A DNA stretch of 64,000 nt from Thauera carbonicopians. Its GTDB lineage: Bacteria; Pseudomonadota; Gammaproteobacteria; Burkholderiales; Rhodocyclaceae. The stretch is taken from the NCBI RefSeq assembly GCF_025699485.1, contig NZ_JANUXN010000002.1, forward strand, positions 310,001-374,000, read 5' to 3'. The notes beneath the pieces are model-generated. The model did no database searches and was not told where the DNA came from. It saw only the letters and a program-made list of their open reading frames with translations. The position numbers and the translations under genes were made by a program. Of the stretch, positions 1 through 64,000 are shown one piece after another (position 1 is the first letter of the stretch; the number at the start of each line of letters is the position of its first letter).

Positions 1-1
1 C

Positions 2-643
2 GATCTGATCGTGTTCGACTGGGACGGTACGCTGCTCGATTCGGCGGCGGCCATCGCCCAGGCCATCCAGGCTTCCTGCCGCGATCTCGGTCTGCCCGAG
101 CCGAGCGACGAGCAGGCGCGCTACGTGATCGGTCTGGGGCTGGGCGAAGCCTTGCGCCACGCGGTGCCGGCGCTGCGCGAGCCCGACTATCCGCGCATCA
201 TCGAGCGCTATCGCCATCATTTCCTCTCCATGGACCACGAGCTGCGCCTGTTCGACGGCGTGCCGCAACTGATCGCCGAACTGGCCGGACGTGGCCGCAT
301 GCTGGGGGTGGCGACCGGCAAGAGCCGTGTCGGCCTGGATCGGGCGCTGGCGCATACCGGGCTGGGCGAGCATTTCCTCGCGACGCGCTGTGCCGACGAG
401 TGCTTTTCGAAGCCGCATCCGGCGATGCTGGAGCAACTGATGAACAAACTCGGCGCCGATCCGGCGCGCACGCTGATGGTGGGCGACACCACCCACGACA
501 TGCAGATGGCGCGCAACGCCGGTGTGGCCGGGCTGGCGGTGGGTTTCGGTGCGCATCCGCTGGCGGCGCTGGAGGCGGAGCAGCCGCTGGCCTGCGTGCG
601 CACGCCGGGCGACATGGCGCGCTGGCTGCTGGAACGCGCCTGA
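2..643 (+). CDS. HAD-superfamily phosphatase, phosphoglycolate phosphatase-like (5' partial)
   Basis: Haloacid dehalogenase-type hydrolase, probably acting on a small phosphorylated metabolite such as 2-phosphoglycolate. The frame is already open at the window edge, and motif I (FDWDGTLLDS) lies only a few residues in, so the true start is just outside; a GTG at 11 is internal. Motif II/III elements (VATGKS, SKPHPAML) and motif IV (VGDTTHDM) are all present, so the fold is complete apart from a few N-terminal residues. The cap region is short, as in subclass IA. The substrate cannot be read from the sequence. Confidence 0.85.
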   Translation, partial: DLIVFDWDGTLLDSAAAIAQAIQASCRDLGLPEPSDEQARYVIGLGLGEALRHAVPALREPDYPRIIERYRHHFLSMDHELRLFDGVPQLIAELAGRGRMLGVATGKSRVGLDRALAHTGLGEHFLATRCADECFSKPHPAMLEQLMNKLGADPARTLMVGDTTHDMQMARNAGVAGLAVGFGAHPLAALEAEQPLACVRTPGDMARWLLERA

Positions 644-671
644 TTTGTTGTTCCTGCCGATAAAGCCACTC

Positions 672-762
672 CCGCAGGAGCTTCAGTTGTGACAGCAGCG
701 TTTCGAGCGGCAGCAAGGCTGTATTCGCGGCTCGGCGTTCCTGGCTGAAGCCGCTACGACGG
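672..762. repeat. REP-like inverted pair
   Basis: The gap after the HAD gene holds two degenerate copies, in opposite orientation, of a palindromic repeat of the kind CGTAGGAGCGGCTTCAGCC. One reads CCGCAGGAGCTTCAGTTGTG (672-691). The other is on the opposite strand, seen as CTGGCTGAAGCCGCTACGAC (741-760). Inverted REP pairs between convergent genes are common in proteobacteria. Both copies diverge from each other, so this call is tentative. Confidence 0.35.
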
Positions 763-778
763 TAATACGGGGCTGGCC

Positions 779-1522
779 TTAGGCCAGCAGCAGGAACAGA
801 CAAGGTCGCTTCGCCAGCACCGGGCGGCCAGCCTTCTTCCACTCGCGCACGCTGCGCGTATGGATGGCCTCCTCGGCAGTGTTGAGTTCGCGGGCGACGC
901 AGACGCGGGTGTCCGGCTTCAGCGTCTTCAGCAGCGCGTCGAACATGCGTTCGTTGCGGTAGGGCGTCTCGATGAAGATCTGGGTGCGGCCGAGCTTGCG
1001 CGATTCGTCTTCCAGCGCGCGCAGCGCGGTGTCGCGGCCGGCTTCGTCGACCGGCAGGTAGCCGTGGAAAGCAAAGCTCTGGCCATTCAGGCCCGAGCCC
1101 ATCAGGCCGAGCAGGATGGACGAGGGCCCGACCAGCGGTGCGACGCGGATGCCCAGCGCGTGGGCGCGCGCCACCAGGCGGGCGCCGGGGTCGGCGACGG
1201 CGGGGCAGCCGGCGTCCGACATCAGGCCCAGGTCGCGGCCTTCCAGTGCCGGAGCGAGCAGCGCGTCGAAAGCGGCGTCCTGGGCGCTTGACGGATCGGA
1301 CGGCAGTTCGCGGATGTCCGTGTCGCGCAGCGGGCGGGGGTAGTCGAGCCGCTTCAGGTGGGCGCGCGCGGCGCGGGCATTCTCGACGACGAAGTGTTCC
1401 AGGCCGGCGGCGATCGCCTGCGCCTGGGCGGGCAGGAAACCGGGCCAGGACGTCTCGCCAAGGGAAACGGGAACGAGGAACAGCGTGCCGCGTTCGCCGG
1501 CAGGGGAGTGGGCGGCGCTCAT
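779..1522 (-). CDS. SAM-dependent methyltransferase, tetrapyrrole methylase fold (RsmI-like)
   Basis: Member of the tetrapyrrole (corrin/porphyrin) methylase superfamily, in the subgroup related to RsmI, the 16S rRNA C1402 ribose methyltransferase. The start is ATG at 1522, overlapping the maf stop in an ATGA junction. About 247 aa, shorter than RsmI proper (about 285 aa). Visible motifs are LGLMSDAGCPAVADPG (SAM-site region), PLVGPSSILLGLMGSG and FIETPYRNERM. The C-terminal domain of true RsmI appears to be absent, so the RNA substrate is uncertain. Probably co-transcribed with maf. Confidence 0.85.
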   Translation of the reverse strand: MSAAHSPAGERGTLFLVPVSLGETSWPGFLPAQAQAIAAGLEHFVVENARAARAHLKRLDYPRPLRDTDIRELPSDPSSAQDAAFDALLAPALEGRDLGLMSDAGCPAVADPGARLVARAHALGIRVAPLVGPSSILLGLMGSGLNGQSFAFHGYLPVDEAGRDTALRALEDESRKLGRTQIFIETPYRNERMFDALLKTLKPDTRVCVARELNTAEEAIHTRSVREWKKAGRPVLAKRPCLFLLLA

Positions 1523-2094
1523 GGCAGGGCGACGCCTTCGGCGCGCAGCATGCGCGACAGCGCGATCAGCGGCAGGCCGATCAGCGCCGTGGGATCGTCG
1601 CCGGACAGGGCTTCGAGCAGGGTGATGCCGAGGCCCTCCACCTTGGCGCTGCCGGCGCAGTCGAGCGGGCGTTCGGTGGCGACGTAGCGGCGGATCTCGT
1701 CTTCGCTCAGGCTGCGAAAACGTACGCGCGTCGGTACGCCTTCGATCTGCAGGCGGCCGCTGCGGGTATTGAGCAGCGCAAGCGCGGTGTGGAAGCTCAC
1801 GGTTTGGCCGCTCATCTGCTGCAGTTGGGCGATGGCGCGCTCCTCGCTGCCCGGTTTGCCGAACACCTGGTCGCCGATGTGGGCAACCTGGTCGCTGCCG
1901 ATGATCAGCGCGTCCGGCCAGGCCGATGCCACGGCGCGCGCCTTGTCGGCGGCCAGGCGTTCGGCAGTGGCGTCGGGGGCTTCGCCCGGCAGCGGGGTTT
2001 CGTCGGTGTCGGGGCGCGCGGTCTCGAACGGGATGAGCAGGCGTTCGAGCAGCATCCGCCGGTAGGCGGAGGTGGAGGCGAGGATCAGCTTCAT
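1519..2094 (-). CDS. Maf-like nucleotide pyrophosphatase (YceF type)
   Basis: Maf/YceF family house-cleaning NTP pyrophosphatase. The position next to yceD-rpmF-plsX matches E. coli yceF, whose product hydrolyses m7GTP. The N-terminus LILASTSAYRRMLLERL is the family signature, and the acidic loop IGSDQV carries the expected catalytic Asp. At 191 aa it is typical in length. It is transcribed divergently from yceD and overlaps the downstream methyltransferase gene. The substrate is inferred from the gene neighbourhood. Confidence 0.9.
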   Translation of the reverse strand: MKLILASTSAYRRMLLERLLIPFETARPDTDETPLPGEAPDATAERLAADKARAVASAWPDALIIGSDQVAHIGDQVFGKPGSEERAIAQLQQMSGQTVSFHTALALLNTRSGRLQIEGVPTRVRFRSLSEDEIRRYVATERPLDCAGSAKVEGLGITLLEALSGDDPTALIGLPLIALSRMLRAEGVALP

Positions 2095-2271
2095 TGCGTG
2101 GTTCGGCAGGTGGGCGGGGATGGCGGGCCGATCGAGTGATCGCCCCGGGTGTGGTTCCCTTTGCGGGGAGGGGCGCCCGGCATAGAGGCGCCTGGCTAGG
2201 AGGCCGGTTTCGAGGCGCCTTGTTCCGGGCTCGGGAAAGGGGCGTGCGGGGCGTCTTTCCCTTCAATGGCT

Positions 2272-2301
2272 TTGACACAAAGCCTGAAAAAATAATATCA
2301 T
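2272..2301 (+). promoter_or_regulatory. Sigma-70-type promoter for yceD-rpmF
   Basis: A perfect -35 hexamer TTGACA (2272-2277) is followed after 18 bp by TATCAT (2296-2301), a 5/6 match to the -10 consensus. Transcription would start near 2307-2309, only one to three bases before the yceD ATG at 2310, which would make the message leaderless or nearly so. Confidence 0.6.
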
Positions 2302-2309
2302 GCACGGCT

Positions 2310-2855
2310 ATGTCGCAACGAGGCGCGTCGCTCGGCAGGATTGCCGATCCCTTCCGTTTCGCCGCCGAGGCACGGACCCTGTCGGGCGAGGTCGAGGTGG
2401 CGGGATTGTCGCGTCTGGCCGATGTGCTGGCCAGCGATGCGGGCGTGGTGGGCTGGAAGATTGAAGGCTTGCTGGCTGAACGGACGCTTGCCGAAGGCGG
2501 CTCGTCCGGCCGGCAGGAACCCCGGCTCAGGCTGGTGCTCGAAGGGCGGCTGGATCTGCGTTGCCAGCGCTGCCTGGCGGGTTTCGACTGGCCCTTGGCG
2601 GTCGAGACCGTGCTGCAGCCGGTGAGGGCAGGACAGCCCATCCCCGACGAGGAGCTCGAAGACGACGCAGTCGATGCGATCGAGGTCGAGGATGATCTCG
2701 ACGTGCTGGCGCTGATCGAGGAAGAGATTCTGCTGGCCTTGCCGATCGCACCGCGACACGAACAATGTGAGGCGCCCCGGGGAGTCAACGGGGCCAACGA
2801 AGAATCGCCTTTCGCTGCGCTGGCGTCGCTGCGAGGCAGTCATCGCGCAGACTAG
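2310..2855 (+). CDS. yceD: YceD family protein (DUF177), 23S rRNA accumulation protein
   Basis: DUF177 protein of 181 aa that is conserved immediately upstream of rpmF in most bacteria and is needed for normal 23S rRNA levels in E. coli and plants. The conserved C-x2-C-x-acidic region is seen as [17 protein letters not shown], followed by an acidic stretch and the family C-terminal NPFAALASL-like motif (here [10 protein letters not shown]). ATG 2310 was chosen because it begins the conserved N-terminus and sits just after a strong promoter. An upstream in-frame extension exists but crosses that promoter. Confidence 0.9.
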
Positions 2856-2884
2856 GCGCATCAATTTGTCTCAGGAGTATTTCC

Positions 2885-3064
2885 ATGGCCGTCCAACAGA
2901 ACAAGAAGTCCCCCTCCAAGCGTGGCATGCACCGTTCCCACGATTTCCTGACCGCGCCGGCGCTGGCCGTCGAGCCGACCACCGGTGAAGTCCACCTGCG
3001 CCACCACGTCAGCCCGAGCGGCGTCTACCGTGGCAAGAAAGTCATGAAGGCCAAGGGCGAGTAA
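2885..3064 (+). CDS. rpmF: 50S ribosomal protein L32
   Basis: Ribosomal protein bL32, 59 aa, of the large subunit. The protein opens [20 protein letters not shown], the family signature, and ends in the usual lysine-rich tail ([14 protein letters not shown]). A clear Shine-Dalgarno (CAGGAG) lies upstream of ATG 2885. It follows yceD by 29 bp and is followed by an intrinsic terminator-like hairpin before plsX. Confidence 0.97.
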
Positions 3065-3083
3065 TCCTGCTCCCGGTACGCGA

Positions 3084-3122
3084 AGGCGGCGTATGGCGCT
3101 TTGCGCCTGCGCCGCTTTTTTT
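3084..3122 (+). terminator. Intrinsic terminator or attenuator after rpmF
   Basis: Nested hairpin: GCGGCG pairs with CGCCGC around an inner GGCGC-TTT-GCGCC stem, directly followed by seven T residues (3116-3122). It would terminate or attenuate yceD-rpmF transcription before the lipid genes. Confidence 0.75.
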
Positions 3123-3166
3123 CCGCGCATTCCTTATATTTTCCGCCTGAGTCACGCGAGATGCCG

Positions 3167-4183
3167 ATGGGTGTCACCATTGCGATCGACTGCATGGGTG
3201 GCGATCACGGCCCGACCGTGACCGTGCCTGCCGCGCTGTCCTTCCTGCGCAGCCATGCCGATGCAAACGTAATCCTGGTTGGCCGGGAAGAGGCGATCCA
3301 GCCTCTGCTCGGTACGGCCCAATCCGAATTCGGCGCCCGCCTGAAGCTGCGCCCTGCGTCCGAGGTCGTCACCATGGACGACCCGCCGGCGATCGCCATG
3401 CGCACCAAGAAGGACTCCTCGATGCGCGTGGTGATGGACCTGGTCAAGGCCGGCGAGGCGAATGCCGCCGTGTCGGCCGGCAACACCGGCGCGCTGATGG
3501 CGATCTCGCGCTTCGTCCTGAAGACGCTGCCCGGCATCGACCGGCCGGCGATTGCCACCGTGCTGCCGTCGATGAGGGGGCACACCTATGTGCTCGACCT
3601 CGGCGCCAACGTCGACTGTTCGGCCGAGCACCTGCTGCAGTTCGGCGTCATGGGCTCGTCGCTGGTCGCGGCCATCGAGCACAAGGAGCGTCCGAGCGTC
3701 GGCCTGCTCAACATCGGTGAAGAGGCGATCAAGGGCAACGACGTCGTCAAGGAGGCGGCCGACCTGCTGCGTGCCAGCGGACTCAACTTCTACGGCAACG
3801 TCGAAGGCGACGACATCTACGAAGGCACGGTGGACGTCGTCGTGTGCGACGGCTTCGTCGGCAACGTCGCGCTCAAGACTTCGGAAGGGCTGGCGCAGAT
3901 GCTGGGCGCGATGCTGAAGCAGGAATTCAGCCGCTCGCTGCTGACCAAGCTGATGGCGGCCGTGGCACTGCCGGTGCTCAAGCGTTTCAAGCAGCGGGTC
4001 GATCATCGCCTTTACAATGGTGCGCCGCTGCTGGGCTTGCGCGGAGTGGTGCTCAAGAGCCATGGATCGGCCGACGTGCTCGCTTTCAGCACTGCGCTCG
4101 CGCGTGCGGCCGAGGCGGCGTCGAACCGGCTCATCGAGCGGATTTCCGAACGGATGGCGAGCATGAACGAGGTGAAGGCATGA
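3167..4183 (+). CDS. plsX: Phosphate acyltransferase PlsX
   Basis: Converts acyl-ACP to acyl-phosphate for phospholipid synthesis at the membrane. The N-terminus [16 protein letters not shown] is the family hallmark; later motifs include [18 protein letters not shown] and [10 protein letters not shown]. Two ATG codons (3161 and 3167) are possible. The second is preferred because the conserved family N-terminus starts there and a GCGAG purine tract is then correctly spaced. About 338 aa, normal length. The stop overlaps the fabH start (ATGA). Confidence 0.96.
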
Positions 4184-5145
4184 TCTACGCAAGGATCGCG
4201 GGCACGGGCAGCTACCTGCCCGGTGAGCCGGTCAGCAACGACGATCTGGTCGCACGCGGTATCGACACGTCGGACGACTGGATCGTCTCGCGCTCGGGTA
4301 TCCGCAGCCGCCATCTGGCCGCGGCCGACGTCGGCGCCAGCGATCTGGCGCGGATCGCCGCCGAGCGTGCGATCGACGCGGCAGGCTGCGAGGCCGAGGA
4401 CATCGACCTGATCATCGTCGCCACCTCGACGCCGGACTACATCTTTCCGAGCACGGCCACGCTGCTGCAGTCCAAGCTCGGCATCCGCAACGGCGGCGCG
4501 GCGTTCGACGTGCAGGCGGTGTGCAGCGGCTTCGTCTATGCGCTGTCGGTGGCAGAGAAGTTCATCTGTTCCGGTAGCCACAAGCGTGCGCTGGTGGTGG
4601 GTACCGAAGTGTTCTCGCGCATTCTCGACTGGTCCGATCGCGCCACCTGCGTGCTGTTCGGCGACGGCGCCGGCGCGGTGGTGCTCGAAGCCTCGGAGCA
4701 GCCGGGCATCCGCGCTTCGGCACTGCACGCCGACGGCAGCCACCATCCGATCCTGTGCGTGCCGGGCGGCGTCGCCTCGGGCCAGGTCATCGGCGACCCC
4801 TTCCTGCGCATGGACGGCCAGGCGGTGTTCAAGTTCGCTGTCAAGGTGCTGGGTGAAGTGGCGCACGAAGTGCTCGACATCGCGGGCGTCACCGCCGACA
4901 GCGTCGACTGGCTGATTCCGCACCAGGCCAACATCCGCATCATCCAGGCCACGGCCAAGCGCCTGGGCCTGTCGATGGACAGGGTCATCACCACGCTGGA
5001 CCACCATGGCAACACTTCGGCGGCGTCGATTCCGCTGGCGCTGGACGAGGCCGTGCGCGGCGGCCAGATCCGCCCGGGCCATCGCATCGTCGTCGAGGGC
5101 GTCGGCGGCGGCTTCACCTGGGGCGCGGCCCTGATCGACTTCTGA
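4180..5145 (+). CDS. fabH: 3-oxoacyl-ACP synthase III FabH
   Basis: Condenses acetyl-CoA with malonyl-ACP to start type II fatty acid synthesis. The catalytic Cys is in [12 protein letters not shown] (about residue 115), His in [10 protein letters not shown] and Asn in [10 protein letters not shown], completing the Cys-His-Asn triad. 321 aa, typical. It overlaps plsX by 4 bp, so the two are translationally coupled. Confidence 0.97.
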
Positions 5146-5181
5146 TTCCTCATTCCAACTTCTGACAACCGGAGAGCAGGC

Positions 5182-6111
5182 ATGGCATTTGCGCTGGTTT
5201 TTCCCGGGCAGGGTTCGCAATCGGTCGGCATGATGGCCGCCTACGGCGAAGCCGCAGTGATTCGTGAAACCTTCGCCGAAGCGTCCGATGCGCTGGGCGA
5301 GGATCTGTGGGCCATGGTGTGCGACGGCCCGGCCGAGCGCCTGGCGCTGACGGTCAACACCCAGCCGCTGATGCTGACGGCGGGCGTTGCCGCCTGGCGC
5401 GCCTGGCTGGCCGCGGGCGGTCCCAAGCCGGCGCTGGTGGCCGGGCACAGCCTGGGCGAATACTCGGCGCTGGTCGCTGCCGGGGCCATGGCCTTCAAGG
5501 ATACCGTGCCGCTGGTGCGCTTCCGCGCCCAGGCGATGCAGGAAGCGGTGCCCGCCGGCGAAGGCGCGATGGCCGCGGTGATGGGCCTGGAGGCCGACGC
5601 CGTGCGCGAAGCCTGTGCCGAAGCCGCGCAGGGGCAGGTGGTCGAGGCCGCCAACCTGAATGCGCCGGGCCAGATCGTCATCGCCGGTGCGAAGGCCGCG
5701 GTCGAGCGCGCCGGCGAGATCGCCAAGGCCAGGGGTGCGAAGCGTGCCGTGCTGCTGCCGGTATCCGCGCCTTTCCACTGCGCGCTGATGCGCCCTGCGG
5801 CCGAGCGCCTGGCCGAGCGCCTGGCGGACATCGTCATCGCCCGGCCGGAAATCGACGTCATCAACAACGTCGATGTCGCCGTCTACGACGATCCCGAGAA
5901 GATCCGCGACGCCCTGGTGCGCCAGGCCTATTCGCCGGTGCGCTGGATCGAGCTGGTGCAGGCGATGGCGGCGCGCGGCATGAGCCACGTCATCGAATGC
6001 GGGCCGGGCAAGGTGCTGGCCGGCATGACCAAGCGCATTGCCAAGGATGTGGAAGGCGGTTCGGCGCACGACGCGGCGAGCCTCGAACAGTCGATTGCGG
6101 CGGTGAGGTGA
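5182..6111 (+). CDS. fabD: Malonyl-CoA:ACP transacylase FabD
   Basis: Transfers malonyl from CoA to ACP. The nucleophile Ser is in GHSLGEYSAL (about residue 90), with FPGQGSQ near the N-terminus and the catalytic His in SAPFHCALM. 309 aa, as usual. A purine-rich GGAGAGCAGG precedes ATG 5182. Confidence 0.97.
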   Translation: MAFALVFPGQGSQSVGMMAAYGEAAVIRETFAEASDALGEDLWAMVCDGPAERLALTVNTQPLMLTAGVAAWRAWLAAGGPKPALVAGHSLGEYSALVAAGAMAFKDTVPLVRFRAQAMQEAVPAGEGAMAAVMGLEADAVREACAEAAQGQVVEAANLNAPGQIVIAGAKAAVERAGEIAKARGAKRAVLLPVSAPFHCALMRPAAERLAERLADIVIARPEIDVINNVDVAVYDDPEKIRDALVRQAYSPVRWIELVQAMAARGMSHVIECGPGKVLAGMTKRIAKDVEGGSAHDAASLEQSIAAVR

Positions 6112-6113
6112 AT

Positions 6114-6863
6114 ATGAGTTTCTCGCTTGAAGGACAGGTTGCGCTGGTCACCGGCGCATCGCGCGGCATCGGCCGCGCCGTGGCTCTGGAGCTGGGTCGG
6201 CTCGGCGCGACCGTCGTCGGCACCGCCACTTCCGAAGCGGGTGCTGCCGACATCGACAAGGCGCTGGCCGATGCGGGTATCAAGGGCGCCGGCCTGGCGC
6301 TGAACGTGACCGACGCCGCCTCCTGTGAGGCGCTGGTCGGTGATGTCGAGAAGCGCTTCGGCGCGATTTCGATCTTGGTTAACAATGCCGGCATTACCCG
6401 CGACAACCTGGCGATGCGGATGAAGGACGACGAGTGGGATGCGGTGCTCGACACCAACTTGCGCGCGGTCTTCCGCATGAGCAAGCTGGTCATGCGCGGC
6501 ATGATGAAGGCCCGCACGGGCCGGATCATCAACATCACCTCGGTGGTCGCCAGTGCCGGCAATCCCGGCCAGGCAAATTACGCCGCGGCCAAGGCCGGAG
6601 TGGCCGGCATGACGCGCGCGCTGGCGCGCGAGCTGGGTAGCCGCAACATCACCGTCAATTGCGTGGCGCCCGGTTTCATCGACACCGACATGACGCGTGC
6701 GCTGCCGGAAGCCGCGCGCGACGCGCTGCTGGGCAACATCGCGCTCGGCCGTCTGGGTCGTCCGGAGGAGATTGCCGGAGCAGTTTCTTTTCTCGCTTCG
6801 CCTGCCGCCGCCTACGTGACCGGGACCACCCTGCACGTCAACGGCGGTATGTACATGTCCTGA
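6114..6863 (+). CDS. fabG: 3-oxoacyl-ACP reductase FabG
   Basis: NADPH-dependent short-chain dehydrogenase reducing 3-ketoacyl-ACP. The cofactor motif TGASRGIG, the NNAGITRDN element, the catalytic Ser in INITSVV and the YAAAK Tyr/Lys pair are present. 249 aa, normal length. ATG 6114 lies two bases after the fabD stop. Confidence 0.97.
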   Translation: MSFSLEGQVALVTGASRGIGRAVALELGRLGATVVGTATSEAGAADIDKALADAGIKGAGLALNVTDAASCEALVGDVEKRFGAISILVNNAGITRDNLAMRMKDDEWDAVLDTNLRAVFRMSKLVMRGMMKARTGRIINITSVVASAGNPGQANYAAAKAGVAGMTRALARELGSRNITVNCVAPGFIDTDMTRALPEAARDALLGNIALGRLGRPEEIAGAVSFLASPAAAYVTGTTLHVNGGMYMS

Positions 6864-6953
6864 TCGTCGGTCAGGATAGCGGTTCGGCCGGCTTTTGGTA
6901 GAATACGCCGGCTTTTTCAATACACCCGTTACCCTCAGGGAAGGAGTTAGTTC

Positions 6954-7193
6954 ATGGAGAACATCGAACAGCGCGTCAAGAAGATCGTCGCTGAGCAACT
7001 TGGCGTGAACGAATCGGAGATCAAGACCGAATCTTCGTTCGTCGATGATCTGGGCGCGGATTCGCTGGACACCGTGGAGCTGGTTATGGCCCTCGAAGAA
7101 GAATTCGAGTGCGAGATCCCGGACGAAGAGGCCGAGAAGATCACCACCGTCCAGCAGGCGATCGACTACGTCAACGCCCACCTCAAGAAGTAA
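6954..7193 (+). CDS. acpP: Acyl carrier protein
   Basis: 79 aa acidic acyl carrier protein. The phosphopantetheine attachment Ser is in LGADSLDT (about residue 37) and would be modified by the AcpS encoded at 21391. A strong Shine-Dalgarno AAGGAG precedes ATG 6954. A TAGAAT sequence at 6899 may be a -10 element of a dedicated promoter, but no good -35 is visible. Confidence 0.97.
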
Positions 7194-7285
7194 TTCGCTT
7201 CTCTTGAGCGAACGCGGTCCGGATGCCGCTGCTGCGGTGTCCGGATACGCATGTCTTCATTTCACCGATTTCAACGGAGTTGCCC

Positions 7286-8521
7286 GTGTCGCGTCGTAGA
7301 GTCGTCGTCACCGGTCTGGGTGCCATTTCGCCAGTCGGCAATACTGTTCCCGAAGCCTGGGAAAACCTGCTTGCCGGCAAGAGCGGCATCGGACCGATCA
7401 CCCGTTTCGACGCGAGTGCGTTTTCGGCCAGGATTGCGGGCGAGGTCAAGAATTTCGACGTCACCGAATACCTGTCGGCCAAGGAAGCGCGCCGCATGGA
7501 CGTGTTCATCCACTACGGCATGGCCGCGGGCATACAGGCCATTCGCGACTCCGGCATCGTGGTCGATGAAAGCAACGCCGATCGCATCGGCGTGAACATC
7601 GGCTCCGGCATCGGCGGCCTGCCGATGATCGAGGATACGCACGACGATTTCCTCGGCGGCGGGCCGCGCAAGATTTCGCCTTTCTTCATTCCGGGCACCA
7701 TCATCAACATGATCTCGGGCAACCTGTCGATCATGCACGGCATGAAGGGGCCCAACCTGGCGGTGGTTACCGCCTGCACCACCGGCCTCCACGCCATCGG
7801 CATGAGCGCGCGCATGATCGAGTACGGCGACGCCGACGTGATGGTCTGCGGCGGCGCCGAATCGACGGTCACCAATCTCGCCATCGGCGGCTTCGCCTCG
7901 GCCAAGGCCTTGTCGACCCGCAACGACGATCCGGCGACGGCCAGCCGCCCGTGGGACAAGGATCGCGACGGCTTCGTACTGGGCGAGGGCGCTGGCGTCA
8001 TGGTGCTCGAGGAACACGAGCATGCGGTGCGCCGCGGCGCGAAAATCTATGCCGAACTCGCCGGTTTCGGTATGAGCGGCGACGCCTACCACATGACCGC
8101 GCCGGATACCGACGGCCCGCGCCGCAGCATGGTCAATGCGATGAAGAACGCCGGCGTGACGCCCGACCAGATCCATTACCTGAATGCGCACGGCACCTCG
8201 ACGCCGCTGGGCGACAAGAACGAGACCGATGCGATCAAGCTCGCCTTCGGTGTTGATGCGGCGAAGAAACTGGTGGTCAATTCGACCAAGTCGATGACCG
8301 GCCACCTGCTGGGCGGCGCCGGCGGCCTGGAGTCGGTGTTCACGGTGCTCGCGGTGCATAACCAGATTTCGCCGCCGACGATCAACATCTTCGAGCAGGA
8401 CCCCGAGTGCGATCTCGACTACTGCGCGAACGTCGCCCGCCCGATGAAGATCGATGTCGCGCTGAAGAACAACTTCGGCTTCGGCGGCACCAACGGCACC
8501 CTGGTGTTCCGCAAGGCCTGA
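7286..8521 (+). CDS. fabF: 3-oxoacyl-ACP synthase II FabF
   Basis: Elongating ketoacyl-ACP synthase. The active-site Cys is in VTACTTGLHAIG, with the two His residues in NAHGTSTPLGD and STKSMTGHLLGGAG. GTG 7286 is used because the conserved N-terminus SRRRVVVTGLG begins there and an ACGGAG ribosome site precedes it; this gives 411 aa, the family length. An upstream in-frame ATG at 7223 would add about 21 atypical residues. Confidence 0.95.
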   Translation: MSRRRVVVTGLGAISPVGNTVPEAWENLLAGKSGIGPITRFDASAFSARIAGEVKNFDVTEYLSAKEARRMDVFIHYGMAAGIQAIRDSGIVVDESNADRIGVNIGSGIGGLPMIEDTHDDFLGGGPRKISPFFIPGTIINMISGNLSIMHGMKGPNLAVVTACTTGLHAIGMSARMIEYGDADVMVCGGAESTVTNLAIGGFASAKALSTRNDDPATASRPWDKDRDGFVLGEGAGVMVLEEHEHAVRRGAKIYAELAGFGMSGDAYHMTAPDTDGPRRSMVNAMKNAGVTPDQIHYLNAHGTSTPLGDKNETDAIKLAFGVDAAKKLVVNSTKSMTGHLLGGAGGLESVFTVLAVHNQISPPTINIFEQDPECDLDYCANVARPMKIDVALKNNFGFGGTNGTLVFRKA

Positions 8522-8544
8522 GATGGAAGGCGCATGGTGAAGCC

Positions 8545-9039
8545 ATGCACTTTCCGCTGACCGTTCCGCTTGGCCCGTCGAGGGCCGTTATGGCGTCAAT
8601 CTTGGCCGCGCATGTCGTGGCGGGATTGGCGCTTTTTCATGTGCCGGGGCTGATGCCGTCCGGCGAGCCGTGGTCGTGGCTGCAGCTGTTGGGTGTCGTG
8701 CTCGGGCTTGTGCTGCCGCTGTCGCTGTTCCATGCCCTTGCCCAGGAGCGAGCCAAGCGCGGATGGGTGCTCGTCCTCGGGGGCGACGGCAGGCTGAGCG
8801 TGCAATGCCACGCCGATGGCGATGCCGCTGCCATTCACGCCTATCGCCTCGCTCGCGGCGCGGTCGATTTCGGCTGGGCGGTATGGCTGCCGCTCGTCGG
8901 CCCGGTGGCCGAAAGCGGCGCCTCCCCGGAAAGGCTCCAGCGCCGTTTCATGCTGCTGCGGGCCAACATGGCGCCGGCGCATTGGCGGCTGTTGCGGATG
9001 TGGCTGCGGCACAAGGCCGCGCCATTGGCCGGCGCCTGA
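8545..9039 (+). CDS. YgfX-like membrane protein (DUF1434 family)
   Basis: 164 aa protein with two predicted membrane segments near the N-terminus (about residues 12-35 and 40-60), followed by a soluble domain. Size, topology and the WxxL-rich C-terminal part match the YgfX/CptA family, in which E. coli YgfX was described as an inhibitor of cell division and the partner of SdhE. No sdhE is present here. It follows fabF by 23 bp and is tail to tail with nadB. The family assignment rests on overall pattern and location; function here is unproven. Confidence 0.6.
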   Translation: MHFPLTVPLGPSRAVMASILAAHVVAGLALFHVPGLMPSGEPWSWLQLLGVVLGLVLPLSLFHALAQERAKRGWVLVLGGDGRLSVQCHADGDAAAIHAYRLARGAVDFGWAVWLPLVGPVAESGASPERLQRRFMLLRANMAPAHWRLLRMWLRHKAAPLAGA

Positions 9040-10632
9040 TCAGGTTCGGCGCTTGCGTGGTGGACGCAGGATGGTTTCGCGCGCCCGCGGCAGCAGATCC
9101 GGATAGTCGCGCGAGTGGTGCAGACCGCGGCTTTCCTTGCGCTTGAGCGCGCAGGAGACGATCAGGTCGGCGGTGACCACCAGGTTGCGCAGCTCGATGA
9201 GGTCGTTGGTGACGCGGAAGTTCGAGTAGAACTCGTGGATTTCGCGCGCCAGCAGGCGAATGCGATGTTGTGCCCGCTTCAGCCGCTTGGTGGTGCGGAC
9301 GATGCCGACGTAGTCCCACATCGCGCGGCGAAGTTCCGCCCAGTTGTGCGAGATCACGACTTCCTCGTCGGCATCGGTGACGCGGCTCTCGTCCCAGTCG
9401 GGCAGTACCGGGGCGGGGCGCTTCGGCTTCGCCAGGATGTCGTTCGCCGCCGCTTCGCCATAGACCAGGCATTCGAGCAGGGAATTGCTCGCCAGGCGGT
9501 TGGCGCCATGTAGGCCGGTGTGGGCCGACTCGCCCACCGAGTACAGGCCGGGTACGTCGGTGCGCGCCGCCAGGTCGGTGACGATGCCGCCGCAGGAATA
9601 GTGCGCGGCAGGGACGACCGGGATCGGCTCGCGGGTGATGTCGATGCCGAGCTCCAGGCAGCGCGCGTAGATGTTGGGAAAGTGCGAGCGCAGCCATTCG
9701 GTCGGCTTGTAGCTGATGTCCAGATACACGCAGTCGAGGCCGCGCTTCTTCATCTCGAAGTCGATCGCACGGGCGACGATGTCGCGCGGCGCGAGTTCTT
9801 CGCGCGGATCGTGCTCGGGCATGAAGCGTGTGCCGTCGGGCAGCTTGAGCAGGCCGCCTTCGCCGCGCACGGCTTCGGAGATCAGGAAGGACTTGGCCTG
9901 CGGATGGTAGAGGCAGGTCGGGTGGAACTGGATGAATTCCATGTTCGCCACCCGGCAGCCGGCACGCCAGGCCATCGCCACGCCATCGCCGGTGGCGACG
10001 TCGGGGTTGGTCGTGAACAGATAGACCTTGCCGGTGCCGCCGGTCGCCAGCACGGTGTTGCGCGCGGCGAAGGTCACCACCTTGCCGGCTTCGATGTCGA
10101 GCACGTAGGCGCCGAGGCAGCCTTCGTCCGGCTGGCCGATCTTGTCGCCGAGCACCAGGTCGACGGCGATGTGATGCTCGAAGATGTCGATGTTCGGGTG
10201 TGCCCGTACCTGGGCGGACAGCGTCGATTGCACCGCGGCGCCGGTGGCGTCGGCGGCGTGGATGATGCGCCGGTGCGAGTGGCCGCCTTCGCGGGTCAGG
10301 TGATAGCCCAGTTGGGAGTCGGCCTCGCGGGTGAAGGGCACGCCGCGGTCGATCAGCCATTCGATGGCGCGCTTGCCGTTCTCGACGACGAAGCGGGTGG
10401 CTTCGGGGTCGCACAGGCCGGCGCCGGCGGTGAAGGTATCCTGGACGTGGGCTTCGATGCTGTCGGCGGTGTCGAGCACCGCGGCGATGCCGCCCTGGGC
10501 CCAGTTGCTGGCACTGTCGGACAGTTCGCGCTTGGTGACGAGGGCGACACGCCGGCTGTCGGCGAGCCTGAGGGCCATGGACTGGCCTGCCGCACCGCTG
10601 CCGAGGATGAGTACGTCGTACTGTTTCAGCAA
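9040..10632 (-). CDS. nadB: L-aspartate oxidase NadB
   Basis: FAD-dependent oxidation of L-aspartate to iminoaspartate, first step of NAD synthesis. The N-terminal FAD motif is [26 protein letters not shown]-like ([10 protein letters not shown]) and [13 protein letters not shown] are family motifs. No ATG fits the usual N-terminus. TTG at 10632 gives the expected 530 aa and lies about 27 bases downstream of a TATATT -10-like element (10671-10666), while a longer reading from 10740 would cross it. It is divergent from rpoE, the usual arrangement. Confidence 0.93.
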
Positions 10633-10784
10633 GATGTCGCTCGCGCTCAAGGGAAAGGGCAAAAATATAGCACGTGGTGTGCTGTTCAAGGGCGTGCCGG
10701 CGCCCGGCAGGCAGCCGGCCGAATCGCCCGTGCGGCGCATGAACTAATCCCAGGGTGCCGTGTCTGTCCCTGTGTCTTCGATCT

Positions 10785-10814
10785 TTGGTGAGAGCAGGGG
10801 TGCTCGCTTATAAT
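10785..10814 (+). promoter_or_regulatory. Housekeeping-type promoter of rpoE operon
   Basis: A perfect TATAAT (10809-10814) preceded at 18 bp by TTGGTG (10785-10790), 45 bp before the rpoE ATG. No clear sigma-E consensus (GGAACTT/TCTGA) was seen in the same gap. Confidence 0.5.
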
Positions 10815-10858
10815 CCGGCGGCTTTGTCATTCGAACATCCGGAAAGAACGAACACTCC

Positions 10859-11458
10859 ATGACCGATCGCGAAATCGATCAGCAACTCGTCGAGCGCGTG
10901 CAGCGCGGCGACAAGCAGGCTTTCGGCTTGCTGGTATCCAAGTACCAGCGCAAGCTGCATCGCCTGTTGTCGAGGTTGATCCGCGATCCAGCCGAAGTCG
11001 AAGATGTGGCGCAGGAAACCTTCATCAAGGCTTACCGTGCGCTGGGATCGTTCCGTGGGGACAGTGCGTTCTACACGTGGTTGTACCGCATCGGTATCAA
11101 CACCGCGAAGAACTACCTGGTCTCGCAGGGACGCAGGGCGCCGACTTCGACGAGTTTCGACTCGGAGGAGGCGGAGACCTTTGAAGACGGCGAGCAATTG
11201 CGCGACATCAATACGCCCGAACGGCTGCTGATGACCCGCCAGATTGGCGAAACCGTCGAAGATGCGATGGCGGCTCTCCCCGAGGAGCTGCGGACGGCCA
11301 TCATGTTGCGCGAACTCGAAGGCCTCAGTTACGAGGAGATCGCCAACATCATGGAATGTCCGATCGGTACGGTGCGCTCGCGGATCTTCCGTGCGCGCGA
11401 AGCGATTGCAGAACGCCTGCGGCCGTTGCTGGACACGGCCCCGGACAAACGTTGGTAG
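10859..11458 (+). CDS. rpoE: RNA polymerase sigma-E factor
   Basis: ECF sigma factor for envelope stress (AlgU/RpoE type), 199 aa. Region 2 is visible as VEDVAQETFIKAYRALGSF and FYTWLYRIGINTAKN; region 4 as LPEELRTAIMLRELEGLSYE with IANIMECPIGTVRSRIFRA as the helix-turn-helix. It heads the operon rpoE-rseA-rseB-rseC-mucD, whose products sense misfolded outer-membrane proteins and release this factor. Confidence 0.96.
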   Translation: MTDREIDQQLVERVQRGDKQAFGLLVSKYQRKLHRLLSRLIRDPAEVEDVAQETFIKAYRALGSFRGDSAFYTWLYRIGINTAKNYLVSQGRRAPTSTSFDSEEAETFEDGEQLRDINTPERLLMTRQIGETVEDAMAALPEELRTAIMLRELEGLSYEEIANIMECPIGTVRSRIFRAREAIAERLRPLLDTAPDKRW

Positions 11459-11467
11459 GGTGTAGGC

Positions 11468-12028
11468 ATGAAGGACAAATTGTCGGCGCTGATCGATGGC
11501 GACCTCGACGAGAACGCGATACGCCAGGTTTTCGACGGCTTGCGACGCGACACATCGCTGAGGAAGGATTGGGATGCGTACTGCCTGATCGGCGACGTCA
11601 TCCGCGGTGAGCAGGCCGGTTCGGCGGATTTCGTCGGGCGGGTCATGGCGGGTCTCGATGATGAACCCATCGTTTTCGCACCGGCAGCGTCCAAGGCGTC
11701 CGCCGCCCGGCGTAGCGTCGTGCGGACCCTGATGCCGATCGCGGCTTCGGTGATGGGGGTGGCTGCGGTGGGCGTGGTCGCAGCGACGCTCTACTCGCAG
11801 GACGCGGCCGGCCCCGCCGGCGTGGAACTGCAGCGGGTTGCGGCGCAGCCGCTCATCGCCAGCGTCGGCGCGCCTGCCGCGGCACCGCTTGCCGCAGGAA
11901 TCGAGCACGTGGCTGACGATCCCCTGCGCGAGTACGTTTTCGCCCATCAAGGTGTCAGCAGCGGACCGATGCCGGCCGGTGTGCAGTATGTGAGGACCGT
12001 CTCCGCATCGGCCGGAGCGGGCCGATGA
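11468..12028 (+). CDS. rseA: Anti-sigma-E factor RseA
   Basis: 186 aa inner-membrane anti-sigma factor. The N-terminal cytoplasmic domain MKDKLSALIDGDLDENAIRQ matches the RseA sigma-binding domain, one membrane helix (about 80-100) follows, and a short periplasmic domain is expected to bind RseB. It starts 9 bp after rpoE and overlaps rseB by 4 bp. Confidence 0.92.
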   Translation: MKDKLSALIDGDLDENAIRQVFDGLRRDTSLRKDWDAYCLIGDVIRGEQAGSADFVGRVMAGLDDEPIVFAPAASKASAARRSVVRTLMPIAASVMGVAAVGVVAATLYSQDAAGPAGVELQRVAAQPLIASVGAPAAAPLAAGIEHVADDPLREYVFAHQGVSSGPMPAGVQYVRTVSASAGAGR

Positions 12029-12993
12029 GGCGTCTGGCCGCCGTCTTCGGCGTCTGCGCCGCCTTGCTGCACCTTCCTGCCCTGGCCGAAGCGCCGGGCG
12101 ACCCGCTGTCCTGGATGGCACGCATCGCGTCGGCCGGGCAGCGGCTCAACTATGTCGGCACCTTCATGTACCAGTCCGGTACGCATGTCGAAACCTCGCG
12201 CATCGCGCATCGGGTGGATGGCGGCGTGGAGTACGAGCGCCTCGAGGCGCTGGACGGCAGCCCGCGCGAAGTGATCCGCAGAGGCATGGAAGTGCGCTGC
12301 ATGCTGCCGGACCAGAAGCTCGTCATCATCGACGAAGCCGCCAGCCGGCGTGCCTTTCCGGCGCGAATCCCGGCGTCGCCGGTCGGTCTCGCCGAAAGCT
12401 ATCGCATTCGCAAGGGTAGCGTCGTCCGCGTCGCCGGCATGGAAGCGCAGGCGCTGATTTTCGAACCGCGGGACGATCTGCGCTACGGCCATACACTGTG
12501 GGCGGAAGTCCAGTCGGGTCTGCTGCTGAAGGCGCGTACCGTCGATGAGCAGGGGCAACTGGTCGAGCAGTTCGTCTTCAGCGACGTGCGCATCGGTGGC
12601 GAAATCGGCGACGAACTGCTTGCGCCCCGTTTCCAGGACGTCGATGACTGGCGCTTCGTGAATGCGCGCGGCAGCGATCTGGCTCGTGCCGACAGCGGCT
12701 GGGCAGTGGCGGAAGAGGTGCCCGGCTATACGCTGACCTCGGTGATGCGCAGGCCGCTCGGCCCCGAACGCGGCCAGGCGGTCCACATGGTGTTCAGCGA
12801 CGGCCTGGCTTCGGTCTCTGTGTTCATCGAGCCGGTTGCCGATGGCGCCTCGATCGGCCTCGGGCCGCTGGCCAGCGGCGCCATCAATGTTTACAAGCGA
12901 TCGCTCGACGGGTATTTGATCACCGTGCTCGGCGAAGTCCCCGAGCGCGCGGTCAAGCGCATCGGCGACGCGATTCGACCCTCCGGGCAGTGA
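12025..12993 (+). CDS. rseB: Periplasmic sigma-E regulator RseB/MucB
   Basis: 322 aa. The signal peptide (MRRLAAVFGVCAALLHLPA, cleavage near ALA) is followed by the LolA-like N-terminal domain (LNYVGTFMYQSGTHVETSRI) and the C-terminal MucB domain (HMVFSDGLASVSVFIEP). It protects RseA from DegS-type proteolysis. ATGA overlap with rseA. Confidence 0.93.
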   Translation: MRRLAAVFGVCAALLHLPALAEAPGDPLSWMARIASAGQRLNYVGTFMYQSGTHVETSRIAHRVDGGVEYERLEALDGSPREVIRRGMEVRCMLPDQKLVIIDEAASRRAFPARIPASPVGLAESYRIRKGSVVRVAGMEAQALIFEPRDDLRYGHTLWAEVQSGLLLKARTVDEQGQLVEQFVFSDVRIGGEIGDELLAPRFQDVDDWRFVNARGSDLARADSGWAVAEEVPGYTLTSVMRRPLGPERGQAVHMVFSDGLASVSVFIEPVADGASIGLGPLASGAINVYKRSLDGYLITVLGEVPERAVKRIGDAIRPSGQ

Positions 12994-13490
12994 TGCAGGC
13001 CGTGGCGCAGGTGTTGCGCGTCGAGGCAGGGCGCGTTCGGCTGCGCGTGTCCGACGCGGGCGGCGGCTGCGGACGTTGCGACGAGCCGGGCGGATGCCGT
13101 TCGGTACAGATCACCCAGGCTTTCGGACGGCCCAGAGCCGAGTTCGTGCTGCCGACCCGGTTGAAGCTGGAGGTCGGCGACACCGTCCTCGTCAGCATTC
13201 CCGATGGCGCGCCACTGAAGGCTGCGATGGCGAGCTACGGGCTCGGCGCCGTCCTGCTGGTGGCAGGGGCTGCGCTCGGCAGCGTGGCTGCCGGACAAGG
13301 GAGCGCCGACCTCGGCGCAGCCTGTGGCGGTCTTGCCGGCCTGGCACTGGCGTTCGCCGTCAACCGCCTGTTGTTTCGCAGCCGCGGCTGGCGATCACAA
13401 CTGAGCATGGAATTGCTGCCCCAGCGAGGGCCGACCCATCAAACCGCATCGCAGGCCATGTGCCTGCAGTCGCTTCAGGACCCCCGATGA
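12993..13490 (+). CDS. rseC: RseC/MucC family protein
   Basis: Positive regulator of sigma-E, also linked to SoxR reduction. 165 aa, with a cysteine cluster (CGRCDEPGGC) in the N-terminal half and two membrane helices (about 83-125). ATG 12993 overlaps the rseB stop; GTG 12990 is an equally possible start. Its stop overlaps the mucD start. Confidence 0.85.
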   Translation: MQAVAQVLRVEAGRVRLRVSDAGGGCGRCDEPGGCRSVQITQAFGRPRAEFVLPTRLKLEVGDTVLVSIPDGAPLKAAMASYGLGAVLLVAGAALGSVAAGQGSADLGAACGGLAGLALAFAVNRLLFRSRGWRSQLSMELLPQRGPTHQTASQAMCLQSLQDPR

Positions 13491-14920
13491 GCTTCGTTGT
13501 CTTTCGCCGCAGTCTGGTTTTCGCTGCGGCTCTGCTGTTCGTACCGCTCGTGTCGGCAGCGAATCCTTCCGCGAGTCTGCCTGATTTCACTTCCCTGGTC
13601 GAAAAGCAGGGTGCGGCCGTGGTCAATATCAGCGCCATCCAGGTGCGCGGGGAACGGCCGCAATCGTCGATACCTTTCCCGGGGCTCGACGAGTCGGATC
13701 CGATGTTCGACTTCTTCCGCAAGTTCATCCCGCGCCGGCACGAATACCCGGGTGCCGACCCCGACAACCAGTCGCTGGGCTCGGGCTTCATCATCAGCGA
13801 CGACGGCTACATCCTGACCAACGCGCACGTCGTCGAGGAGGCGGAGGAGATCCTCGTCCGCCTCGCCGACAAGCGTGAATACACTGCCAGGGTGATCGGC
13901 GCCGACGTGCGCAGCGACGTCGCGCTGATCAAGATCGAAGCGAACGGCCTGCCGCACGTCGTGCTGGGCGATCCGGGCCGGCTGAAAGTGGGCGAATGGG
14001 TGGTGGCGATCGGTTCGCCCTTCGGTTTCGACCAGTCGGTGACGGCCGGCATCGTCAGCGCCAAGGGGCGTTCGCTGCCGGACGAGAACTTCGTGCCTTT
14101 CATCCAGACCGACGTGGCGATCAATCCGGGCAATTCCGGCGGTCCGCTGTTCAACCTCAGGGGCGAAGTCGTCGGCATCAACTCGCAGATCTACAGCCGC
14201 ACCGGCGGCTTCATGGGGCTGTCGTTCGCGATCCCGATCGATGTCGTGATGGACGTGCAGAATCAGTTGCGCACCAAGGGCCGGGTGCAGCGCGGCCGCA
14301 TCGGCGTGGCGATCCAGGAAGTGACGCGCGATCTTGCCGACGGCTTCGGCCTGCCGGGTGCGTCGGGCGCCCTGGTCAGCTCGGTCGAGCCCGGCGGGCC
14401 GGCCGCCAGGGCCGGGCTGCTGCAGGGCGACGTCATCGTGCGCTTCGCCGGTAAGGCGGTGGATGCGTCCAGCGACCTGCCGCGCATCGTCGCCGCGGTC
14501 CAGCCGGGCGAGAGTGCGGAGGTGGAGGTGTACCGCGACGGCAAGCCGACCACGCTCGAGGTGCAGGTCGGTGAATGGCAGGACCCGAAGGAGGCAACGG
14601 CTGCCAGCGCCGCGCCGCGCACGGCTCCGGCGGCGAACAAGCTCGGGCTTGCGCTGTCGGTGCCGACACCGGCGCAGCGGCGCGAGCGGGGCATCGAAGG
14701 CGGCCTCATCGTCGATCGTGTCCAGGGCGCGGCAGCCAGGGCCGAGATCCAGCAGGGCGACCTGATCCAGGCCATCGTGTTCGGCGGGCGCCAGATCAAG
14801 CTGACGTCGGTGGAAGAATTCAACCGCCTGATCGGCGGCGTGGAGCAGGGCCAGAAAGTGACCCTGCTGGTCATGCGCGGCGAAACCACCTCCTACGTCA
14901 GCCTGCGAGCAGGGAAATGA
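13487..14920 (+). CDS. mucD: Periplasmic serine protease DegP/MucD
   Basis: HtrA-family protease/chaperone, 477 aa. A signal peptide ending near VSAAN is followed by a trypsin-like domain with His in TNAHVVEEAE, Asp in DVRSDVALIKIE and Ser in NPGNSGGPLFN, and then two PDZ domains (about 275-365 and 385-475). It degrades misfolded envelope proteins. ATGA overlap with rseC places it last in the sigma-E operon proper. Confidence 0.95.
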   Translation: MSFVVFRRSLVFAAALLFVPLVSAANPSASLPDFTSLVEKQGAAVVNISAIQVRGERPQSSIPFPGLDESDPMFDFFRKFIPRRHEYPGADPDNQSLGSGFIISDDGYILTNAHVVEEAEEILVRLADKREYTARVIGADVRSDVALIKIEANGLPHVVLGDPGRLKVGEWVVAIGSPFGFDQSVTAGIVSAKGRSLPDENFVPFIQTDVAINPGNSGGPLFNLRGEVVGINSQIYSRTGGFMGLSFAIPIDVVMDVQNQLRTKGRVQRGRIGVAIQEVTRDLADGFGLPGASGALVSSVEPGGPAARAGLLQGDVIVRFAGKAVDASSDLPRIVAAVQPGESAEVEVYRDGKPTTLEVQVGEWQDPKEATAASAAPRTAPAANKLGLALSVPTPAQRRERGIEGGLIVDRVQGAAARAEIQQGDLIQAIVFGGRQIKLTSVEEFNRLIGGVEQGQKVTLLVMRGETTSYVSLRAGK

Positions 14921-15207
14921 GTGCGGCCGGCGCGGCCATGGCCGGCCAGTCCCGCACATTCACCGTCCTCAGCCGCGAGTGGTGCCACCTGTGCCACGAC
15001 CTCGTCGCGGCACTGGAGCCCATCGCAAAGGAATACGGCTGGGCGATCGAAGTCATCGACATCGACCAGCATCCCGAACTGGAGGAACGCTGGGACGAAC
15101 TCGTCCCGGTCCTGCTGGCAGGGGAGGCGGAACTCTGCCATTACCATCTGGACGAGGCGGCGGTGCGCGCTTACTGCGATGATTTTCCGCTAGAATCGCG
15201 GGCTTGA
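14917..15207 (+). CDS. Glutaredoxin-like thiol protein (DUF836 type)
   Basis: 96 aa thioredoxin-fold protein with a CHLC redox motif in [11 protein letters not shown]. The later [12 protein letters not shown] region and size match the glutaredoxin-like DUF836 family commonly found between mucD and lepA in betaproteobacteria. ATG 14917 overlaps the mucD stop; a second in-frame ATG follows seven codons later. The substrate is unknown. Confidence 0.8.
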
Positions 15208-15229
15208 CGACGCCAACCATTCCGAAAAC

Positions 15230-15251
15230 GGGTGCTGCAAGGCACCCTTTT
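15230..15251 (+). terminator. Weak hairpin with T-rich tail before lepA
   Basis: GGGTGC (15230-15235) pairs with GCACCC (15242-15247), followed by TTTTCGTTTCG, nine bases before the lepA start. It may end the sigma-E operon or act in the lepA leader; a TAGAAT at 15191 could be a -10 for lepA. Confidence 0.4.
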
Positions 15252-15259
15252 CGTTTCGC

Positions 15260-17056
15260 ATGAACCACATCAGAAATTTCTCCATCATCGCCCACATCGA
15301 CCACGGCAAATCGACCCTGGCCGACCGACTCATCCACTTCTGCGGCGGCCTGTCCGATCGCGAGATGGAGGCCCAGGTGCTCGACTCGATGGACATCGAG
15401 CGCGAGCGGGGCATCACGATCAAGGCGCAGACGGCTGCGCTGAGCTACAAGGCCAAGGACGGGCAGGTCTACAACCTGAACCTGATCGACACGCCGGGAC
15501 ACGTCGATTTTTCCTACGAGGTCAGCCGCTCGCTCGCCGCCTGCGAGGGCGCGCTGCTGGTGGTCGACGCCTCGCAGGGCGTCGAGGCGCAGACGGTGGC
15601 GAACTGCTACACCGCGCTCGACCTGGACGTCGAAGTGGTGCCGGTGCTGAACAAGATCGACCTGCCGGCGGCCGATCCCGACAATGCGCGCAGCGAGATC
15701 GAGGACGTCATCGGTGTGGATGCTTCCGAGGCCATCCTGTGCTCGGCCAAGACCGGCCTGGGCGTGGAGGACGTGCTCGAAGCCATCGTCGCGCGGGTGC
15801 CTGTGCCCAAGGGCGACATCGACGGACCGCTGAAGGCACTGATCATCGATTCCTGGTTCGACAACTACGTCGGCGTGGTGATGCTGGTGCGGGTGATCGA
15901 CGGCGTGCTCAAGCCCAAGGACCGCATTCTGCTGATGTCGACCGGCGCGCAGTATCCCTGCGACCAGGTCGGTGTGTTCACGCCGCGCTCGGTCGCGCGC
16001 GACCAGCTTTGCGCGGGCGAGGTGGGCTTCATCATCGCCGGCATCAAGGAGCTGGAAGCCGCCAAGGTCGGCGACACGGTGACGCTGGCGAACCGCAAGG
16101 CCGCCGAGCCGCTGCCCGGCTTCAAGGAAATCAAGCCGCAGGTGTTCGCCGGGCTGTATCCGGTCGAGTCGTCCGAATACGACCAGTTGCGCGATTCGCT
16201 CGAGAAGCTGCGGCTCAACGACGCTTCGCTGCAGTTCGAGCCGGAAGTGTCGCAGGCGCTGGGCTTCGGCTTCCGCTGCGGTTTCCTCGGCCTGCTGCAC
16301 ATGGACATCGTGCAGGAGCGGCTGGAGCGCGAGTTCGACATGGACCTGATCACCACCGCGCCGACGGTAGTGTACGAAGTGGTGCTGAACGACGGTTCGG
16401 TGATCCACGTCGAGAACCCGGCCAAGCTGCCCGATTCGGGCAAGTATCAGGAAATCCGCGAACCGATCATCACCGCCACGATCTTCCTGCCGCAGGACTA
16501 CGTCGGTCCGGTGATCACGCTGTGCAACCAGAAGCGCGGCAACCAGGTCGACATGCGCTACCACGGCCGCCAGGTGCAGCTGATCTACGAACTGCCGATG
16601 AACGAAGTCGTGATGGACTTCTTCGACAAGCTGAAATCGGTGTCGCGCGGCTACGCTTCGCTCGACTACGATTTCAAGGAGTACCGCACGGCCGACCTGG
16701 TCAAGCTCGACCTGATGGTCGGCGGCGAGAAGGTCGATGCGCTGTCGGTGATCGTGCACCGCGCCAGCGCGCAGTACCGCGGCCGCGAACTGGCCGCCAA
16801 GCTGCGCGGCCTGATCCCGCGCCAGATGTTCGACGTGCCGGTGCAGGCCGCGATCGGCGCCCACATCATCGCCCGCGAGACGATCAAGGCCTTGCGCAAG
16901 AACGTGCTCGCCAAGTGCTACGGCGGCGACATCACGCGCAAGAAGAAACTGCTCGAGAAGCAGAAGGAAGGCAAGAAGCGCATGAAGCAGGTCGGCAACG
17001 TCGAGATTCCCCAGGAGGCCTTCCTGGCGGTGCTGCGCACCGACGAAGGCAAGTGA
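15260..17056 (+). CDS. lepA: Elongation factor 4 (LepA)
   Basis: 598 aa translational GTPase acting on stalled ribosomes. G1 is [16 protein letters not shown]3 is DTPGHVDF, G4 is NKIDLP. The LepA-specific C-terminal domain contains [20 protein letters not shown]. Normal length. It heads the operon with lepB, a DUF4845 gene, rnc and era. Confidence 0.97.
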
Positions 17057-17066
17057 CGGACAACAC

Positions 17067-17855
17067 ATGAATTTCGCCCTCATCCTTTTCCTGCTGCTGG
17101 TCGTCAGCGGCGTCCTGTGGTTCTTCGATCGCTTTCATGCCCGCAAGCAGCGCCCCGCCAACGCACCGGCGCCGTGGTGGGTCGAGTACGGCGCCAGCTT
17201 CTTCCCGGTGATCCTGATCGTGTTCGGCCTGCGTTCCTTCGTCGTCGAGCCGTTCAAGATTCCGTCCGGCTCGATGATCCCGACCCTGCTGGTGGGCGAC
17301 TTCATCCTGGTCAACAAATGGACCTACGGCATCCGCCTGCCGGTGATCAACAAGAAGGTCATCGACGTCAACCTGCCGCAGCGCGGCGACGTGATGGTGT
17401 TCCGCTACCCGGCCGATCCCTCGCTGGACTACATCAAGCGCGTCGTCGGCCTGCCGGGCGATCGCGTCGAATACCTCGACAAGCGGCTGACGATCAACGG
17501 CGAGGCTGTGCCCGTCGCCGAGACGGGCAGCTACCTGCATCCTGACCGGTTGTACTACTCGCCGCAATTCACCGAGAAGCTGGGCGCGGTCGAGCATTCG
17601 CTGCTGATCGAACGCGACGCGCCGGCCCATATCCCGCAGGTGATGAACTTCCCGCAGCGCGAGAACTGCACCTACACCAACCGCGGCGTGGCCTGCACCG
17701 TGCCGGCGGGGCATTATTTCGTGCTCGGCGACAATCGCGACGCCAGTGCCGACAGCCGGGTATGGGGCTTCGTGCCGGAAGAGAACATCGTCGGCAAGGC
17801 CTTCTTCATCTGGTTCAACTTCAACGACATGAAGCGTATCGGCAGCTTCCACTGA
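17067..17855 (+). CDS. lepB: Signal peptidase I
   Basis: 262 aa membrane protease that removes Sec/Tat signal peptides. Two N-terminal hydrophobic segments (about 2-18 and 46-60) precede the catalytic Ser in IPSGSMIPTLLVGD and the Lys in YIKRVVGLPGDRVEY; the box E motif GDNRDASADSR is also present. It lies 10 bp after lepA. Confidence 0.96.
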   Translation: MNFALILFLLLVVSGVLWFFDRFHARKQRPANAPAPWWVEYGASFFPVILIVFGLRSFVVEPFKIPSGSMIPTLLVGDFILVNKWTYGIRLPVINKKVIDVNLPQRGDVMVFRYPADPSLDYIKRVVGLPGDRVEYLDKRLTINGEAVPVAETGSYLHPDRLYYSPQFTEKLGAVEHSLLIERDAPAHIPQVMNFPQRENCTYTNRGVACTVPAGHYFVLGDNRDASADSRVWGFVPEENIVGKAFFIWFNFNDMKRIGSFH

Positions 17856-17866
17856 GGGAGACGGGC

Positions 17867-18229
17867 ATGGGCTTGAAACATCAACGCGGCGTGAGCCTGA
17901 TCGGCGTGCTGCTGTTCGGGGCCATCGGCGTGTTCGTGCTGCTGATGGTTTTCCGCACGGTACCGGCGATCACCGAATACATGGCGATCCAGCGCATCGT
18001 CGGCGTGCTCGCCACCGAGGGCGACAATGGCGCGAGCCCGGCCGAACTGCGGCAGAGCTTCAGCCGCCGCGCCGAGGTCGACGACGTGTCGTCGGTGATC
18101 GCGACGGACCTCGACATCGCCAAGGAAGGCAACCAGACCGTCATCGAAGTCGATTACGAGCGCGTGGTGCCGATGGTGGCCAATGTCAGCCTGCTGATCG
18201 AGTTCCACGTCAGCAGCAAGGCGCGTTGA
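17867..18229 (+). CDS. DUF4845 single-pass membrane protein
   Basis: 120 aa with a short N-terminal pilin-like segment ([20 protein letters not shown], about residues 6-25) and a small soluble domain. Genes of this family regularly lie between lepB and rnc in beta- and gammaproteobacteria. Function unknown; the type IV pilin-like N-terminus lacks the conserved Glu5. A GAGGGAGACGGG tract precedes ATG 17867. Confidence 0.8.
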
Positions 18230-18233
18230 CCGC

Positions 18234-18905
18234 ATGACGCTGGAAACCTTGCAGAACCGGCTGGGTCATCGTTTCGCCGACACCAGGCTGCTGACCGAAG
18301 CGCTGACGCACCGCAGCTTCGGCCAGCCCAACAACGAGCGCTTCGAGTTCCTCGGCGACAGCATCCTCAACTGCGTGATGTCGATGGCGCTGTTCGCCCG
18401 CTTCGAGCAACTGCGCGAAGGCGAGCTGTCGCGGGTGCGCGCCTCGCTGGTGCGGCAGGACGCGTTGTACCGCATCGCACGCGAGCTCGATCTCGGCGAC
18501 GCCCTGCGCCTCGGCGAAGGCGAACTGAAGTCCGGCGGCGCCAGCCGGCCGTCGATCCTGGCCGATGCGCTCGAAGCGGTATTCGCCGCAGTGTTCCTCG
18601 ACGGCGGCTTCGACGCCGCCAAAGCGGTCATCGACCGCCTCTACGTGCCGCTGCTGGCCGAAGTCGACCCGCGCCGGCCGAACAAGGATGCCAAGACAGC
18701 CTTGCAGGAATGGCTGCAGGCGCGCAAGGTTGCGCTGCCGACCTACGTGATGGTGCAGGCGCTCGGCGACGCGCATGCGCAGGAATTCGAAGTGGCGTGC
18801 GAAGTGCCGAAGTTCGGCATCCGCACGCTCGGCCGCGGCCCCAGCCGCCGCATTGCGGAGCAGCAGTCGGCCGAGCTCGCACTGACAGCCTTGAGGGCGA
18901 AATGA
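18234..18905 (+). CDS. rnc: Ribonuclease III
   Basis: Double-strand-specific RNase processing rRNA and structured mRNA. The catalytic signature [13 protein letters not shown] lies near residue 40, and the C-terminal dsRNA-binding domain begins around 150 ([11 protein letters not shown]). 223 aa. The stop overlaps the era start. Confidence 0.96.
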
Positions 18906-19837
18906 ACGAACAGCAACACGATCAGGGCCGACAAGAGGAAGGGCAACAGGCGGGGGGTAGTTTCCGCACCGGCTTCGTCGCCATCGTCGGCCGCCCCAAC
19001 GTCGGCAAATCGACCCTGCTCAATCGCCTGATCGGGCAGAAGATCAGCATCGTCTCCAGCAAGGCGCAGACCACCCGTCACCGCGTCACCGGCATCCTCA
19101 CCGAAGCCGATGCGCAGTTCGTCTTCGTCGACACGCCCGGTTTCCAGACCCATCACCGCAATGCGCTGAACCGCTCGATGAACCGCACCGTATCGCAGGT
19201 GCTGGCCGACGTCGACCTGGTGTTCTTCGTCATCGAGGCCGGCCGCTTCAGCGACGACGACCGCAAGGTGCTGTCGGTGATTCCCGGAGAATCCAAGGTG
19301 ATCCTGGTCATCAACAAGGTCGACCAGTTGAAGGACAAGGCCCGTCTGCTGCCCTTCATCGACGAAGTACGTCAGTTGCGCGACTTCACCGAGATCGTGC
19401 CGCTGTCGGCGGAGAAGGGCCGCAACGTAGCCGAGCTGATCAAGGCCGCCACGCCGCTGCTGCCGACTGGTGCGCCGATGTACGAGGAAGACGAGATCAC
19501 CGACCGCAGCGAGCGCTTCCTCGCCTCCGAATTCCTCCGCGAAAAGCTCTTCCGCCTGCTCGGTGACGAGCTGCCTTACGGCATCGCCGTCGAGATCGAG
19601 AAGTTCGAGGTCGAAGGCCGGCTGCGCCGCATCCATGCGGCGGTGATCGTCGACAAGCCGGGTCACAAGGCGATGGTGATCGGCCGCGGCGGCGAAAGGC
19701 TCAAGCGCATCTCGTCCGAAGCCCGTGTCGAGCTCGAGAAGCTGTTCGACGGCAAGGTCTTCCTCGAAGTCTGGGTCAAGGTCAAGAGCGGCTGGGCCGA
19801 CGACGAGCGTGCGCTGAAGAGCCTCGGCTACGAGTAG
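18902..19837 (+). CDS. era: GTPase Era
   Basis: Ribosome assembly GTPase binding the 3' end of 16S rRNA. G1 [13 protein letters not shown]3 DTPGF, G4 NKVDQ, and a C-terminal KH domain with [12 protein letters not shown]. 311 aa, with a charged Gln-rich N-terminal extension of about 20 aa before the G domain, longer than E. coli Era. ATG 18902 overlaps rnc. Confidence 0.96.
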
Positions 19838-19853
19838 CCGGCGGCGATCGCTG

Positions 19854-20627
19854 ATGGCAGCCCCCAAGCAGCGTGTCGAGCAGCAGACGGCCTGGGTGCT
19901 GCACACCTATCCCTGGCGCGAGACCAGCCTGATCGTCGAAGTGTTTTCGCGTGACCATGGCCGCGTCGCGCTGGTCGCCAAGGGTGCGCGGCGGCCGCAC
20001 TCGCAGTTGCGCGGCGTGCTGATGGCTTTCCAGCCGCTGCTGATGGACTGGTCGGGCGGCGGCGAGGTCAAGACCCTGGTGCGCGCCGAATGGCAGGGTG
20101 GACAGCCGCTGCTGAGCGGGCGGGCGCTGATCTGCGGCTACTACCTCAACGAGCTGCTGGTGCGCCTGACCGCGCGTGAAGATCCCCATCCGCGCCTGTT
20201 CGCTGCCTACGCCGAAGCGGTGCGCGCACTCGGCCGCGGCGAGCCGGAACCGCCCATCCTGCGCCGCTTCGAGCTCGCGCTGCTGCAGGACCTCGGCTAC
20301 GAGGCCGGCCTGGAGCACGAGGCCGACAGCGGCGAGCCGGTGCGGCCCGAGGGGCGCTACCTTTATATAATCGAACGCGGCCCGGTTCGGCTGGAAGTTC
20401 TCGAAGAGGAAATCCGCGACAGCGACAGCGGCGGCGAAGGCGCTGCCGCCCTGGGCGAGCAGCCGCTGCTGTCCGGCCGGACCCTGCTCGACATGGCCGC
20501 CGACGACTTCTCCCGCGCGGAGACGCTGGCCCAGTCCAAGCAGTTGCTGCGCATGCTGATCAACCACACCCTGGGCGGCCAGCCCTTGCAGTCGCGCCGG
20601 GTGCTGAAGGAATTGCAGGAGCTTTGA
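19854..20627 (+). CDS. recO: DNA repair protein RecO
   Basis: Recombination mediator of the RecFOR pathway, 257 aa. The N-terminal OB fold shows WVLHTYPWRETSLIVEVFS and VALVAKGARRPHS; the helical C-terminal half has LRRFELALLQDLGYE. The zinc-finger cysteines found in some RecO proteins are missing, as in many proteobacteria. It follows era by 16 bp. Confidence 0.92.
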   Translation: MAAPKQRVEQQTAWVLHTYPWRETSLIVEVFSRDHGRVALVAKGARRPHSQLRGVLMAFQPLLMDWSGGGEVKTLVRAEWQGGQPLLSGRALICGYYLNELLVRLTAREDPHPRLFAAYAEAVRALGRGEPEPPILRRFELALLQDLGYEAGLEHEADSGEPVRPEGRYLYIIERGPVRLEVLEEEIRDSDSGGEGAAALGEQPLLSGRTLLDMAADDFSRAETLAQSKQLLRMLINHTLGGQPLQSRRVLKELQEL

Positions 20628-21376
20628 TGATCGAACTCGGCGTCAACATCGACCACGTCGCCACGCTGCGCCAGGCGCGCCGCACCTGGGAGCCCGATCC
20701 GGTATGGGCGGGTGTCGAAGCCCAGCTCGGCGGTGCGGACGGCATCACCATCCACCTGCGCGAAGACCGCCGCCACATCAACGACGACGACGTGCGCCGG
20801 CTGCGCGAGCTGACCCAGGTCAAGCTCAACCTGGAAATGGCGGCGACCGACGAGATGGTCGGCATCGCCTGCCGCACGAAGCCGGAAATGGCGATGCTGG
20901 TGCCCGAAGGCCGCCACGAAGTCACCACCGAAGGCGGGCTGGACATCGTCGCCCAGGAAGCACGGCTGAAGGACGTCATCGCCCGCCTGGCCGACGCCGG
21001 CATCGTCACCAGCGTGTTCATCGACGCCGAGATCGAGCAGATCGAAGCCGCCGAACGCATCGGCGCGCGCGTCTGCGAAATCCACACCGGCCCCTATGCC
21101 CACGCCTTCCATGCCGCCGGCCGCGATGCCGAATCGCCGGCAGTGCTGACCGAACTCGCCAAGGTCCGCGAGGCTGGCGAAGCAGTGCGCCGGCTGGGCA
21201 TGCGCTTCAACGCCGGCCATGCGCTCAACTATTACAACGTCGCTCCGATCGCCCGCCTGCACGGCATCCGCGAGCTGCACATCGGTCACTCCATCGTTAG
21301 CCGCTCGGTCTTCGTCGGCCTGCGCCAGGCCGTGGCCGAAATGAAGCGGCTGATGCGCGAGGCCCAGGCGGCCTGA
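20627..21376 (+). CDS. pdxJ: Pyridoxine 5'-phosphate synthase
   Basis: Forms pyridoxine 5'-phosphate from 1-deoxyxylulose 5-phosphate and 3-amino-2-oxopropyl phosphate. The N-terminus IELGVNIDHVATLRQAR, VTTEGGLD and the C-terminal HIGHSIVSRSVFVGL are family motifs. ATG 20627 shares its A with the recO stop. 249 aa. Confidence 0.96.
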   Translation: MIELGVNIDHVATLRQARRTWEPDPVWAGVEAQLGGADGITIHLREDRRHINDDDVRRLRELTQVKLNLEMAATDEMVGIACRTKPEMAMLVPEGRHEVTTEGGLDIVAQEARLKDVIARLADAGIVTSVFIDAEIEQIEAAERIGARVCEIHTGPYAHAFHAAGRDAESPAVLTELAKVREAGEAVRRLGMRFNAGHALNYYNVAPIARLHGIRELHIGHSIVSRSVFVGLRQAVAEMKRLMREAQAA

Positions 21377-21390
21377 ACGGGCAGGGCGGC

Positions 21391-21786
21391 GTGATCCACG
21401 GTATCGGCACCGACATCGCGCACGTGCAGCGTGTGCGCGACGCGCTCGAACGCCATGGCGATCGCTTCGCGCTGCGCATCCTCGCCGCCTCCGAAGTCGA
21501 GGCCTGGCGCGCCCACCGCGACCCCGCGCGCTTCCTCGCCAAGCGCTTCGCCGCCAAGGAGGCTTTCGGCAAGGCGCTCGGCACCGGCGTCGCCGTGCCC
21601 GCCACGCTGCACGCGGTCGCGGTCGGCCACGATGCGCTCGGCAAGCCTGGCTACCGCTACGACGAACGCCTCGCCGCCCACATGCGCGACAAGGGTTTGC
21701 GTGCGTACCTGAGCATCAGTGACGAAGGTGATACGGTGGTAGCTTTCGCGGTGATCGAAAAACTGGCGGACGCGCATCCCGGCTGA
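21391..21786 (+). CDS. acpS: Holo-ACP synthase
   Basis: Transfers phosphopantetheine from CoA to ACP. The signature GIGTDIAHVQRV at the N-terminus and FLAKRFAAKEAFGKALGTG near residue 50 provide the metal and CoA ligands. The start is GTG 21391. 131 aa. It follows pdxJ, the conserved order. Confidence 0.95.
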   Translation: MIHGIGTDIAHVQRVRDALERHGDRFALRILAASEVEAWRAHRDPARFLAKRFAAKEAFGKALGTGVAVPATLHAVAVGHDALGKPGYRYDERLAAHMRDKGLRAYLSISDEGDTVVAFAVIEKLADAHPG

Positions 21787-21923
21787 GGCGCCACCCTAGC
21801 CACGCCCGGGAGCGATATGCGGCGATTGGCACTCTCATTCACCGCAGATCGTGCGGTGAATGGATGGCGCGGTCCCTGAACTGAACCGCAACGACACGTC
21901 CGCCCCCTGATGAGGCTTTCACT

Positions 21924-23072
21924 ATGACTTTCCCCGTTTCGCTTCCCCGCGGCCCGGTCATGATCGACGTCGCCGGCACCGCGCTGACCGACGAAGAACG
22001 CGAGCGCCTGCTCGATCCGCTGGTCGGCGGGGTGATCCTGTTCGCGCGCAACTACATCGGCTCCGAACAGTTGCGTGCGCTGACCGCCGACATCCGTGTG
22101 CTGCGCGATCCGGCGCTGATCATTGCGGTCGATCACGAAGGCGGCCGGGTGCAGCGCTTCCGCTCGGATGGCTTCACCCGCCTGCCGTCGATGCGTTGCC
22201 TCGGTGCCTCGTGGGAGCAGGATCACGCTGCCGCGCTCGATGCTGCGCGAGCCGCCGGTTTCGTGCTGGCTGCCGAGCTGCGTGCACACGGCGTCGATCT
22301 CAGCTTCGCGCCGGTGCTCGATCTCGACTACGGTGCCTGCCGTGCCATCGGCAACCGCGCCTTTCACCGCGATCCGCAGGTGGTCGCCGCGCTGGCGCAG
22401 GCGGTGGTCGCCGGCATGGCGCAGGCCGGCATGGGGGCGGTCGGCAAGCACTTTCCCGGCCACGGCTTCGTCGAGGCCGATTCGCACCACGAGGTGCCGG
22501 TGGATGCGCGCGACTTCGACACCCTCTGGAACGAAGACATCGCCCCTTACCGCCACCGCCTCGGCCGCCAGCTCGCCGGCGTGATGCCTGCCCACGTCAT
22601 CTACCCGAATGCCGATCCCGGCCCGGAGCCGCAGCCGGCGGGCTTTTCGCCGTTCTGGCTCAAGGACGTGCTGCGCACGCGGCTCGGCTTCCAGGGCGTG
22701 GTCTTCAGCGACGACCTGAACATGGAAGGCGCCCGCGTCGCCGGCGACATCGTCGGCCGCGCCAAGGCTGCCTACGAGGCGGGCTGCGACATGCTGCTCG
22801 TCTGCAACCGGCCCGACCTCGCCGCCGAGTTGCTCGACCGCTGGGCACCGCTGCCCGATGCGGCAAATCTCGCCCGGCTGGCGGCGATCGTGCCCGCCAC
22901 CGCGTGTCCCGCCTGGCTGGCCGATCCTTTTGCGCTCGAACTGCATCCCGCCTATGTCCAGGCGCGGCAGGCCGTGGCGGCGATTCCGGACGATGTCGCT
23001 GGCGCCGCACCGGCGATGACTGCCGCCACCATCGGCGAGCAGCGCACCGAAATCCTGCGCAAGCAGGGTTAA
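21924..23072 (+). CDS. nagZ: Beta-N-acetylhexosaminidase NagZ
   Basis: Cytoplasmic GH3 enzyme of peptidoglycan recycling, releasing GlcNAc from muropeptides. KHFPGHG is the catalytic loop with its acid/base His, and the nucleophile Asp is in FSDDLNMEGA. 382 aa, slightly longer than E. coli NagZ. It is separated from acpS by 137 bp, in which nothing specific was recognised. Confidence 0.94.
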   Translation: MTFPVSLPRGPVMIDVAGTALTDEERERLLDPLVGGVILFARNYIGSEQLRALTADIRVLRDPALIIAVDHEGGRVQRFRSDGFTRLPSMRCLGASWEQDHAAALDAARAAGFVLAAELRAHGVDLSFAPVLDLDYGACRAIGNRAFHRDPQVVAALAQAVVAGMAQAGMGAVGKHFPGHGFVEADSHHEVPVDARDFDTLWNEDIAPYRHRLGRQLAGVMPAHVIYPNADPGPEPQPAGFSPFWLKDVLRTRLGFQGVVFSDDLNMEGARVAGDIVGRAKAAYEAGCDMLLVCNRPDLAAELLDRWAPLPDAANLARLAAIVPATACPAWLADPFALELHPAYVQARQAVAAIPDDVAGAAPAMTAATIGEQRTEILRKQG

Positions 23073-23104
23073 TATTTCGCCAGACCCGTCTCCGAACCTC
23101 CAGC

Positions 23105-23464
23105 ATGGAACAAACCGTCATTCCGCAGCTTCGCACCCTGAGCGCCGACCGGGCGCTGCCGTTCTACGTCCAGGGGCTTGGTTTCCAGGTCGATTGGCGC
23201 CACCAGTTCGAGCCGGGTTTCCCGTGCTTCTTCCAGCTCACCCGCGATGGCCAGACGATCTTTCTCTCCGAACATGCAGGCGACTGCGAGCCGGGCGGGG
23301 CGGTCTATTTCCGTGTTCCGGACGTCGATGCCTGCCATCGCAGCTTCGTCGCCAACGGCGTGGCGGTTGCGCAGCCGCCTCAGGACACGCCATGGGAAAT
23401 GCGCGAGATGCTCGTCGTCGACCCCGACGGAAACCGGCTGAGGTTTGCGAGCGATGTCGCCTGA
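23105..23464 (+). CDS. Glyoxalase/bleomycin-resistance-fold protein
   Basis: 119 aa single VOC-fold protein. The pattern TLSADRALPFYVQGLGFQV at the N-terminus and MLVVDPDGNRLRFAS at the C-terminus are typical of the bleomycin-resistance-type subgroup, with a metal-site Glu replaced by small residues. Substrate unknown; binding of an aromatic or stress metabolite is possible. It lies between nagZ and uvrC, with short gaps on both sides. Confidence 0.75.
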   Translation: MEQTVIPQLRTLSADRALPFYVQGLGFQVDWRHQFEPGFPCFFQLTRDGQTIFLSEHAGDCEPGGAVYFRVPDVDACHRSFVANGVAVAQPPQDTPWEMREMLVVDPDGNRLRFASDVA

Positions 23465-23485
23465 CCGGCCTGCAGCATCGATGAA

Positions 23486-25306
23486 ATGACCGAGCCGACG
23501 CCCATCTCTCCCACCTTCGACGCCAAGAGCTTCCTGCGCACCCTCACCGAGGAGCCGGGCGTCTATCGCATGATCGGCGCGGACGACAAGGTGCTCTACG
23601 TCGGCAAGGCCAAGAACCTCAAGCGCCGCGTCTCCAGCTACTTCCAGAAGACGCTCTCCAGCCCGCGCATCGCGATGATGGTCGCGCAGATCCAGCGCGT
23701 CGACGTCACCGCCACACGCTCCGAGGCCGAGGCGCTGCTGCTGGAGAACAACCTCATCAAGAGCTTGGCGCCGCGCTACAACATCCTGTTCCGCGACGAC
23801 AAGACCTATCCCTACATCGAACTCTCCGCCGACGAATTCCCGCGCCTCGCCTATCACCGCGGTGCGCTCGCCCGGCGGGCACGCTACTTCGGGCCTTTCC
23901 CCAATGCCTGGGCGGTGCGCGAAAGCATCCATCTGCTGCAGAAGACCTTCCAGCTGCGCACCTGCGAGGACTCCGTCTTCGCCAATCGCTCGCGGCCCTG
24001 TCTGCTGCACCAGATCAAGCGCTGTACCGCGCCCTGTGTCGGCCTGATCGACGCCGAAGCCTATGCGGCTGACGTCAGGCTTGCCACCCGTTTTCTCGAC
24101 GGCCAGACCAGCGAAGTCATCGACGATCTCACGTCGCGCATGCACGCAGCGTCCGAGCGCCTGGCTTTCGAGGAAGCCGCCGCCTGCCGCGACCAGATCC
24201 GCATGCTGCAGGCGGTGCTGCACAAGCAGTTCGTCGACAGCCGCAAGGACGAGGACGTCGACATCCTCGCCGCGGTCGAGGAGGACGGCCTCACCTGTGT
24301 GAACATTGCCATGGTGCGTGGTGGCCGCCATCTCGGCGACCGGCCGCAGTTCCCCAGCGGCGGCGCGTCGTCGGGCGCGGCCGACTGCCTGCTGGCTTTC
24401 GTCGAGCAGCATTACGGCCTGCACCCGATCCCGGCCCGCATCCTGGTCAACCTGCGGCCGGAACCGGTGCGCGACGCGATGGCCGAGATCACCGATCGCC
24501 CGCCCGGCGTGGTGGCGCCGCGCTTCGCCGCGGAAAAGGCCTGGATGGAGATGGCCGAGAAGAACGCCCGGCTGGCGATCCAGGCGCGTGCGCGCGACGC
24601 CGGCCGCATCGAGCAGCGCCTCGAAGCCCTGCGGGTCGCGCTCGGCATCGACGAAGCACCGCAGCGCATCGAATGCTTCGACATCAGCCACACCATGGGC
24701 GAGGCCACGGTGGCTTCATGCGTGGTGTGCGAAGCCGGCGCCATGAAGCGGGCCGAATACCGCCGCTACAACATCAGCGGCATCACGCCTGGCGACGACT
24801 ACGCGGCGATGCGCCAGGCGCTGGAGAAGCGCTACGGCAAGGTCGCGGCGGGAGAGGGCATCTGTCCCGACCTGATCCTGATCGACGGCGGCAAGGGCCA
24901 GGTCGGCGCCGCGCGCGAAACCCTGGCCGACATCGGCCTGGAATCGGTGGCGATGGTCGGCGTGGCGAAAGGCGAGGGCCGCAAGGCCGGCCTGGAGACG
25001 CTGATCTTCCCCGACGGCCGCGAAGGCCTTGCGCTAGGCGGCGAATCGGCGGCCTTGCACCTGATCGTCGAGATCCGCGACGAAGCCCACCGCTTCGCCA
25101 TCACTGGCCACCGCGCGGCGCGCGGCAAGGCGCGCATCGGCTCGAAACTGGAAGACATCCCCGGCGTCGGCCCTTCGCGCCGCCGCAACCTGCTCGCCGC
25201 TTTCGGCGGCCTGGACGGCGTGCGCGATGCCACGGTGGAAGACCTGTGCCGCGTGGATGGCGTCAGCCGCAAGCTGGCCGAGCAGATCCATGCCGCATTG
25301 CACTGA
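23486..25306 (+). CDS. uvrC: Excinuclease ABC subunit C
   Basis: Nuclease subunit of UvrABC, making both incisions around DNA lesions. Domains in order: GIY-YIG (EEPGVYRMIGADDKVLYVGK), UVR motif (about 205-240), RNase H-like endonuclease (ECFDISHTMGEATVAS, LILIDGGKGQVGA) and tandem helix-hairpin-helix (IPGVGPSRRRNLLAAFGG). 606 aa. Confidence 0.96.
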   Translation: MTEPTPISPTFDAKSFLRTLTEEPGVYRMIGADDKVLYVGKAKNLKRRVSSYFQKTLSSPRIAMMVAQIQRVDVTATRSEAEALLLENNLIKSLAPRYNILFRDDKTYPYIELSADEFPRLAYHRGALARRARYFGPFPNAWAVRESIHLLQKTFQLRTCEDSVFANRSRPCLLHQIKRCTAPCVGLIDAEAYAADVRLATRFLDGQTSEVIDDLTSRMHAASERLAFEEAAACRDQIRMLQAVLHKQFVDSRKDEDVDILAAVEEDGLTCVNIAMVRGGRHLGDRPQFPSGGASSGAADCLLAFVEQHYGLHPIPARILVNLRPEPVRDAMAEITDRPPGVVAPRFAAEKAWMEMAEKNARLAIQARARDAGRIEQRLEALRVALGIDEAPQRIECFDISHTMGEATVASCVVCEAGAMKRAEYRRYNISGITPGDDYAAMRQALEKRYGKVAAGEGICPDLILIDGGKGQVGAARETLADIGLESVAMVGVAKGEGRKAGLETLIFPDGREGLALGGESAALHLIVEIRDEAHRFAITGHRAARGKARIGSKLEDIPGVGPSRRRNLLAAFGGLDGVRDATVEDLCRVDGVSRKLAEQIHAALH

Positions 25307-25317
25307 TCAGGGCGCGT

Positions 25318-25755
25318 TCAGCCCAGCGCTTCCTTCACCCAGGCGTTGGCCTGCTTGGCGTCGAAGCCGGTGCCGAACTTTGCTTTCAGCGCGCCCATCA
25401 CCACGCCCATCTGCTTGGGCGAGCGCTCGGCGAGGCCGGCTACGGTGTCGGCGATGAAGGCCTTTACCTCTTCCTCGCTCGCCATCGGCGGCAGGTAGGC
25501 GGTCAGAATGGCGGATTCCTGCTCGAGCACCGCACGGCGCTCGGCGTCCTGGATCACGCCGAGTGCTTCCTGGTTGTTCTTCAGGAACTTGCGGATGGTC
25601 TGCTGCACCTCGTCGTCGGTGCTTTCGCGATTGCCCGCGTTCTTGCCGACCATCTCGGCCTCGCCGATCAGGGTGCTCAGCAGCGTGGCGCGGACCTTGT
25701 CGGCGGCTTTGCGTGCAAGCAGGGAATCTTTCTTCAGTTGGGCCAACAGGCTCAT
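25318..25755 (-). CDS. yqeY: GatB/YqeY domain protein
   Basis: 145 aa all-helical protein related to the C-terminal domain of GatB. Family motifs are RKAADKVRATLLSTLIGEAE, YLPPMASEEEVKAFI and MGVVMGALKAKF. It has been linked to tRNA-dependent amidation by homology only. It converges on uvrC. Confidence 0.88.
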   Translation of the reverse strand: MSLLAQLKKDSLLARKAADKVRATLLSTLIGEAEMVGKNAGNRESTDDEVQQTIRKFLKNNQEALGVIQDAERRAVLEQESAILTAYLPPMASEEEVKAFIADTVAGLAERSPKQMGVVMGALKAKFGTGFDAKQANAWVKEALG

Positions 25756-25884
25756 CGGGGGCTCCGGTTGCAGTGAGTGTTCGATGCGCGGGAGTTTACC
25801 GCAGTCGATGTGCGGCCAAGGCTTGCTTCCACCTGTCGCGATGCGCTAAATGGTCCTCATGCTCAACATGATGGAATCCCCCCG

Positions 25885-26802
25885 ATGAAGGCTTGGGTGC
25901 AGTATTGGGTCGATGTGGCGAAAACCACGGTGCGCGTGTGGCTGGAGGCGCAGGTGTTCGTTCATGCGGCGGCGCTGGCGTTCTTCACCGTGTTCTCGGT
26001 GGCGCCGGTGATGATCGTGGCGGTGAGCATCGTCGGCCTGGTGCTGGGGGAACGCGCGGCGCAGGGCGAGATCGTGCAGCAGCTTCAGGCGGCGCTCGGC
26101 GTCGAGGCAGCGACCGCGGTGCAGACGGCGGTGGAGAACAGCCGCATCCAGCACAGCGGTCTGCTGCCGACCATCGCCGGCTTCGGTGCGATGATCTTCG
26201 GTGCGACGACGGTGTTCGCGCAGATGCAGGGCGCGCTGAACGCGATCTGGAGCGTGGCGCCGCAGCCCACGCGCAGCGGCGTGCTCAACTATCTCAAGAC
26301 ACGGCTGCTGTCGCTGACCGTGGTGCTGGCGATCGGTTTCGTGCTGCTGGTGTCGCTGGCGCTGAGTGTGGCGATGCGGACGGTGGTGGCCTTTGCGCAG
26401 GACTGGCTGCCGGTGCCCGGCTTCGTGCTGCTGGGGCTGGACTGGACGGTGTCGCTCGTCGTCATCACCTTGCTGTTCGGCGCCATCTTCCGCGTGCTGC
26501 CGGACGTGGTGCTGAGCTGGCGCGACGTCTGGCTGGGGGCGCTGGTGACTGCGCTGCTGTTCGTGCTGGGGCGATCGCTGATTGCGCTGTACCTGTCGAC
26601 GACCGCCACCGCGTCGTCCTACGGCGCGGCGGGTTCGCTGGTGCTGCTGTTGATGTGGGTGAATTACTCGTCGCTGATCCTGCTGTTCGGCGCCGCCTTC
26701 ACCCGGGCGACGGTCGAGGCGAGCGGGCGCTGCATCGTGCCGCGGGCGACGGCGGTATGCGTGGTGCGGGCCCCGGTGCAGGACGCCGACCCGGTGGTCT
26801 GA
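25885..26802 (+). CDS. YihY/BrkB-family inner-membrane protein
   Basis: 305 aa protein with about six membrane helices, carrying the family motif AALAFFTVFSVAPVMIV near residue 30 and the ALNAIW segment near 115. The family was once called ribonuclease BN in error; its function is still not known. ATG 25885 was chosen at the start of conserved sequence. It converges on the next gene with only 25 bp between. Confidence 0.85.
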   Translation: MKAWVQYWVDVAKTTVRVWLEAQVFVHAAALAFFTVFSVAPVMIVAVSIVGLVLGERAAQGEIVQQLQAALGVEAATAVQTAVENSRIQHSGLLPTIAGFGAMIFGATTVFAQMQGALNAIWSVAPQPTRSGVLNYLKTRLLSLTVVLAIGFVLLVSLALSVAMRTVVAFAQDWLPVPGFVLLGLDWTVSLVVITLLFGAIFRVLPDVVLSWRDVWLGALVTALLFVLGRSLIALYLSTTATASSYGAAGSLVLLLMWVNYSSLILLFGAAFTRATVEASGRCIVPRATAVCVVRAPVQDADPVV

Positions 26803-26827
26803 GCGCGGGCCCCGCGGCCGGGCGTGC

Positions 26828-28270
26828 TCAACTGCGCAGCAGGTGCAGGCGGAAGTGGTGCCGGATGAAGTCCTGGAAGCGGGCCACCTGCTCGAGCGCC
26901 AGCCGCAGTTCGCCCTGCTGCATGGTGTTGAGGCTGTCCAGGGCGACGTAGTTGGTGGGCTCGGCGCCGGCGCGCAGGGCGTCGACCTGGCCGCGCAGGC
27001 GCGTCGTGACCAGGAAGTCGAAGCTCGCGATGAGGTTGCGGGCGTCCTGCGGATTCATCACGCCGGCTTCGACCAGCATCTCGATGCGGTCGTGGGTGCT
27101 GCCCTCGAGCCTGCGCGCTTCCATCGCCAGGGCCTTGATGCCGTCGGTGATGGCGAAGATGCCGGCCTTCTTGATGTCGAGCTTGCCGCGATGGGGGCCG
27201 TCCTTTTCCAGCTTGATCTTGCCGAACCAGCCCAGCGGGGGGACGAAGTGCGTCGTGTTCTGCACCATGCGCATCAGGAAACTCTGGTCGGCGCTCAGCA
27301 TCGCGAAGGCGTGCTCCCTGACCGAGCGCACCAGGTCGTCGCGTCCGTACAGCATGCGCAGATCCATGAACATGCTGCCGGTCATGACGTTCTCGGGCTT
27401 CGGCGTCGTCAGCCAGCGGTTGAGTTCCTCCTTCCAGCCCGACAGGCTGCGCCGCCATTCCGGGTTGCGCGCCATGATGCCGCCCTTGCAGGCAGGCACG
27501 CCGATCGAGATCAGGGCGCCGATGAGGTCGTGTGAGAAGGCTTCCAGGCGGGCGACGTCGGCGGAGCTCAGATCGTCGTCGTAGATGATGGCGTTGTCCT
27601 GGTCGGTGGTCAGGGTCTGCTCGCTGCGCCCTTCACTGCCCATGACGACGAAGGCGAAATCGTTGGTGAGATCGGCGTAGCGCTCGGTACGCAGCAGCGC
27701 GATGAGCCGGATCAGCACCTGGTCGTTGAGGTGGGCGATCAGCTTGACCATGTCGCGGATCGGCACGCCGGTGCCGGACAGATGCAGCACCAGGTTCTGG
27801 ATGCGGATGTGCAGCGTGCGCAGGTCTTCGACCGAAGCGGCTTTCTCGATGTCGAGAACCAGCTGGTGCGGCGAGTGCGCCTGCAGGCGCAGGATGTCGG
27901 TGTCGGTGATGATGCCGGCCAGCGCACCCTGCTCATCGATCACCACCAGGCGGTGGATCTTCAGGCGCGACATGCGGTACAGCGCTTCGTACAGCATGTC
28001 GTCCTCGCCGATCGTGGCCAGCGGCGAGTGCATGACGTCGCCCACCGTCAGCTCGACCGGTGAACGCCCCGGGGCGACGACCTTGTTGCGCAGATCGCGG
28101 TCGGTGAAGATGCCTTCGGGCATGCCGTCGCCGAGCACCACCATGCTGGAAATGTTGCGCTCGCGCATCACGGCGACGGCCGATACCAGGCTGTCGCCTG
28201 CGCTGCAGGTCATGACCTGGCGCTGGCAGAAGTCTCTTACGGGACGGAAAAACTGGTTCTCTTCGGCCAT
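26828..28270 (-). CDS. CBS-pair/DUF294 putative nucleotidyltransferase signalling protein
   Basis: 480 aa. Tandem CBS domains (about 12-125) are followed by a DUF294 nucleotidyltransferase-like domain with GSEGRSEQTLTTDQDNA (about 215-235) and a DUF294 C-terminal helical domain. Many relatives carry an N-terminal cyclic-nucleotide-binding domain; it is absent here. The role is probably nucleotide sensing coupled to nucleotidyl transfer, but no substrate is known. Confidence 0.82.
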   Translation of the reverse strand: MAEENQFFRPVRDFCQRQVMTCSAGDSLVSAVAVMRERNISSMVVLGDGMPEGIFTDRDLRNKVVAPGRSPVELTVGDVMHSPLATIGEDDMLYEALYRMSRLKIHRLVVIDEQGALAGIITDTDILRLQAHSPHQLVLDIEKAASVEDLRTLHIRIQNLVLHLSGTGVPIRDMVKLIAHLNDQVLIRLIALLRTERYADLTNDFAFVVMGSEGRSEQTLTTDQDNAIIYDDDLSSADVARLEAFSHDLIGALISIGVPACKGGIMARNPEWRRSLSGWKEELNRWLTTPKPENVMTGSMFMDLRMLYGRDDLVRSVREHAFAMLSADQSFLMRMVQNTTHFVPPLGWFGKIKLEKDGPHRGKLDIKKAGIFAITDGIKALAMEARRLEGSTHDRIEMLVEAGVMNPQDARNLIASFDFLVTTRLRGQVDALRAGAEPTNYVALDSLNTMQQGELRLALEQVARFQDFIRHHFRLHLLRS

Positions 28271-28305
28271 GGGCGATATCCGTGGGACAGGGTCATGAAA
28301 CGCGG

Positions 28306-28311
28306 ATTATA
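28306..28311 (-). promoter_or_regulatory. -10 element for the CBS/DUF294 gene
   Basis: A perfect TATAAT on the minus strand, 36 bp upstream of the start at 28270 and just past the cobA-like stop. The -35 is poor (AATGAC-like), so an activator or weak promoter is possible. Confidence 0.45.
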
Positions 28312-28329
28312 CCCATGGCCTCAGTGTAG

Positions 28330-29241
28330 TCATTGCATCGCAGCAAGGCTCTGGCCGGCCAGGGTACAGGCGGACTGGAGCGCGTTCCGGCCGATGGTGA
28401 CGACATCGCCGATGATGATCAGCGCCGGCGGGCGCAGGCCGGCTTCGAGCACGGCTGCCGGCAGCTTGCCGAGCGTGCTGTAGACGCTGCGCTGCTCGGC
28501 AGTGGTGGCACCGTGGATGACTGCCGCGGGCGTGCCGGCCGGCAGGCCATGAGCGACCAGTTCGCGGCAGATGATGTCCAGCGCACCCAGGCCCATGTAG
28601 ATGACCACGGTCTGGTTCGGGCGCGCGAGCGCTTCCCAGTCGAGATCGACGGTATCGTCCTTCAGGTGCCCGGTGGCGAAAACCAGCGTCTGCGCATGTT
28701 CGCGATGAGTCAGCGGGATGCCGCTGGTGGCGCCTGCGCCGGCCGCGGCGGTGATGCCGGGGACGATCTCGCAGTGCAGGCCGGCGGCCTGTACCGCCTG
28801 CATTTCCTCGCCGCCGCGGCCGAAGATGAAGGGGTCGCCGCCCTTGAGCCGTACCACGCGCAGGCCTTCGCTGGCCAGTTCGACCAGCAGGCGATTGATC
28901 TCGTGCTGGGGCAGGGCGTGGTTGCCGGCTTCCTTGCCGGCATAGACGCGCCGCGCCGTCGGCGGAATCAGCTTGAGCACGGCCGGGCTGACGAGATGAT
29001 CGTAGACCACCGCCTCGGCGGACTCGATCAGGCGCGCGGCCTTCAGCGTCAGCAGCTCCGGATCGCCCGGACCGGCGCCCACCAGATACACGCAGCCGCG
29101 CGTGGCGGCATCGTGCTCGTCTTCCATCTGCGGTGCCAGCGCACCGGGCCGGCCTGGTTCCTCGTATCCGCCCGGCTGGCGAGCGGATGCGGCCTGAACG
29201 GATTGGGGGGCGGCTGCGGGGGCGAGAGTGGCTGCGTGCAT
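28330..29241 (-). CDS. cobA: Uroporphyrinogen-III C-methyltransferase (siroheme/heme d1 pathway)
   Basis: Methylates uroporphyrinogen III to precorrin-2, the branch point to siroheme, B12 and heme d1. Motifs VYLVGAGPGDPELLTLKAAR, LKGGDPFIFGRGGEE and GITAAAGAGATSGIPLTHR are canonical. 303 aa, including an Ala/Pro-rich N-terminal extension of about 45 aa that is not conserved; an internal ATG at the MEDEHDA position could be the true start. Divergence from nirS over 225 bp suggests it serves heme d1 synthesis (NirE role), though the standalone enzyme could also feed siroheme. Confidence 0.9.
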   Translation of the reverse strand: MHAATLAPAAAPQSVQAASARQPGGYEEPGRPGALAPQMEDEHDAATRGCVYLVGAGPGDPELLTLKAARLIESAEAVVYDHLVSPAVLKLIPPTARRVYAGKEAGNHALPQHEINRLLVELASEGLRVVRLKGGDPFIFGRGGEEMQAVQAAGLHCEIVPGITAAAGAGATSGIPLTHREHAQTLVFATGHLKDDTVDLDWEALARPNQTVVIYMGLGALDIICRELVAHGLPAGTPAAVIHGATTAEQRSVYSTLGKLPAAVLEAGLRPPALIIIGDVVTIGRNALQSACTLAGQSLAAMQ

Positions 29242-29378
29242 GGGACGACTCCGTCTTGTGCAGGGGATCGACAGCCGCGTATACCCGCGGCCTCAATATT
29301 CCATTTTGCTTATTCGCTCAACGGTTTGGTGCTGCTGAACGTGTGACGGCACTTTATCCGTACAAGGCGTAGGGAAAA

Positions 29379-31149
<1,771 letters not shown>

Positions 31150-31174
31150 TCGCCTAGCCGATCATTGACCCGAA

Positions 31175-31196
31175 CCCCCGCGCCTCGGCGCGGGGG
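31175..31196 (+). other. Intercistronic hairpin nirS/nirT
   Basis: CCCCCGCGCC (31175-31184) pairs perfectly with GGCGCGGGGG (31187-31196). There is no T tract, so it looks like an mRNA-stability or partial-termination element rather than a full terminator. Confidence 0.6.
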
Positions 31197-31211
31197 CGCA
31201 AGGGGAGTCCC

Positions 31212-31820
31212 ATGACAGATCGAGACAGCTCCAAACAACAAGATTCCGGCGGCCTGATGGCCCGCCTGCGCCGGCCTTCCACGAAGTACTCGCTGGGCGG
31301 CCTTTTGTCTGTCGGCATTCTGCTCGGCGTGCTCTTCTGGGGCGGCTTCAACACCGTGCTGGAAGCCACCAACACCGAGACCTTCTGCATCTCCTGCCAC
31401 GAGATGGAGGAGAACGTCTATCAGGAATACAAGGAAACCATCCACTACAACAACCGCACCGGCGTGCGTGCGACCTGTCCGGACTGCCATGTGCCCAAGG
31501 AGTGGACGCACAAGATGATCCGCAAGGTCCAGGCCTCGCGGGAAGTGTGGGGCAAGCTCACCGGCAGCATTTCCACGCCCGAGAAGTTCGAAGCCAAGCG
31601 CCTGACGCTGGCGCGCAGCGAATGGGCACGGATGAAGGCCGCCGATTCGCGCGAATGCCGCAATTGCCACGGTTTCGAGAGCATGGATCCCGAAAAGCAG
31701 AAGCAGCGCGCACGCAAGCAGCACGAGATGGCCATCGAAGACAAGATGACCTGCATCGACTGCCACAAGGGCATCGCCCACCACAAGCCCGAAGGCATGA
31801 CCGACGAAGACGAGGAATGA
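31212..31820 (+). CDS. nirT: NapC/NirT-family tetraheme cytochrome c
   Basis: Membrane-anchored quinol dehydrogenase passing electrons to periplasmic nitrite reductase. 202 aa: one N-terminal membrane helix (about 28-48) and four CxxCH motifs (CISCH 59, CPDCH 89, CRNCH 149, CIDCH 181). An acidic tail EDEE ends the protein. The order nirS-nirT-cytochrome c-552 is that of the Pseudomonas stutzeri nirSTB region, which supports the name. Confidence 0.93.
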
Positions 31821-31828
31821 TCCGGCGA

Positions 31829-31847
31829 GCGCCTGCGCTGCAGGCGC
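31829..31847 (+). other. Intercistronic hairpin nirT/cytochrome c-552 gene
   Basis: GCGCCTGC (31829-31836) and GCAGGCGC (31840-31847) form a perfect 8-bp stem with a 3-base loop just after the nirT stop; only a weak T-rich stretch follows. Confidence 0.5.
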
Positions 31848-31887
31848 CCGGCTTTCTTCCCGACCCATCCGCAGTGAGGAAACGAAC

Positions 31888-32763
31888 ATGAAGAAGACGA
31901 TGATCGCAGCCGCTGTCGGCACCGTTCTCGCCCTTGGCACCGGATCGGCACTGGCCGCGGCGCCCGACTGGGGCAAGGTCGAGGCCAAGGACATCACGCT
32001 GTTCTATCCCGGCGTGTCGCCGCTGGAATGGATCCAGAAAGGCAGTGCACACGGCGGCGCGCGTGCGCTGAAAAAAGGCGAGACCTGTGCCGATTGTCAC
32101 CATGAAGAGACGTCCGACATGGGCAAGAAGATCGCCAGCGGCCAGAAGATCGAGCCCAGCCCGATCGCCGGCAAGGCTGCCTTCATCCCGGTGAAGGTGC
32201 AGGCCGCGCACGACGCCGACAACCTCTACCTGCGCTTCTCCTGGAAGCAGCCCGCAGCCTCGGGCGCAGCCAAGATGGACGACAAGAACCCGGTCAAGAT
32301 CGCGTTCATGCTCGAATCCGGCGGCAAGGTGGAGCTGGCTGACCAGGCCGGCTGCTGGGCCACCTGCCACACCGACTCGCGCACCATGCCGGACGCGGCC
32401 GATACCAAGACCAAGTACGTCAAGGGCGCGTCGCTGGCCGAGGGCAAGTTCTACGACCTTTACCAGTGGCGCAGCGGAGAGAAGAAGGGCTTCGACGGCC
32501 ACGTCGCCGACACCCGCGTGATGGAAGGCGGCAGCGCGCTGGTCAGCGCTGAAGGCAAGCAGGACGGCGACACCTGGACCGTGGTGTTCACCCGCAAGCT
32601 GGCGGCTGGCGGGCAGGGCGACGTCGCGCTCGAAGCGGGCAAGACCTACAACTTCGGCTTCGCCATCCACGACGACAGCGCGGCCGGCCGCTTCCACCAT
32701 GTGTCGCTGGGCTACAAGCTCGGCATCGACGCCAAGGCCGACATCACTGCCGCCAAGCAGTAA
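31888..32763 (+). CDS. nirB: Cytochrome c-552, NirB type (ethylbenzene dehydrogenase-like heme-binding fold)
   Basis: 291 aa periplasmic cytochrome. The signal peptide ends near ALAAA (about residue 24). CADCH (67-71) is a normal c-heme site. The rest is the beta-sandwich heme-binding domain shared with the ethylbenzene/DMSO dehydrogenase gamma subunit, including YLRFSWKQ and the C-terminal GFAIHDDSAAGRFHHVS. A second cysteine pair, CWATCH (156-161), has three residues between the cysteines. The P. stutzeri NirB cytochrome c-552 in the same gene order was described as diheme, so this may be the second site. The symbol follows that usage and is not the NADH-nitrite reductase nirB. Confidence 0.85.
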   Translation: MKKTMIAAAVGTVLALGTGSALAAAPDWGKVEAKDITLFYPGVSPLEWIQKGSAHGGARALKKGETCADCHHEETSDMGKKIASGQKIEPSPIAGKAAFIPVKVQAAHDADNLYLRFSWKQPAASGAAKMDDKNPVKIAFMLESGGKVELADQAGCWATCHTDSRTMPDAADTKTKYVKGASLAEGKFYDLYQWRSGEKKGFDGHVADTRVMEGGSALVSAEGKQDGDTWTVVFTRKLAAGGQGDVALEAGKTYNFGFAIHDDSAAGRFHHVSLGYKLGIDAKADITAAKQ

Positions 32764-32775
32764 GACGGGACGGCA

Positions 32776-32799
32776 GCGTGCGGCGTCGGTGCCGCACGC
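32776..32799 (+). other. Perfect 9-bp hairpin after cytochrome c-552 gene
   Basis: GCGTGCGGC (32776-32784) pairs with GCCGCACGC (32791-32799). It is the first of two successive stems in this gap. Confidence 0.5.
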
Positions 32800-32809
32800 A
32801 TGGCGAGAG

Positions 32810-32852
32810 GACGGGAATCCATGCATGCGCATGGGTTCCCGTCATGCGTTTT
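32810..32852 (+). terminator. 15-bp stem with short T run before the cupredoxin gene
   Basis: Bases 32810-32824 pair with 32829-32843 (15 bp including one G-T pair, ATGC loop), followed by ATGCGTTTT. It resembles an intrinsic terminator that may be leaky, 18 bp before the cupredoxin start. Confidence 0.55.
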
Positions 32853-32869
32853 CCGGACGGGAGAGAAGC

Positions 32870-33202
32870 ATGAAGACGAAGTGGATAACCCGGCAGCTGC
32901 GCGCGGGCATGCTGGCGGGCCTCATGGTCGCGGGCGGAGCATGGGCGGCCGAGCACGAGGTGCGCATCGTCCAATACGCCTACACGCCCGCCGAACTTAT
33001 GATCAAGGCCGGCGACACCGTGACCTGGATCAACGACGAGAAGCGCGTCAGCCATTCGGTGCTGTTCAGGGGGAGCGGAGAGGAGTCCGAGCGCTTCTTC
33101 CCCGGCGAGCGCTGGTCGCGCAAGTTCGAGCAGCCCGGCAATTACGAATACACCTGCGGGCCGCATCCGGAAATGAAGGGCCTCATCGTCGTCACCGAGT
33201 GA
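32870..33202 (+). CDS. Small periplasmic cupredoxin (plastocyanin/azurin-like)
   Basis: 110 aa. A signal peptide ends near AWAAE (about residue 27). The type 1 copper ligands are clear: His62 (VSHSV), then Cys96, His99 and Met102 in CGPHPEM. It is probably a soluble electron carrier, placed where P. stutzeri has nirM (cytochrome c-551), so it may donate electrons to NirS. The 3' end overlaps the convergent MocR gene by 61 bp. Confidence 0.9.
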   Translation: MKTKWITRQLRAGMLAGLMVAGGAWAAEHEVRIVQYAYTPAELMIKAGDTVTWINDEKRVSHSVLFRGSGEESERFFPGERWSRKFEQPGNYEYTCGPHPEMKGLIVVTE

Positions 33203-34695
33203 TGTCTGCCGATGACTTGCGGCACCGCGGCCAAGCGTTCGAGCGCCTGTTCGATGGCTTCGCTGTCCATAGATGCGTAGCCGAACAGTAGCGCCCGCTG
33301 CTCGACGTCCTGGCTGCCGCCGCTGGCAGCCTCGGGCAGCGTATAGAGCCGCACGCCGCATGCCAGAGCCTTTTGTGCGACGTCCGCGGCATGCTCGCTG
33401 CCATCCAGAAGGTGAAAGGCGACGTGCATGCCGCCATGCTGGCCGCTGACCCGTCCAGCCGTTCCCCAGATTCGATCGAGTCCGCCGAGCAGGCAGTCGC
33501 GCTGGCCGTGATAGCGGCGGCGCAGCGCATGCAGATGGCGGGAATACTCACCGGCCTCGATGTAGCGCGTCATCACCGCCTGCTCGAGCCAGGGACAGCC
33601 GTTGTTGAGCAAGGCCTTGCGCCGGATTATGGCGTCGACCAGCGCAGGCGGGCAGACCATGTAGCCTAGCCGCAGGCCTGGCCCCAGGGTCTTGGAAAAG
33701 GTGCCGAGATAGACCACGCGCGAAGGGTCCAGCGCGGCCAGTGGCGGTAGCGGCGTGTTTTCGTAGCGGAACTCGCCGTCGTAGTCGTCCTCGATGATGA
33801 GTGTGCCGTTGGCTGCTGCCCACTCCAGCAACTGGCGGCGGCGCGGCAGTGACAGCTCGTAACCGAGCGGGTACTGGTGCGAAGGCGTGACGTACGCCAA
33901 CCGGACCGGCCGTTGCGGCAAGGCATCGACCTGAAGGCCCTGTGAGTCGACGGGAATGCGCGTGATCTTCGCTCGGTGCATGTCGAGCACGCGGCTGAAG
34001 CCGGTATAGCCAGGGGCCTCCATGACCGCTTCATCGCCTTCGCCCAGGCAATGGGCCGTCAGCAGGCTCAAGGCCTCCTGGCTTCCGGAGACGATCACGA
34101 TCTGTTCCGGCTCCACGTCGAAGCCCTTGCTCGCGGAAAGATGGTCGGCAAGCTGCATGCGCAGCCCCCACAAGCCTTCGGCGGGGGTGTATTCGGCGAT
34201 CGCACGGCTCATCTGGCGAAGCAGGCGGCTGGACAGTTCGGCCCAGCGCTGCGCCGGGAAGACGGAGGCGGCCGGACGGCCGATCTTGAAGTCGAAACGG
34301 ACCGGCATTGCCGGCGGTTGCGCGTGTACGCCGGAGCCCGGCGGCGGTTTGGCTGCATCGGCGTAGGCCGGCGCGGCCGATGGGGCGGGCACCGGCTGCG
34401 CGCGTGCCGATTCGACCGGTTTGCCCATGCAGGGGCCGCCCGGTTCGACGAAGACCCCCCGCCGGTGTTCGCTCCGTACCAGTCCTGCTGCATACAGCAA
34501 TTCATAAGCACCCAGCACGGTGTTTTTCGAAACGCCCAGTTGCGCCGTCAGTTCGTTGATCGATGGCAACTGGTCGTGGGCATGCAGCCGACCGGTGGCA
34601 ATGAGCCGCTCGATGCCGTTGGCGATCTGCTGTTTGTAGGGTTCGGCGCTGTCACGGGACAGCTGGATCGGTACGGCAAGCAGTCTGTTCTGCAT
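33142..34695 (-). CDS. MocR/GntR-family regulator with aminotransferase domain
   Basis: 517 aa PLP-dependent regulator. An N-terminal winged helix (about 10-80; SINELTAQLGVSKNTVLGAY as the recognition region) is joined by a Pro/Ala-rich linker to a class I aminotransferase domain with FSKTLGPGLRLGYMV carrying the PLP Lys. It is divergent from the NirN-like gene, which it probably controls in response to a PLP-reactive amine. The start is ATG 34695. About 16 C-terminal residues beyond the paralogue end read into the cupredoxin gene. A broken paralogue lies at 43993-45455. Confidence 0.9.
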   Translation of the reverse strand: MQNRLLAVPIQLSRDSAEPYKQQIANGIERLIATGRLHAHDQLPSINELTAQLGVSKNTVLGAYELLYAAGLVRSEHRRGVFVEPGGPCMGKPVESARAQPVPAPSAAPAYADAAKPPPGSGVHAQPPAMPVRFDFKIGRPAASVFPAQRWAELSSRLLRQMSRAIAEYTPAEGLWGLRMQLADHLSASKGFDVEPEQIVIVSGSQEALSLLTAHCLGEGDEAVMEAPGYTGFSRVLDMHRAKITRIPVDSQGLQVDALPQRPVRLAYVTPSHQYPLGYELSLPRRRQLLEWAAANGTLIIEDDYDGEFRYENTPLPPLAALDPSRVVYLGTFSKTLGPGLRLGYMVCPPALVDAIIRRKALLNNGCPWLEQAVMTRYIEAGEYSRHLHALRRRYHGQRDCLLGGLDRIWGTAGRVSGQHGGMHVAFHLLDGSEHAADVAQKALACGVRLYTLPEAASGGSQDVEQRALLFGYASMDSEAIEQALERLAAVPQVIGRHHSVTTMRPFISGCGPQVYS

Positions 34696-34886
34696 CGGTT
34701 TTTTAGGTTGCCACAGTCGTTTGAGGACTGAGGACAGGCAATGGTGGAGTGTGCCCACATTATGCCGCTCTGGACTGCCTGCGCTGTACCCATGGCATTA
34801 GTAGGGCTATGTCCTCCATGGCAGGACCGTTTCTCCCATAGTCGTGTTTGCCCGGATAGGCTTTGTTAACGTTCAGGGAGAACGTC
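34696..34886. promoter_or_regulatory. MocR / NirN-like divergent control region
   Basis: 191 bp between divergent genes. It contains CTGTACCC (34784-34791) and two CCATGGCA copies (34790-34797 and about 34816-34823). CTGTACCC also occurs in the control region of the paralogous MocR (45479-45486), so it is a candidate operator half-site. No strong sigma-70 promoter was seen. Confidence 0.35.
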
Positions 34887-36446
34887 GTGCATAAAGAAAA
34901 GATCTTCATCACCGCAATTCTGGCCACGCTTTGCAGTACTGCCAGCGGCGCATCGTTCGAAAAGGCGGACAGGGCCGAAGCATTGTTCCAGGACAACTGT
35001 GCGGTCTGCCATGCAGCCAACCGGAGTGGCTATGTCGCGCCGGCGCTGACCAGCGACCGCCTAGTGCAGAGCGAGGCCGCCTTGCGCGGGACCATCATGA
35101 CAGGCATTCCCGACACCTTGATGCCGCCCTTCGTCGGTCGTCTGGCGGACGACGACATCCGCTTGCTCGCCAGCTACATCAAGACCCAGCCGGCCAGCAC
35201 GCCGGAGTGGGGACTGGAGGACATCCGCGCCAGCGTCGAGGTGCTGGTGGATGAGAAGACGCTGCCGGACAAGCCGGCCTACGAGATCGATTCGGTGTAT
35301 GACCTGATGGTGGTGATGGCGCGCGGACGCTACGGCAGGGGCGGCGAGCACGGCAACGCCAAGGCCGTCTTCATCGACGGTAAGACTCACCGCGTGGTGG
35401 GCGAACTGAGCACCGACGGCCCGCACATCATGGACTTCAGCCCGGTGTCGGAGCGCTGGGCCTGGCTCAAGAGCGACGACGGCGTGGTGCACAAGGTCGA
35501 CCTTTACACCCTGCAGGTGGTGCGCCGCGCCAAGGCTGGCCTGACCGGGCCGGGCATTGCCTTGTCGAACGACGGCAAGTGGCTGGCGGTGAGTTCCTTC
35601 GTGCCCAACATCGTTGCCATCCTGAATGCCGACACCCTGGAGCCGGTCAAGTACCTGAAGCTCGAAGGCAAGGATCCGGACGGCAAGTTCGTGCAATCCG
35701 CCGGCGGCCCGGTGATCGGCAGCCGCATCAACAACAAGTTCGCGCTTACGCTGCGCCAGGCCGGACAGATCTGGATCATCGATCTGGACAAGCCGGGCAT
35801 GCCGGTGACCAAGCTCATCGGTGTCGGCCGCATGCTGCACGACACTTTCCTGACGCCGGACGGCCGCTACTCGATGGTGGCTTCCTATGGCGACAACAAG
35901 ATCGTCGCCATCGACTTCAAGGAAAACAAGGTCGCGGCCGACATCCCGGCCGGTTGCCAGCCGCACGTCGGCTCCGGCGCAGTGACGGAAGTCAACGGCC
36001 GCTTCCTGGCCTTCGGCACCAACATCGGCACCTGCGACATGGGCTCGGTGGTCACCGTGTGGGATACCAAGGACTTCTCGCTGGTGAAGCAGGTGAAGGT
36101 GGCGGGAGCGACCGAATCGCCGGCCGCGCACCCCAATGCTCCTTATGTAGCGGTCGACATCGTCGACAAGGACAAGCGCGCCTCCCTGATCCAGCTCATC
36201 GACAAGAACACCCTGGAGGTCGCCAAAACGCTGGACGTCGGCGGCCACGCCTTCTTCCCCGAGTACAACCGCAGTGGCGAGGCCATGTACGTCAGTGCCG
36301 GTTACTGGGGCGACCGTGTGCGCATCTACGACAGCACCAGCCTGGAACTGCTTGCCGAGCACCGCATGGAAAGCCCGGCGGGGATCTTCTCGCGAGCCCG
36401 TACCCGCTGGGTGAGCGTCGGCTTGCCGGAAACCCGTCCGTTCTGA
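34887..36446 (+). CDS. NirN-like cytochrome c/d1-propeller protein
   Basis: 519 aa. A signal peptide (about 1-22), then one c-heme domain (CAVCH at 38-42 with Met in TLMPPFVG), then a cytochrome d1-type eight-bladed propeller. It is closer to NirN, the dihydro-heme d1 dehydrogenase, than to NirS: it has the short c domain with ADDDIRLLASYI and lacks the NirS segments around the catalytic His pair. The GTG at 34887 follows GGGAG and begins a good signal peptide; an in-frame TTG at 34863 is a poorer choice. It is followed by a small cytochrome c and a methyltransferase, a mini-set of heme d1 genes. Confidence 0.8.
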   Translation: MHKEKIFITAILATLCSTASGASFEKADRAEALFQDNCAVCHAANRSGYVAPALTSDRLVQSEAALRGTIMTGIPDTLMPPFVGRLADDDIRLLASYIKTQPASTPEWGLEDIRASVEVLVDEKTLPDKPAYEIDSVYDLMVVMARGRYGRGGEHGNAKAVFIDGKTHRVVGELSTDGPHIMDFSPVSERWAWLKSDDGVVHKVDLYTLQVVRRAKAGLTGPGIALSNDGKWLAVSSFVPNIVAILNADTLEPVKYLKLEGKDPDGKFVQSAGGPVIGSRINNKFALTLRQAGQIWIIDLDKPGMPVTKLIGVGRMLHDTFLTPDGRYSMVASYGDNKIVAIDFKENKVAADIPAGCQPHVGSGAVTEVNGRFLAFGTNIGTCDMGSVVTVWDTKDFSLVKQVKVAGATESPAAHPNAPYVAVDIVDKDKRASLIQLIDKNTLEVAKTLDVGGHAFFPEYNRSGEAMYVSAGYWGDRVRIYDSTSLELLAEHRMESPAGIFSRARTRWVSVGLPETRPF

Positions 36447-36457
36447 TCCAGGAGTCC

Positions 36458-36787
36458 ATGATGAAACCGATCACCTTCATTCTTCTTGCCCTTGCTCTCG
36501 CGCCGATGTCTGCGCACGTCCGGGCAGCCGACTCCTCTACGTCTGCGCCGGAAGTCGCGGCGATCCTGCCGCTGTGCGCCAGCTGTCACGGTATCGACGG
36601 GATCAGCAGCGAGGGCCTGTATCCCAATCTGGCGGGGCAGAAAGTCGAGTATCTGGTGAAGCAGCTCGACGACTTCAAACAGCGGCAGCGTACCGACCCG
36701 GTGATGAACGCCATGGCCGAACCGCTGGCTCCCGAGCTCATCAAGGCTCTGGCCGACTATTACGCTTCCAGGCCTGCACGCCCGTAA
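36458..36787 (+). CDS. Small class I cytochrome c (c553/NirC-like)
   Basis: 109 aa. The signal peptide ends near VRAAD, heme c attaches at CASCH (40-44) and the axial Met is probably in DPVMNAMAE. The pattern LCASCHGIDG plus YLVKQLDDFKQRQR matches small c4/c553-type carriers. It starts 11 bp after the NirN-like gene with GGAG, so it is probably its electron partner. A second ATG directly follows the first. Confidence 0.88.
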   Translation: MMKPITFILLALALAPMSAHVRAADSSTSAPEVAAILPLCASCHGIDGISSEGLYPNLAGQKVEYLVKQLDDFKQRQRTDPVMNAMAEPLAPELIKALADYYASRPARP

Positions 36788-36801
36788 GAGCTTTTTTCAC
36801 C

Positions 36802-36829
36802 CTGGCCGGCAGATCATCGCCGGCCTTTT
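36802..36829 (+). terminator. Intrinsic terminator after the small cytochrome c gene
   Basis: GGCCGGC (36802-36808) pairs with GCCGGCC (36817-36823), followed by six T residues. It lies before the methyltransferase gene, which would then need readthrough or its own promoter. Confidence 0.75.
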
Positions 36830-36850
36830 TTCCGGATACGGGAGGCGGTC

Positions 36851-37747
36851 ATGGATAGGGCAAGAAACCTGGGCAAGGTCTGGCTAGTGGGGGCGGGGCC
36901 CGGTAGCGCGGATCTAATCACCTTGCGCGCGTTGCGCGTGCTGCAGCAGGCCGACGTGTGGCTGGTCGACGATCTGGTGGGAAAGGATCTGCTTCGTTAC
37001 GCGCGGCCCGGCACGAAGCTGGAGTCCTGCGGTAAACGGGGCGGCAATCCGCGTTCGGCCCGACAGGAGGACATCAATGCGCGAATGCTCGCCCATGTGC
37101 TGGCCGGACGAAGCGTGGCAAGAGTGAAGGGGGGTGATCCAGGCTTCTTCGGTCGTGGCGGAGAGGAGGCGGTATTCCTTCGCGAACACGGTATCGAGAT
37201 GGAGATCGTCAGCGGCCTGAGCGCGGGTATCGCTGCCGCACAGGTGCTGGGCATTGGCCTGACGCACCGCGAGCTTGCGCATGGCGTGAGTTTCGTGACG
37301 GCCCGTACCGCCGCCGGCGACAGTCCCGACTGGCAGGCGCTGTGCGCAGGCGGTACCACGCTGGTGATCTACATGGGCATGAGCCGATTGGCGGAAATCC
37401 GGGATGCCTTGTGCCGTGCAGGCATGGGCGCAGACACACCCGCTGCCGTCGTGATGAATGCCGGCAGCGGCTACGAGCGATGCTGGCGGGGACGGGTGGG
37501 AAACCTCGTCGCGGCGCTGGAAAGCGGTTTGCGCAGTCCGGCGGTGGTGCTTGTGGGGGCAGTCGTGGGCACGTCCTGGAGTGTTTGCGAGAAGAGCAAG
37601 ACCGGCTCGATCAATGGTAAGTCCATGGTCGTGCTGCCATCCTCCGCCTGTAGGCATGCCACCGATGGCTACGATGAAGGAGCTTCGGTTGGCATACCGA
37701 GATTACCTGTCGTGTCTTTACCCTATCAGGCAACACAATCCACATAG
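36851..37747 (+). CDS. Second uroporphyrinogen-III C-methyltransferase, NirE-like
   Basis: 298 aa. WLVGAGPGSADLITLRALR, VKGGDPGFFGRGGEE and GLSAGIAAAQVLGIGLTHR are the SUMT motifs, somewhat diverged (Phe-Phe in the SAM loop). Precorrin-2 formation for heme d1 is the likely role, given the NirN-like neighbour. About 50 C-terminal residues after the normal end (near VVLVGAVVG) are unlike the family and run into the 3' end of the convergent decarboxylase gene (22 bp overlap). Confidence 0.82.
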   Translation: MDRARNLGKVWLVGAGPGSADLITLRALRVLQQADVWLVDDLVGKDLLRYARPGTKLESCGKRGGNPRSARQEDINARMLAHVLAGRSVARVKGGDPGFFGRGGEEAVFLREHGIEMEIVSGLSAGIAAAQVLGIGLTHRELAHGVSFVTARTAAGDSPDWQALCAGGTTLVIYMGMSRLAEIRDALCRAGMGADTPAAVVMNAGSGYERCWRGRVGNLVAALESGLRSPAVVLVGAVVGTSWSVCEKSKTGSINGKSMVVLPSSACRHATDGYDEGASVGIPRLPVVSLPYQATQST

Positions 37748-39990
37748 TATCGGGGCTGGCCGTGCTCTCCCGGCAGCTCGACAAATCCGTGGATGTCCGT
37801 GCCGAAGCCGGGGGCCAACTGATTGAGTTCGCCCGAGAACTTGAGATAGTCGACGATGGTCCGGTTGAACATCTCGCCGGGGATGAGGAGCGGAATGCCC
37901 GGCGGGTACGGGGTGATCAGGCTGGTGGTGACGCGGCCTTCCAGGCGCTCGATGTCGACGCGCTCGGTCCTGTGGTTCGCGATGTGCGCGTAGGCCTCGC
38001 TGGGTTTCATTGCCGGAACGGCTTCGGTGAGGTACATCTCGGTCGTCAGGCGGGCGATGTCATGCCTGGCATACAGCGCATGCACGTGCTGGCACAGATC
38101 ACGCAGTCCCATTTCTTCGTAGCGCGGGTACTTCCGGCAGAATTCCGGCAGCACGCGATACATCGGCACGTTGCGTTCGTAGTCGTCCTTGAACTGCTGC
38201 AGCGCGGTCACCAGCGAGTTCCAGCGGCCCTTGGTGATACCTATGGTGAACATGATGAAGAAGCTGTAGAGGCCGGTCTTTTCGATGATCACCCCATGCT
38301 CGGCCAGGAACTTGGTGACGATCGACGCGGGGATGCCGGTGGGACCGAAGCGGCCGTCCATGTCCAGTCCGGGCGTCACGATGGTGGCCTTGATCGGGTC
38401 GAGCATGTTGAATCCATCGACAAGCGGGCCGAAGCCATGCCATTGCCCGTCGGGCTCGCTGGCGGAAATGATCCAGTCCTGCGCGCTTCCGATCCCTTCC
38501 TGTTCCGGCGTTGCCGGCCCCCAAACCTCGAACCACCAGTCGTCCGCAGTGAACTGCTCGCCCACCTTGCGCATCGCACGCCGGAAGTTCAGGGCTTCGA
38601 CGATGCTTTCTTCGACCAGTGTCCGGCCTCCCGGCGGCTCCATCATCGCCGCTGCCACGTCGCAGCTCGCGATGATGGCGTATTGCGGCGAGGTCGAGAT
38701 GTGCATCAGGTAGGCCTCGTTGAACAGATGGCGATCGAGTCGGCGTGTGGCCGAGTCCTGCACCAGGATATGGCTGGCCTGGCTGATGCCTGCCAGCAGT
38801 TTGTGGGTCGATTGCGTTGAATACACCAGCGACTCGCGAGGCCGCGCACGCTTCTTGCCCATGGCGTGATAGCTGCCGTAGAAGGGGTGGAAGGCCGCAT
38901 GCGGAAGCCATGCTTCATCGAAGTGCAGCGCCTCGACGTAGCCGTCGAGTGCGGACTTGATGGTCTCGGTGTCGTAGAGAATGCCGTCGTAGGTCGATTG
39001 CGTCAGCACCAGCACGCGTGGCCGGACTGTCTCGGCGTCGACGCCGGCCAGCAGGGGATGACTGCGTATCTTCGCCTTGATGGCCTCGAGCGAGAACTCC
39101 TGGCGTGGAATCGGCCCGATGATGCCCAGATGGTTGCGGGTGGGGCGCAGGAAGACGGGGATCGCCCCCGTCAGGATGATGCTGTGGAGAATGGATTTGT
39201 GGCAATTGCGGTCCACGACCACCACGTCGCCCGGCGCCACCGCGTGCTGCCAGACGATCTTGTTGCTGGTGCTGGTGCCGTTCGTCACGAAGAAGCAGTG
39301 GTCGGCATTGAAGATGCGTGCCGCGTTGCGTTCGCTGGCACCAATGGCGCCGTTATGATCCAGCAGTTGTCCCAGTTCTTCGACCGCATTGCAGACGTCG
39401 GCGCGCAGCATGTTCTCACCGAAGAACTGATGGAAGACCTGGCCGACGGGGCTCTTCAGGAAGGCAACACCGCCGGAGTGCCCGGGGCAGTGCCACGAAT
39501 AGGAGCCGTCTTCCGCGTAATCGAGCAATGCCTTCAGAAAGGGCGGCTTGATGCCGGCGAGGTAGTTCTTCGCCTCGCGGATGAGGTGGCGTGCGACGAA
39601 CTCCGGCGTGTCCTCGAACATGTGGATGACGCCATGCAGCTCGCGCAGGATGTCGTTGGGCACATGGTGAGCGGTCTTCGTCTCGCCGTAGAGGTAGATG
39701 GGCACGTCGACATTGCGGCGCCGGACCTCGCTGATGAAGAGCCGGATGCTCTGCAATGCCGGTGCAGTCTCGGCGTCGGAGACGAACTCTTCATCGTCGA
39801 TCGACAGGATGAAGGCACTGGCACGGCTCTGCTGCTGGGCGAACTGGCTGAGGTCATGGTAGCTGGTCGCGCCCAGGACGTCGAAACCCTCTGATTTGAT
39901 CGCTTCAGCCAGGGCACGGATGCTCAGGCCGGACGTGTTCTCGGAACGGAAGTCCTCGTCGATGATGACGATGGGAAAATGGAATTGCAT
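37726..39990 (-). CDS. Arginine/lysine/ornithine decarboxylase
   Basis: 754 aa fold type I PLP decarboxylase with an N-terminal response-regulator-like wing domain (about 1-130). The PLP Lys is in YSTQSTHKLLAGISQ; other motifs are HCPGHSGG, FVTNGTSTSNKIV and FDEAWLPHA. The length is nearest to the biodegradative arginine decarboxylase AdiA, but substrate choice cannot be read from sequence alone. ATG 39990 begins the conserved wing domain. An ArgD-like aminotransferase gene lies upstream on the same strand, so polyamine or agmatine metabolism is plausible. Confidence 0.9.
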   Translation of the reverse strand: MQFHFPIVIIDEDFRSENTSGLSIRALAEAIKSEGFDVLGATSYHDLSQFAQQQSRASAFILSIDDEEFVSDAETAPALQSIRLFISEVRRRNVDVPIYLYGETKTAHHVPNDILRELHGVIHMFEDTPEFVARHLIREAKNYLAGIKPPFLKALLDYAEDGSYSWHCPGHSGGVAFLKSPVGQVFHQFFGENMLRADVCNAVEELGQLLDHNGAIGASERNAARIFNADHCFFVTNGTSTSNKIVWQHAVAPGDVVVVDRNCHKSILHSIILTGAIPVFLRPTRNHLGIIGPIPRQEFSLEAIKAKIRSHPLLAGVDAETVRPRVLVLTQSTYDGILYDTETIKSALDGYVEALHFDEAWLPHAAFHPFYGSYHAMGKKRARPRESLVYSTQSTHKLLAGISQASHILVQDSATRRLDRHLFNEAYLMHISTSPQYAIIASCDVAAAMMEPPGGRTLVEESIVEALNFRRAMRKVGEQFTADDWWFEVWGPATPEQEGIGSAQDWIISASEPDGQWHGFGPLVDGFNMLDPIKATIVTPGLDMDGRFGPTGIPASIVTKFLAEHGVIIEKTGLYSFFIMFTIGITKGRWNSLVTALQQFKDDYERNVPMYRVLPEFCRKYPRYEEMGLRDLCQHVHALYARHDIARLTTEMYLTEAVPAMKPSEAYAHIANHRTERVDIERLEGRVTTSLITPYPPGIPLLIPGEMFNRTIVDYLKFSGELNQLAPGFGTDIHGFVELPGEHGQPRYYVDCVA

Positions 39991-40151
39991 TGGCAGTCCT
40001 GTGTCGAGGCGACGCCACGTCATGGCCTTCCAGCTATTGAAGATGGAACGTGCGCGGTTGTGGGAATGGTTGGCCAAAACGGCAAAAAGTGGAAACGTGC
40101 AGTGTCACTCGTATCCGCATGGTCCAAATCGACCGGGATGCAGCATCACTG

Positions 40152-41327
40152 CTAGTTCCAGAGCAAACGGCCGACCCGTCCGATGATGTCATCGACCTGC
40201 GCGGCGTTGATGATCAAGGGAGGCAGGAGGCGGATCGTATTGCCGCGAGTCACGCTGATGAGTAAACGCTCTTTCGCCAGCGCCAGTCCGACGAGTTCGC
40301 TGCAATGTGCATCTGTCTCAATACCCACCATCAGGCCATGGCCTCGAATCGCAACAACGTTCGGCTGGTGCCGGAGTCTGTCGCGCAAGCCTGAAAGCAG
40401 CCGTTCTCCCATTGCCGCCGCATGCTGGGAAATGTGTTCGCGCTCCATAATGTCGAGCACGGTGCAGCCGATGCGGCAGGCCAGCGGACTACCGCCGAAA
40501 GTCGAGCCGTGGTGGCCGGGGGAGAACAGTTTGGCGGCTTCTCCACGCGCCAGGCATGCGCCGATCGGGAAACCGTTGCCGAGCCCCTTGGCCAGCGTGA
40601 TGACGTCGGGCGCCACGCCGGCATGCTGAAAGCCGAACCATGCCCCCGTGCGGCCCATGCCGGTCTGCACCTCGTCGATCATGAGCAGCCAGCCGTGCTC
40701 ATCGCACAGCTCGCGCAGCCGCTGCAGATATTCGCACGAGGCGACTCGCACGCCGCCTTCACCCTGCACCGGCTCGACGAGCACAGCAACGATGCCGGGC
40801 GTGGCGGCGGCAGCTGTGCGCACGGCGTTGATGTCGTCATATGGCACGCGCAGGAAGCCCGGCATCAGCGGTTCGAAGCCCCGGTGCACGGCAGGGTTGC
40901 CTGTCGCAGCGAGCGTCGCGAAGGTGCGGCCATGAAAGCTGTTCTCCATCACCAGGACTTGCGGCTGCGCGACGCCCAGACGGTGGGCATGCAGGCGGGC
41001 CAGCTTCAGGGCTGCCTCGTTGGCTTCCGCCCCGGAGTTGCAGAAGAAGGCACGCTCCATGCCGGCGAGCGCACATAGGCGTTCCCCCAGGCGTTCCTGC
41101 CAGGCGATAGAGAACATATTGGATGTGTGCAGCAGCAGGCTCGCCTGCTCCGCGATGGCAGTCGCGATCTCCGGATGGGCATGCCCGAGGTTGGTGACGG
41201 CCACACCGGCAATGGCATCAAGGTATTCGATGCCCCGTGTGTCCCACAGCAGCGCGCCCTGGCCGCGAACGAAGGACACTGGCTGGCGGGCGTAGGTTTG
41301 CATCAGATGAGTGGTGGTGTGCTGCAT
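40152..41327 (-). CDS. Acetylornithine aminotransferase-like class III transaminase
   Basis: 391 aa PLP enzyme of the ArgD/AstC/GabT group. FFCNSGAEANEAALKLAR, LLMIDEVQTGMGRTG and ITLAKGLGNGFPIGACL (PLP Lys) are present. Length and the HAHPEIA N-terminal element fit acetylornithine or succinylornithine transaminase. Placed between a small gene of unknown function and the decarboxylase, it more likely serves arginine/ornithine catabolism than biosynthesis. Confidence 0.85.
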   Translation of the reverse strand: MQHTTTHLMQTYARQPVSFVRGQGALLWDTRGIEYLDAIAGVAVTNLGHAHPEIATAIAEQASLLLHTSNMFSIAWQERLGERLCALAGMERAFFCNSGAEANEAALKLARLHAHRLGVAQPQVLVMENSFHGRTFATLAATGNPAVHRGFEPLMPGFLRVPYDDINAVRTAAAATPGIVAVLVEPVQGEGGVRVASCEYLQRLRELCDEHGWLLMIDEVQTGMGRTGAWFGFQHAGVAPDVITLAKGLGNGFPIGACLARGEAAKLFSPGHHGSTFGGSPLACRIGCTVLDIMEREHISQHAAAMGERLLSGLRDRLRHQPNVVAIRGHGLMVGIETDAHCSELVGLALAKERLLISVTRGNTIRLLPPLIINAAQVDDIIGRVGRLLWN

Positions 41328-41341
41328 GTGGCTTCGGCTTT

Positions 41342-41572
41342 TCAGGGAAGGGGGGAGAACAGCAATTCACTGCTCAGCACACGTACGCCATCCGGGCGGC
41401 TTTCCAGGAGACGGCGCTCGCCGCTGGCAACGAGGAATTCGAGCCGGTAGCCATCGGCTTCGCTCAGGCGTGCGGCAATGTCCTTGATCGCGTCGTGCGA
41501 CCAAGGCGTGCCTGATTCAAAGTGGCCCAGCAGCTTGTCGTGGCGGTGGATGACGAGTCGATAAGTGTGCAT
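41342..41572 (-). CDS. Small hypothetical protein, 76 aa
   Basis: Not recognised. It is a charged 76 aa protein (MHTYRLVIHRHDKLLGHFES at the start), with no membrane segment or cysteine motif. It lies 14 bp upstream of the aminotransferase gene on the same strand and fills the space to the divergent regulator, so it is probably real and first in the aminotransferase-decarboxylase operon. It could be a small regulatory or accessory subunit. Confidence 0.55.
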   Translation of the reverse strand: MHTYRLVIHRHDKLLGHFESGTPWSHDAIKDIAARLSEADGYRLEFLVASGERRLLESRPDGVRVLSSELLFSPLP

Positions 41573-41666
41573 GGTTCAGTCCAATGAAGGCCGCTGTTTC
41601 GAGCTGCGGAAAGCCGGTGGGGCAGTTCAGCACGCAGCAGCCGACCCGACATCGAAACAGTTAGTG

Positions 41667-41701
41667 TATAATTGTCCTATGCCAAACTTTATCATGTCCT
41701 A
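41667..41701 (+). promoter_or_regulatory. Promoter and direct-repeat operator of the PtsJ-like gene
   Basis: A perfect TATAAT (41667-41672) is followed by two TGTCCTA direct repeats (41673-41679 and 41695-41701) 22 bp apart, just before the ATG at 41709. MocR-type proteins commonly bind direct repeats of this spacing, so this is a candidate self-regulatory operator that would overlap the transcription start. Confidence 0.5.
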
Positions 41702-41708
41702 GATCATT

Positions 41709-43019
41709 ATGGAAATCGTCGGTAAAACGGCAGCGGATATCTTCGACAGCATTCGTACCTTGACGCAGACAGGCGTACTGGAGCCAGGCCAGGCCTTGCC
41801 TCCGGTGCGTGGTCTTGCCGTCACGCTGGGCGTCAACCGCAATACGGTAGCGATGGCGTACAAGCGCCTGGTCGCAGCCGGCGTCGCGCTCACGCAGGGG
41901 CGCCTGGGCACGGTGATCCGCGAGCGCCCCGGTCCGGGCGAGCAGGAAGGCTCGGTTCCCGATTCGCCCTTGATCGACCTGGGCGGGGGCAACCCCAATC
42001 CACGCTGGCTGCCTGATATGTCTGCCATCCTGGCACGCACGTCCTATCGCCCCCGTCTCTATGGCGAGGCCACGGTCGATCCTGCGCTCGAGGCCGTCGC
42101 CCGCCAATGGATGACGGGCCAGTGCCCCGAGGACTTCGAGATCAACCTGACGCATGGCGCGGTGGATGCGATCGAGCGCCTGCTGATGGCCTGTCTGGTC
42201 GTGGGCGACAAGGTGGCCGTGGAAGACCCGTGCTTTCTCAGCCACATCAACGTGCTGCGCATCAATGGGTTCCAGACCGTGGGGGTGGCCGTCGACAGCG
42301 AAGGCATGGAGGCCCAGGCGCTGGAGCAGGCGCTGGCACAGGGCGCGCAGGCGGTCATCCTGACGCCCAGGGCTCACAACCCGACCGGCGCCAGCCTGAG
42401 CGCCAGGCGCGCGCGCCACCTGCGTGCGGTGTTGGCACGCCATCCGCAGGTGCTGGTCATCGCCGACGACCACTTTGCCCGCCTGGCCTCGACGGACTAC
42501 CACGACGCGATCCCACCCATGGCGCGGTGCTGGGTGCTGATCCGCTCGGTGTCCAAGATGTTCGGCCCCGACCTGCGCCTGGCCTTCGTGGCGAGCGATG
42601 CGCAGACCTCGCAGCGGCTGCGTCTGCGGCTGGCGCCCGGCATGAACTGGGTCAGCCATCTGCTGCAGGATGCAGTGTGGGCCTGCCTGGACTCCCCGGA
42701 GAGCAGCGCACGGATCGACCAGGCCCGCGAGGACTACGCCCGCCGCCGCCGGATCGTGGCCGCGGCCCTGGCTGCGCAGGGCATTGCGGTGGCCGGACCC
42801 GCCGACGGCCTGAACCTGTGGGTGCCGCTGCCGGAAAGCAGTCAGCCGGCGGTGCTGGCGTTGGCACAGCGTGGCTGGGTGGTGCGCGGGGGCGAGCCCT
42901 TCGGCGTGCAGTCGCCGGCGCATGGGCTGCGCATCACGGTGTCCACTCTCGATGAAGAGAATGCGCAGGCATTCGCGCAGGCCGTGAGCCATGCGGTCCA
43001 GCAGCGGGAGCATGGATGA
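41709..43019 (+). CDS. PtsJ-like MocR-family regulator
   Basis: 436 aa GntR winged helix (GQALPPVRGLAVTLGVNRNT recognition region) fused to an aminotransferase-like domain. SVSKMFGPDLRLAFVAS carries the PLP Lys, and ILTPRAHNPTGASLS is a fold type I motif. It resembles E. coli/Salmonella PtsJ, a regulator of pyridoxal kinase, more than the other MocR proteins in this window. It is divergent from the aminotransferase/decarboxylase operon, a likely target. Confidence 0.85.
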   Translation: MEIVGKTAADIFDSIRTLTQTGVLEPGQALPPVRGLAVTLGVNRNTVAMAYKRLVAAGVALTQGRLGTVIRERPGPGEQEGSVPDSPLIDLGGGNPNPRWLPDMSAILARTSYRPRLYGEATVDPALEAVARQWMTGQCPEDFEINLTHGAVDAIERLLMACLVVGDKVAVEDPCFLSHINVLRINGFQTVGVAVDSEGMEAQALEQALAQGAQAVILTPRAHNPTGASLSARRARHLRAVLARHPQVLVIADDHFARLASTDYHDAIPPMARCWVLIRSVSKMFGPDLRLAFVASDAQTSQRLRLRLAPGMNWVSHLLQDAVWACLDSPESSARIDQAREDYARRRRIVAAALAAQGIAVAGPADGLNLWVPLPESSQPAVLALAQRGWVVRGGEPFGVQSPAHGLRITVSTLDEENAQAFAQAVSHAVQQREHG

Positions 43020-43173
43020 TCTGTTTCCTGTGGTCACTCCCGCGTTGGCTGTTGTCGCGGCCATCGGCAGTGGCCGTCTCGACATGACCCATGCCGCCCT
43101 GCACGAAGGCGCAGTGATGGCGACGCCGCAACTGGCCAGCGTGTGCGGCATCCTCGCCAAGCTTGCGCGATAG
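43012..43173 (+). CDS. Small ORF coupled to the PtsJ-like gene
   Basis: 53 codons, overlapping the end of the regulator gene by 8 bp. Hydrophobic N-terminal half (VVTPALAVVAAIGSG). No family recognised. It may be a remnant of a longer gene or a chance frame; the tight overlap is the only argument for translation. Confidence 0.3.
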   Translation: MDDLFPVVTPALAVVAAIGSGRLDMTHAALHEGAVMATPQLASVCGILAKLAR

Positions 43174-43228
43174 AGCCTCACTACCGTCCGCATCCCATGT
43201 AATCACTCGTCAACAGGAAGGAAAAATC

Positions 43229-43957
43229 ATGAATGTCCACTTCGTCGTGCATGAATCGTTCGAGGCACCAGGTGCCTACGAAACCTGGGTCAAGGACCGT
43301 GGCTACAAGGCGAGCTACTCCCGTGTCTACAACCATGAACCGCTGCCGCCATCGGCCGACGGCATCGACCTGCTGGTAGTGATGGGCGGCCCGCAGTCTC
43401 CTTCCACCACGAAGGAGGAATGCCCCCACTTCGATGCGGCGGCCGAGCGCGAGCTGATCGCCAAGTGCGTGAAGGCCGGCAAGGCGGTCGTAGGCATCTG
43501 CCTCGGCTCGCAGTTGATCGGCGAGGCCCTGGGCGCCCGCTACGAGCACAGCCCGGAAAAGGAGATCGGCAAGTTCCCGATCGCGCTGACGGCCGAAGGC
43601 AAGGCCAACGACAAGTTCGCTCACTTCGGCGACACGCCGGAAGTCGGCCACTGGCACAACGACATGCCCGGACTGACCGCAAGCGCCAGGATCATCGCGT
43701 CCAGCGAGGGATGCCCGCGCCAGATCGTGGAATACAGCGATCTCGTGTACGGCTTCCAGTGCCACATGGAGTTCACGCCCGAGGTGATCGAACTGCTGAT
43801 TGCGGCCTCGGAACCGGAGCTCAGGGCGCTCACTGCACATCGGTTCGTACAGCAACCCAGGGCTTTGCGCGCCAATGACTACGAGGATATGAATCGGAAG
43901 TTATTTGGTTTTCTGGACAAACTCATGATCGCATACGCTGGGAAACGCATGTCCTGA
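43229..43957 (+). CDS. Class I glutamine amidotransferase-like protein
   Basis: 242 aa GMP synthase-type GATase1 domain. The nucleophile Cys is in VVGICLGSQLIGEALG, and the catalytic His/Glu pair is in FQCHMEFTPEVIE. VVMGGPQSP is the oxyanion strand region. There is no synthetase domain, so it is a stand-alone hydrolase of a gamma-glutamyl compound or a partner of an unseen synthetase. Relatives act in polyamine or gamma-glutamyl amine breakdown, which would fit the decarboxylase nearby. Confidence 0.85.
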   Translation: MNVHFVVHESFEAPGAYETWVKDRGYKASYSRVYNHEPLPPSADGIDLLVVMGGPQSPSTTKEECPHFDAAAERELIAKCVKAGKAVVGICLGSQLIGEALGARYEHSPEKEIGKFPIALTAEGKANDKFAHFGDTPEVGHWHNDMPGLTASARIIASSEGCPRQIVEYSDLVYGFQCHMEFTPEVIELLIAASEPELRALTAHRFVQQPRALRANDYEDMNRKLFGFLDKLMIAYAGKRMS

Positions 43958-43992
43958 CGATGCTCGTACGTCGATCCAGGACGTGTCGTCAT

Positions 43993-45455
43993 TCAATGGA
44001 GTGATCTATGGGCAGCGTGCAAGAGAGACATGGCTTCGGCGATTTCGGCTGACTCCAGGCAGGCATACCCAAAGAGCAGGTAGCGAGGTTCACAGGAGTC
44101 TGTTTCGCTCGTTGCCGCATCGTTGAGCGGGTATAGTCTGACTCCATATCTGAGTGCCGCATCCGCAATGATATTTGCGTCATGGCCATCGTCAGGTAGC
44201 TTGAACGCCAGATGCATTCCGGCATTTTGACCGCTTACGGTGCCGCTGCCGGCCCATGTTCTCTCGAGGCCGCGCAGTAATTCGTCGCGTTGCTCCTGGT
44301 AGCGGCGGCGGAGGCACTGCAAGTGACGGCCAAGCTGCATTCATCGAAGTAACGTGCCATGACGGCCTGTGTAAGCCATGGGCTGCCATTGTTCAGCAGT
44401 GCCTTGCGCTCGATGAAATCTCCCATCAGCGCGGGAGGACAGACCATGTATCCGAGCCTGAGGCCAGGCCCCAAGGTCTTGGAGAAAGTACCCAGATATA
44501 TGACTTGATGTGGATTCATTGCCGCCAATGGTGGTGGCAGGACGGATTCGTAGCAGAAGTCCCCATCATAGTCATCCTCGATGACCATGGCCCCGTTTCG
44601 TGCTGCCCAGGCAAGCAGTTGATGACGCCTTTCCATCGACATCGTGTATCCCAATGGATACTGGTGCGATGGAGTGACGTATGCCAATTGGACGGGGCGC
44701 TCTGGTAACAGATCGGTACGAAGCCCTTGAGCGTCGACAGGTATCGGCAGGGCAGTGGCATTGTGTCGCAGTACCAGATTCCGGAATCCGGCATAGCAAG
44801 GGGATTCCGTCACGGCTTCGCTGTAATGATCCAGGAAATGCGCGGCGATCAGGCTGAGCGATTCCTGACTCCCGGCCGTTATCAGCACATTCTCAGGGGC
44901 GACCTTCAAGCCTTTCGCTGCCGAGAGGTGATCGGAAATCTGCATCCTGAATCCCCACAGGCCTGCTGGTGGGGTGTAGTCTGACATTGCGTCACCGTGG
45001 TGATCTATCAATTGCTTTGACAGATTGCTGAAATGTCGCCGCGGGAACGCGTGAGCGGATGGGCGGCCGATCTTGAAGTCAAACCTGATGGGGTTGGAAG
45101 GCGGTGATATGAACACGCCGCTGGATCGCGCAAGGCTGACAGCATCAGCATAGGTCGGCAGATGATCAATGGCGAATCCAGGCTTGGCTGCGTCGACAAT
45201 AAGCGATCTGCCAAGCGTGACGAAATAACCTCGACTGGGCCTGCTCTCGATGAGATTCGATTCGAGTAGAAGCTCGTAAGCCCCGAGAATTGTATTCTTC
45301 GATACATGGAGTAGCGTCGACATCCTGCTTATCGCGGGAAGCTGATCCCCCTCCTGCAATCGGCCCGAACGGATGAGGCACTCGATTTGTCCTGCAATCT
45401 GTTGTTTGTATGGCTTCTTGTCTTCACGAGACAGTAGGATCGGCAACGAAAACAT
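43993..45455 (-). pseudogene. Frameshifted MocR/GntR regulator, paralogue of 33142-34695
   Basis: The first 370 or so codons from ATG 45455 encode winged helix (MSTLLHVSKNTILGAYELLL) and aminotransferase domain with FSKTLGPGLRLGYMVCPPAL. Near 44345 the frame shifts: the N-terminal part runs out at FDECSLAVTC, while the rest (LGRHLQCLRRRYQEQRDELL through the family C-terminus) continues in another frame to 43993. One missing base near 44340 restores the whole protein. Either a true mutation or a sequencing error. Lower GC than the flanks. It is divergent from the asparaginase gene, its probable target. Confidence 0.85.
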
Positions 45456-45783
45456 GTCCTGTACCTGTAGGAAATCGACTGTACCCCGAACATGATTCAG
45501 CCTGCTCGGGGTTGCTGTGCGTCAGATGGATATCATCTCATCGACATGGCATGTTTTGCGATTTGTCAACCTGCGTACTCCATGACCATCCCATAGCAAA
45601 GAACCGTACCCATTCGGCTTCACGTAGCGTACCCGTTCACCTGCGGCCATGCGTATCTACTGTCTTCATCAATCCGTAATTAGTATGAATACGGGATCGC
45701 ATAACCGATTTCGGGATTGATTTGCTGCTGAAGTTTATGCCGATTCCGCCTGTCTTTGTGTTTTTGATCGGAGTGAACGCAAA
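45456..45783. promoter_or_regulatory. MocR-paralogue / asparaginase divergent control region
   Basis: 328 bp, relatively AT-rich. It contains CTGTACCC (45479-45486) followed by an inverted repeat ACCCCGA...TCGGGGT (45483-45489 and its partner about 24 bp on), and two more GTACCC copies 23 bp apart (45606-45611 and 45629-45634). These are candidate MocR operators. No convincing sigma-70 promoter was picked out. Confidence 0.4.
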
Positions 45784-46866
45784 ATGAACGCAACGAAATA
45801 TTTTGGGCGCTTGTGTGCCATGGCCGTGAGTGCGTGTATTGCGCTGGGTGGAGTCGCCATTGCTGGCCAAGAAGATAAGCCCAACGTCGTGATTATCGGC
45901 ACCGGTGGAACCATTGCCGGTGTTGCATCCAAAACCACTCAAGTGGTTGGCTATGAGGCTGCCAAAGTAGGCGTGGAAGCTCTCATAGCTGCGGTACCCG
46001 GGATCGATGAAATTGCAAACGTCAGTGGCGAGCAGATATTCCAGATTCCCAGTGAAGACATGATGGACTCCCATTGGCTGCAGTTGGCAGGACGAATCAA
46101 TGAACTGCTTGCCGAGAAGGAGGTCGATGGAATCGTTATCACTCATGGCTCGGATACGCTCGAGGAAACAGCTTATTTCCTCAACCTCGTGGTCAAGAGC
46201 GAAAAGCCGGTCGTGTTGACGGCTGGCCTGCGTCCGTCATCTGCGACCAGCGCTGATGGTCCGATGAACATATACAACAGTATTCTTGTGGCGGGCAGCC
46301 CTGAGTCAGTTGGAAAGGGGGTGCTTATTTCCCTGAACGACTATATTGGAAGCGCGCGCACCACAGTCAAGACGAACACCTTCGCACTGGATACCTTCAA
46401 GTCGACAGACCTGGGTTTCCTGGGCTATCTCGCAGGTGGCCAGGTATTTTACTACAATGCGCCTGTGCGCAAACATACCGTGCACTCGGAGTTTGACGTC
46501 AGCGGCCTCCGTGAGCTGCCCAAGGTCGAGATCGTCTATGGCCAAGCTAATGCAAACATGGTCGCCGCAAACGCATTCGTGAAGAATGGTGCCAAGGGAC
46601 TGATTTATGCGGCTGTTGGCAATGGCACCATGTCCCGCACCGTGAAGCAAGGAATGGCTGATCTGCGCAAGCAAGGCCTTCTCGTTGTACGTTCCAGCCA
46701 TGTTGGCACAGGCTCTGTGGCGCGCAATGGCGAGGCAAATGATGATGAGCTGGATTTTGTCGTTGCCGATAACCTTAATCCACAGAAGGCTCGGATCCTG
46801 CTCCAATTGGCATTGACCAAGACGTCCGATACGAAAGAAATTCAGAAAATGTTCTGGGCGTATTAA
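45784..46866 (+). CDS. ansB: Periplasmic L-asparaginase, type II
   Basis: 360 aa. The signal peptide ends near VAIAG (about residue 28). The nucleophile Thr is in IGTGGTIAG (Thr43), and the second catalytic Thr with Asp is in THGSDTLEETAYFL. GLRPSSATSADGP is a further family motif. It hydrolyses L-asparagine (and possibly glutamine) in the periplasm, giving aspartate for the transporter and aspartase encoded downstream. Codon and base composition are lower in GC than the housekeeping genes, suggesting acquisition by transfer. Confidence 0.93.
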   Translation: MNATKYFGRLCAMAVSACIALGGVAIAGQEDKPNVVIIGTGGTIAGVASKTTQVVGYEAAKVGVEALIAAVPGIDEIANVSGEQIFQIPSEDMMDSHWLQLAGRINELLAEKEVDGIVITHGSDTLEETAYFLNLVVKSEKPVVLTAGLRPSSATSADGPMNIYNSILVAGSPESVGKGVLISLNDYIGSARTTVKTNTFALDTFKSTDLGFLGYLAGGQVFYYNAPVRKHTVHSEFDVSGLRELPKVEIVYGQANANMVAANAFVKNGAKGLIYAAVGNGTMSRTVKQGMADLRKQGLLVVRSSHVGTGSVARNGEANDDELDFVVADNLNPQKARILLQLALTKTSDTKEIQKMFWAY

Positions 46867-46920
46867 TAACTAAGGGCCAGGGGCATGCGGTACTAGTGCG
46901 AGGATGGGGGTGTTCAGTCT

Positions 46921-46976
46921 TGTCAGTAGGATAACCTATGGTTCCAGAAACTTGGACCATAGGGCCCTTGCTGACA
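46921..46976 (+). other. Nested imperfect hairpin downstream of the asparaginase gene
   Basis: TGTCAG (46921-46926) pairs with CTGACA (46971-46976); inside, CTATGG (46936-46941) pairs with CCATAG (46957-46962) and TCCA with TGGA. No T tract follows. It could be a terminator-like or processing structure, or a relic of a mobile element. Confidence 0.4.
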
Positions 46977-47605
46977 GTAAAAGCAGATGTACCCTTCGTT
47001 CTGGCTCCTGGCCTGTGTTGTTCTCAGCAGATTCTAGTTTATGGAAGAGAAGTAAGTGCTCCCTCACTAGCTACGATGTAGCGCCACAGATACCGAACTT
47101 TTCTGTCGGTGATAGCAGAGCTCTGTGGCAAGGAATAGAGAAAGAAGCCTCAACTGCAGTGGCAACCAGAGCCTGCACTGCACACACTCCAAACTCACAT
47201 CCTGCATCGTTACTCTGAATTGAGTGCGGATTAGTTCTCGAGCCGTAAGCCGTATGCATGGCATGGACTGGAACCGCGCAACTGTAGGTTCAACAGTTAC
47301 ACATCCAAAAACAGTCAATCATGCGCCTGGCTGCACGGTTTTGCTTCGGCCTTTCGCATAGTTTTGGCAAACGCCTCAATATCCTCTTTCCAGCACAGCG
47401 CCATCATTCATAGATACAAATACGCGTGAACCAGTGTGCCTTCAGCGCATGCGAAGAGCGTGTATCGGTATGGCAAGAAGCCCACTACCTCCCCCTTTGT
47501 TCCGATGGAGTTTGTTGAGTTGGGGCAGGGGTTTGGCCTTGGACTACTGGCAATGGCCGGCTAGAGGGCGCGGATCATCCCGCTTCGATGGAAGCATGAA
47601 GAACG
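46977..47605. other. Non-coding, lower-GC stretch
   Basis: No convincing gene was found. Short open frames on both strands lack ribosome sites and recognisable motifs. Composition differs from the flanks, so this may be leftover transferred DNA. Confidence 0.5.
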
Positions 47606-47651
47606 TTCGGATTTCCGGACGGAAAGCGGGCCCGCCATTCGGAATCCCGGA
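47606..47651 (+). promoter_or_regulatory. Tandem candidate DctD-binding sites (UAS)
   Basis: Two similar 14-bp near-palindromes, TTCGGATTTCCGGA (47606-47619) and TTCGGAATCCCGGA (47638-47651). Their starts are 32 bp apart (three helical turns), and they lie about 90-140 bp upstream of the predicted start, the usual place for NtrC-class activators. Confidence 0.6.
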
Positions 47652-47682
47652 TCCACGCAGCCGCGCAGAAAAAATTTTATCC

Positions 47683-47695
47683 AATCAAAACATTA
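47683..47695 (+). promoter_or_regulatory. IHF-binding site
   Basis: AATCAA-AACA-TTA is an exact match to WATCAA-N4-TTR, in an A/T-rich stretch between the activator sites and the -24/-12 promoter, where IHF bends DNA for activator contact. Confidence 0.65.
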
Positions 47696-47716
47696 ATTTA
47701 TCAGCTAAAGCGCTGC

Positions 47717-47732
47717 TGGCACGCGGCATGCA
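47717..47732 (+). promoter_or_regulatory. Sigma-54 (-24/-12) promoter of aspA-dctA
   Basis: TGGCACGCGGCATGCA matches TGGCACG-N4-TTGCW at all but one fixed base, with the invariant GG (47718-47719) and GC (47730-47731) exactly 10 bp apart. Predicted start near 47743, 45 bp before the aspA ATG. Confidence 0.8.
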
Positions 47733-47787
47733 ATGCACTGGGAGCCCGTTTCGAGTCGAGACGAGCCCACTTCGAAGGAGACCGACC

Positions 47788-49209
47788 ATGAATACAACGA
47801 ACACGCGCATCGAACACGACCTGCTGGGCGACCGGGAAGTGCCGGCATCGGCCTATTACGGTGTGCACACGCTGCGCGCCTGCGAGAACTTCCCGATCAG
47901 CGGCATCACCATCGCAGTCTACCCCGACCTGATCCGTGCGCTGGCGCAGATCAAGAAGGCCGCAGCCGAGGCCAATCGCCGGCTGGGCCTGCTCGATGGG
48001 GGCCGCTGCGAAGTCATCGCCGCGGCCTGCGACGAGATCGTCGCCGGGCAATGGCACGAGCAGTTCGTCGTCGATGTGATCCAGGGCGGCGCCGGGACCT
48101 CGACCAACATGAACGCCAACGAGGTCATCGCCAACCGCGCGCTGGAACTGCTCGGCCATCAGCGCGGCGAATACGCCTACCTGCACCCGAACGAGCATGT
48201 GAACATGGGGCAGTCGACCAACGACGTCTACCCCACTGCGCTCAAGCTCGCGACCCACGTCGGCATCCTCCGCCTCGTCGATGCGATGGCCTACCTGCGC
48301 GCGGCTTTCGAACGCAAGGCCGAGGAATTCGCCGACGTGCTCAAGATGGGGCGCACCCAGCTGCAGGACGCGGTGCCGATGACGCTGGGGCAGGAGTTTT
48401 CCACCTATGCGGTGATGCTGGGCGAGGACGAGGAGCGCTTGCGCGATGCCGCCTCGCTGATCCGCGAGATCAACCTCGGCGCCACCGCGATCGGCACCGG
48501 CATCAATGCCCACCCCGACTACGCGCCGCTGGTCTGCGACCTGCTGGCCGAGATCAGCGGGATCGAAGTGGTCACCGCGCCTAACCTGATCGAAGCGACG
48601 CAGGACTGCGGCGCTTTCGTCCAGTTGTCGGGCGTGCTCAAGCGCGTCGCGGTCAAGCTGTCCAAGGTCTGCAACGACCTGCGCCTGCTGTCCTCCGGGC
48701 CGCGCGCCGGCCTGGGCGAGATCAACCTGCCGGCACGCCAGGCGGGCTCGTCGATCATGCCGGGCAAGGTGAATCCGGTGATTCCCGAGGTCATCAACCA
48801 GATCGCCTTCGAGATCATCGGCAACGACCTGACCGTCAGCTTCGCTGCCGAAGCCGGGCAGCTGCAGCTGAACGCCTTCGAGCCGATCATCGCCCACAGC
48901 CTGTTCAAGAGCGTGCTGCACCTGTCCAACGGCTGCCGCGTGCTCGCCGACTACTGCGTCGACGGCATCACCGCCAACCGCGAGATGCTGCGCGCCTCGG
49001 TCGAGAACTCCATCGGCATCGTCACCGCGCTGAACCCGTTCATCGGCTATGCCCATGCCACCGAAGTGGCGGCCGAGGCCTTCCGCAGCGGCCGGGGCGT
49101 GGCCGAAATCGTCATCGAGCGCGGCCTGATGAGCGCCGAGGCGCTGGCCGCAGTGCTGCGCCCCGAAGTGCTGACCCGGCCGCAGCCGATCCCCGCCGCC
49201 AGGGTCTGA
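47788..49209 (+). CDS. aspA: Aspartate ammonia-lyase (aspartase)
   Basis: Deaminates L-aspartate to fumarate and ammonia. 473 aa of the fumarase/aspartase superfamily: GAGTSTNMNANEVIANRA, the loop signature GSSIMPGKVNPVIPEVINQ and TTNTRIEHDLLGDREVPASA at the N-terminus favour aspartase over fumarase. ATG 47788 follows GAAGGAG. It is the first gene behind a sigma-54 promoter and is followed by a DctA-type transporter. Confidence 0.93.
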   Translation: MNTTNTRIEHDLLGDREVPASAYYGVHTLRACENFPISGITIAVYPDLIRALAQIKKAAAEANRRLGLLDGGRCEVIAAACDEIVAGQWHEQFVVDVIQGGAGTSTNMNANEVIANRALELLGHQRGEYAYLHPNEHVNMGQSTNDVYPTALKLATHVGILRLVDAMAYLRAAFERKAEEFADVLKMGRTQLQDAVPMTLGQEFSTYAVMLGEDEERLRDAASLIREINLGATAIGTGINAHPDYAPLVCDLLAEISGIEVVTAPNLIEATQDCGAFVQLSGVLKRVAVKLSKVCNDLRLLSSGPRAGLGEINLPARQAGSSIMPGKVNPVIPEVINQIAFEIIGNDLTVSFAAEAGQLQLNAFEPIIAHSLFKSVLHLSNGCRVLADYCVDGITANREMLRASVENSIGIVTALNPFIGYAHATEVAAEAFRSGRGVAEIVIERGLMSAEALAAVLRPEVLTRPQPIPAARV

Positions 49210-49247
49210 GCCCGTCCGACGACACCACAACTCGAAAGGAAAGCGAC

Positions 49248-50549
49248 ATGAAGATGAATCGCTTGACGACCTGGATCGTCATCTCAATGGTATTGGGCGT
49301 CGCCGTCGGCTACGCCTGCAACACGATGGCGGGCAGCGCCGAAGCGGCGAAGGTCATCGCCGGATACTTCGCCGTGCTGACCGACATCTTCCTGCGCATG
49401 ATCAAGATGATCATCGCGCCGCTGGTGTTCGCGACCCTGGTGGCCGGCTTGGCCAACATGGGCGACTCCAAGACCGTCGGCCGCATCGGCAGCCGCGCGG
49501 TGCTCTGGTTCGTCGGCGCATCGCTGGTGTCGCTGCTGGTCGGGCTGAGCATGGCCAACCTGCTGCAGCCGGGCTCGACCCTGGCCGTGACCCTGCCCGA
49601 GGCCGGCGCCGCCACCGATCTGAAGACCGGCGCGCTCAACCTCGCCAACTTCATCACCCAGGTGTTTCCGAAGAGCATCGTCGAGTCGATGGCGAACAAT
49701 TCCATCCTGCAGATCCTCGTCTTCGCGGTGTTCTTCGGCCTGGCCCTCGGCAATCTGCACAACCAGACGGCCCGCTCGCTGGTAGGCACCATGGACGACA
49801 TCGTCCACGTCATGCTCAAGGTGACGGACTACGTGATGCGGGTGGCGCCGGTCGGCGTATTCGCCGCCGTCGCCGGGGCGATCACGACCCAGGGCCTGGG
49901 CATGCTGGCGGTATTCGGCAAGTTCATGCTGTGCTTCTATGTGGCGCTGGCGGTGCTGTGGGCAGTGCTGATCCTCGCCGGCTACCTCGTCCTCGGGCGC
50001 GAGGTGTTCCGCCTGCTCAAGCTGGTGCGCAATCCGATGCTGCTCGGCTTCTCGACCGCGAGCAGCGAGTCGGCCTATCCCAAGCTGATGGAGCAGCTCG
50101 AGAAGTTCGGCGTCAAGAACCGCGTGACCGGCTTCGTGCTGCCGCTGGGCTACTCCTTCAACCTCGACGGTTCGATGATCTACACTTCGTTCGCGGCGCT
50201 GTTCATCGCCCAGGCGTACGGCATCGAGATGTCGCTGGCGAGCCAGGTCACCATGCTGCTGGTCCTGATGGTGTCGAGCAAGGGCATCGCCGGCGTGCCG
50301 CGTTCGGCGCTGGTCGTCGTTGCCGCCGTGCTGCCGATGTTCGGCCTGCCCGAAGCCGGCGTGCTGCTGATCCTCGGCATCGACCATTTCCTCGACATGG
50401 GGCGCACGGTGACCAACGTGCTCGGCAACGCGATCGCCACCGCCGTGATCGCGAAGTGGGAAGGCGCGATCGAGCCGGTCGCGCCCGAACTGGCCGAAGC
50501 CGAGGACGCGCTGCCCGTCCCCGAGGAGATGGCCCCGCAGGCGGCCTGA
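49248..50549 (+). CDS. DAACS-family dicarboxylate/aspartate symporter (DctA/GltP type)
   Basis: 433 aa with about eight membrane helices and two hairpin loops. Family motifs: MIIAPLVFATLVAGLANMGD, GFSTASSESAYPKLME (HP1 serine-rich tip) and LPLGYSFNLDGSMIYTS (helix 7). It imports C4-dicarboxylates or aspartate with cations. Whether it is DctA or an aspartate carrier cannot be settled. It is 38 bp after aspA and likely co-transcribed from the sigma-54 promoter. Confidence 0.9.
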   Translation: MKMNRLTTWIVISMVLGVAVGYACNTMAGSAEAAKVIAGYFAVLTDIFLRMIKMIIAPLVFATLVAGLANMGDSKTVGRIGSRAVLWFVGASLVSLLVGLSMANLLQPGSTLAVTLPEAGAATDLKTGALNLANFITQVFPKSIVESMANNSILQILVFAVFFGLALGNLHNQTARSLVGTMDDIVHVMLKVTDYVMRVAPVGVFAAVAGAITTQGLGMLAVFGKFMLCFYVALAVLWAVLILAGYLVLGREVFRLLKLVRNPMLLGFSTASSESAYPKLMEQLEKFGVKNRVTGFVLPLGYSFNLDGSMIYTSFAALFIAQAYGIEMSLASQVTMLLVLMVSSKGIAGVPRSALVVVAAVLPMFGLPEAGVLLILGIDHFLDMGRTVTNVLGNAIATAVIAKWEGAIEPVAPELAEAEDALPVPEEMAPQAA

Positions 50550-50576
50550 GGCCGTACCGCGTCATTCATGCATGCA

Positions 50577-50615
50577 GGTGCCGGGGCCCGGTGTGGCACG
50601 CCGGGCCCCGGCACC
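50577..50615 (+). other. Perfect 15-bp GC-rich hairpin between the symporter and dctB genes
   Basis: GGTGCCGGGGCCCGG (50577-50591) pairs without mismatch with CCGGGCCCCGGCACC (50601-50615) around a 9-base loop. No T tract follows. Likely an mRNA-stability or Rho-type termination structure separating the metabolic genes from the regulators. Confidence 0.65.
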
Positions 50616-50662
50616 GAGCGCATGGTACTGTGATCACCGATTGGCACGTCCCCGCACCCATC

Positions 50663-52525
50663 ATGTTTCGTTCCCGCTCCCTGGTGTTGCTGCTGTGTTG
50701 CGCCGCCGTGGTCGGCCTGAGCGGTTTCGCCGCCTACCGGATTGCGCAGAAGCAGGGCATCGAGGACCTGCAGGCGACGGGGCTGCACCGGCTCGATCTG
50801 TATGCCGCCAGCCTCGAGCGCGAGATCGGCAAATACGCCTTCCTGCCGGGCACGCTGGATCTCGAGCAGGACGTGATCGATCTGCTGTCCGGGGCAGCGG
50901 ACGGGCAGGTGGCCGAGCGCGTCAACATCCACCTGGAAAAACTCAACGAGCGCGCCGGTACGATGTCGATCTACGTGATCGATGCGGGCGGCCGCGTCGC
51001 GGCGACCAGCAACTGGCGCCGGACGGACAGTTTTCTCGGCGAGGATCTTTCTTTCCGGCCCTATTTCCGCGATGCCATCGCCAATGGTTCCGGCCGCTTC
51101 TTCGGCATCGGCACGACACAGGGCGACCCCGGCTACTACCTGGCGGCCAGGCTTGCGGGCGGCGGCGGAGAACAGGACATCCGGGGCGTTGCGGTCGTTA
51201 AGGTCAGCCTCGAGCAGCTGGAGAAATCCTGGTCGACCGTGGAAGCGCCGGTACTGGTCGCCGACGAGAACGGGGTGGTCATCCTGTCCGCCGTTGCGGG
51301 CTGGAAGTTCACGCTGCTGCGCCCTCTCGACGAGCGTACGCGCGCAGCCTTCGATTACACCCGGCAATACAACCGGCGCGCCTTGCAGCCGCTGGGCATG
51401 CGCGAGATCGAAGGGGACGGGCACGGCGCACAACTGGTCAGGATCGCCGGCGAAGCTGCCGAAACGGTCTCCGTCTATCCGGTCAGCGGCCGCTTCCTCG
51501 CCCAGTCGCGCGCCCTGCCCGACATGCAATGGACGCTGACGGTGCTGTCGCAGCTCGAACAGGTCGACAGCCTGGCGCAGAGCCGTGCGGCGCTGGCGGC
51601 GATCGCCGCAGCCTGCCTGCTGCTGCTGGCCGCCGTCGTCGCCGAGCGGCGGCGCCATCTGCGCCACCGGCTGGCCGCGCGGGAAACCCTGCAGAAGGCC
51701 TACGACGAACTGGAGCACAAGGTCGAGGCCCGCACCGCCGACCTGTCCGCCGCAAACCAGAAGCTGCAGGACGAGATCGTCGAGCGCATCCGGGCAGAGC
51801 GCACGCTGCGGGCCGCGCAGGAAGAACTGATCCAGGCCGGCAAGCTGGCAGTGATCGGGCAATTGTCCACTGGCATCGCCCACGAACTGAATCAGCCGCT
51901 CGCCGCGCTGCGCACCTTGTCGGCCAATGCGGGGCGGTTTCTCGAGCGCGGCGATGCGGAGACCGCGCGCTTGAACCTGGTACGCATCGCCGAGTTGGCT
52001 GAACGCATGGGACGCATCACCGGCCAGTTGCACAGCTTCGCGCGCAAATCGAGTGGCCGGTCCTCGCCGGTCAGGCTCGGGCAGGCGCTCGACAACGTCC
52101 TGGCGCTGCTCGAAGCGCGGCTGCGGCGCAGTGCCGCATCGGTCGAGCGCAAGGGACCGCCCAGAGAGCCGGTCGTGATGTGCGATCCCAACCGGCTCGA
52201 GCAGGTGCTGGTCAATCTGGTGGGCAATGCGCTCGATGCGATGGCCGGACAGCCGCAGCCGCGCATCGAACTGAGCTGGGACTGCGCGGACGGTGTCGTC
52301 CACCTGCAGATCCGCGACCATGGCCCTGGCCTCAGCGACGAGGCGCGCTCGCATCTGTTCGAGCCGTTCTTCACCACGAAGCCGGAGGGCGACGGCCTGG
52401 GCCTGGGCCTGACGATTTCCGCCGGCATCGTGCGCGACTTTGGCGGCAGCCTGCAGGGCACGAACCATCCGGACGGCGGCGCCGTCTTTACCCTCGAACT
52501 TCCGCTTGCAGACCATCATGGCTGA
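50663..52525 (+). CDS. dctB: C4-dicarboxylate sensor histidine kinase DctB
   Basis: 620 aa. The N-terminal membrane helix (about 5-24), periplasmic tandem PAS/dCache sensor (about 25-290, with FRPYFRDAIANGSGRFFGIG), second helix (about 305-325), coiled coil (about 340-395) and kinase core follow in order. The H box is GIAHELNQPLAALRT, the N box is NLVGNALDAM, and the G boxes are DHGPGL and GLGLGLT. It senses succinate, fumarate or aspartate in the periplasm and phosphorylates DctD. It overlaps dctD by 8 bp. Confidence 0.94.
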   Translation: MFRSRSLVLLLCCAAVVGLSGFAAYRIAQKQGIEDLQATGLHRLDLYAASLEREIGKYAFLPGTLDLEQDVIDLLSGAADGQVAERVNIHLEKLNERAGTMSIYVIDAGGRVAATSNWRRTDSFLGEDLSFRPYFRDAIANGSGRFFGIGTTQGDPGYYLAARLAGGGGEQDIRGVAVVKVSLEQLEKSWSTVEAPVLVADENGVVILSAVAGWKFTLLRPLDERTRAAFDYTRQYNRRALQPLGMREIEGDGHGAQLVRIAGEAAETVSVYPVSGRFLAQSRALPDMQWTLTVLSQLEQVDSLAQSRAALAAIAAACLLLLAAVVAERRRHLRHRLAARETLQKAYDELEHKVEARTADLSAANQKLQDEIVERIRAERTLRAAQEELIQAGKLAVIGQLSTGIAHELNQPLAALRTLSANAGRFLERGDAETARLNLVRIAELAERMGRITGQLHSFARKSSGRSSPVRLGQALDNVLALLEARLRRSAASVERKGPPREPVVMCDPNRLEQVLVNLVGNALDAMAGQPQPRIELSWDCADGVVHLQIRDHGPGLSDEARSHLFEPFFTTKPEGDGLGLGLTISAGIVRDFGGSLQGTNHPDGGAVFTLELPLADHHG

Positions 52526-53846
52526 AGACCTCAAGATCCTCATCATCGAAGACGATCCCGACGTGGCGCTCGGCTGCCGGCAGGCGCTGCAGCTCGAAGG
52601 CCTCGTCGCGGAATGCGCGGGCAGCGCCGAGCAGGGGCTGCGGCGCCTGGCAGCGGACTTCGCCGGCATCGTCGTCAGCGACATCCGCCTGCCCGGCAAG
52701 GACGGCATGAGCCTGCTGCGGGAGCTCCAGGCCATCGATCCGGAACTGCCGGTCGTGCTGATCACCGGCCACGGCGACATCTCGATGGCAGTGCAGGCGA
52801 TGAAGGACGGCGCCTACGATTTCCTGCAGAAGCCCTTCGCCCCCGAGCATCTGGTCGACACCGTCCGCCGCGCGCTGGAGAAGCGCCGCCTGGTGCTGGA
52901 GGTGCGCTTTCTGCGTCGCCGGCTGGCGCAGCGCGACCTGCTGGAAGCGCGCCTGATCGGCAACTCTCCGGGCATGGTCGGTGTGCGCGCGCTGATCGAC
53001 AATCTCGCCGGCAGCGCCGCGGACGTGTTGATCCACGGCGAAACCGGAACCGGCAAGGAACTGGTAGCGCGCTGCCTGCACGAGGCTGGCCCGCGCCGCG
53101 CCGGCAACTTCGTCGCAATCAACTGCGGCGGCCTCCCCGAGACCCTGTTCGACAGCGAGATCTTCGGCCACGAGGCCGGGGCCTACACCGGCGCAGGCAA
53201 GCGCCGCATCGGCAAGATCGAGCATGCCAGCGGCGGCACGCTGTTCCTCGACGAGATCGAGACCATGCCGCTGCCGATGCAGATCAAGCTGCTGCGCGTG
53301 CTGCAGGAGCGTACGCTGGAGCGCCTCGGCTCGAACACGGTGATTCCGGTCGATTGCCGCATCGTCGCCGCGACCAAGGAAAACCTGCTGGCCCTGGCCG
53401 AGCAAGGGCGTTTCCGCGCCGACCTGTACTACCGCCTGTCCGTCGCCACCGTGGCCCTGCCGCCGCTGCGCGAGCGGCGAGAGGACATCCCGCTGCTGTT
53501 CGAGCATTTCCTGCTGCAAGCTGCGGCACGGCACGATCGGCCCGTGCCGCAGCTGCCGCCGGGGCGCATCCAGCAACTGGTCGGCCATCACTGGCCGGGC
53601 AACGTCCGCGAGTTGAGGAACGTCGCCGACCGCTGCGTGCTCGGCATCGAGGCGGGGTCGCCCCCTTTCGGCCAGCCTCAGGGCGAGAGGCCGAGCCCGC
53701 TGGGTGAAACCGTGGAAGCCTTCGAACGTGCCCTGATCGCCGATGCGCTGCGCCGGCATGGCAGCCTGGCGCGTACCGCCGAAGCGCTGGCGATTGCCAA
53801 GACCACGCTGCACGACAAGATACGCAAATATGGCCTGAGCGATTGA
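52518..53846 (+). CDS. dctD: Sigma-54-dependent response regulator DctD
   Basis: 442 aa: receiver domain (Asp in [12 protein letters not shown], Lys in LQKPFAPEH), AAA+ domain with Walker A GETGTGKE, the sigma-54 contact loop as GAYTGA (Tyr variant of GAFTGA), Walker [11 protein letters not shown] and a Fis-type C-terminal helix-turn-helix ([20 protein letters not shown]). It should activate the -24/-12 promoter upstream of aspA. Confidence 0.94.
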
Positions 53847-54000
53847 GGCAAAACGACCCCTCCATGGATGTTCTGCTGTCCTGCAAATCGGTCTGCCTCT
53901 TCAGTCCCCCACTAGCTTACGAGGAAATATCGTGCCCGTGTGACTTGCTCCCCATAAATAGTACGTAAACGATGTAGAGTCCGTTCGCAAAGGAACGGCA

Positions 54001-54264
54001 ATGAAGAAACGATTCACGGAAGAACAGATCATCGGCGTGCTCAAAGAAGCCGAGGCAGGTGCCAAGCCTGCGGAGCTGTGCCGCAAGCACGGGATATCGG
54101 AAGCGACGTACTACAACTGGAAGGCGAAGTACGGTGGGATGATGGTGTCCGAGGTCCAGCGCCTGAAGGCGCTGGAGCAGGAGAACAATCGGCTCAAGAA
54201 GCTGCTGGCCGAGTCAGTGCTGGATAACGCGGCGCTGAAGGATTTGCTTGGGCGAAAGTGGTAA
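54001..54264 (+). CDS. IS3-family transposase OrfA
   Basis: 87 aa helix-turn-helix protein with the leucine-zipper tail typical of OrfA (RFTEEQIIGVLKEAEAGAKP, LCRKHGISEATYYNWKAKYG). Intact. OrfB would normally be joined to it by frameshifting at the 54258-54264 overlap. Confidence 0.92.
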   Translation: MKKRFTEEQIIGVLKEAEAGAKPAELCRKHGISEATYYNWKAKYGGMMVSEVQRLKALEQENNRLKKLLAESVLDNAALKDLLGRKW

Positions 54265-55104
54265 GCCCGCAGGCTCGGCGTGAAGCGGTCAGGATTCTGA
54301 TGGATGAACGCAAGCTGGGTGTGACCAGAGCCTGTGGGCTAGTGGGGATCTCGCGGTCGTTGTTTGCCTACGAGAGTAAGCGCGGCAGTGATCGTGCATT
54401 GACCGAACGGATGAAGGCGCTGGCGGCCGCCAAGCGGCGCTATGGCTACGCGTATCCATGTGCTGCTACGCCGAGAAGGCTGGCAAGCGAACCATAAGCG
54501 GGTTTGGCGGCTGTATAGTCAGGCGGGGCTGAGCATACGCAAACGTAAGCGAAAGCGCATTGCCTCGGTCGAGCGTGTGGTTCGCCCTCAACCGAGCGGG
54601 CCGAATCAGAGTTGATCGATGGATTTCGTTGCTGACGGTCTGGCCCATGGCCGCCGGTTCCGTTGTTTGAACGTGGTCGACGACTACACGCGGGAGTGCT
54701 TGGCCATCGAGGTCGATACGTCGCTGCCCGGGCTACGGGTGACACATGTCTTGGACAGACTGGCCATGATGCGTGGTCTGCCCCGATCCATCACCGTGGA
54801 CAATGGGCCGGAGTTCGCTGGCCGAGCACTGGATGCCTGGGCTTATCAGGCAGGCGTGAAACTGTCATTCATACGACCAGGCAAACCAGTGGAGAATGCT
54901 TACATCGAAAGTTTCAACGGCAAGTTCCGCGACGAGTGTCTCAATGAGCACTGGTTTCTGTCGTTACGGCAGGCCAGATCGTTGATCGAAGCGTGGCGCA
55001 TTGAGTACAACACCGAGCGGCCTCATAGTTCTCTGGGCTACTTGGCGCCCGAGCAGTTCGCCAACGGATATCGGCAAGAAGAGTTTTTTAACACCGGACT
55101 CTAA
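54258..55104 (+). pseudogene. IS3-family transposase OrfB, broken
   Basis: DDE integrase with two lesions. After AKRRYGY (about 54450) two bases are missing and the frame shifts. Further on, the Trp codon of the conserved NQSWSMDF motif is TGA (54613-54615). The remainder ([43 protein letters not shown]) is intact to the normal end. The element cannot move by itself. Confidence 0.9.
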
Positions 55105-55136
55105 ATCAGCTTCGCACTACATCAGGGGGCAGGTCA

Positions 55137-55391
55137 GTTTCCGTAACCGCCATCGGCGAGTACGAGCCCCCGCATCATGTTCCCTTCGAGAGCCGTCTGG
55201 ATTTGTGCGAGCGAGATCTGCGGCTTGGTGCTGAATGCAACCGTCCCGGGCACACCGGTCCGAGTGCGCCGTGCTTCATCTTCTGCCCATTCTTCAGGCA
55301 GATAGAGTTGCCTGGCCGCTGGCAAGCTGGCTTGTTCTGTCGCCAAGCTCAGGCTGACCGCGATCTGACAATTGTCCTGCTTACCCGGTTG
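55137..55391 (-). pseudogene. IS701-type transposase fragment
   Basis: Minus-strand frame reading GKQDNCQIAVSLSLATEQAS, then LYLPEEWAEDEARR, then QISLAQIQTALEGN and VLADGGYGN. This is the central part of an IS701/DDE-superfamily endonuclease. It is cut at the left by the first IS end, whose TGA forms the stop, and at the right by the second IS. A few codons continue beyond that IS at 56605. Confidence 0.75.
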
Positions 55392-55419
55392 TGTATTGAC
55401 CCAGCAGAACCTGCACAGG

Positions 55420-56355
55420 TCAGACCGCTAATGCAAATGCCTCAGCGGGCGTTCTCATGTTCAGCGCCTGATGTGGGCGCCTATGGTTGTAGAACTGGAT
55501 CCAGTCCCCGATCAGGCGGCTGGCATGCTGCAGTGATTCGAAGCGGTGGTGATGCACACATTGCTCCTTGAGCATGCGGACCACTCGCTCCACCAGGCCA
55601 TTCTGCTCAGGGCTGTGTGGCGTGATGAACTCCTGGCGCAACCCATAGCTTCTGGCCAGCGCCGTGAAACTGCGGCTGGTGAAGACAAGGCCGTTGTCCG
55701 AGCGCAGCAGGAACGGGGCTGGCACGCGCCCGAGCGTACTGAACCGGGCGATCAGTGCGTGCTCCAGCGCTGACTCGGCCGTCTTCGAGTTTCCTCTGCG
55801 CGACAGGTGCCAGCCCAGCAGCTCACGGCTGTGGCAGTCGATCACCAGCGCCATCGTGGTCCAGCCATCACGGCCGGCCCAGATCCGGCGCATGTCGGTG
55901 GCCCAGCGCTCGTTGGGCGCCTTGGCCACCGAGAGCAACGCCTGGATCCTGGGCCTGAACCCCACAGGCCGTTTGCGCACCTGCCAACCTTTGATCTGGA
56001 AGATGCGCTGCACCGTATTCTTATTGAACCCCAGCAGGTGCGCCACCGTGCGATAACCAAACGACGGGTTCTCCTCGATCATGGCCTTGATCGGTGTCAC
56101 AAAGCGATCCTGAAGCGTCGGCTCAGCCTTCACCGGTCGGTAGTACACGCTGCGCCGGGGTACCTCGAACCACCGGCACAGCTTGCTGATCGAGACGATG
56201 AGGCCCTCGGCCTGTAGTCCCTGGCGGATCGTCTCGATCACTTCTCGTCCTCGCCTAGCAGGGACTGCATTTTTTTCGGGCGCGCAGCTCCGGCATCGCC
56301 TCGCCATAAGCCTCCTGCAGGTCCTTGAGTTGGTGTTCGTACTGGTCGCGCACAT
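55420..56355 (-). CDS. IS3-family transposase OrfB
   Basis: About 290 residues of DDE integrase, intact: NERWATDMRRIWAGRDGWTT, RSDNGLVFTSRSF and PEQNGLVERVVRMLKEQC hold the Asp-Asp-Glu triad. The open frame extends into orfA, and the functional protein is expected to be an OrfAB fusion made at the A7 run (56270-56276 on the plus strand as T7). Confidence 0.88.
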   Translation of the reverse strand: MCATSTNTNSRTCRRLMARRCRSCAPEKNAVPARRGREVIETIRQGLQAEGLIVSISKLCRWFEVPRRSVYYRPVKAEPTLQDRFVTPIKAMIEENPSFGYRTVAHLLGFNKNTVQRIFQIKGWQVRKRPVGFRPRIQALLSVAKAPNERWATDMRRIWAGRDGWTTMALVIDCHSRELLGWHLSRRGNSKTAESALEHALIARFSTLGRVPAPFLLRSDNGLVFTSRSFTALARSYGLRQEFITPHSPEQNGLVERVVRMLKEQCVHHHRFESLQHASRLIGDWIQFYNHRRPHQALNMRTPAEAFALAV

Positions 56356-56551
56356 CCTGCGGGTTAGCCTTCAGGGCGTTCTCCATCCTCTTGCGCCCGT
56401 CATTCACCCAGGTCTCGATCTCCGAGGGCGGCAGGTCATAGGCCCGGCTCGCTTCAGCCACGCTGGTCTTGCCCTGGAGGATCTCCAGCACCAGCGCTGC
56501 CTTGCGCTTGGCTGTCCAGCGTTTGATTTCTTCGTCCATCAATGTGCTCAT
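56255..56551 (-). CDS. IS3-family transposase OrfA
   Basis: 98 aa with an N-terminal helix-turn-helix (KRKAALVLEILQGKTSVAEA, YDLPPSEIETWV) and a coiled-coil tail. It reads through the A7 run as RARKKC and stops at 56255. Confidence 0.85.
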   Translation of the reverse strand: MSTLMDEEIKRWTAKRKAALVLEILQGKTSVAEASRAYDLPPSEIETWVNDGRKRMENALKANPQDVRDQYEHQLKDLQEAYGEAMPELRARKKCSPC

Positions 56552-56608
56552 GGTGTCTTCCTTTTGACGATAACACCTGAGCAGGTTTTCAGTGGGTCAA
56601 TACAGTTG

Positions 56609-56760
56609 CACTTTTGAGTGGGTGATTGTTGGTATTGTCAGCCCTGGTCGGAGTGCACCATGGGCTTTTCGTTGGGTGGCAGATTCCTGAAGGCCTTCTT
56701 GAGCATGACACTGACCAGGGCGAATACCGGGCGCTTGGCTGAGTGCAACAGCGCGGTCAC
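56609..56760 (-). pseudogene. Fragment of another IS3-family (IS150-like) OrfB
   Basis: Minus-strand reading LLHSAKRPVFALVSVMLKKA, then FRNLPPNEKPMVHSDQG, then a TGA where Trp or Phe is usual, then QYQQ. This is the region around the second catalytic Asp (HSDQG). Only about 45 codons remain. Confidence 0.65.
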
Positions 56761-56792
56761 GGGTACGGCGGTCGACAGCTGCGGTCTGCACG

Positions 56793-56894
56793 ACCATCGG
56801 GGTGGGCTTCCGCTACACGGGGCAGTAGTTCCTGAGTGGGCTGAGCCTGTATTACTACAAGATGCGTTTCTATTCGCCGGTGTATAAAAAGTAG
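56793..56894 (+). pseudogene. Rhs-repeat protein remnant
   Basis: Plus-strand reading TIGVGFRYTGQ, stop, FLSGLSLYYYKMRFYSPVYK. This corresponds to the conserved RYTGQ..L..LGLYYYKARFYSP end of the Rhs core. A TAG interrupts it and the sequence after YSP is lost. Only about 34 codons are left. Confidence 0.6.
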
Positions 56895-56897
56895 ACG

Positions 56898-57227
56898 TTA
56901 GCCATAGGCCCTGGAGAAAACTTCGTCCATGGCATTGATGATGGCGTCTGCTTCGTGTGCCAACGACCCCACCTTCTTACCCAGCGAATCGATTGGTACC
57001 GACACCACTTGCAGTGTATGTAATGTCACCTGGATGCCATCGATTTCGAAAATCGGGTTCACCCGCGATGCCACCATGCCCACGTTGACAGAGGCTTTCT
57101 CGGTTTTGGCCAGGGGAATGACGATTCGGCTTTTCCGCTCATCGAACGCCGCGGACTGCACCACGACGACGAACGGGATTGCAGCGGCATTCTTGCCGGG
57201 GTTCCGATGAACGTCGAACTGGCTCAT
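56898..57227 (-). CDS. ccdB: CcdB-family toxin
   Basis: 109 aa gyrase-targeting toxin family: MSQFDVHRN at the start, SRIVIPLAK and VVSVPIDSLGKKVGSLAHEA are characteristic. The F-plasmid C-terminus Trp-Gly-Ile that contacts gyrase is not conserved (ends FSRAYG), so potency is uncertain. It overlaps ccdA by 4 bp, antitoxin gene first, as in ccd operons. Confidence 0.88.
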   Translation of the reverse strand: MSQFDVHRNPGKNAAAIPFVVVVQSAAFDERKSRIVIPLAKTEKASVNVGMVASRVNPIFEIDGIQVTLHTLQVVSVPIDSLGKKVGSLAHEADAIINAMDEVFSRAYG

Positions 57228-57478
57228 AAGGGGGAGTGCTCCGAACCGAACGTGCCATAACGTTCATCGAACCGGTTCCAGGCTTCAGAGACCTTTGTAT
57301 AGAGTTGGCGCTTTTCTTCGCGAGCCTGAGCTTCCCTGGCAATGAATTCAGCCAGCAAGCCATCAACCGTGGCCGACAGGTTGTTCGTGTAGCGGCGGGC
57401 TTGCTCGACGGTGCTTTCGCTCAAAGTCAGGTTGACCGGGCGTTTCGTCGCCTGTGCAGCGGCTCCTGTGGATTTCAT
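57224..57478 (-). CDS. ccdA: CcdA-family antitoxin
   Basis: 84 aa. N-terminal ribbon-helix-helix DNA-binding part (KRPVNLTLSESTVEQARRYT) and C-terminal toxin-binding tail ending ERYGTFGSEHSPL (compare the RNGSFADE-like tail of CcdA). ATG 57478 begins the conserved region; longer in-frame starts exist but are unlikely. It probably represses its own promoter together with CcdB. Confidence 0.88.
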   Translation of the reverse strand: MKSTGAAAQATKRPVNLTLSESTVEQARRYTNNLSATVDGLLAEFIAREAQAREEKRQLYTKVSEAWNRFDERYGTFGSEHSPL

Positions 57479-57741
57479 GGCTACCTCCAGTGCGCATAGT
57501 ATGCGCATGATACGTTGGGTGTGCATTCGGATTTGAAGTTCCGCGGTTTCTCTGTGACTGCAGTGAGGGCGGGTGTGGGGAGAAGGTCGGTGGTGTACCT
57601 TTGTTCATGTCTGGTGGAGTTTTCCCCCGTTCTGTGGTTTCTTTCGTCATAGACGAATGGCATGCATGCCGAGTCGTAAACAGCTATGCTCACGGTTCGA
57701 GCAACGACATGGGAATACGCGCTTCAGATGCAGGCAGAGCG

Positions 57742-59487
57742 ATGTGGACCAAGATGAGCAGGCCATCCATCCTGGGCTTTTCCAGTCAATCCGAGGGCAT
57801 ATCGGACGAGACCCGACTCGTTGAGGCGCTTCAGCATCATCAGCTCATTACGGTCGAGGGCGTCAAGCGGGTGCGTGCGGCGGCGCTCGCTCGCGGCCTG
57901 GCGTTTTCCCGAGCTGCCACGCGTCTGGGTGTCGTGTCCGAGCGGGGCATGGCGGGGCTGTTCGGCGAACTCCTCGGCATCGATGTCCTTGCTCGATCCG
58001 ACTATCCACGTCCGCTGGCGATCCCGGCCGCGCTGAACCCTGTCTTCCTGCGTCGGCACGGCGTGTGCCCGATCGGCGAGTCCGAAGGACGGGCCCGGCT
58101 GGCCATGGCCAATCCGATGGACGAGGTGGCGGTCGAAGGAGTGCGCTTTGCGCTGGGCAAGCCGGTGGAGCGGCTGGCAGCACTGGAGTCAGACATCGAG
58201 GAACAGTTGCAGGCCGACGCCCGCGAGGACAGTCTGCACTCGGATGCTCATGCAGGGCAGGGCGAAGCAGCGGGCAGCGGGGACGATATCGACCGGCTGT
58301 CCGACCATGATTCGGACGCGCCTGCCATACGACTGGCGCACCGTCTGCTGACGCAGGCGATGGACATGCATGCGTCGGACATTCATCTCGAACCCTCGGC
58401 CGATGCGTTGGTGGTGCGCTACCGGATCGATGGCATCCTACAGGAGGCCGAAACCCTGTCCGGCCGCTGGTCGCAAGCCCTGATCTCGCGGCTCAAGCTG
58501 ATGGCGCGGCTCGACATTGCCGAAAAACGCCTGCCGCAGGATGGGCGCATCCGCTTCACGACACGGGGCGTGAGCCTCGATCTGCGCGTCGCGACTTTTC
58601 CCACGTTACATGGCGAGTCGATGGTGCTGCGTTTGCTCGGGCAGCACTCGGTTTCGCCTGAACTGGAGCGGCTCGAGCTCGACCCCTTCAGCCTGAGTGC
58701 ACTTCGGACAGCGCTCGAGCGGCCCCATGGCATCGTGCTGATCACCGGCCCGACCGGTAGCGGCAAGACGACGACCCTCTATGCCGCGCTGAATGCGATC
58801 CGCAGCCCCGAGCTCAAGATCGTCACGGTGGAGGATCCCATCGAGTACACCCTGCCCGGCGTGGCGCAGCTGCAGGTGAAACCCGAGATCGGACTGACTT
58901 ACGGCGCTGCGCTGCGTTCGGTGCTCCGCAATGATCCGGACGTGATCATGATCGGTGAGATCCGGGACAGCGAGACTGCCGATATCGCCATTCGCTCGGC
59001 ACTGACCGGGCACTTGGTGCTTGCGACGCTGCATACCAATACCGCCGCAGGTACCGTGACGCGCCTGTTGGACCTGGGGGTGGCGGACTATCTGCTGGCA
59101 TCGACGCTGGTGTTTGCCGGCGCACAGCGCCTGGTTCGCCGACTATGTCCGGCGTGCGTCACAACGCGTTTACCGACGCCGGAGGAGCACGCGGCGATGG
59201 CTGTGGTTGCGGGAGACGATGCCGGATCCTACCGGCTGTCCATGGCGACAGGCTGCCCGACCTGCCGGGGGCGCGGCTACAGCGGGCGTATTCCGCTCTT
59301 CGAGGCGCTGGCCATCGGAACGGAAGAGCGAGGGGCGATCCGGCAGGCGCATGCGGAAGAGGTGCTGCAGCGATTGGCTCGGGAAAAGGACATCCCGGCC
59401 TTGCTGTCCATCGGATTGCGCAGGGTGCTGGCGGGAGAGACGACGCTCGATGAAGTGCTGGGCGTCATCGAGGACGGGCGGCTGTGA
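57742..59487 (+). CDS. gspE: Type II secretion/pilus assembly ATPase GspE
   Basis: About 580 aa. An N-terminal GspE-II-like domain (about 20-150), then the hexameric secretion ATPase: ASDIHLEPSADALVVRYRID, Walker A GPTGSGKTTTLY, Asp box VTVEDPIEYTLPGVAQ, Walker B region DVIMIGEIRDSETADIA, His box GHLVLATLHTNTA, and a four-cysteine zinc site (CPAC and CPTC). The start is uncertain; ATG 57742 and ATG 57754 are the best, with a longer open frame upstream lacking any ribosome site. First of gspEFGHIJ. Confidence 0.92.
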   Translation: MWTKMSRPSILGFSSQSEGISDETRLVEALQHHQLITVEGVKRVRAAALARGLAFSRAATRLGVVSERGMAGLFGELLGIDVLARSDYPRPLAIPAALNPVFLRRHGVCPIGESEGRARLAMANPMDEVAVEGVRFALGKPVERLAALESDIEEQLQADAREDSLHSDAHAGQGEAAGSGDDIDRLSDHDSDAPAIRLAHRLLTQAMDMHASDIHLEPSADALVVRYRIDGILQEAETLSGRWSQALISRLKLMARLDIAEKRLPQDGRIRFTTRGVSLDLRVATFPTLHGESMVLRLLGQHSVSPELERLELDPFSLSALRTALERPHGIVLITGPTGSGKTTTLYAALNAIRSPELKIVTVEDPIEYTLPGVAQLQVKPEIGLTYGAALRSVLRNDPDVIMIGEIRDSETADIAIRSALTGHLVLATLHTNTAAGTVTRLLDLGVADYLLASTLVFAGAQRLVRRLCPACVTTRLPTPEEHAAMAVVAGDDAGSYRLSMATGCPTCRGRGYSGRIPLFEALAIGTEERGAIRQAHAEEVLQRLAREKDIPALLSIGLRRVLAGETTLDEVLGVIEDGRL

Positions 59488-60704
59488 GACGGTTCACCGT
59501 GCGTGCGCTGACTGTCGATGGCGAAAACCGCATCCTGATACGTGAGGCGAAGGATGCGGAGGGCCTTGCCCTGGAGCTGATCGGCGAAAACCTGACGCCG
59601 CTCCGGATCACGGAGCAGGACGGCAGCATCACCGATCTGCTCAGTCGACCGGTGATGCTGAACCAGCGCATGCCGCTTCGTGACGTCGCGCTGTTTTGCG
59701 AACAGATCGGTGCGATGCTCGCCTCCGGTCTGACCGTCGAACAGGCGCTGCGCGTGGTCTCGCGCCAGGCGGGCAAGCGTCCGTCGGCGCGCCTGGCGCG
59801 CAGCCTGCTGCCTCGCATCCAGGCCGGAGCACCCCTGTCGGCTGCCTTGGGCGCCGAACCCGGCATGCCGCAATACCTGCCGCCGATGATCCGGGCAGCG
59901 GAGAGTGGCGGGGACCTGGCCGATGGGCTGGAGGCAGCAGGGCGCCACCTGCAGCGCCAGGCCGGCACGCGGGCGGAGATCGGCAATGCGCTGACTTATC
60001 CTGCCATCGTGCTCGCGACCGTTCTGCTTGCGCTGGTGGTGGTGCTGACCGTGGTGATCCCGGGGTTCGAACCGATCTTCGCCGGCGAAGAGCATCGCTT
60101 GCCGGGCATGACGCGTTTCGTGCTGTGGCTGTCGGACATGGTACTGAACCACGCCCTGGCAGCGCTGCTGTGGAGCCTCGGGCTCGTCGCGGCAGGGTTC
60201 GTGCTGTATCGCCGTTCTCCATGGTTCGACACCTGGCTCGGCGCAGCAGCACGACGGCTTCCGCCTGTTCGTCTCATGGAAAGACTGAATGTTTCGCGCA
60301 TGCTCGGCGTGCTCGGGATGCTCTTTCAGAGCGGCGTGGAAGCTTCGGAAGCCGTGCTGCTGACGGCACAGGCTGCCGGCTCGCGGCGTCTTCGTGTTGC
60401 GCTGGAAGGTGCGTCGCGACAGCTTCGCGAGGGCAGTACGATCGGTGCGGCCCTCGAATCCATCGGGTCGATTCCCGACGAGACCTGCGCCTTGATCGAG
60501 GTGGGAGAACACACCGGCGCACTTGGTACTGCAACGCTGCGCGCCGCCCAGTTGCTGGAGCGGGATGCGTCCGAACAACTCGAACGGACGCTCGCGCTGG
60601 TCAATCCGCTCGCGATCGCGTTCCTGGGTATCGTCGTCGGCCTCGTGGTCGGCGGCGTCATGCTGGGAATACTCAGCATCAACCAACTTGCATTGAGATC
60701 ATGA
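59484..60704 (+). CDS. gspF: Type II secretion inner-membrane platform protein GspF
   Basis: 406 aa with two T2SF domains (about 70-190 and 275-395) and three membrane helices (about 170-195, 220-240, 375-400). FCEQIGAMLASGLTVEQALR and MLGVLGMLFQSGVEASEAV are the paired motifs. The GTG start at 59484 overlaps gspE by 4 bp. Confidence 0.93.
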   Translation: MRRFTVRALTVDGENRILIREAKDAEGLALELIGENLTPLRITEQDGSITDLLSRPVMLNQRMPLRDVALFCEQIGAMLASGLTVEQALRVVSRQAGKRPSARLARSLLPRIQAGAPLSAALGAEPGMPQYLPPMIRAAESGGDLADGLEAAGRHLQRQAGTRAEIGNALTYPAIVLATVLLALVVVLTVVIPGFEPIFAGEEHRLPGMTRFVLWLSDMVLNHALAALLWSLGLVAAGFVLYRRSPWFDTWLGAAARRLPPVRLMERLNVSRMLGVLGMLFQSGVEASEAVLLTAQAAGSRRLRVALEGASRQLREGSTIGAALESIGSIPDETCALIEVGEHTGALGTATLRAAQLLERDASEQLERTLALVNPLAIAFLGIVVGLVVGGVMLGILSINQLALRS

Positions 60705-61156
60705 CCGAACACCTTCATCTTTCGGCACGCCGGCACATGGGGACAAGTAGGGGCTTCACACTGCTCGAACTTCTGGTCGTGCTCGTCATCATGGGTTTGC
60801 TGACCGCCGTGGTCACGCCGCAGGTGATGAACATGTTCTCCGGCGCAAAGTCGGATACGGCGGCGCTCCAGGTGGAAACGCTGACCACCGCGCTCAATTA
60901 CTACCGGGTCGACATGGGGACTTATCCGGAGATGGAACATGGGCTGCGCGCCCTTTGGGAAGCCCCGCCGGGCGCGGCCAAGTGGCGTGGGCCCTATGTG
61001 CGAAAGCAGCAGCACCTGACCGATCCGTGGGGGCGTCCGTACCGCTACCGGATGCCGGGCAAGCATGGACCGGCGGATGTCTTCTCGCTGGGTGCGGACG
61101 ACAAGGAAGGCGGCAGTGGCGAAGACACCGACATCGGCAATTGGGACAGGCAATGA
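60701..61156 (+). CDS. gspG: Major pseudopilin GspG
   Basis: 151 aa. A prepilin leader ends at Gly in TSRG, followed by FTLLELLVVLVIMGLLTAVV with Glu5. DPWGRPYRYRMPGKHGPADV and FSLGADDKEGGSGEDTDIGN form the calcium-binding C-terminal region of GspG. ATGA overlap with gspF. Confidence 0.94.
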   Translation: MTEHLHLSARRHMGTSRGFTLLELLVVLVIMGLLTAVVTPQVMNMFSGAKSDTAALQVETLTTALNYYRVDMGTYPEMEHGLRALWEAPPGAAKWRGPYVRKQQHLTDPWGRPYRYRMPGKHGPADVFSLGADDKEGGSGEDTDIGNWDRQ

Positions 61157-61556
61157 GCGTGGCATGACGCTGCTCGAGTTGCTGGTGGTGATCGTGCTGC
61201 TCGGTTTGCTTGCCGCCATCGGCGCCCAGGCGGTCCCGGGCGATGACCGGCGCCTGCAAGGTGTCTCGGAACGTGTCGAGCACCGTCTCAGGAAGGCCAG
61301 GTTGAGTGCGATGAGAAGCGGTGTCGCTGTGTTCGTTCCGTGTGAGTCCATGGCAAGTTCGAGGCGAGGGGAGGCCGCCAAGGCTGACCGTGATACCGGC
61401 TTCACGGTGTCCTGCATGAGCGGGGCGGGACGGGAGCGGGGCATCACCTTCTTTCCCGATGGATCTTCCAGCGGGGAGGCGATCGAATTCATGTCCGGAA
61501 GGACGCGTACCCGGATCCGTGTCGACGCGCTGACTGGCAGCCTGGCGTTCGAGTAG
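61116..61556 (+). CDS. gspH: Minor pseudopilin GspH
   Basis: About 146 aa, with the cleavage site at GNERG before MTLLELLVVIVLLGLLAAIG. GTG 61116 is proposed because AAGGAAGG lies just upstream; it puts the first 41 bp inside gspG. An ATG at the mature N-terminus itself would leave no leader peptide, so it is not a plausible start. The C-terminal part GITFFPDGSSSGEAIEF fits GspH. Confidence 0.82.
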   Translation: MAKTPTSAIGTGNERGMTLLELLVVIVLLGLLAAIGAQAVPGDDRRLQGVSERVEHRLRKARLSAMRSGVAVFVPCESMASSRRGEAAKADRDTGFTVSCMSGAGRERGITFFPDGSSSGEAIEFMSGRTRTRIRVDALTGSLAFE

Positions 61557-61560
61557 CACC

Positions 61561-61941
61561 ATGCGTCGACAAGACGGATTCAGTCTACTCGAAACCCTGA
61601 TCGCCCTTGCCGTGGTGGCGCTCTTCTTTGGCGTGCTGCTGCCGCCGATCGTGACGAACCTGGAACGCATCGAAGCGGACGCCCTGAGGGCTGAGGCCTT
61701 GTTGGTCGCAGCCAATCAGCTCGAGGCCCATGTCGTCATCGCCGCCGATACGGAGGGACGCTTCGAGGGCAGCGAAGGCGCCTTGTCATGGAGGGCGACG
61801 GTCGAACAGGCTGGAACGGCAGCCAGTGCGGTCGATACCGTGAAGCCCTATGCGCTTCGTCGGGTGCAGGTCGACGTCTTCGCTCAAGGGCGTGTGCCCT
61901 TGGTGTCGCTTGAAACTTACCGTGTCGGAGTGGTTCGTTGA
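61561..61941 (+). CDS. gspI: Minor pseudopilin GspI
   Basis: 126 aa. Leader MRRQDG followed by FSLLETLIALAVVALFFGVL with Glu5 and the AANQLEAHVV motif typical of GspI. Initiates the pseudopilus tip with GspJ and GspK. It starts 4 bp after gspH. Confidence 0.88.
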   Translation: MRRQDGFSLLETLIALAVVALFFGVLLPPIVTNLERIEADALRAEALLVAANQLEAHVVIAADTEGRFEGSEGALSWRATVEQAGTAASAVDTVKPYALRRVQVDVFAQGRVPLVSLETYRVGVVR

Positions 61942-62579
61942 GCGCGCGACGCATGCGCAGCGCAGTTGGAGGCTTCACGCTTCTGGAACTGCTCATCGCC
62001 ATGGTCATCGGCAGCGGGCTTGTTTACATGGCTACCGAGGTGTTGTTGCTGGTCCAGCGAGGTGTGGAGCAATCCAGGGAGGCGGCGGGGCAGGTGATGG
62101 CGGAGCAGCGCGCGATCGCGGTGATGAAAGCGGCAATATCGAACCTTGTTCCACCTGCCTCTGATACCGATGAGCGACATCGGATCGTCGCGACCGGGTC
62201 AGTCTTCGAGTTTGCCGCGATTCCGGTCGACAGCCAGGTCCACGCGGGGACGGTGAGGGCAAGAATTCTGATCGAGCCGGCAAGTGCAGGTGGGTTCGTG
62301 GTGGCATTCGAGCAACGGGGGCTGGGAGCCGTCACTTCGAGCCCGCCGCCACGGCTCATCCTTTTGAAGGATCTCACCAGTGCTTCGCTGCAGTACTCGT
62401 ATCGCACCCCTCTCGGTCTTCGAACGCACGCCACGCGGCCCGAGCAGGCCCCGGAGCTGGTGACGCTGAGTTGGACCAGGGCGGAACATGAAGGGAAAAG
62501 CGGTTCGTTGTCCGTTCGACCACGACTCGATGTCGGCGCGAACTGCAGGCTCGATTTCCTGCCCTTGAGCTGCCGCTAA
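61938..62579 (+). CDS. gspJ: Minor pseudopilin GspJ
   Basis: 213 aa. Leader ending in VGG before FTLLELLIAMVIGSGLVYMA with Glu5. TTG 61938 overlaps the gspI stop; ATG 61953 is an alternative. The C-terminal region is longer than in other minor pseudopilins, as expected for GspJ. No gspK follows: the next gene is convergent eutA. Confidence 0.82.
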   Translation: MSARRMRSAVGGFTLLELLIAMVIGSGLVYMATEVLLLVQRGVEQSREAAGQVMAEQRAIAVMKAAISNLVPPASDTDERHRIVATGSVFEFAAIPVDSQVHAGTVRARILIEPASAGGFVVAFEQRGLGAVTSSPPPRLILLKDLTSASLQYSYRTPLGLRTHATRPEQAPELVTLSWTRAEHEGKSGSLSVRPRLDVGANCRLDFLPLSCR

Positions 62580-62617
62580 GGGGGAAGTTGGCGGGGCGCC
62601 TCGAATTGCCCCCTGAT

Positions 62618-64000
62618 TCAGCCCGGGAATGCTAGCGATTTAACCGTGATCGGCACGATGTCGCCGCCCATGAAGGGCTTGCCGACGTCGATGTAGTCGC
62701 CGGGGCGGGTCTGGATCTCGTCGATGACGGCGAGCTTGCGGCCGTGCAGGCGGGGCTGCAGCAGCATGCCGAGCACTTTGCCGAGGTCCTGGCGGGCGAC
62801 GACGAACAGTGCCCGTGCGGGGTCGGGATGGGCGTCGGCGAAATGCACCAGAGCGTCGACGACGCGCTCGACGTCGGCGTAGGCCACCGGCAGGTCGTCG
62901 GGCAGGCCCAGCGCATAGCCGTCCTTGGCGGGATCGATGTCCATGCGCTTTATCGCGGTATCCCAGTCCTCGGCCAGTTGCACGGCGGTGCAGCCGGGCC
63001 AGGGGCGGGCGGCGTGGACCACCGGCAGGTTGCGCACCGGCAGGTGCTGCTCGTCTACCCAGATGGTGCTGCCCGACAGCGACAGGCTGTAGGCGCCGGC
63101 GCCGATCACGGTGGCGCGCAGGGTGTGGCGCGGTTCGCGCAGCGGCAGCGCCTGCATGCCGGCGTGGCGGTGCAGGGCTTCGGCGAGGGCGGGGCCGATG
63201 TCGCCGAAGGCGCGGGCGGAGGCGATGCTCTGCGGGTCGTAGTAGCACGCGCCGACGCCGCCGGACAGATAGACCGCGTCGTAGCGATGGCCGGGGCGCA
63301 GGCAGTCGGTCATCAGTAGCTGCTGCGCCAGCGGCGAGGGCTGGCCGACGCAGATTTCATGGATCAAGCCGGCCATGCGGTCGGCGATGCGGGTGACGGT
63401 GCCATCGCTGACCGGCTGGCCGGCTTCCGGCAGCGGAGACAGTCCCAGTTCGGTGCAGATCGGCCGGGCCGGCGCGTGCAGGTGGCGCAGGCGGCCGTCG
63501 CTTTCGAGTTCCAGCAGATGGCCGCCGACGTTGAGGCAGGCGGTGTCGACGACGCGGCCGGCTTCGAACACCGCGTAGTTGGAGGTGCCGCCGCCGATGT
63601 CGATGTTGAGCACGCGGCAGGTGTTGGTGCGCGAATGTTCGGCCGCGCCCGAGCCCTGGCCGGCGATCACCGATTCCAGATGCGGGCCGGCGGTGGCGAC
63701 GATGAAGTCGCCGAGCTGCTCGGCCAGCCCCATCACCGCCTGGCGGGCGTTGCGTGCCTTGGAGGTTTCGCCGGTGATGATGATGGCACCGGATTTGACC
63801 TGCTCGGTGTCGAGCCCGGCGGCGGCGTACTGCGACATGATGAAGCGGCGCAGCGTGTCCTCATGCACATGGCCTTCGAAGTCGATCGGCGTCGGGATCG
63901 CCGGGCTGACGTAGAGGATGTCGCGGCGCGAGAACTCGTAGTTCGGCACCTGCGAGGCGGCGGCGCGGTTGACCACTTCGAGGCGCGAGAAGATCACCTG
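62618..64000 (-). CDS. eutA: Ethanolamine ammonia-lyase reactivase EutA (5' partial)
   Basis: Chaperone-like ATPase that reactivates B12-dependent ethanolamine ammonia-lyase. SGAIIITGETSKARNARQAV, TAGPHLESVIAGQGSGA, NIDIGGGTSNYAVF and VIGAGAYSLSLSGSTIWV match EutA throughout. The frame is open at the window edge, and about 20 residues containing the first phosphate loop (GIDIGTTTTQ in relatives) lie outside. eutBC are probably beyond the window. Its stop is 39 bp from gspJ. Confidence 0.92.
   Translation of the reverse strand, partial: QVIFSRLEVVNRAAASQVPNYEFSRRDILYVSPAIPTPIDFEGHVHEDTLRRFIMSQYAAAGLDTEQVKSGAIIITGETSKARNARQAVMGLAEQLGDFIVATAGPHLESVIAGQGSGAAEHSRTNTCRVLNIDIGGGTSNYAVFEAGRVVDTACLNVGGHLLELESDGRLRHLHAPARPICTELGLSPLPEAGQPVSDGTVTRIADRMAGLIHEICVGQPSPLAQQLLMTDCLRPGHRYDAVYLSGGVGACYYDPQSIASARAFGDIGPALAEALHRHAGMQALPLREPRHTLRATVIGAGAYSLSLSGSTIWVDEQHLPVRNLPVVHAARPWPGCTAVQLAEDWDTAIKRMDIDPAKDGYALGLPDDLPVAYADVERVVDALVHFADAHPDPARALFVVARQDLGKVLGMLLQPRLHGRKLAVIDEIQTRPGDYIDVGKPFMGGDIVPITVKSLAFPG

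Follow-up and report, generated by a model that had tools for sequence, protein, structure and literature searches.

Which two-component system governs the promoter in front of the aspartase gene aspA in this 64-kb stretch of Thauera carbonicopians DNA, hereafter termed the window? The original prediction described the region 47606-47732 as a complete sigma-54 promoter architecture for aspartase and a symporter, and assigned it to adjacent dctBD genes. We consider it highly probable that this region drives an aspA-symporter-aauS-aauR-like operon, with AauSR-type control by acidic amino acids rather than control by DctBD. AauSR, DctBD and sigma-54 activation with IHF are all known systems, and the present case belongs to the AauSR type but differs in the genes that its operon contains. 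In P. putida, aspartase is inducible by acidic amino acids. A literature search, outside which lay most subscription journals and the P. putida AauR papers, found no link between AauR and aspartase, and aspA may already have been named elsewhere as a target of AauR. A match of AauR with aspartate ammonia-lyase in Arthrobacter aurescens was, judged by its title, a coincidence of locus tags and was discarded.

Promoter elements upstream of aspA and their recurrence

The four genes of the putative operon lie in the same direction on the forward strand, separated by gaps of at most 113 bp, and would be co-transcribed. The leading gene aspA (47788..49209) encodes aspartate ammonia-lyase (NCBIfam TIGR00839, 717.8 bits against a cut-off of 681.2), and is preceded by the ribosome-binding site (RBS) AAGGAG (47775-47780, forward strand, direct reading). 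It is followed by genes for an SDF-family symporter (49248..50549, PF00375), an AauS-like sensor kinase (50663..52525, assigned by domain and identity comparison) and an AauR-like sigma-54 enhancer-binding response regulator with the L1 motif GAYTGA (52518..53846). Operons of this kind are distributed over Thauera, Dechloromonas, Azospirillum and Ensifer, in addition to a symporter-led form in Comamonadaceae. The genome to which the window belongs also encodes both IHF alpha and IHF beta, and its 20 matches to the sigma-54 activator domain include 15 strong ones.

Direct reading of the forward strand confirmed the predicted motifs. Two near-identical 14-bp sites of the type TTCGG-N4-CCGGA start 32 bp apart: box 1 (TTCGGATTTCCGGA, 47606..47619), which holds its position in relatives and precedes the -24 TGG by 111 bp, and box 2 (TTCGGAATCCCGGA, 47638..47651). 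Downstream of them, AATCAAAACATTA (47683..47695) fits the IHF consensus WATCARNNNNTTR exactly, and overlaps a second IHF-like site, AAACATTAATTTA (47688..47700), which agrees at seven of nine positions and was recognized by the genus alignment, its spacings and its score; it is this second site that lies in the register of the relatives' IHF site. The -24/-12 element TGGCACGCGGCATGCA (47717..47732) reads TGGCACG-CGGC-ATGCA, with ten bases between the GG (47718-47719) and the GC (47730-47731). It ends 55 bp before the aspA ATG (47788), not 45 bp as had been stated; the latter distance is that of the transcription start, which we predict near 47743.

Relatives of the regulator were collected from the best 80 of 391 loci, six plasmid regions and further genomes. 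As the loci were chosen by similarity to the window regulator, they are related and the counts are not independent. The scan comprised 68 promoters, namely 86 loci minus 19 unscanned ones plus the window; the unscanned loci were six with a regulator best matching P. aeruginosa AauR, eight without aspA or symporter, and five incomplete ones. To be counted, a box had to fit TYCGG-N4-CCGRA at 9 or all 10 of its positions; a -24/-12 element had to contain GG and TGC and was allowed up to two mismatches, with Y and W tolerated. By these definitions, a box lies 60-140 bp upstream of a -24/-12 element in 64 of the 68 related lead promoters, window included, and the pair is missing only in L079, L108, L111 and L130; 50 mononucleotide shuffles of the 68-promoter set yielded the arrangement in none. 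Among the 64 promoters, 55 have a full-scoring box and 42 have paired boxes 31-33 bp apart. This recurrence supports the earlier proposal that aspA and the symporter are under an IHF-assisted, enhancer-dependent sigma-54 promoter.

Within the genus, a search of 29 genomes gave an aspA-like match in 13, eight of them at 88% identity or more (own genome included). The seven of these eight loci that have full upstream sequence, the eighth being left out for its short upstream sequence, have retained the RBS and the -24/-12 element as well as box 1, and the GG and GC are invariant across the alignment. The expectation that the palindromes should be conserved in close relatives is borne out for box 1, whereas the right half of box 2 is degenerate in several relatives and its left half is better kept. 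The exact IHF match is common only to the window and L198 in this alignment, and its letters are also present in L054.

Counted singly in the window, each motif is near chance and unremarkable: the box pattern TTCGGNNNNCCGRA was found twice against 0.43 expected, the IHF pattern twice against 0.74, and the -24/-12 pattern once against 0.32. Across the own genome, TTCGGNNNNCCGRA gave 32 matches (21 forward and 11 reverse, symmetric sites being counted twice and two matches having no listed locus), without clear enrichment over the 26 of a reversed control. These counts would suit a chance assembly of short matches. However, among the 25 box loci fetched from the genome, only two have a -24/-12 element 40-200 bp downstream, and both are the window site; together with the recurrence in 64 of 68 related promoters and in no shuffle, this means that the elements, combined and in order, are not a product of chance. 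Moreover, order, spacing and phase are conserved across alpha- and betaproteobacteria, a conservation that refutes the chance reading as far as sequence allows and leaves it scarcely credible. A genome-wide AauR-box regulon was also considered, and rejected because the boxes are not clearly enriched and a -24/-12 element follows them only at the window site.

The -12 part of the element differs between lineages. It starts with TTGC in all 13 alphaproteobacterial promoters of the 64, whereas its first T is replaced by G, A or C in 46 of the 47 betaproteobacterial ones. In the own genome, -24/-12-like sites number 19, compared to six for a reversed control, and 17 of the 19 (the window site included) also lack that T. 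The absence of this T looks like a lineage habit. A co-change of the L1 loop GAYTGA with the -12 sequence ATGCA was rejected, because the T is also absent beside GAFTGA regulators, for instance at L071, L072, L103 and L124.

Affiliation of the regulator, sensor and symporter

According to two reports, the AauR box of P. putida, defined by DNase I footprinting, is TTCGG-N4-CCGAA (PMC7962211, PMC7386598). Both window boxes agree with it at nine of ten positions, ending in CCGGA compared to the published CCGAA; full matches of the TTCGG-N4-CCGAA type occur in many relatives. Two positive controls, the region upstream of aatJ in P. aeruginosa and that before the aat genes in P. putida GM4FR, both contain a box and a -24/-12 element. 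The boxes of P. putida GM4FR are two in number and 31 bp apart, close to the 32 bp of the window, and P. aeruginosa has one box and, by eye, a degenerate one 32 bp on. The Pseudomonas AauS-AauR system and its aatJ promoter resemble the window in the families of regulator and sensor, in the TTCGG-N4-CCGRA boxes with a -24/-12 element, and in having genes for acidic amino acids in the same cluster. They differ in their targets, which are the AatJQMP ABC transporter, ggt and asparaginase instead of aspA and an SDF-family symporter, in addition to the CCGGA box ends and the GAYTGA motif of the window.

Sequence comparison placed the regulator at 62-63% identity to P. aeruginosa AauR, compared to 51% to S. 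meliloti DctD, and the sensor at 48% to P. aeruginosa AauS (606 aa), compared to 36% to S. meliloti DctB (531 aa). Regulator trees were obtained by quick searches with SH-aLRT only, with two subsets (65 and 59) of the 139 sequences collected; the long outgroup branches flagged in the earlier tree were left out of the 59-row tree, and the own-genome regulator L011 was dropped on account of a stop in the extracted piece. In the 59-row tree, the aspA/symporter-linked regulators (23 rows), the Pseudomonas-type AauR proteins (10 rows) and the rhizobial DctD proteins (4 rows) each fall on one side of a branch, a split in which the 22 other rows are not counted. A tree constrained to unite the window clade with DctD was 70 log units worse and was rejected (AU p 0.000639), whereas the one uniting it with AauR was 8 units better than the quick-search tree and was not rejected (AU p 0.67).

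In rhizobia, DctB and DctD form a two-component system with sigma-54 activation of an SDF-family carrier gene. The window shares these traits, and a true DctBD circuit, in which sensing of C4-dicarboxylates drives aspA and a DctA-type carrier, must be weighed. The proteins belong to the same superfamily; at an E-value of 1e-30 or lower, the receiver domain matches nothing in the PDB but S. meliloti DctD (153 bits to 1qkk); the symporter scores higher with the NCBIfam model for DctA (354.1 bits) than with that for GltP (326.6 bits), both scores being below cut-off; and the palindrome core of S. meliloti dctA, CGGAAATCCG, resembles the window boxes. Nevertheless, the rhizobial regulators form a separate clade, as indicated by the tree and the AU test, and the sensor is nearer to AauS. 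The TTCGG/CCGAA ends are missing from the palindrome of S. meliloti, TGTGCGGAAATCCGCACA, and the Shinella dctA region likewise has a palindrome of different sequence; in the two regions compared, upstream of dctA in S. meliloti and Shinella, a -24/-12 element was present and an AauR box was not found. The carrier argues in the same direction, with Ser in DctA where the window symporter has Asp (see below), and a separate DctA-like gene in the own genome has, by eye, Gly at this position. We thus regard a true DctBD circuit as improbable. The earlier assignment to an adjacent dctBD pair holds for the two-component sigma-54 class and the superfamily, since P. aeruginosa AauSR is itself termed a DctBD-type system (PMC7962211), and is not supported for DctBD proper, in view of the AauR clade, the sensor, the boxes and the symporter residue. 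The name of the regulator matters, as the DctBD label predicts control by dicarboxylates, whereas acidic amino acids are favoured by the evidence.

The symporter is assigned to the aspartate/glutamate type by its TM8 residues (GIDHFLDMGRTVTN), and its best PDB match is an aspartate transporter. The aspartate amino group is held by D394 in GltPh (PMC7682989, PMC12668577), and the residue at this position is said to separate carriers of amino acids from those of dicarboxylates (PMC12668577). The window symporter has Asp at the position of D394, whereas DctA of both S. meliloti and Shinella has Ser. The collected loci contain 77 symporter matches, 66 of which share at least 60% identity (63 with Asp, three outside the search pattern); the 11 weaker ones (below 60%) comprise eight with Asp, one with Ser and two outside the pattern. 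In P. putida, gltP, encoding a glutamate/aspartate symporter, is described as a putative AauR target, which fits the amino-acid-type symporter found here. Judged by sequence, from the aspartase score above cut-off and the symporter residue, the targets of the window regulator would serve the uptake and use of acidic amino acids.

We propose that AauSR-type control at the window promoter might operate as follows. The sensor would detect extracellular acidic amino acids, as AauS does, and phosphorylate the regulator, which would then bind the two TTCGG-N4-CCGRA boxes, about three helical turns apart. IHF would bend the DNA between boxes and promoter, and the AAA+ ring of the regulator would contact the closed complex of sigma-54 polymerase at the -24/-12 element and open it. 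The resulting products would be an aspartate carrier, an aspartase that converts aspartate to fumarate and ammonia, and more of the regulator pair.

Spacing of the boxes, the IHF site and the promoter

The distance from the far box to the TGG is either 106-111 bp or 118-122 bp, and falls at 112-117 bp in none of 62 promoters; this list omits L085, which has a near box only, and includes for L115 neither the 129-bp match nor the box at 121 bp. Similarly, of the 47 promoters with a good IHF match, all except two have it starting 27-29 or 38-40 bp from the TGG. In the IHF table, which covers the 46 of these 47 rows scoring 8 or 9 of 9 and omits L085, the distance between box and IHF site is 80-82 bp in 43 of 46 promoters, the exceptions being the window (77 bp), L054 (75 bp) and L103 (92 bp). 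The box-to-TGG and IHF-to-TGG distances are correlated over the 46 promoters with an r of 0.92, for which no probability is claimed as the rows are related. Boxes and IHF site thus move as a unit between two positions separated by about one DNA turn, an arrangement in keeping with an IHF-formed loop.

The operon of Azospirillum sp. B510, an alphaproteobacterium, has the same aspA-symporter-sensor-regulator order as the window, two TTCGG-N4-CCGGA boxes 32 bp apart, an exact IHF match and a -24/-12 element. It differs from the window in the distances, with boxes at 121 and 89 bp and the IHF site at 39 bp, and in its -12 sequence TTGCT.

The exact IHF match of the window begins at a distance of 34 bp from the TGG, missing the conserved register by 4-5 bp. 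The weaker site at 47688-47700 (7/9) occupies this register, and in the genus alignment it coincides with the relatives' IHF-like site. It is an evenly balanced proposition that boxes and IHF site form a rigid cassette, placed about 109 or about 120 bp from the -24/-12 element and never between, and that the window and its nearest relative represent a third arrangement, in which the exact IHF match is out of phase by about half a turn. The off-register match might also have been read as a loop that deteriorated once sigma-54 had been lost. This was rejected by means of L198 (genome G221), which shares the off-register match, yet has an rpoN match without a stop. The 64 promoters, with the block of boxes and IHF site one helical turn nearer or further, provide a natural series for the loop geometry of sigma-54 promoters.

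The sigma-54 gene and the surroundings of the operon

A single match to PF04552, the sigma-54 DNA-binding domain, was found in the own genome, and is the only rpoN found there (L164, contig C33 463603-464064). It contains an in-frame stop inside this domain, so that RpoN as assembled would end within it, ahead of a stretch resembling the RpoN box. Among the 41 genomes searched (42 matches), this is the only one with such a stop, which is absent from the other 40. The AauR-type promoter might accordingly be silent in this strain, its sole sigma-54 gene being stopped, with the operon either off or expressed from another start, a reading compatible with the AauSR-type assignment. On the other hand, an error of assembly or sequencing is as likely a source of the stop, and the -24/-12-like sites are still in excess (19 compared to six), as might be expected if rpoN had changed only recently or the stop were an error. 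In addition, no sigma-70-like promoter was found in 46800-54500, and terminator-like sites in the same range number four compared to 4.5 expected; neither count is informative. We consider silence of the promoter a real possibility, though one held at somewhat less than even. The sigma-54 architecture can thus be called complete with respect to its elements, all of which are present, but a working sigma-54 may be absent from the assembly. Should the strain depart from the behaviour predicted by its AauSR-type promoter, the rpoN stop would be a possible reason.

The asparaginase gene upstream of the promoter (45784-46866), for which a part in the circuit had been suggested, was rejected as a member of the regulon, as the window contains no further exact box or -24/-12 match (no mismatches allowed). 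At L054, an aldolase-like frame, identified by eye, takes the place of asparaginase upstream of aspA. The G+C content is 51-57% at 44000-47500, around asparaginase and a MocR-like regulator, compared to 61-70% in the left-hand flank (40000-43500) and 63-69% across the operon, and the segment 44000-47500 may be a foreign insert ending just upstream of the promoter. On the other side, two integrase-like open frames, named by eye, lie 3' of the operon (54619-55104, forward strand, and 55420-56355, reverse strand), because of which the operon likely adjoins insertion sequences.

Between the symporter and sensor genes, L054 carries a TauE/SafE-family gene (5285-6055), and a gap of similar size occurs in other Thauera and Dechloromonas loci. 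The window has only 113 bp here (50550-50662), part of which resembles, by eye, the start of the TauE/SafE gene; therefore, this gene seems to have been deleted from the window. Two regulator-sensor pairs lie tail to tail at L072 and L074, both from Dechloromonas, and at L135/L154, one pair being of the aspA type and the other containing a second AauR-like regulator, which at L074 lies near an ABC transporter ATPase gene. Finally, the P. aeruginosa plasmid pZYPA1927 (L050) carries an aat-ggt-asparaginase-aauSR cluster.
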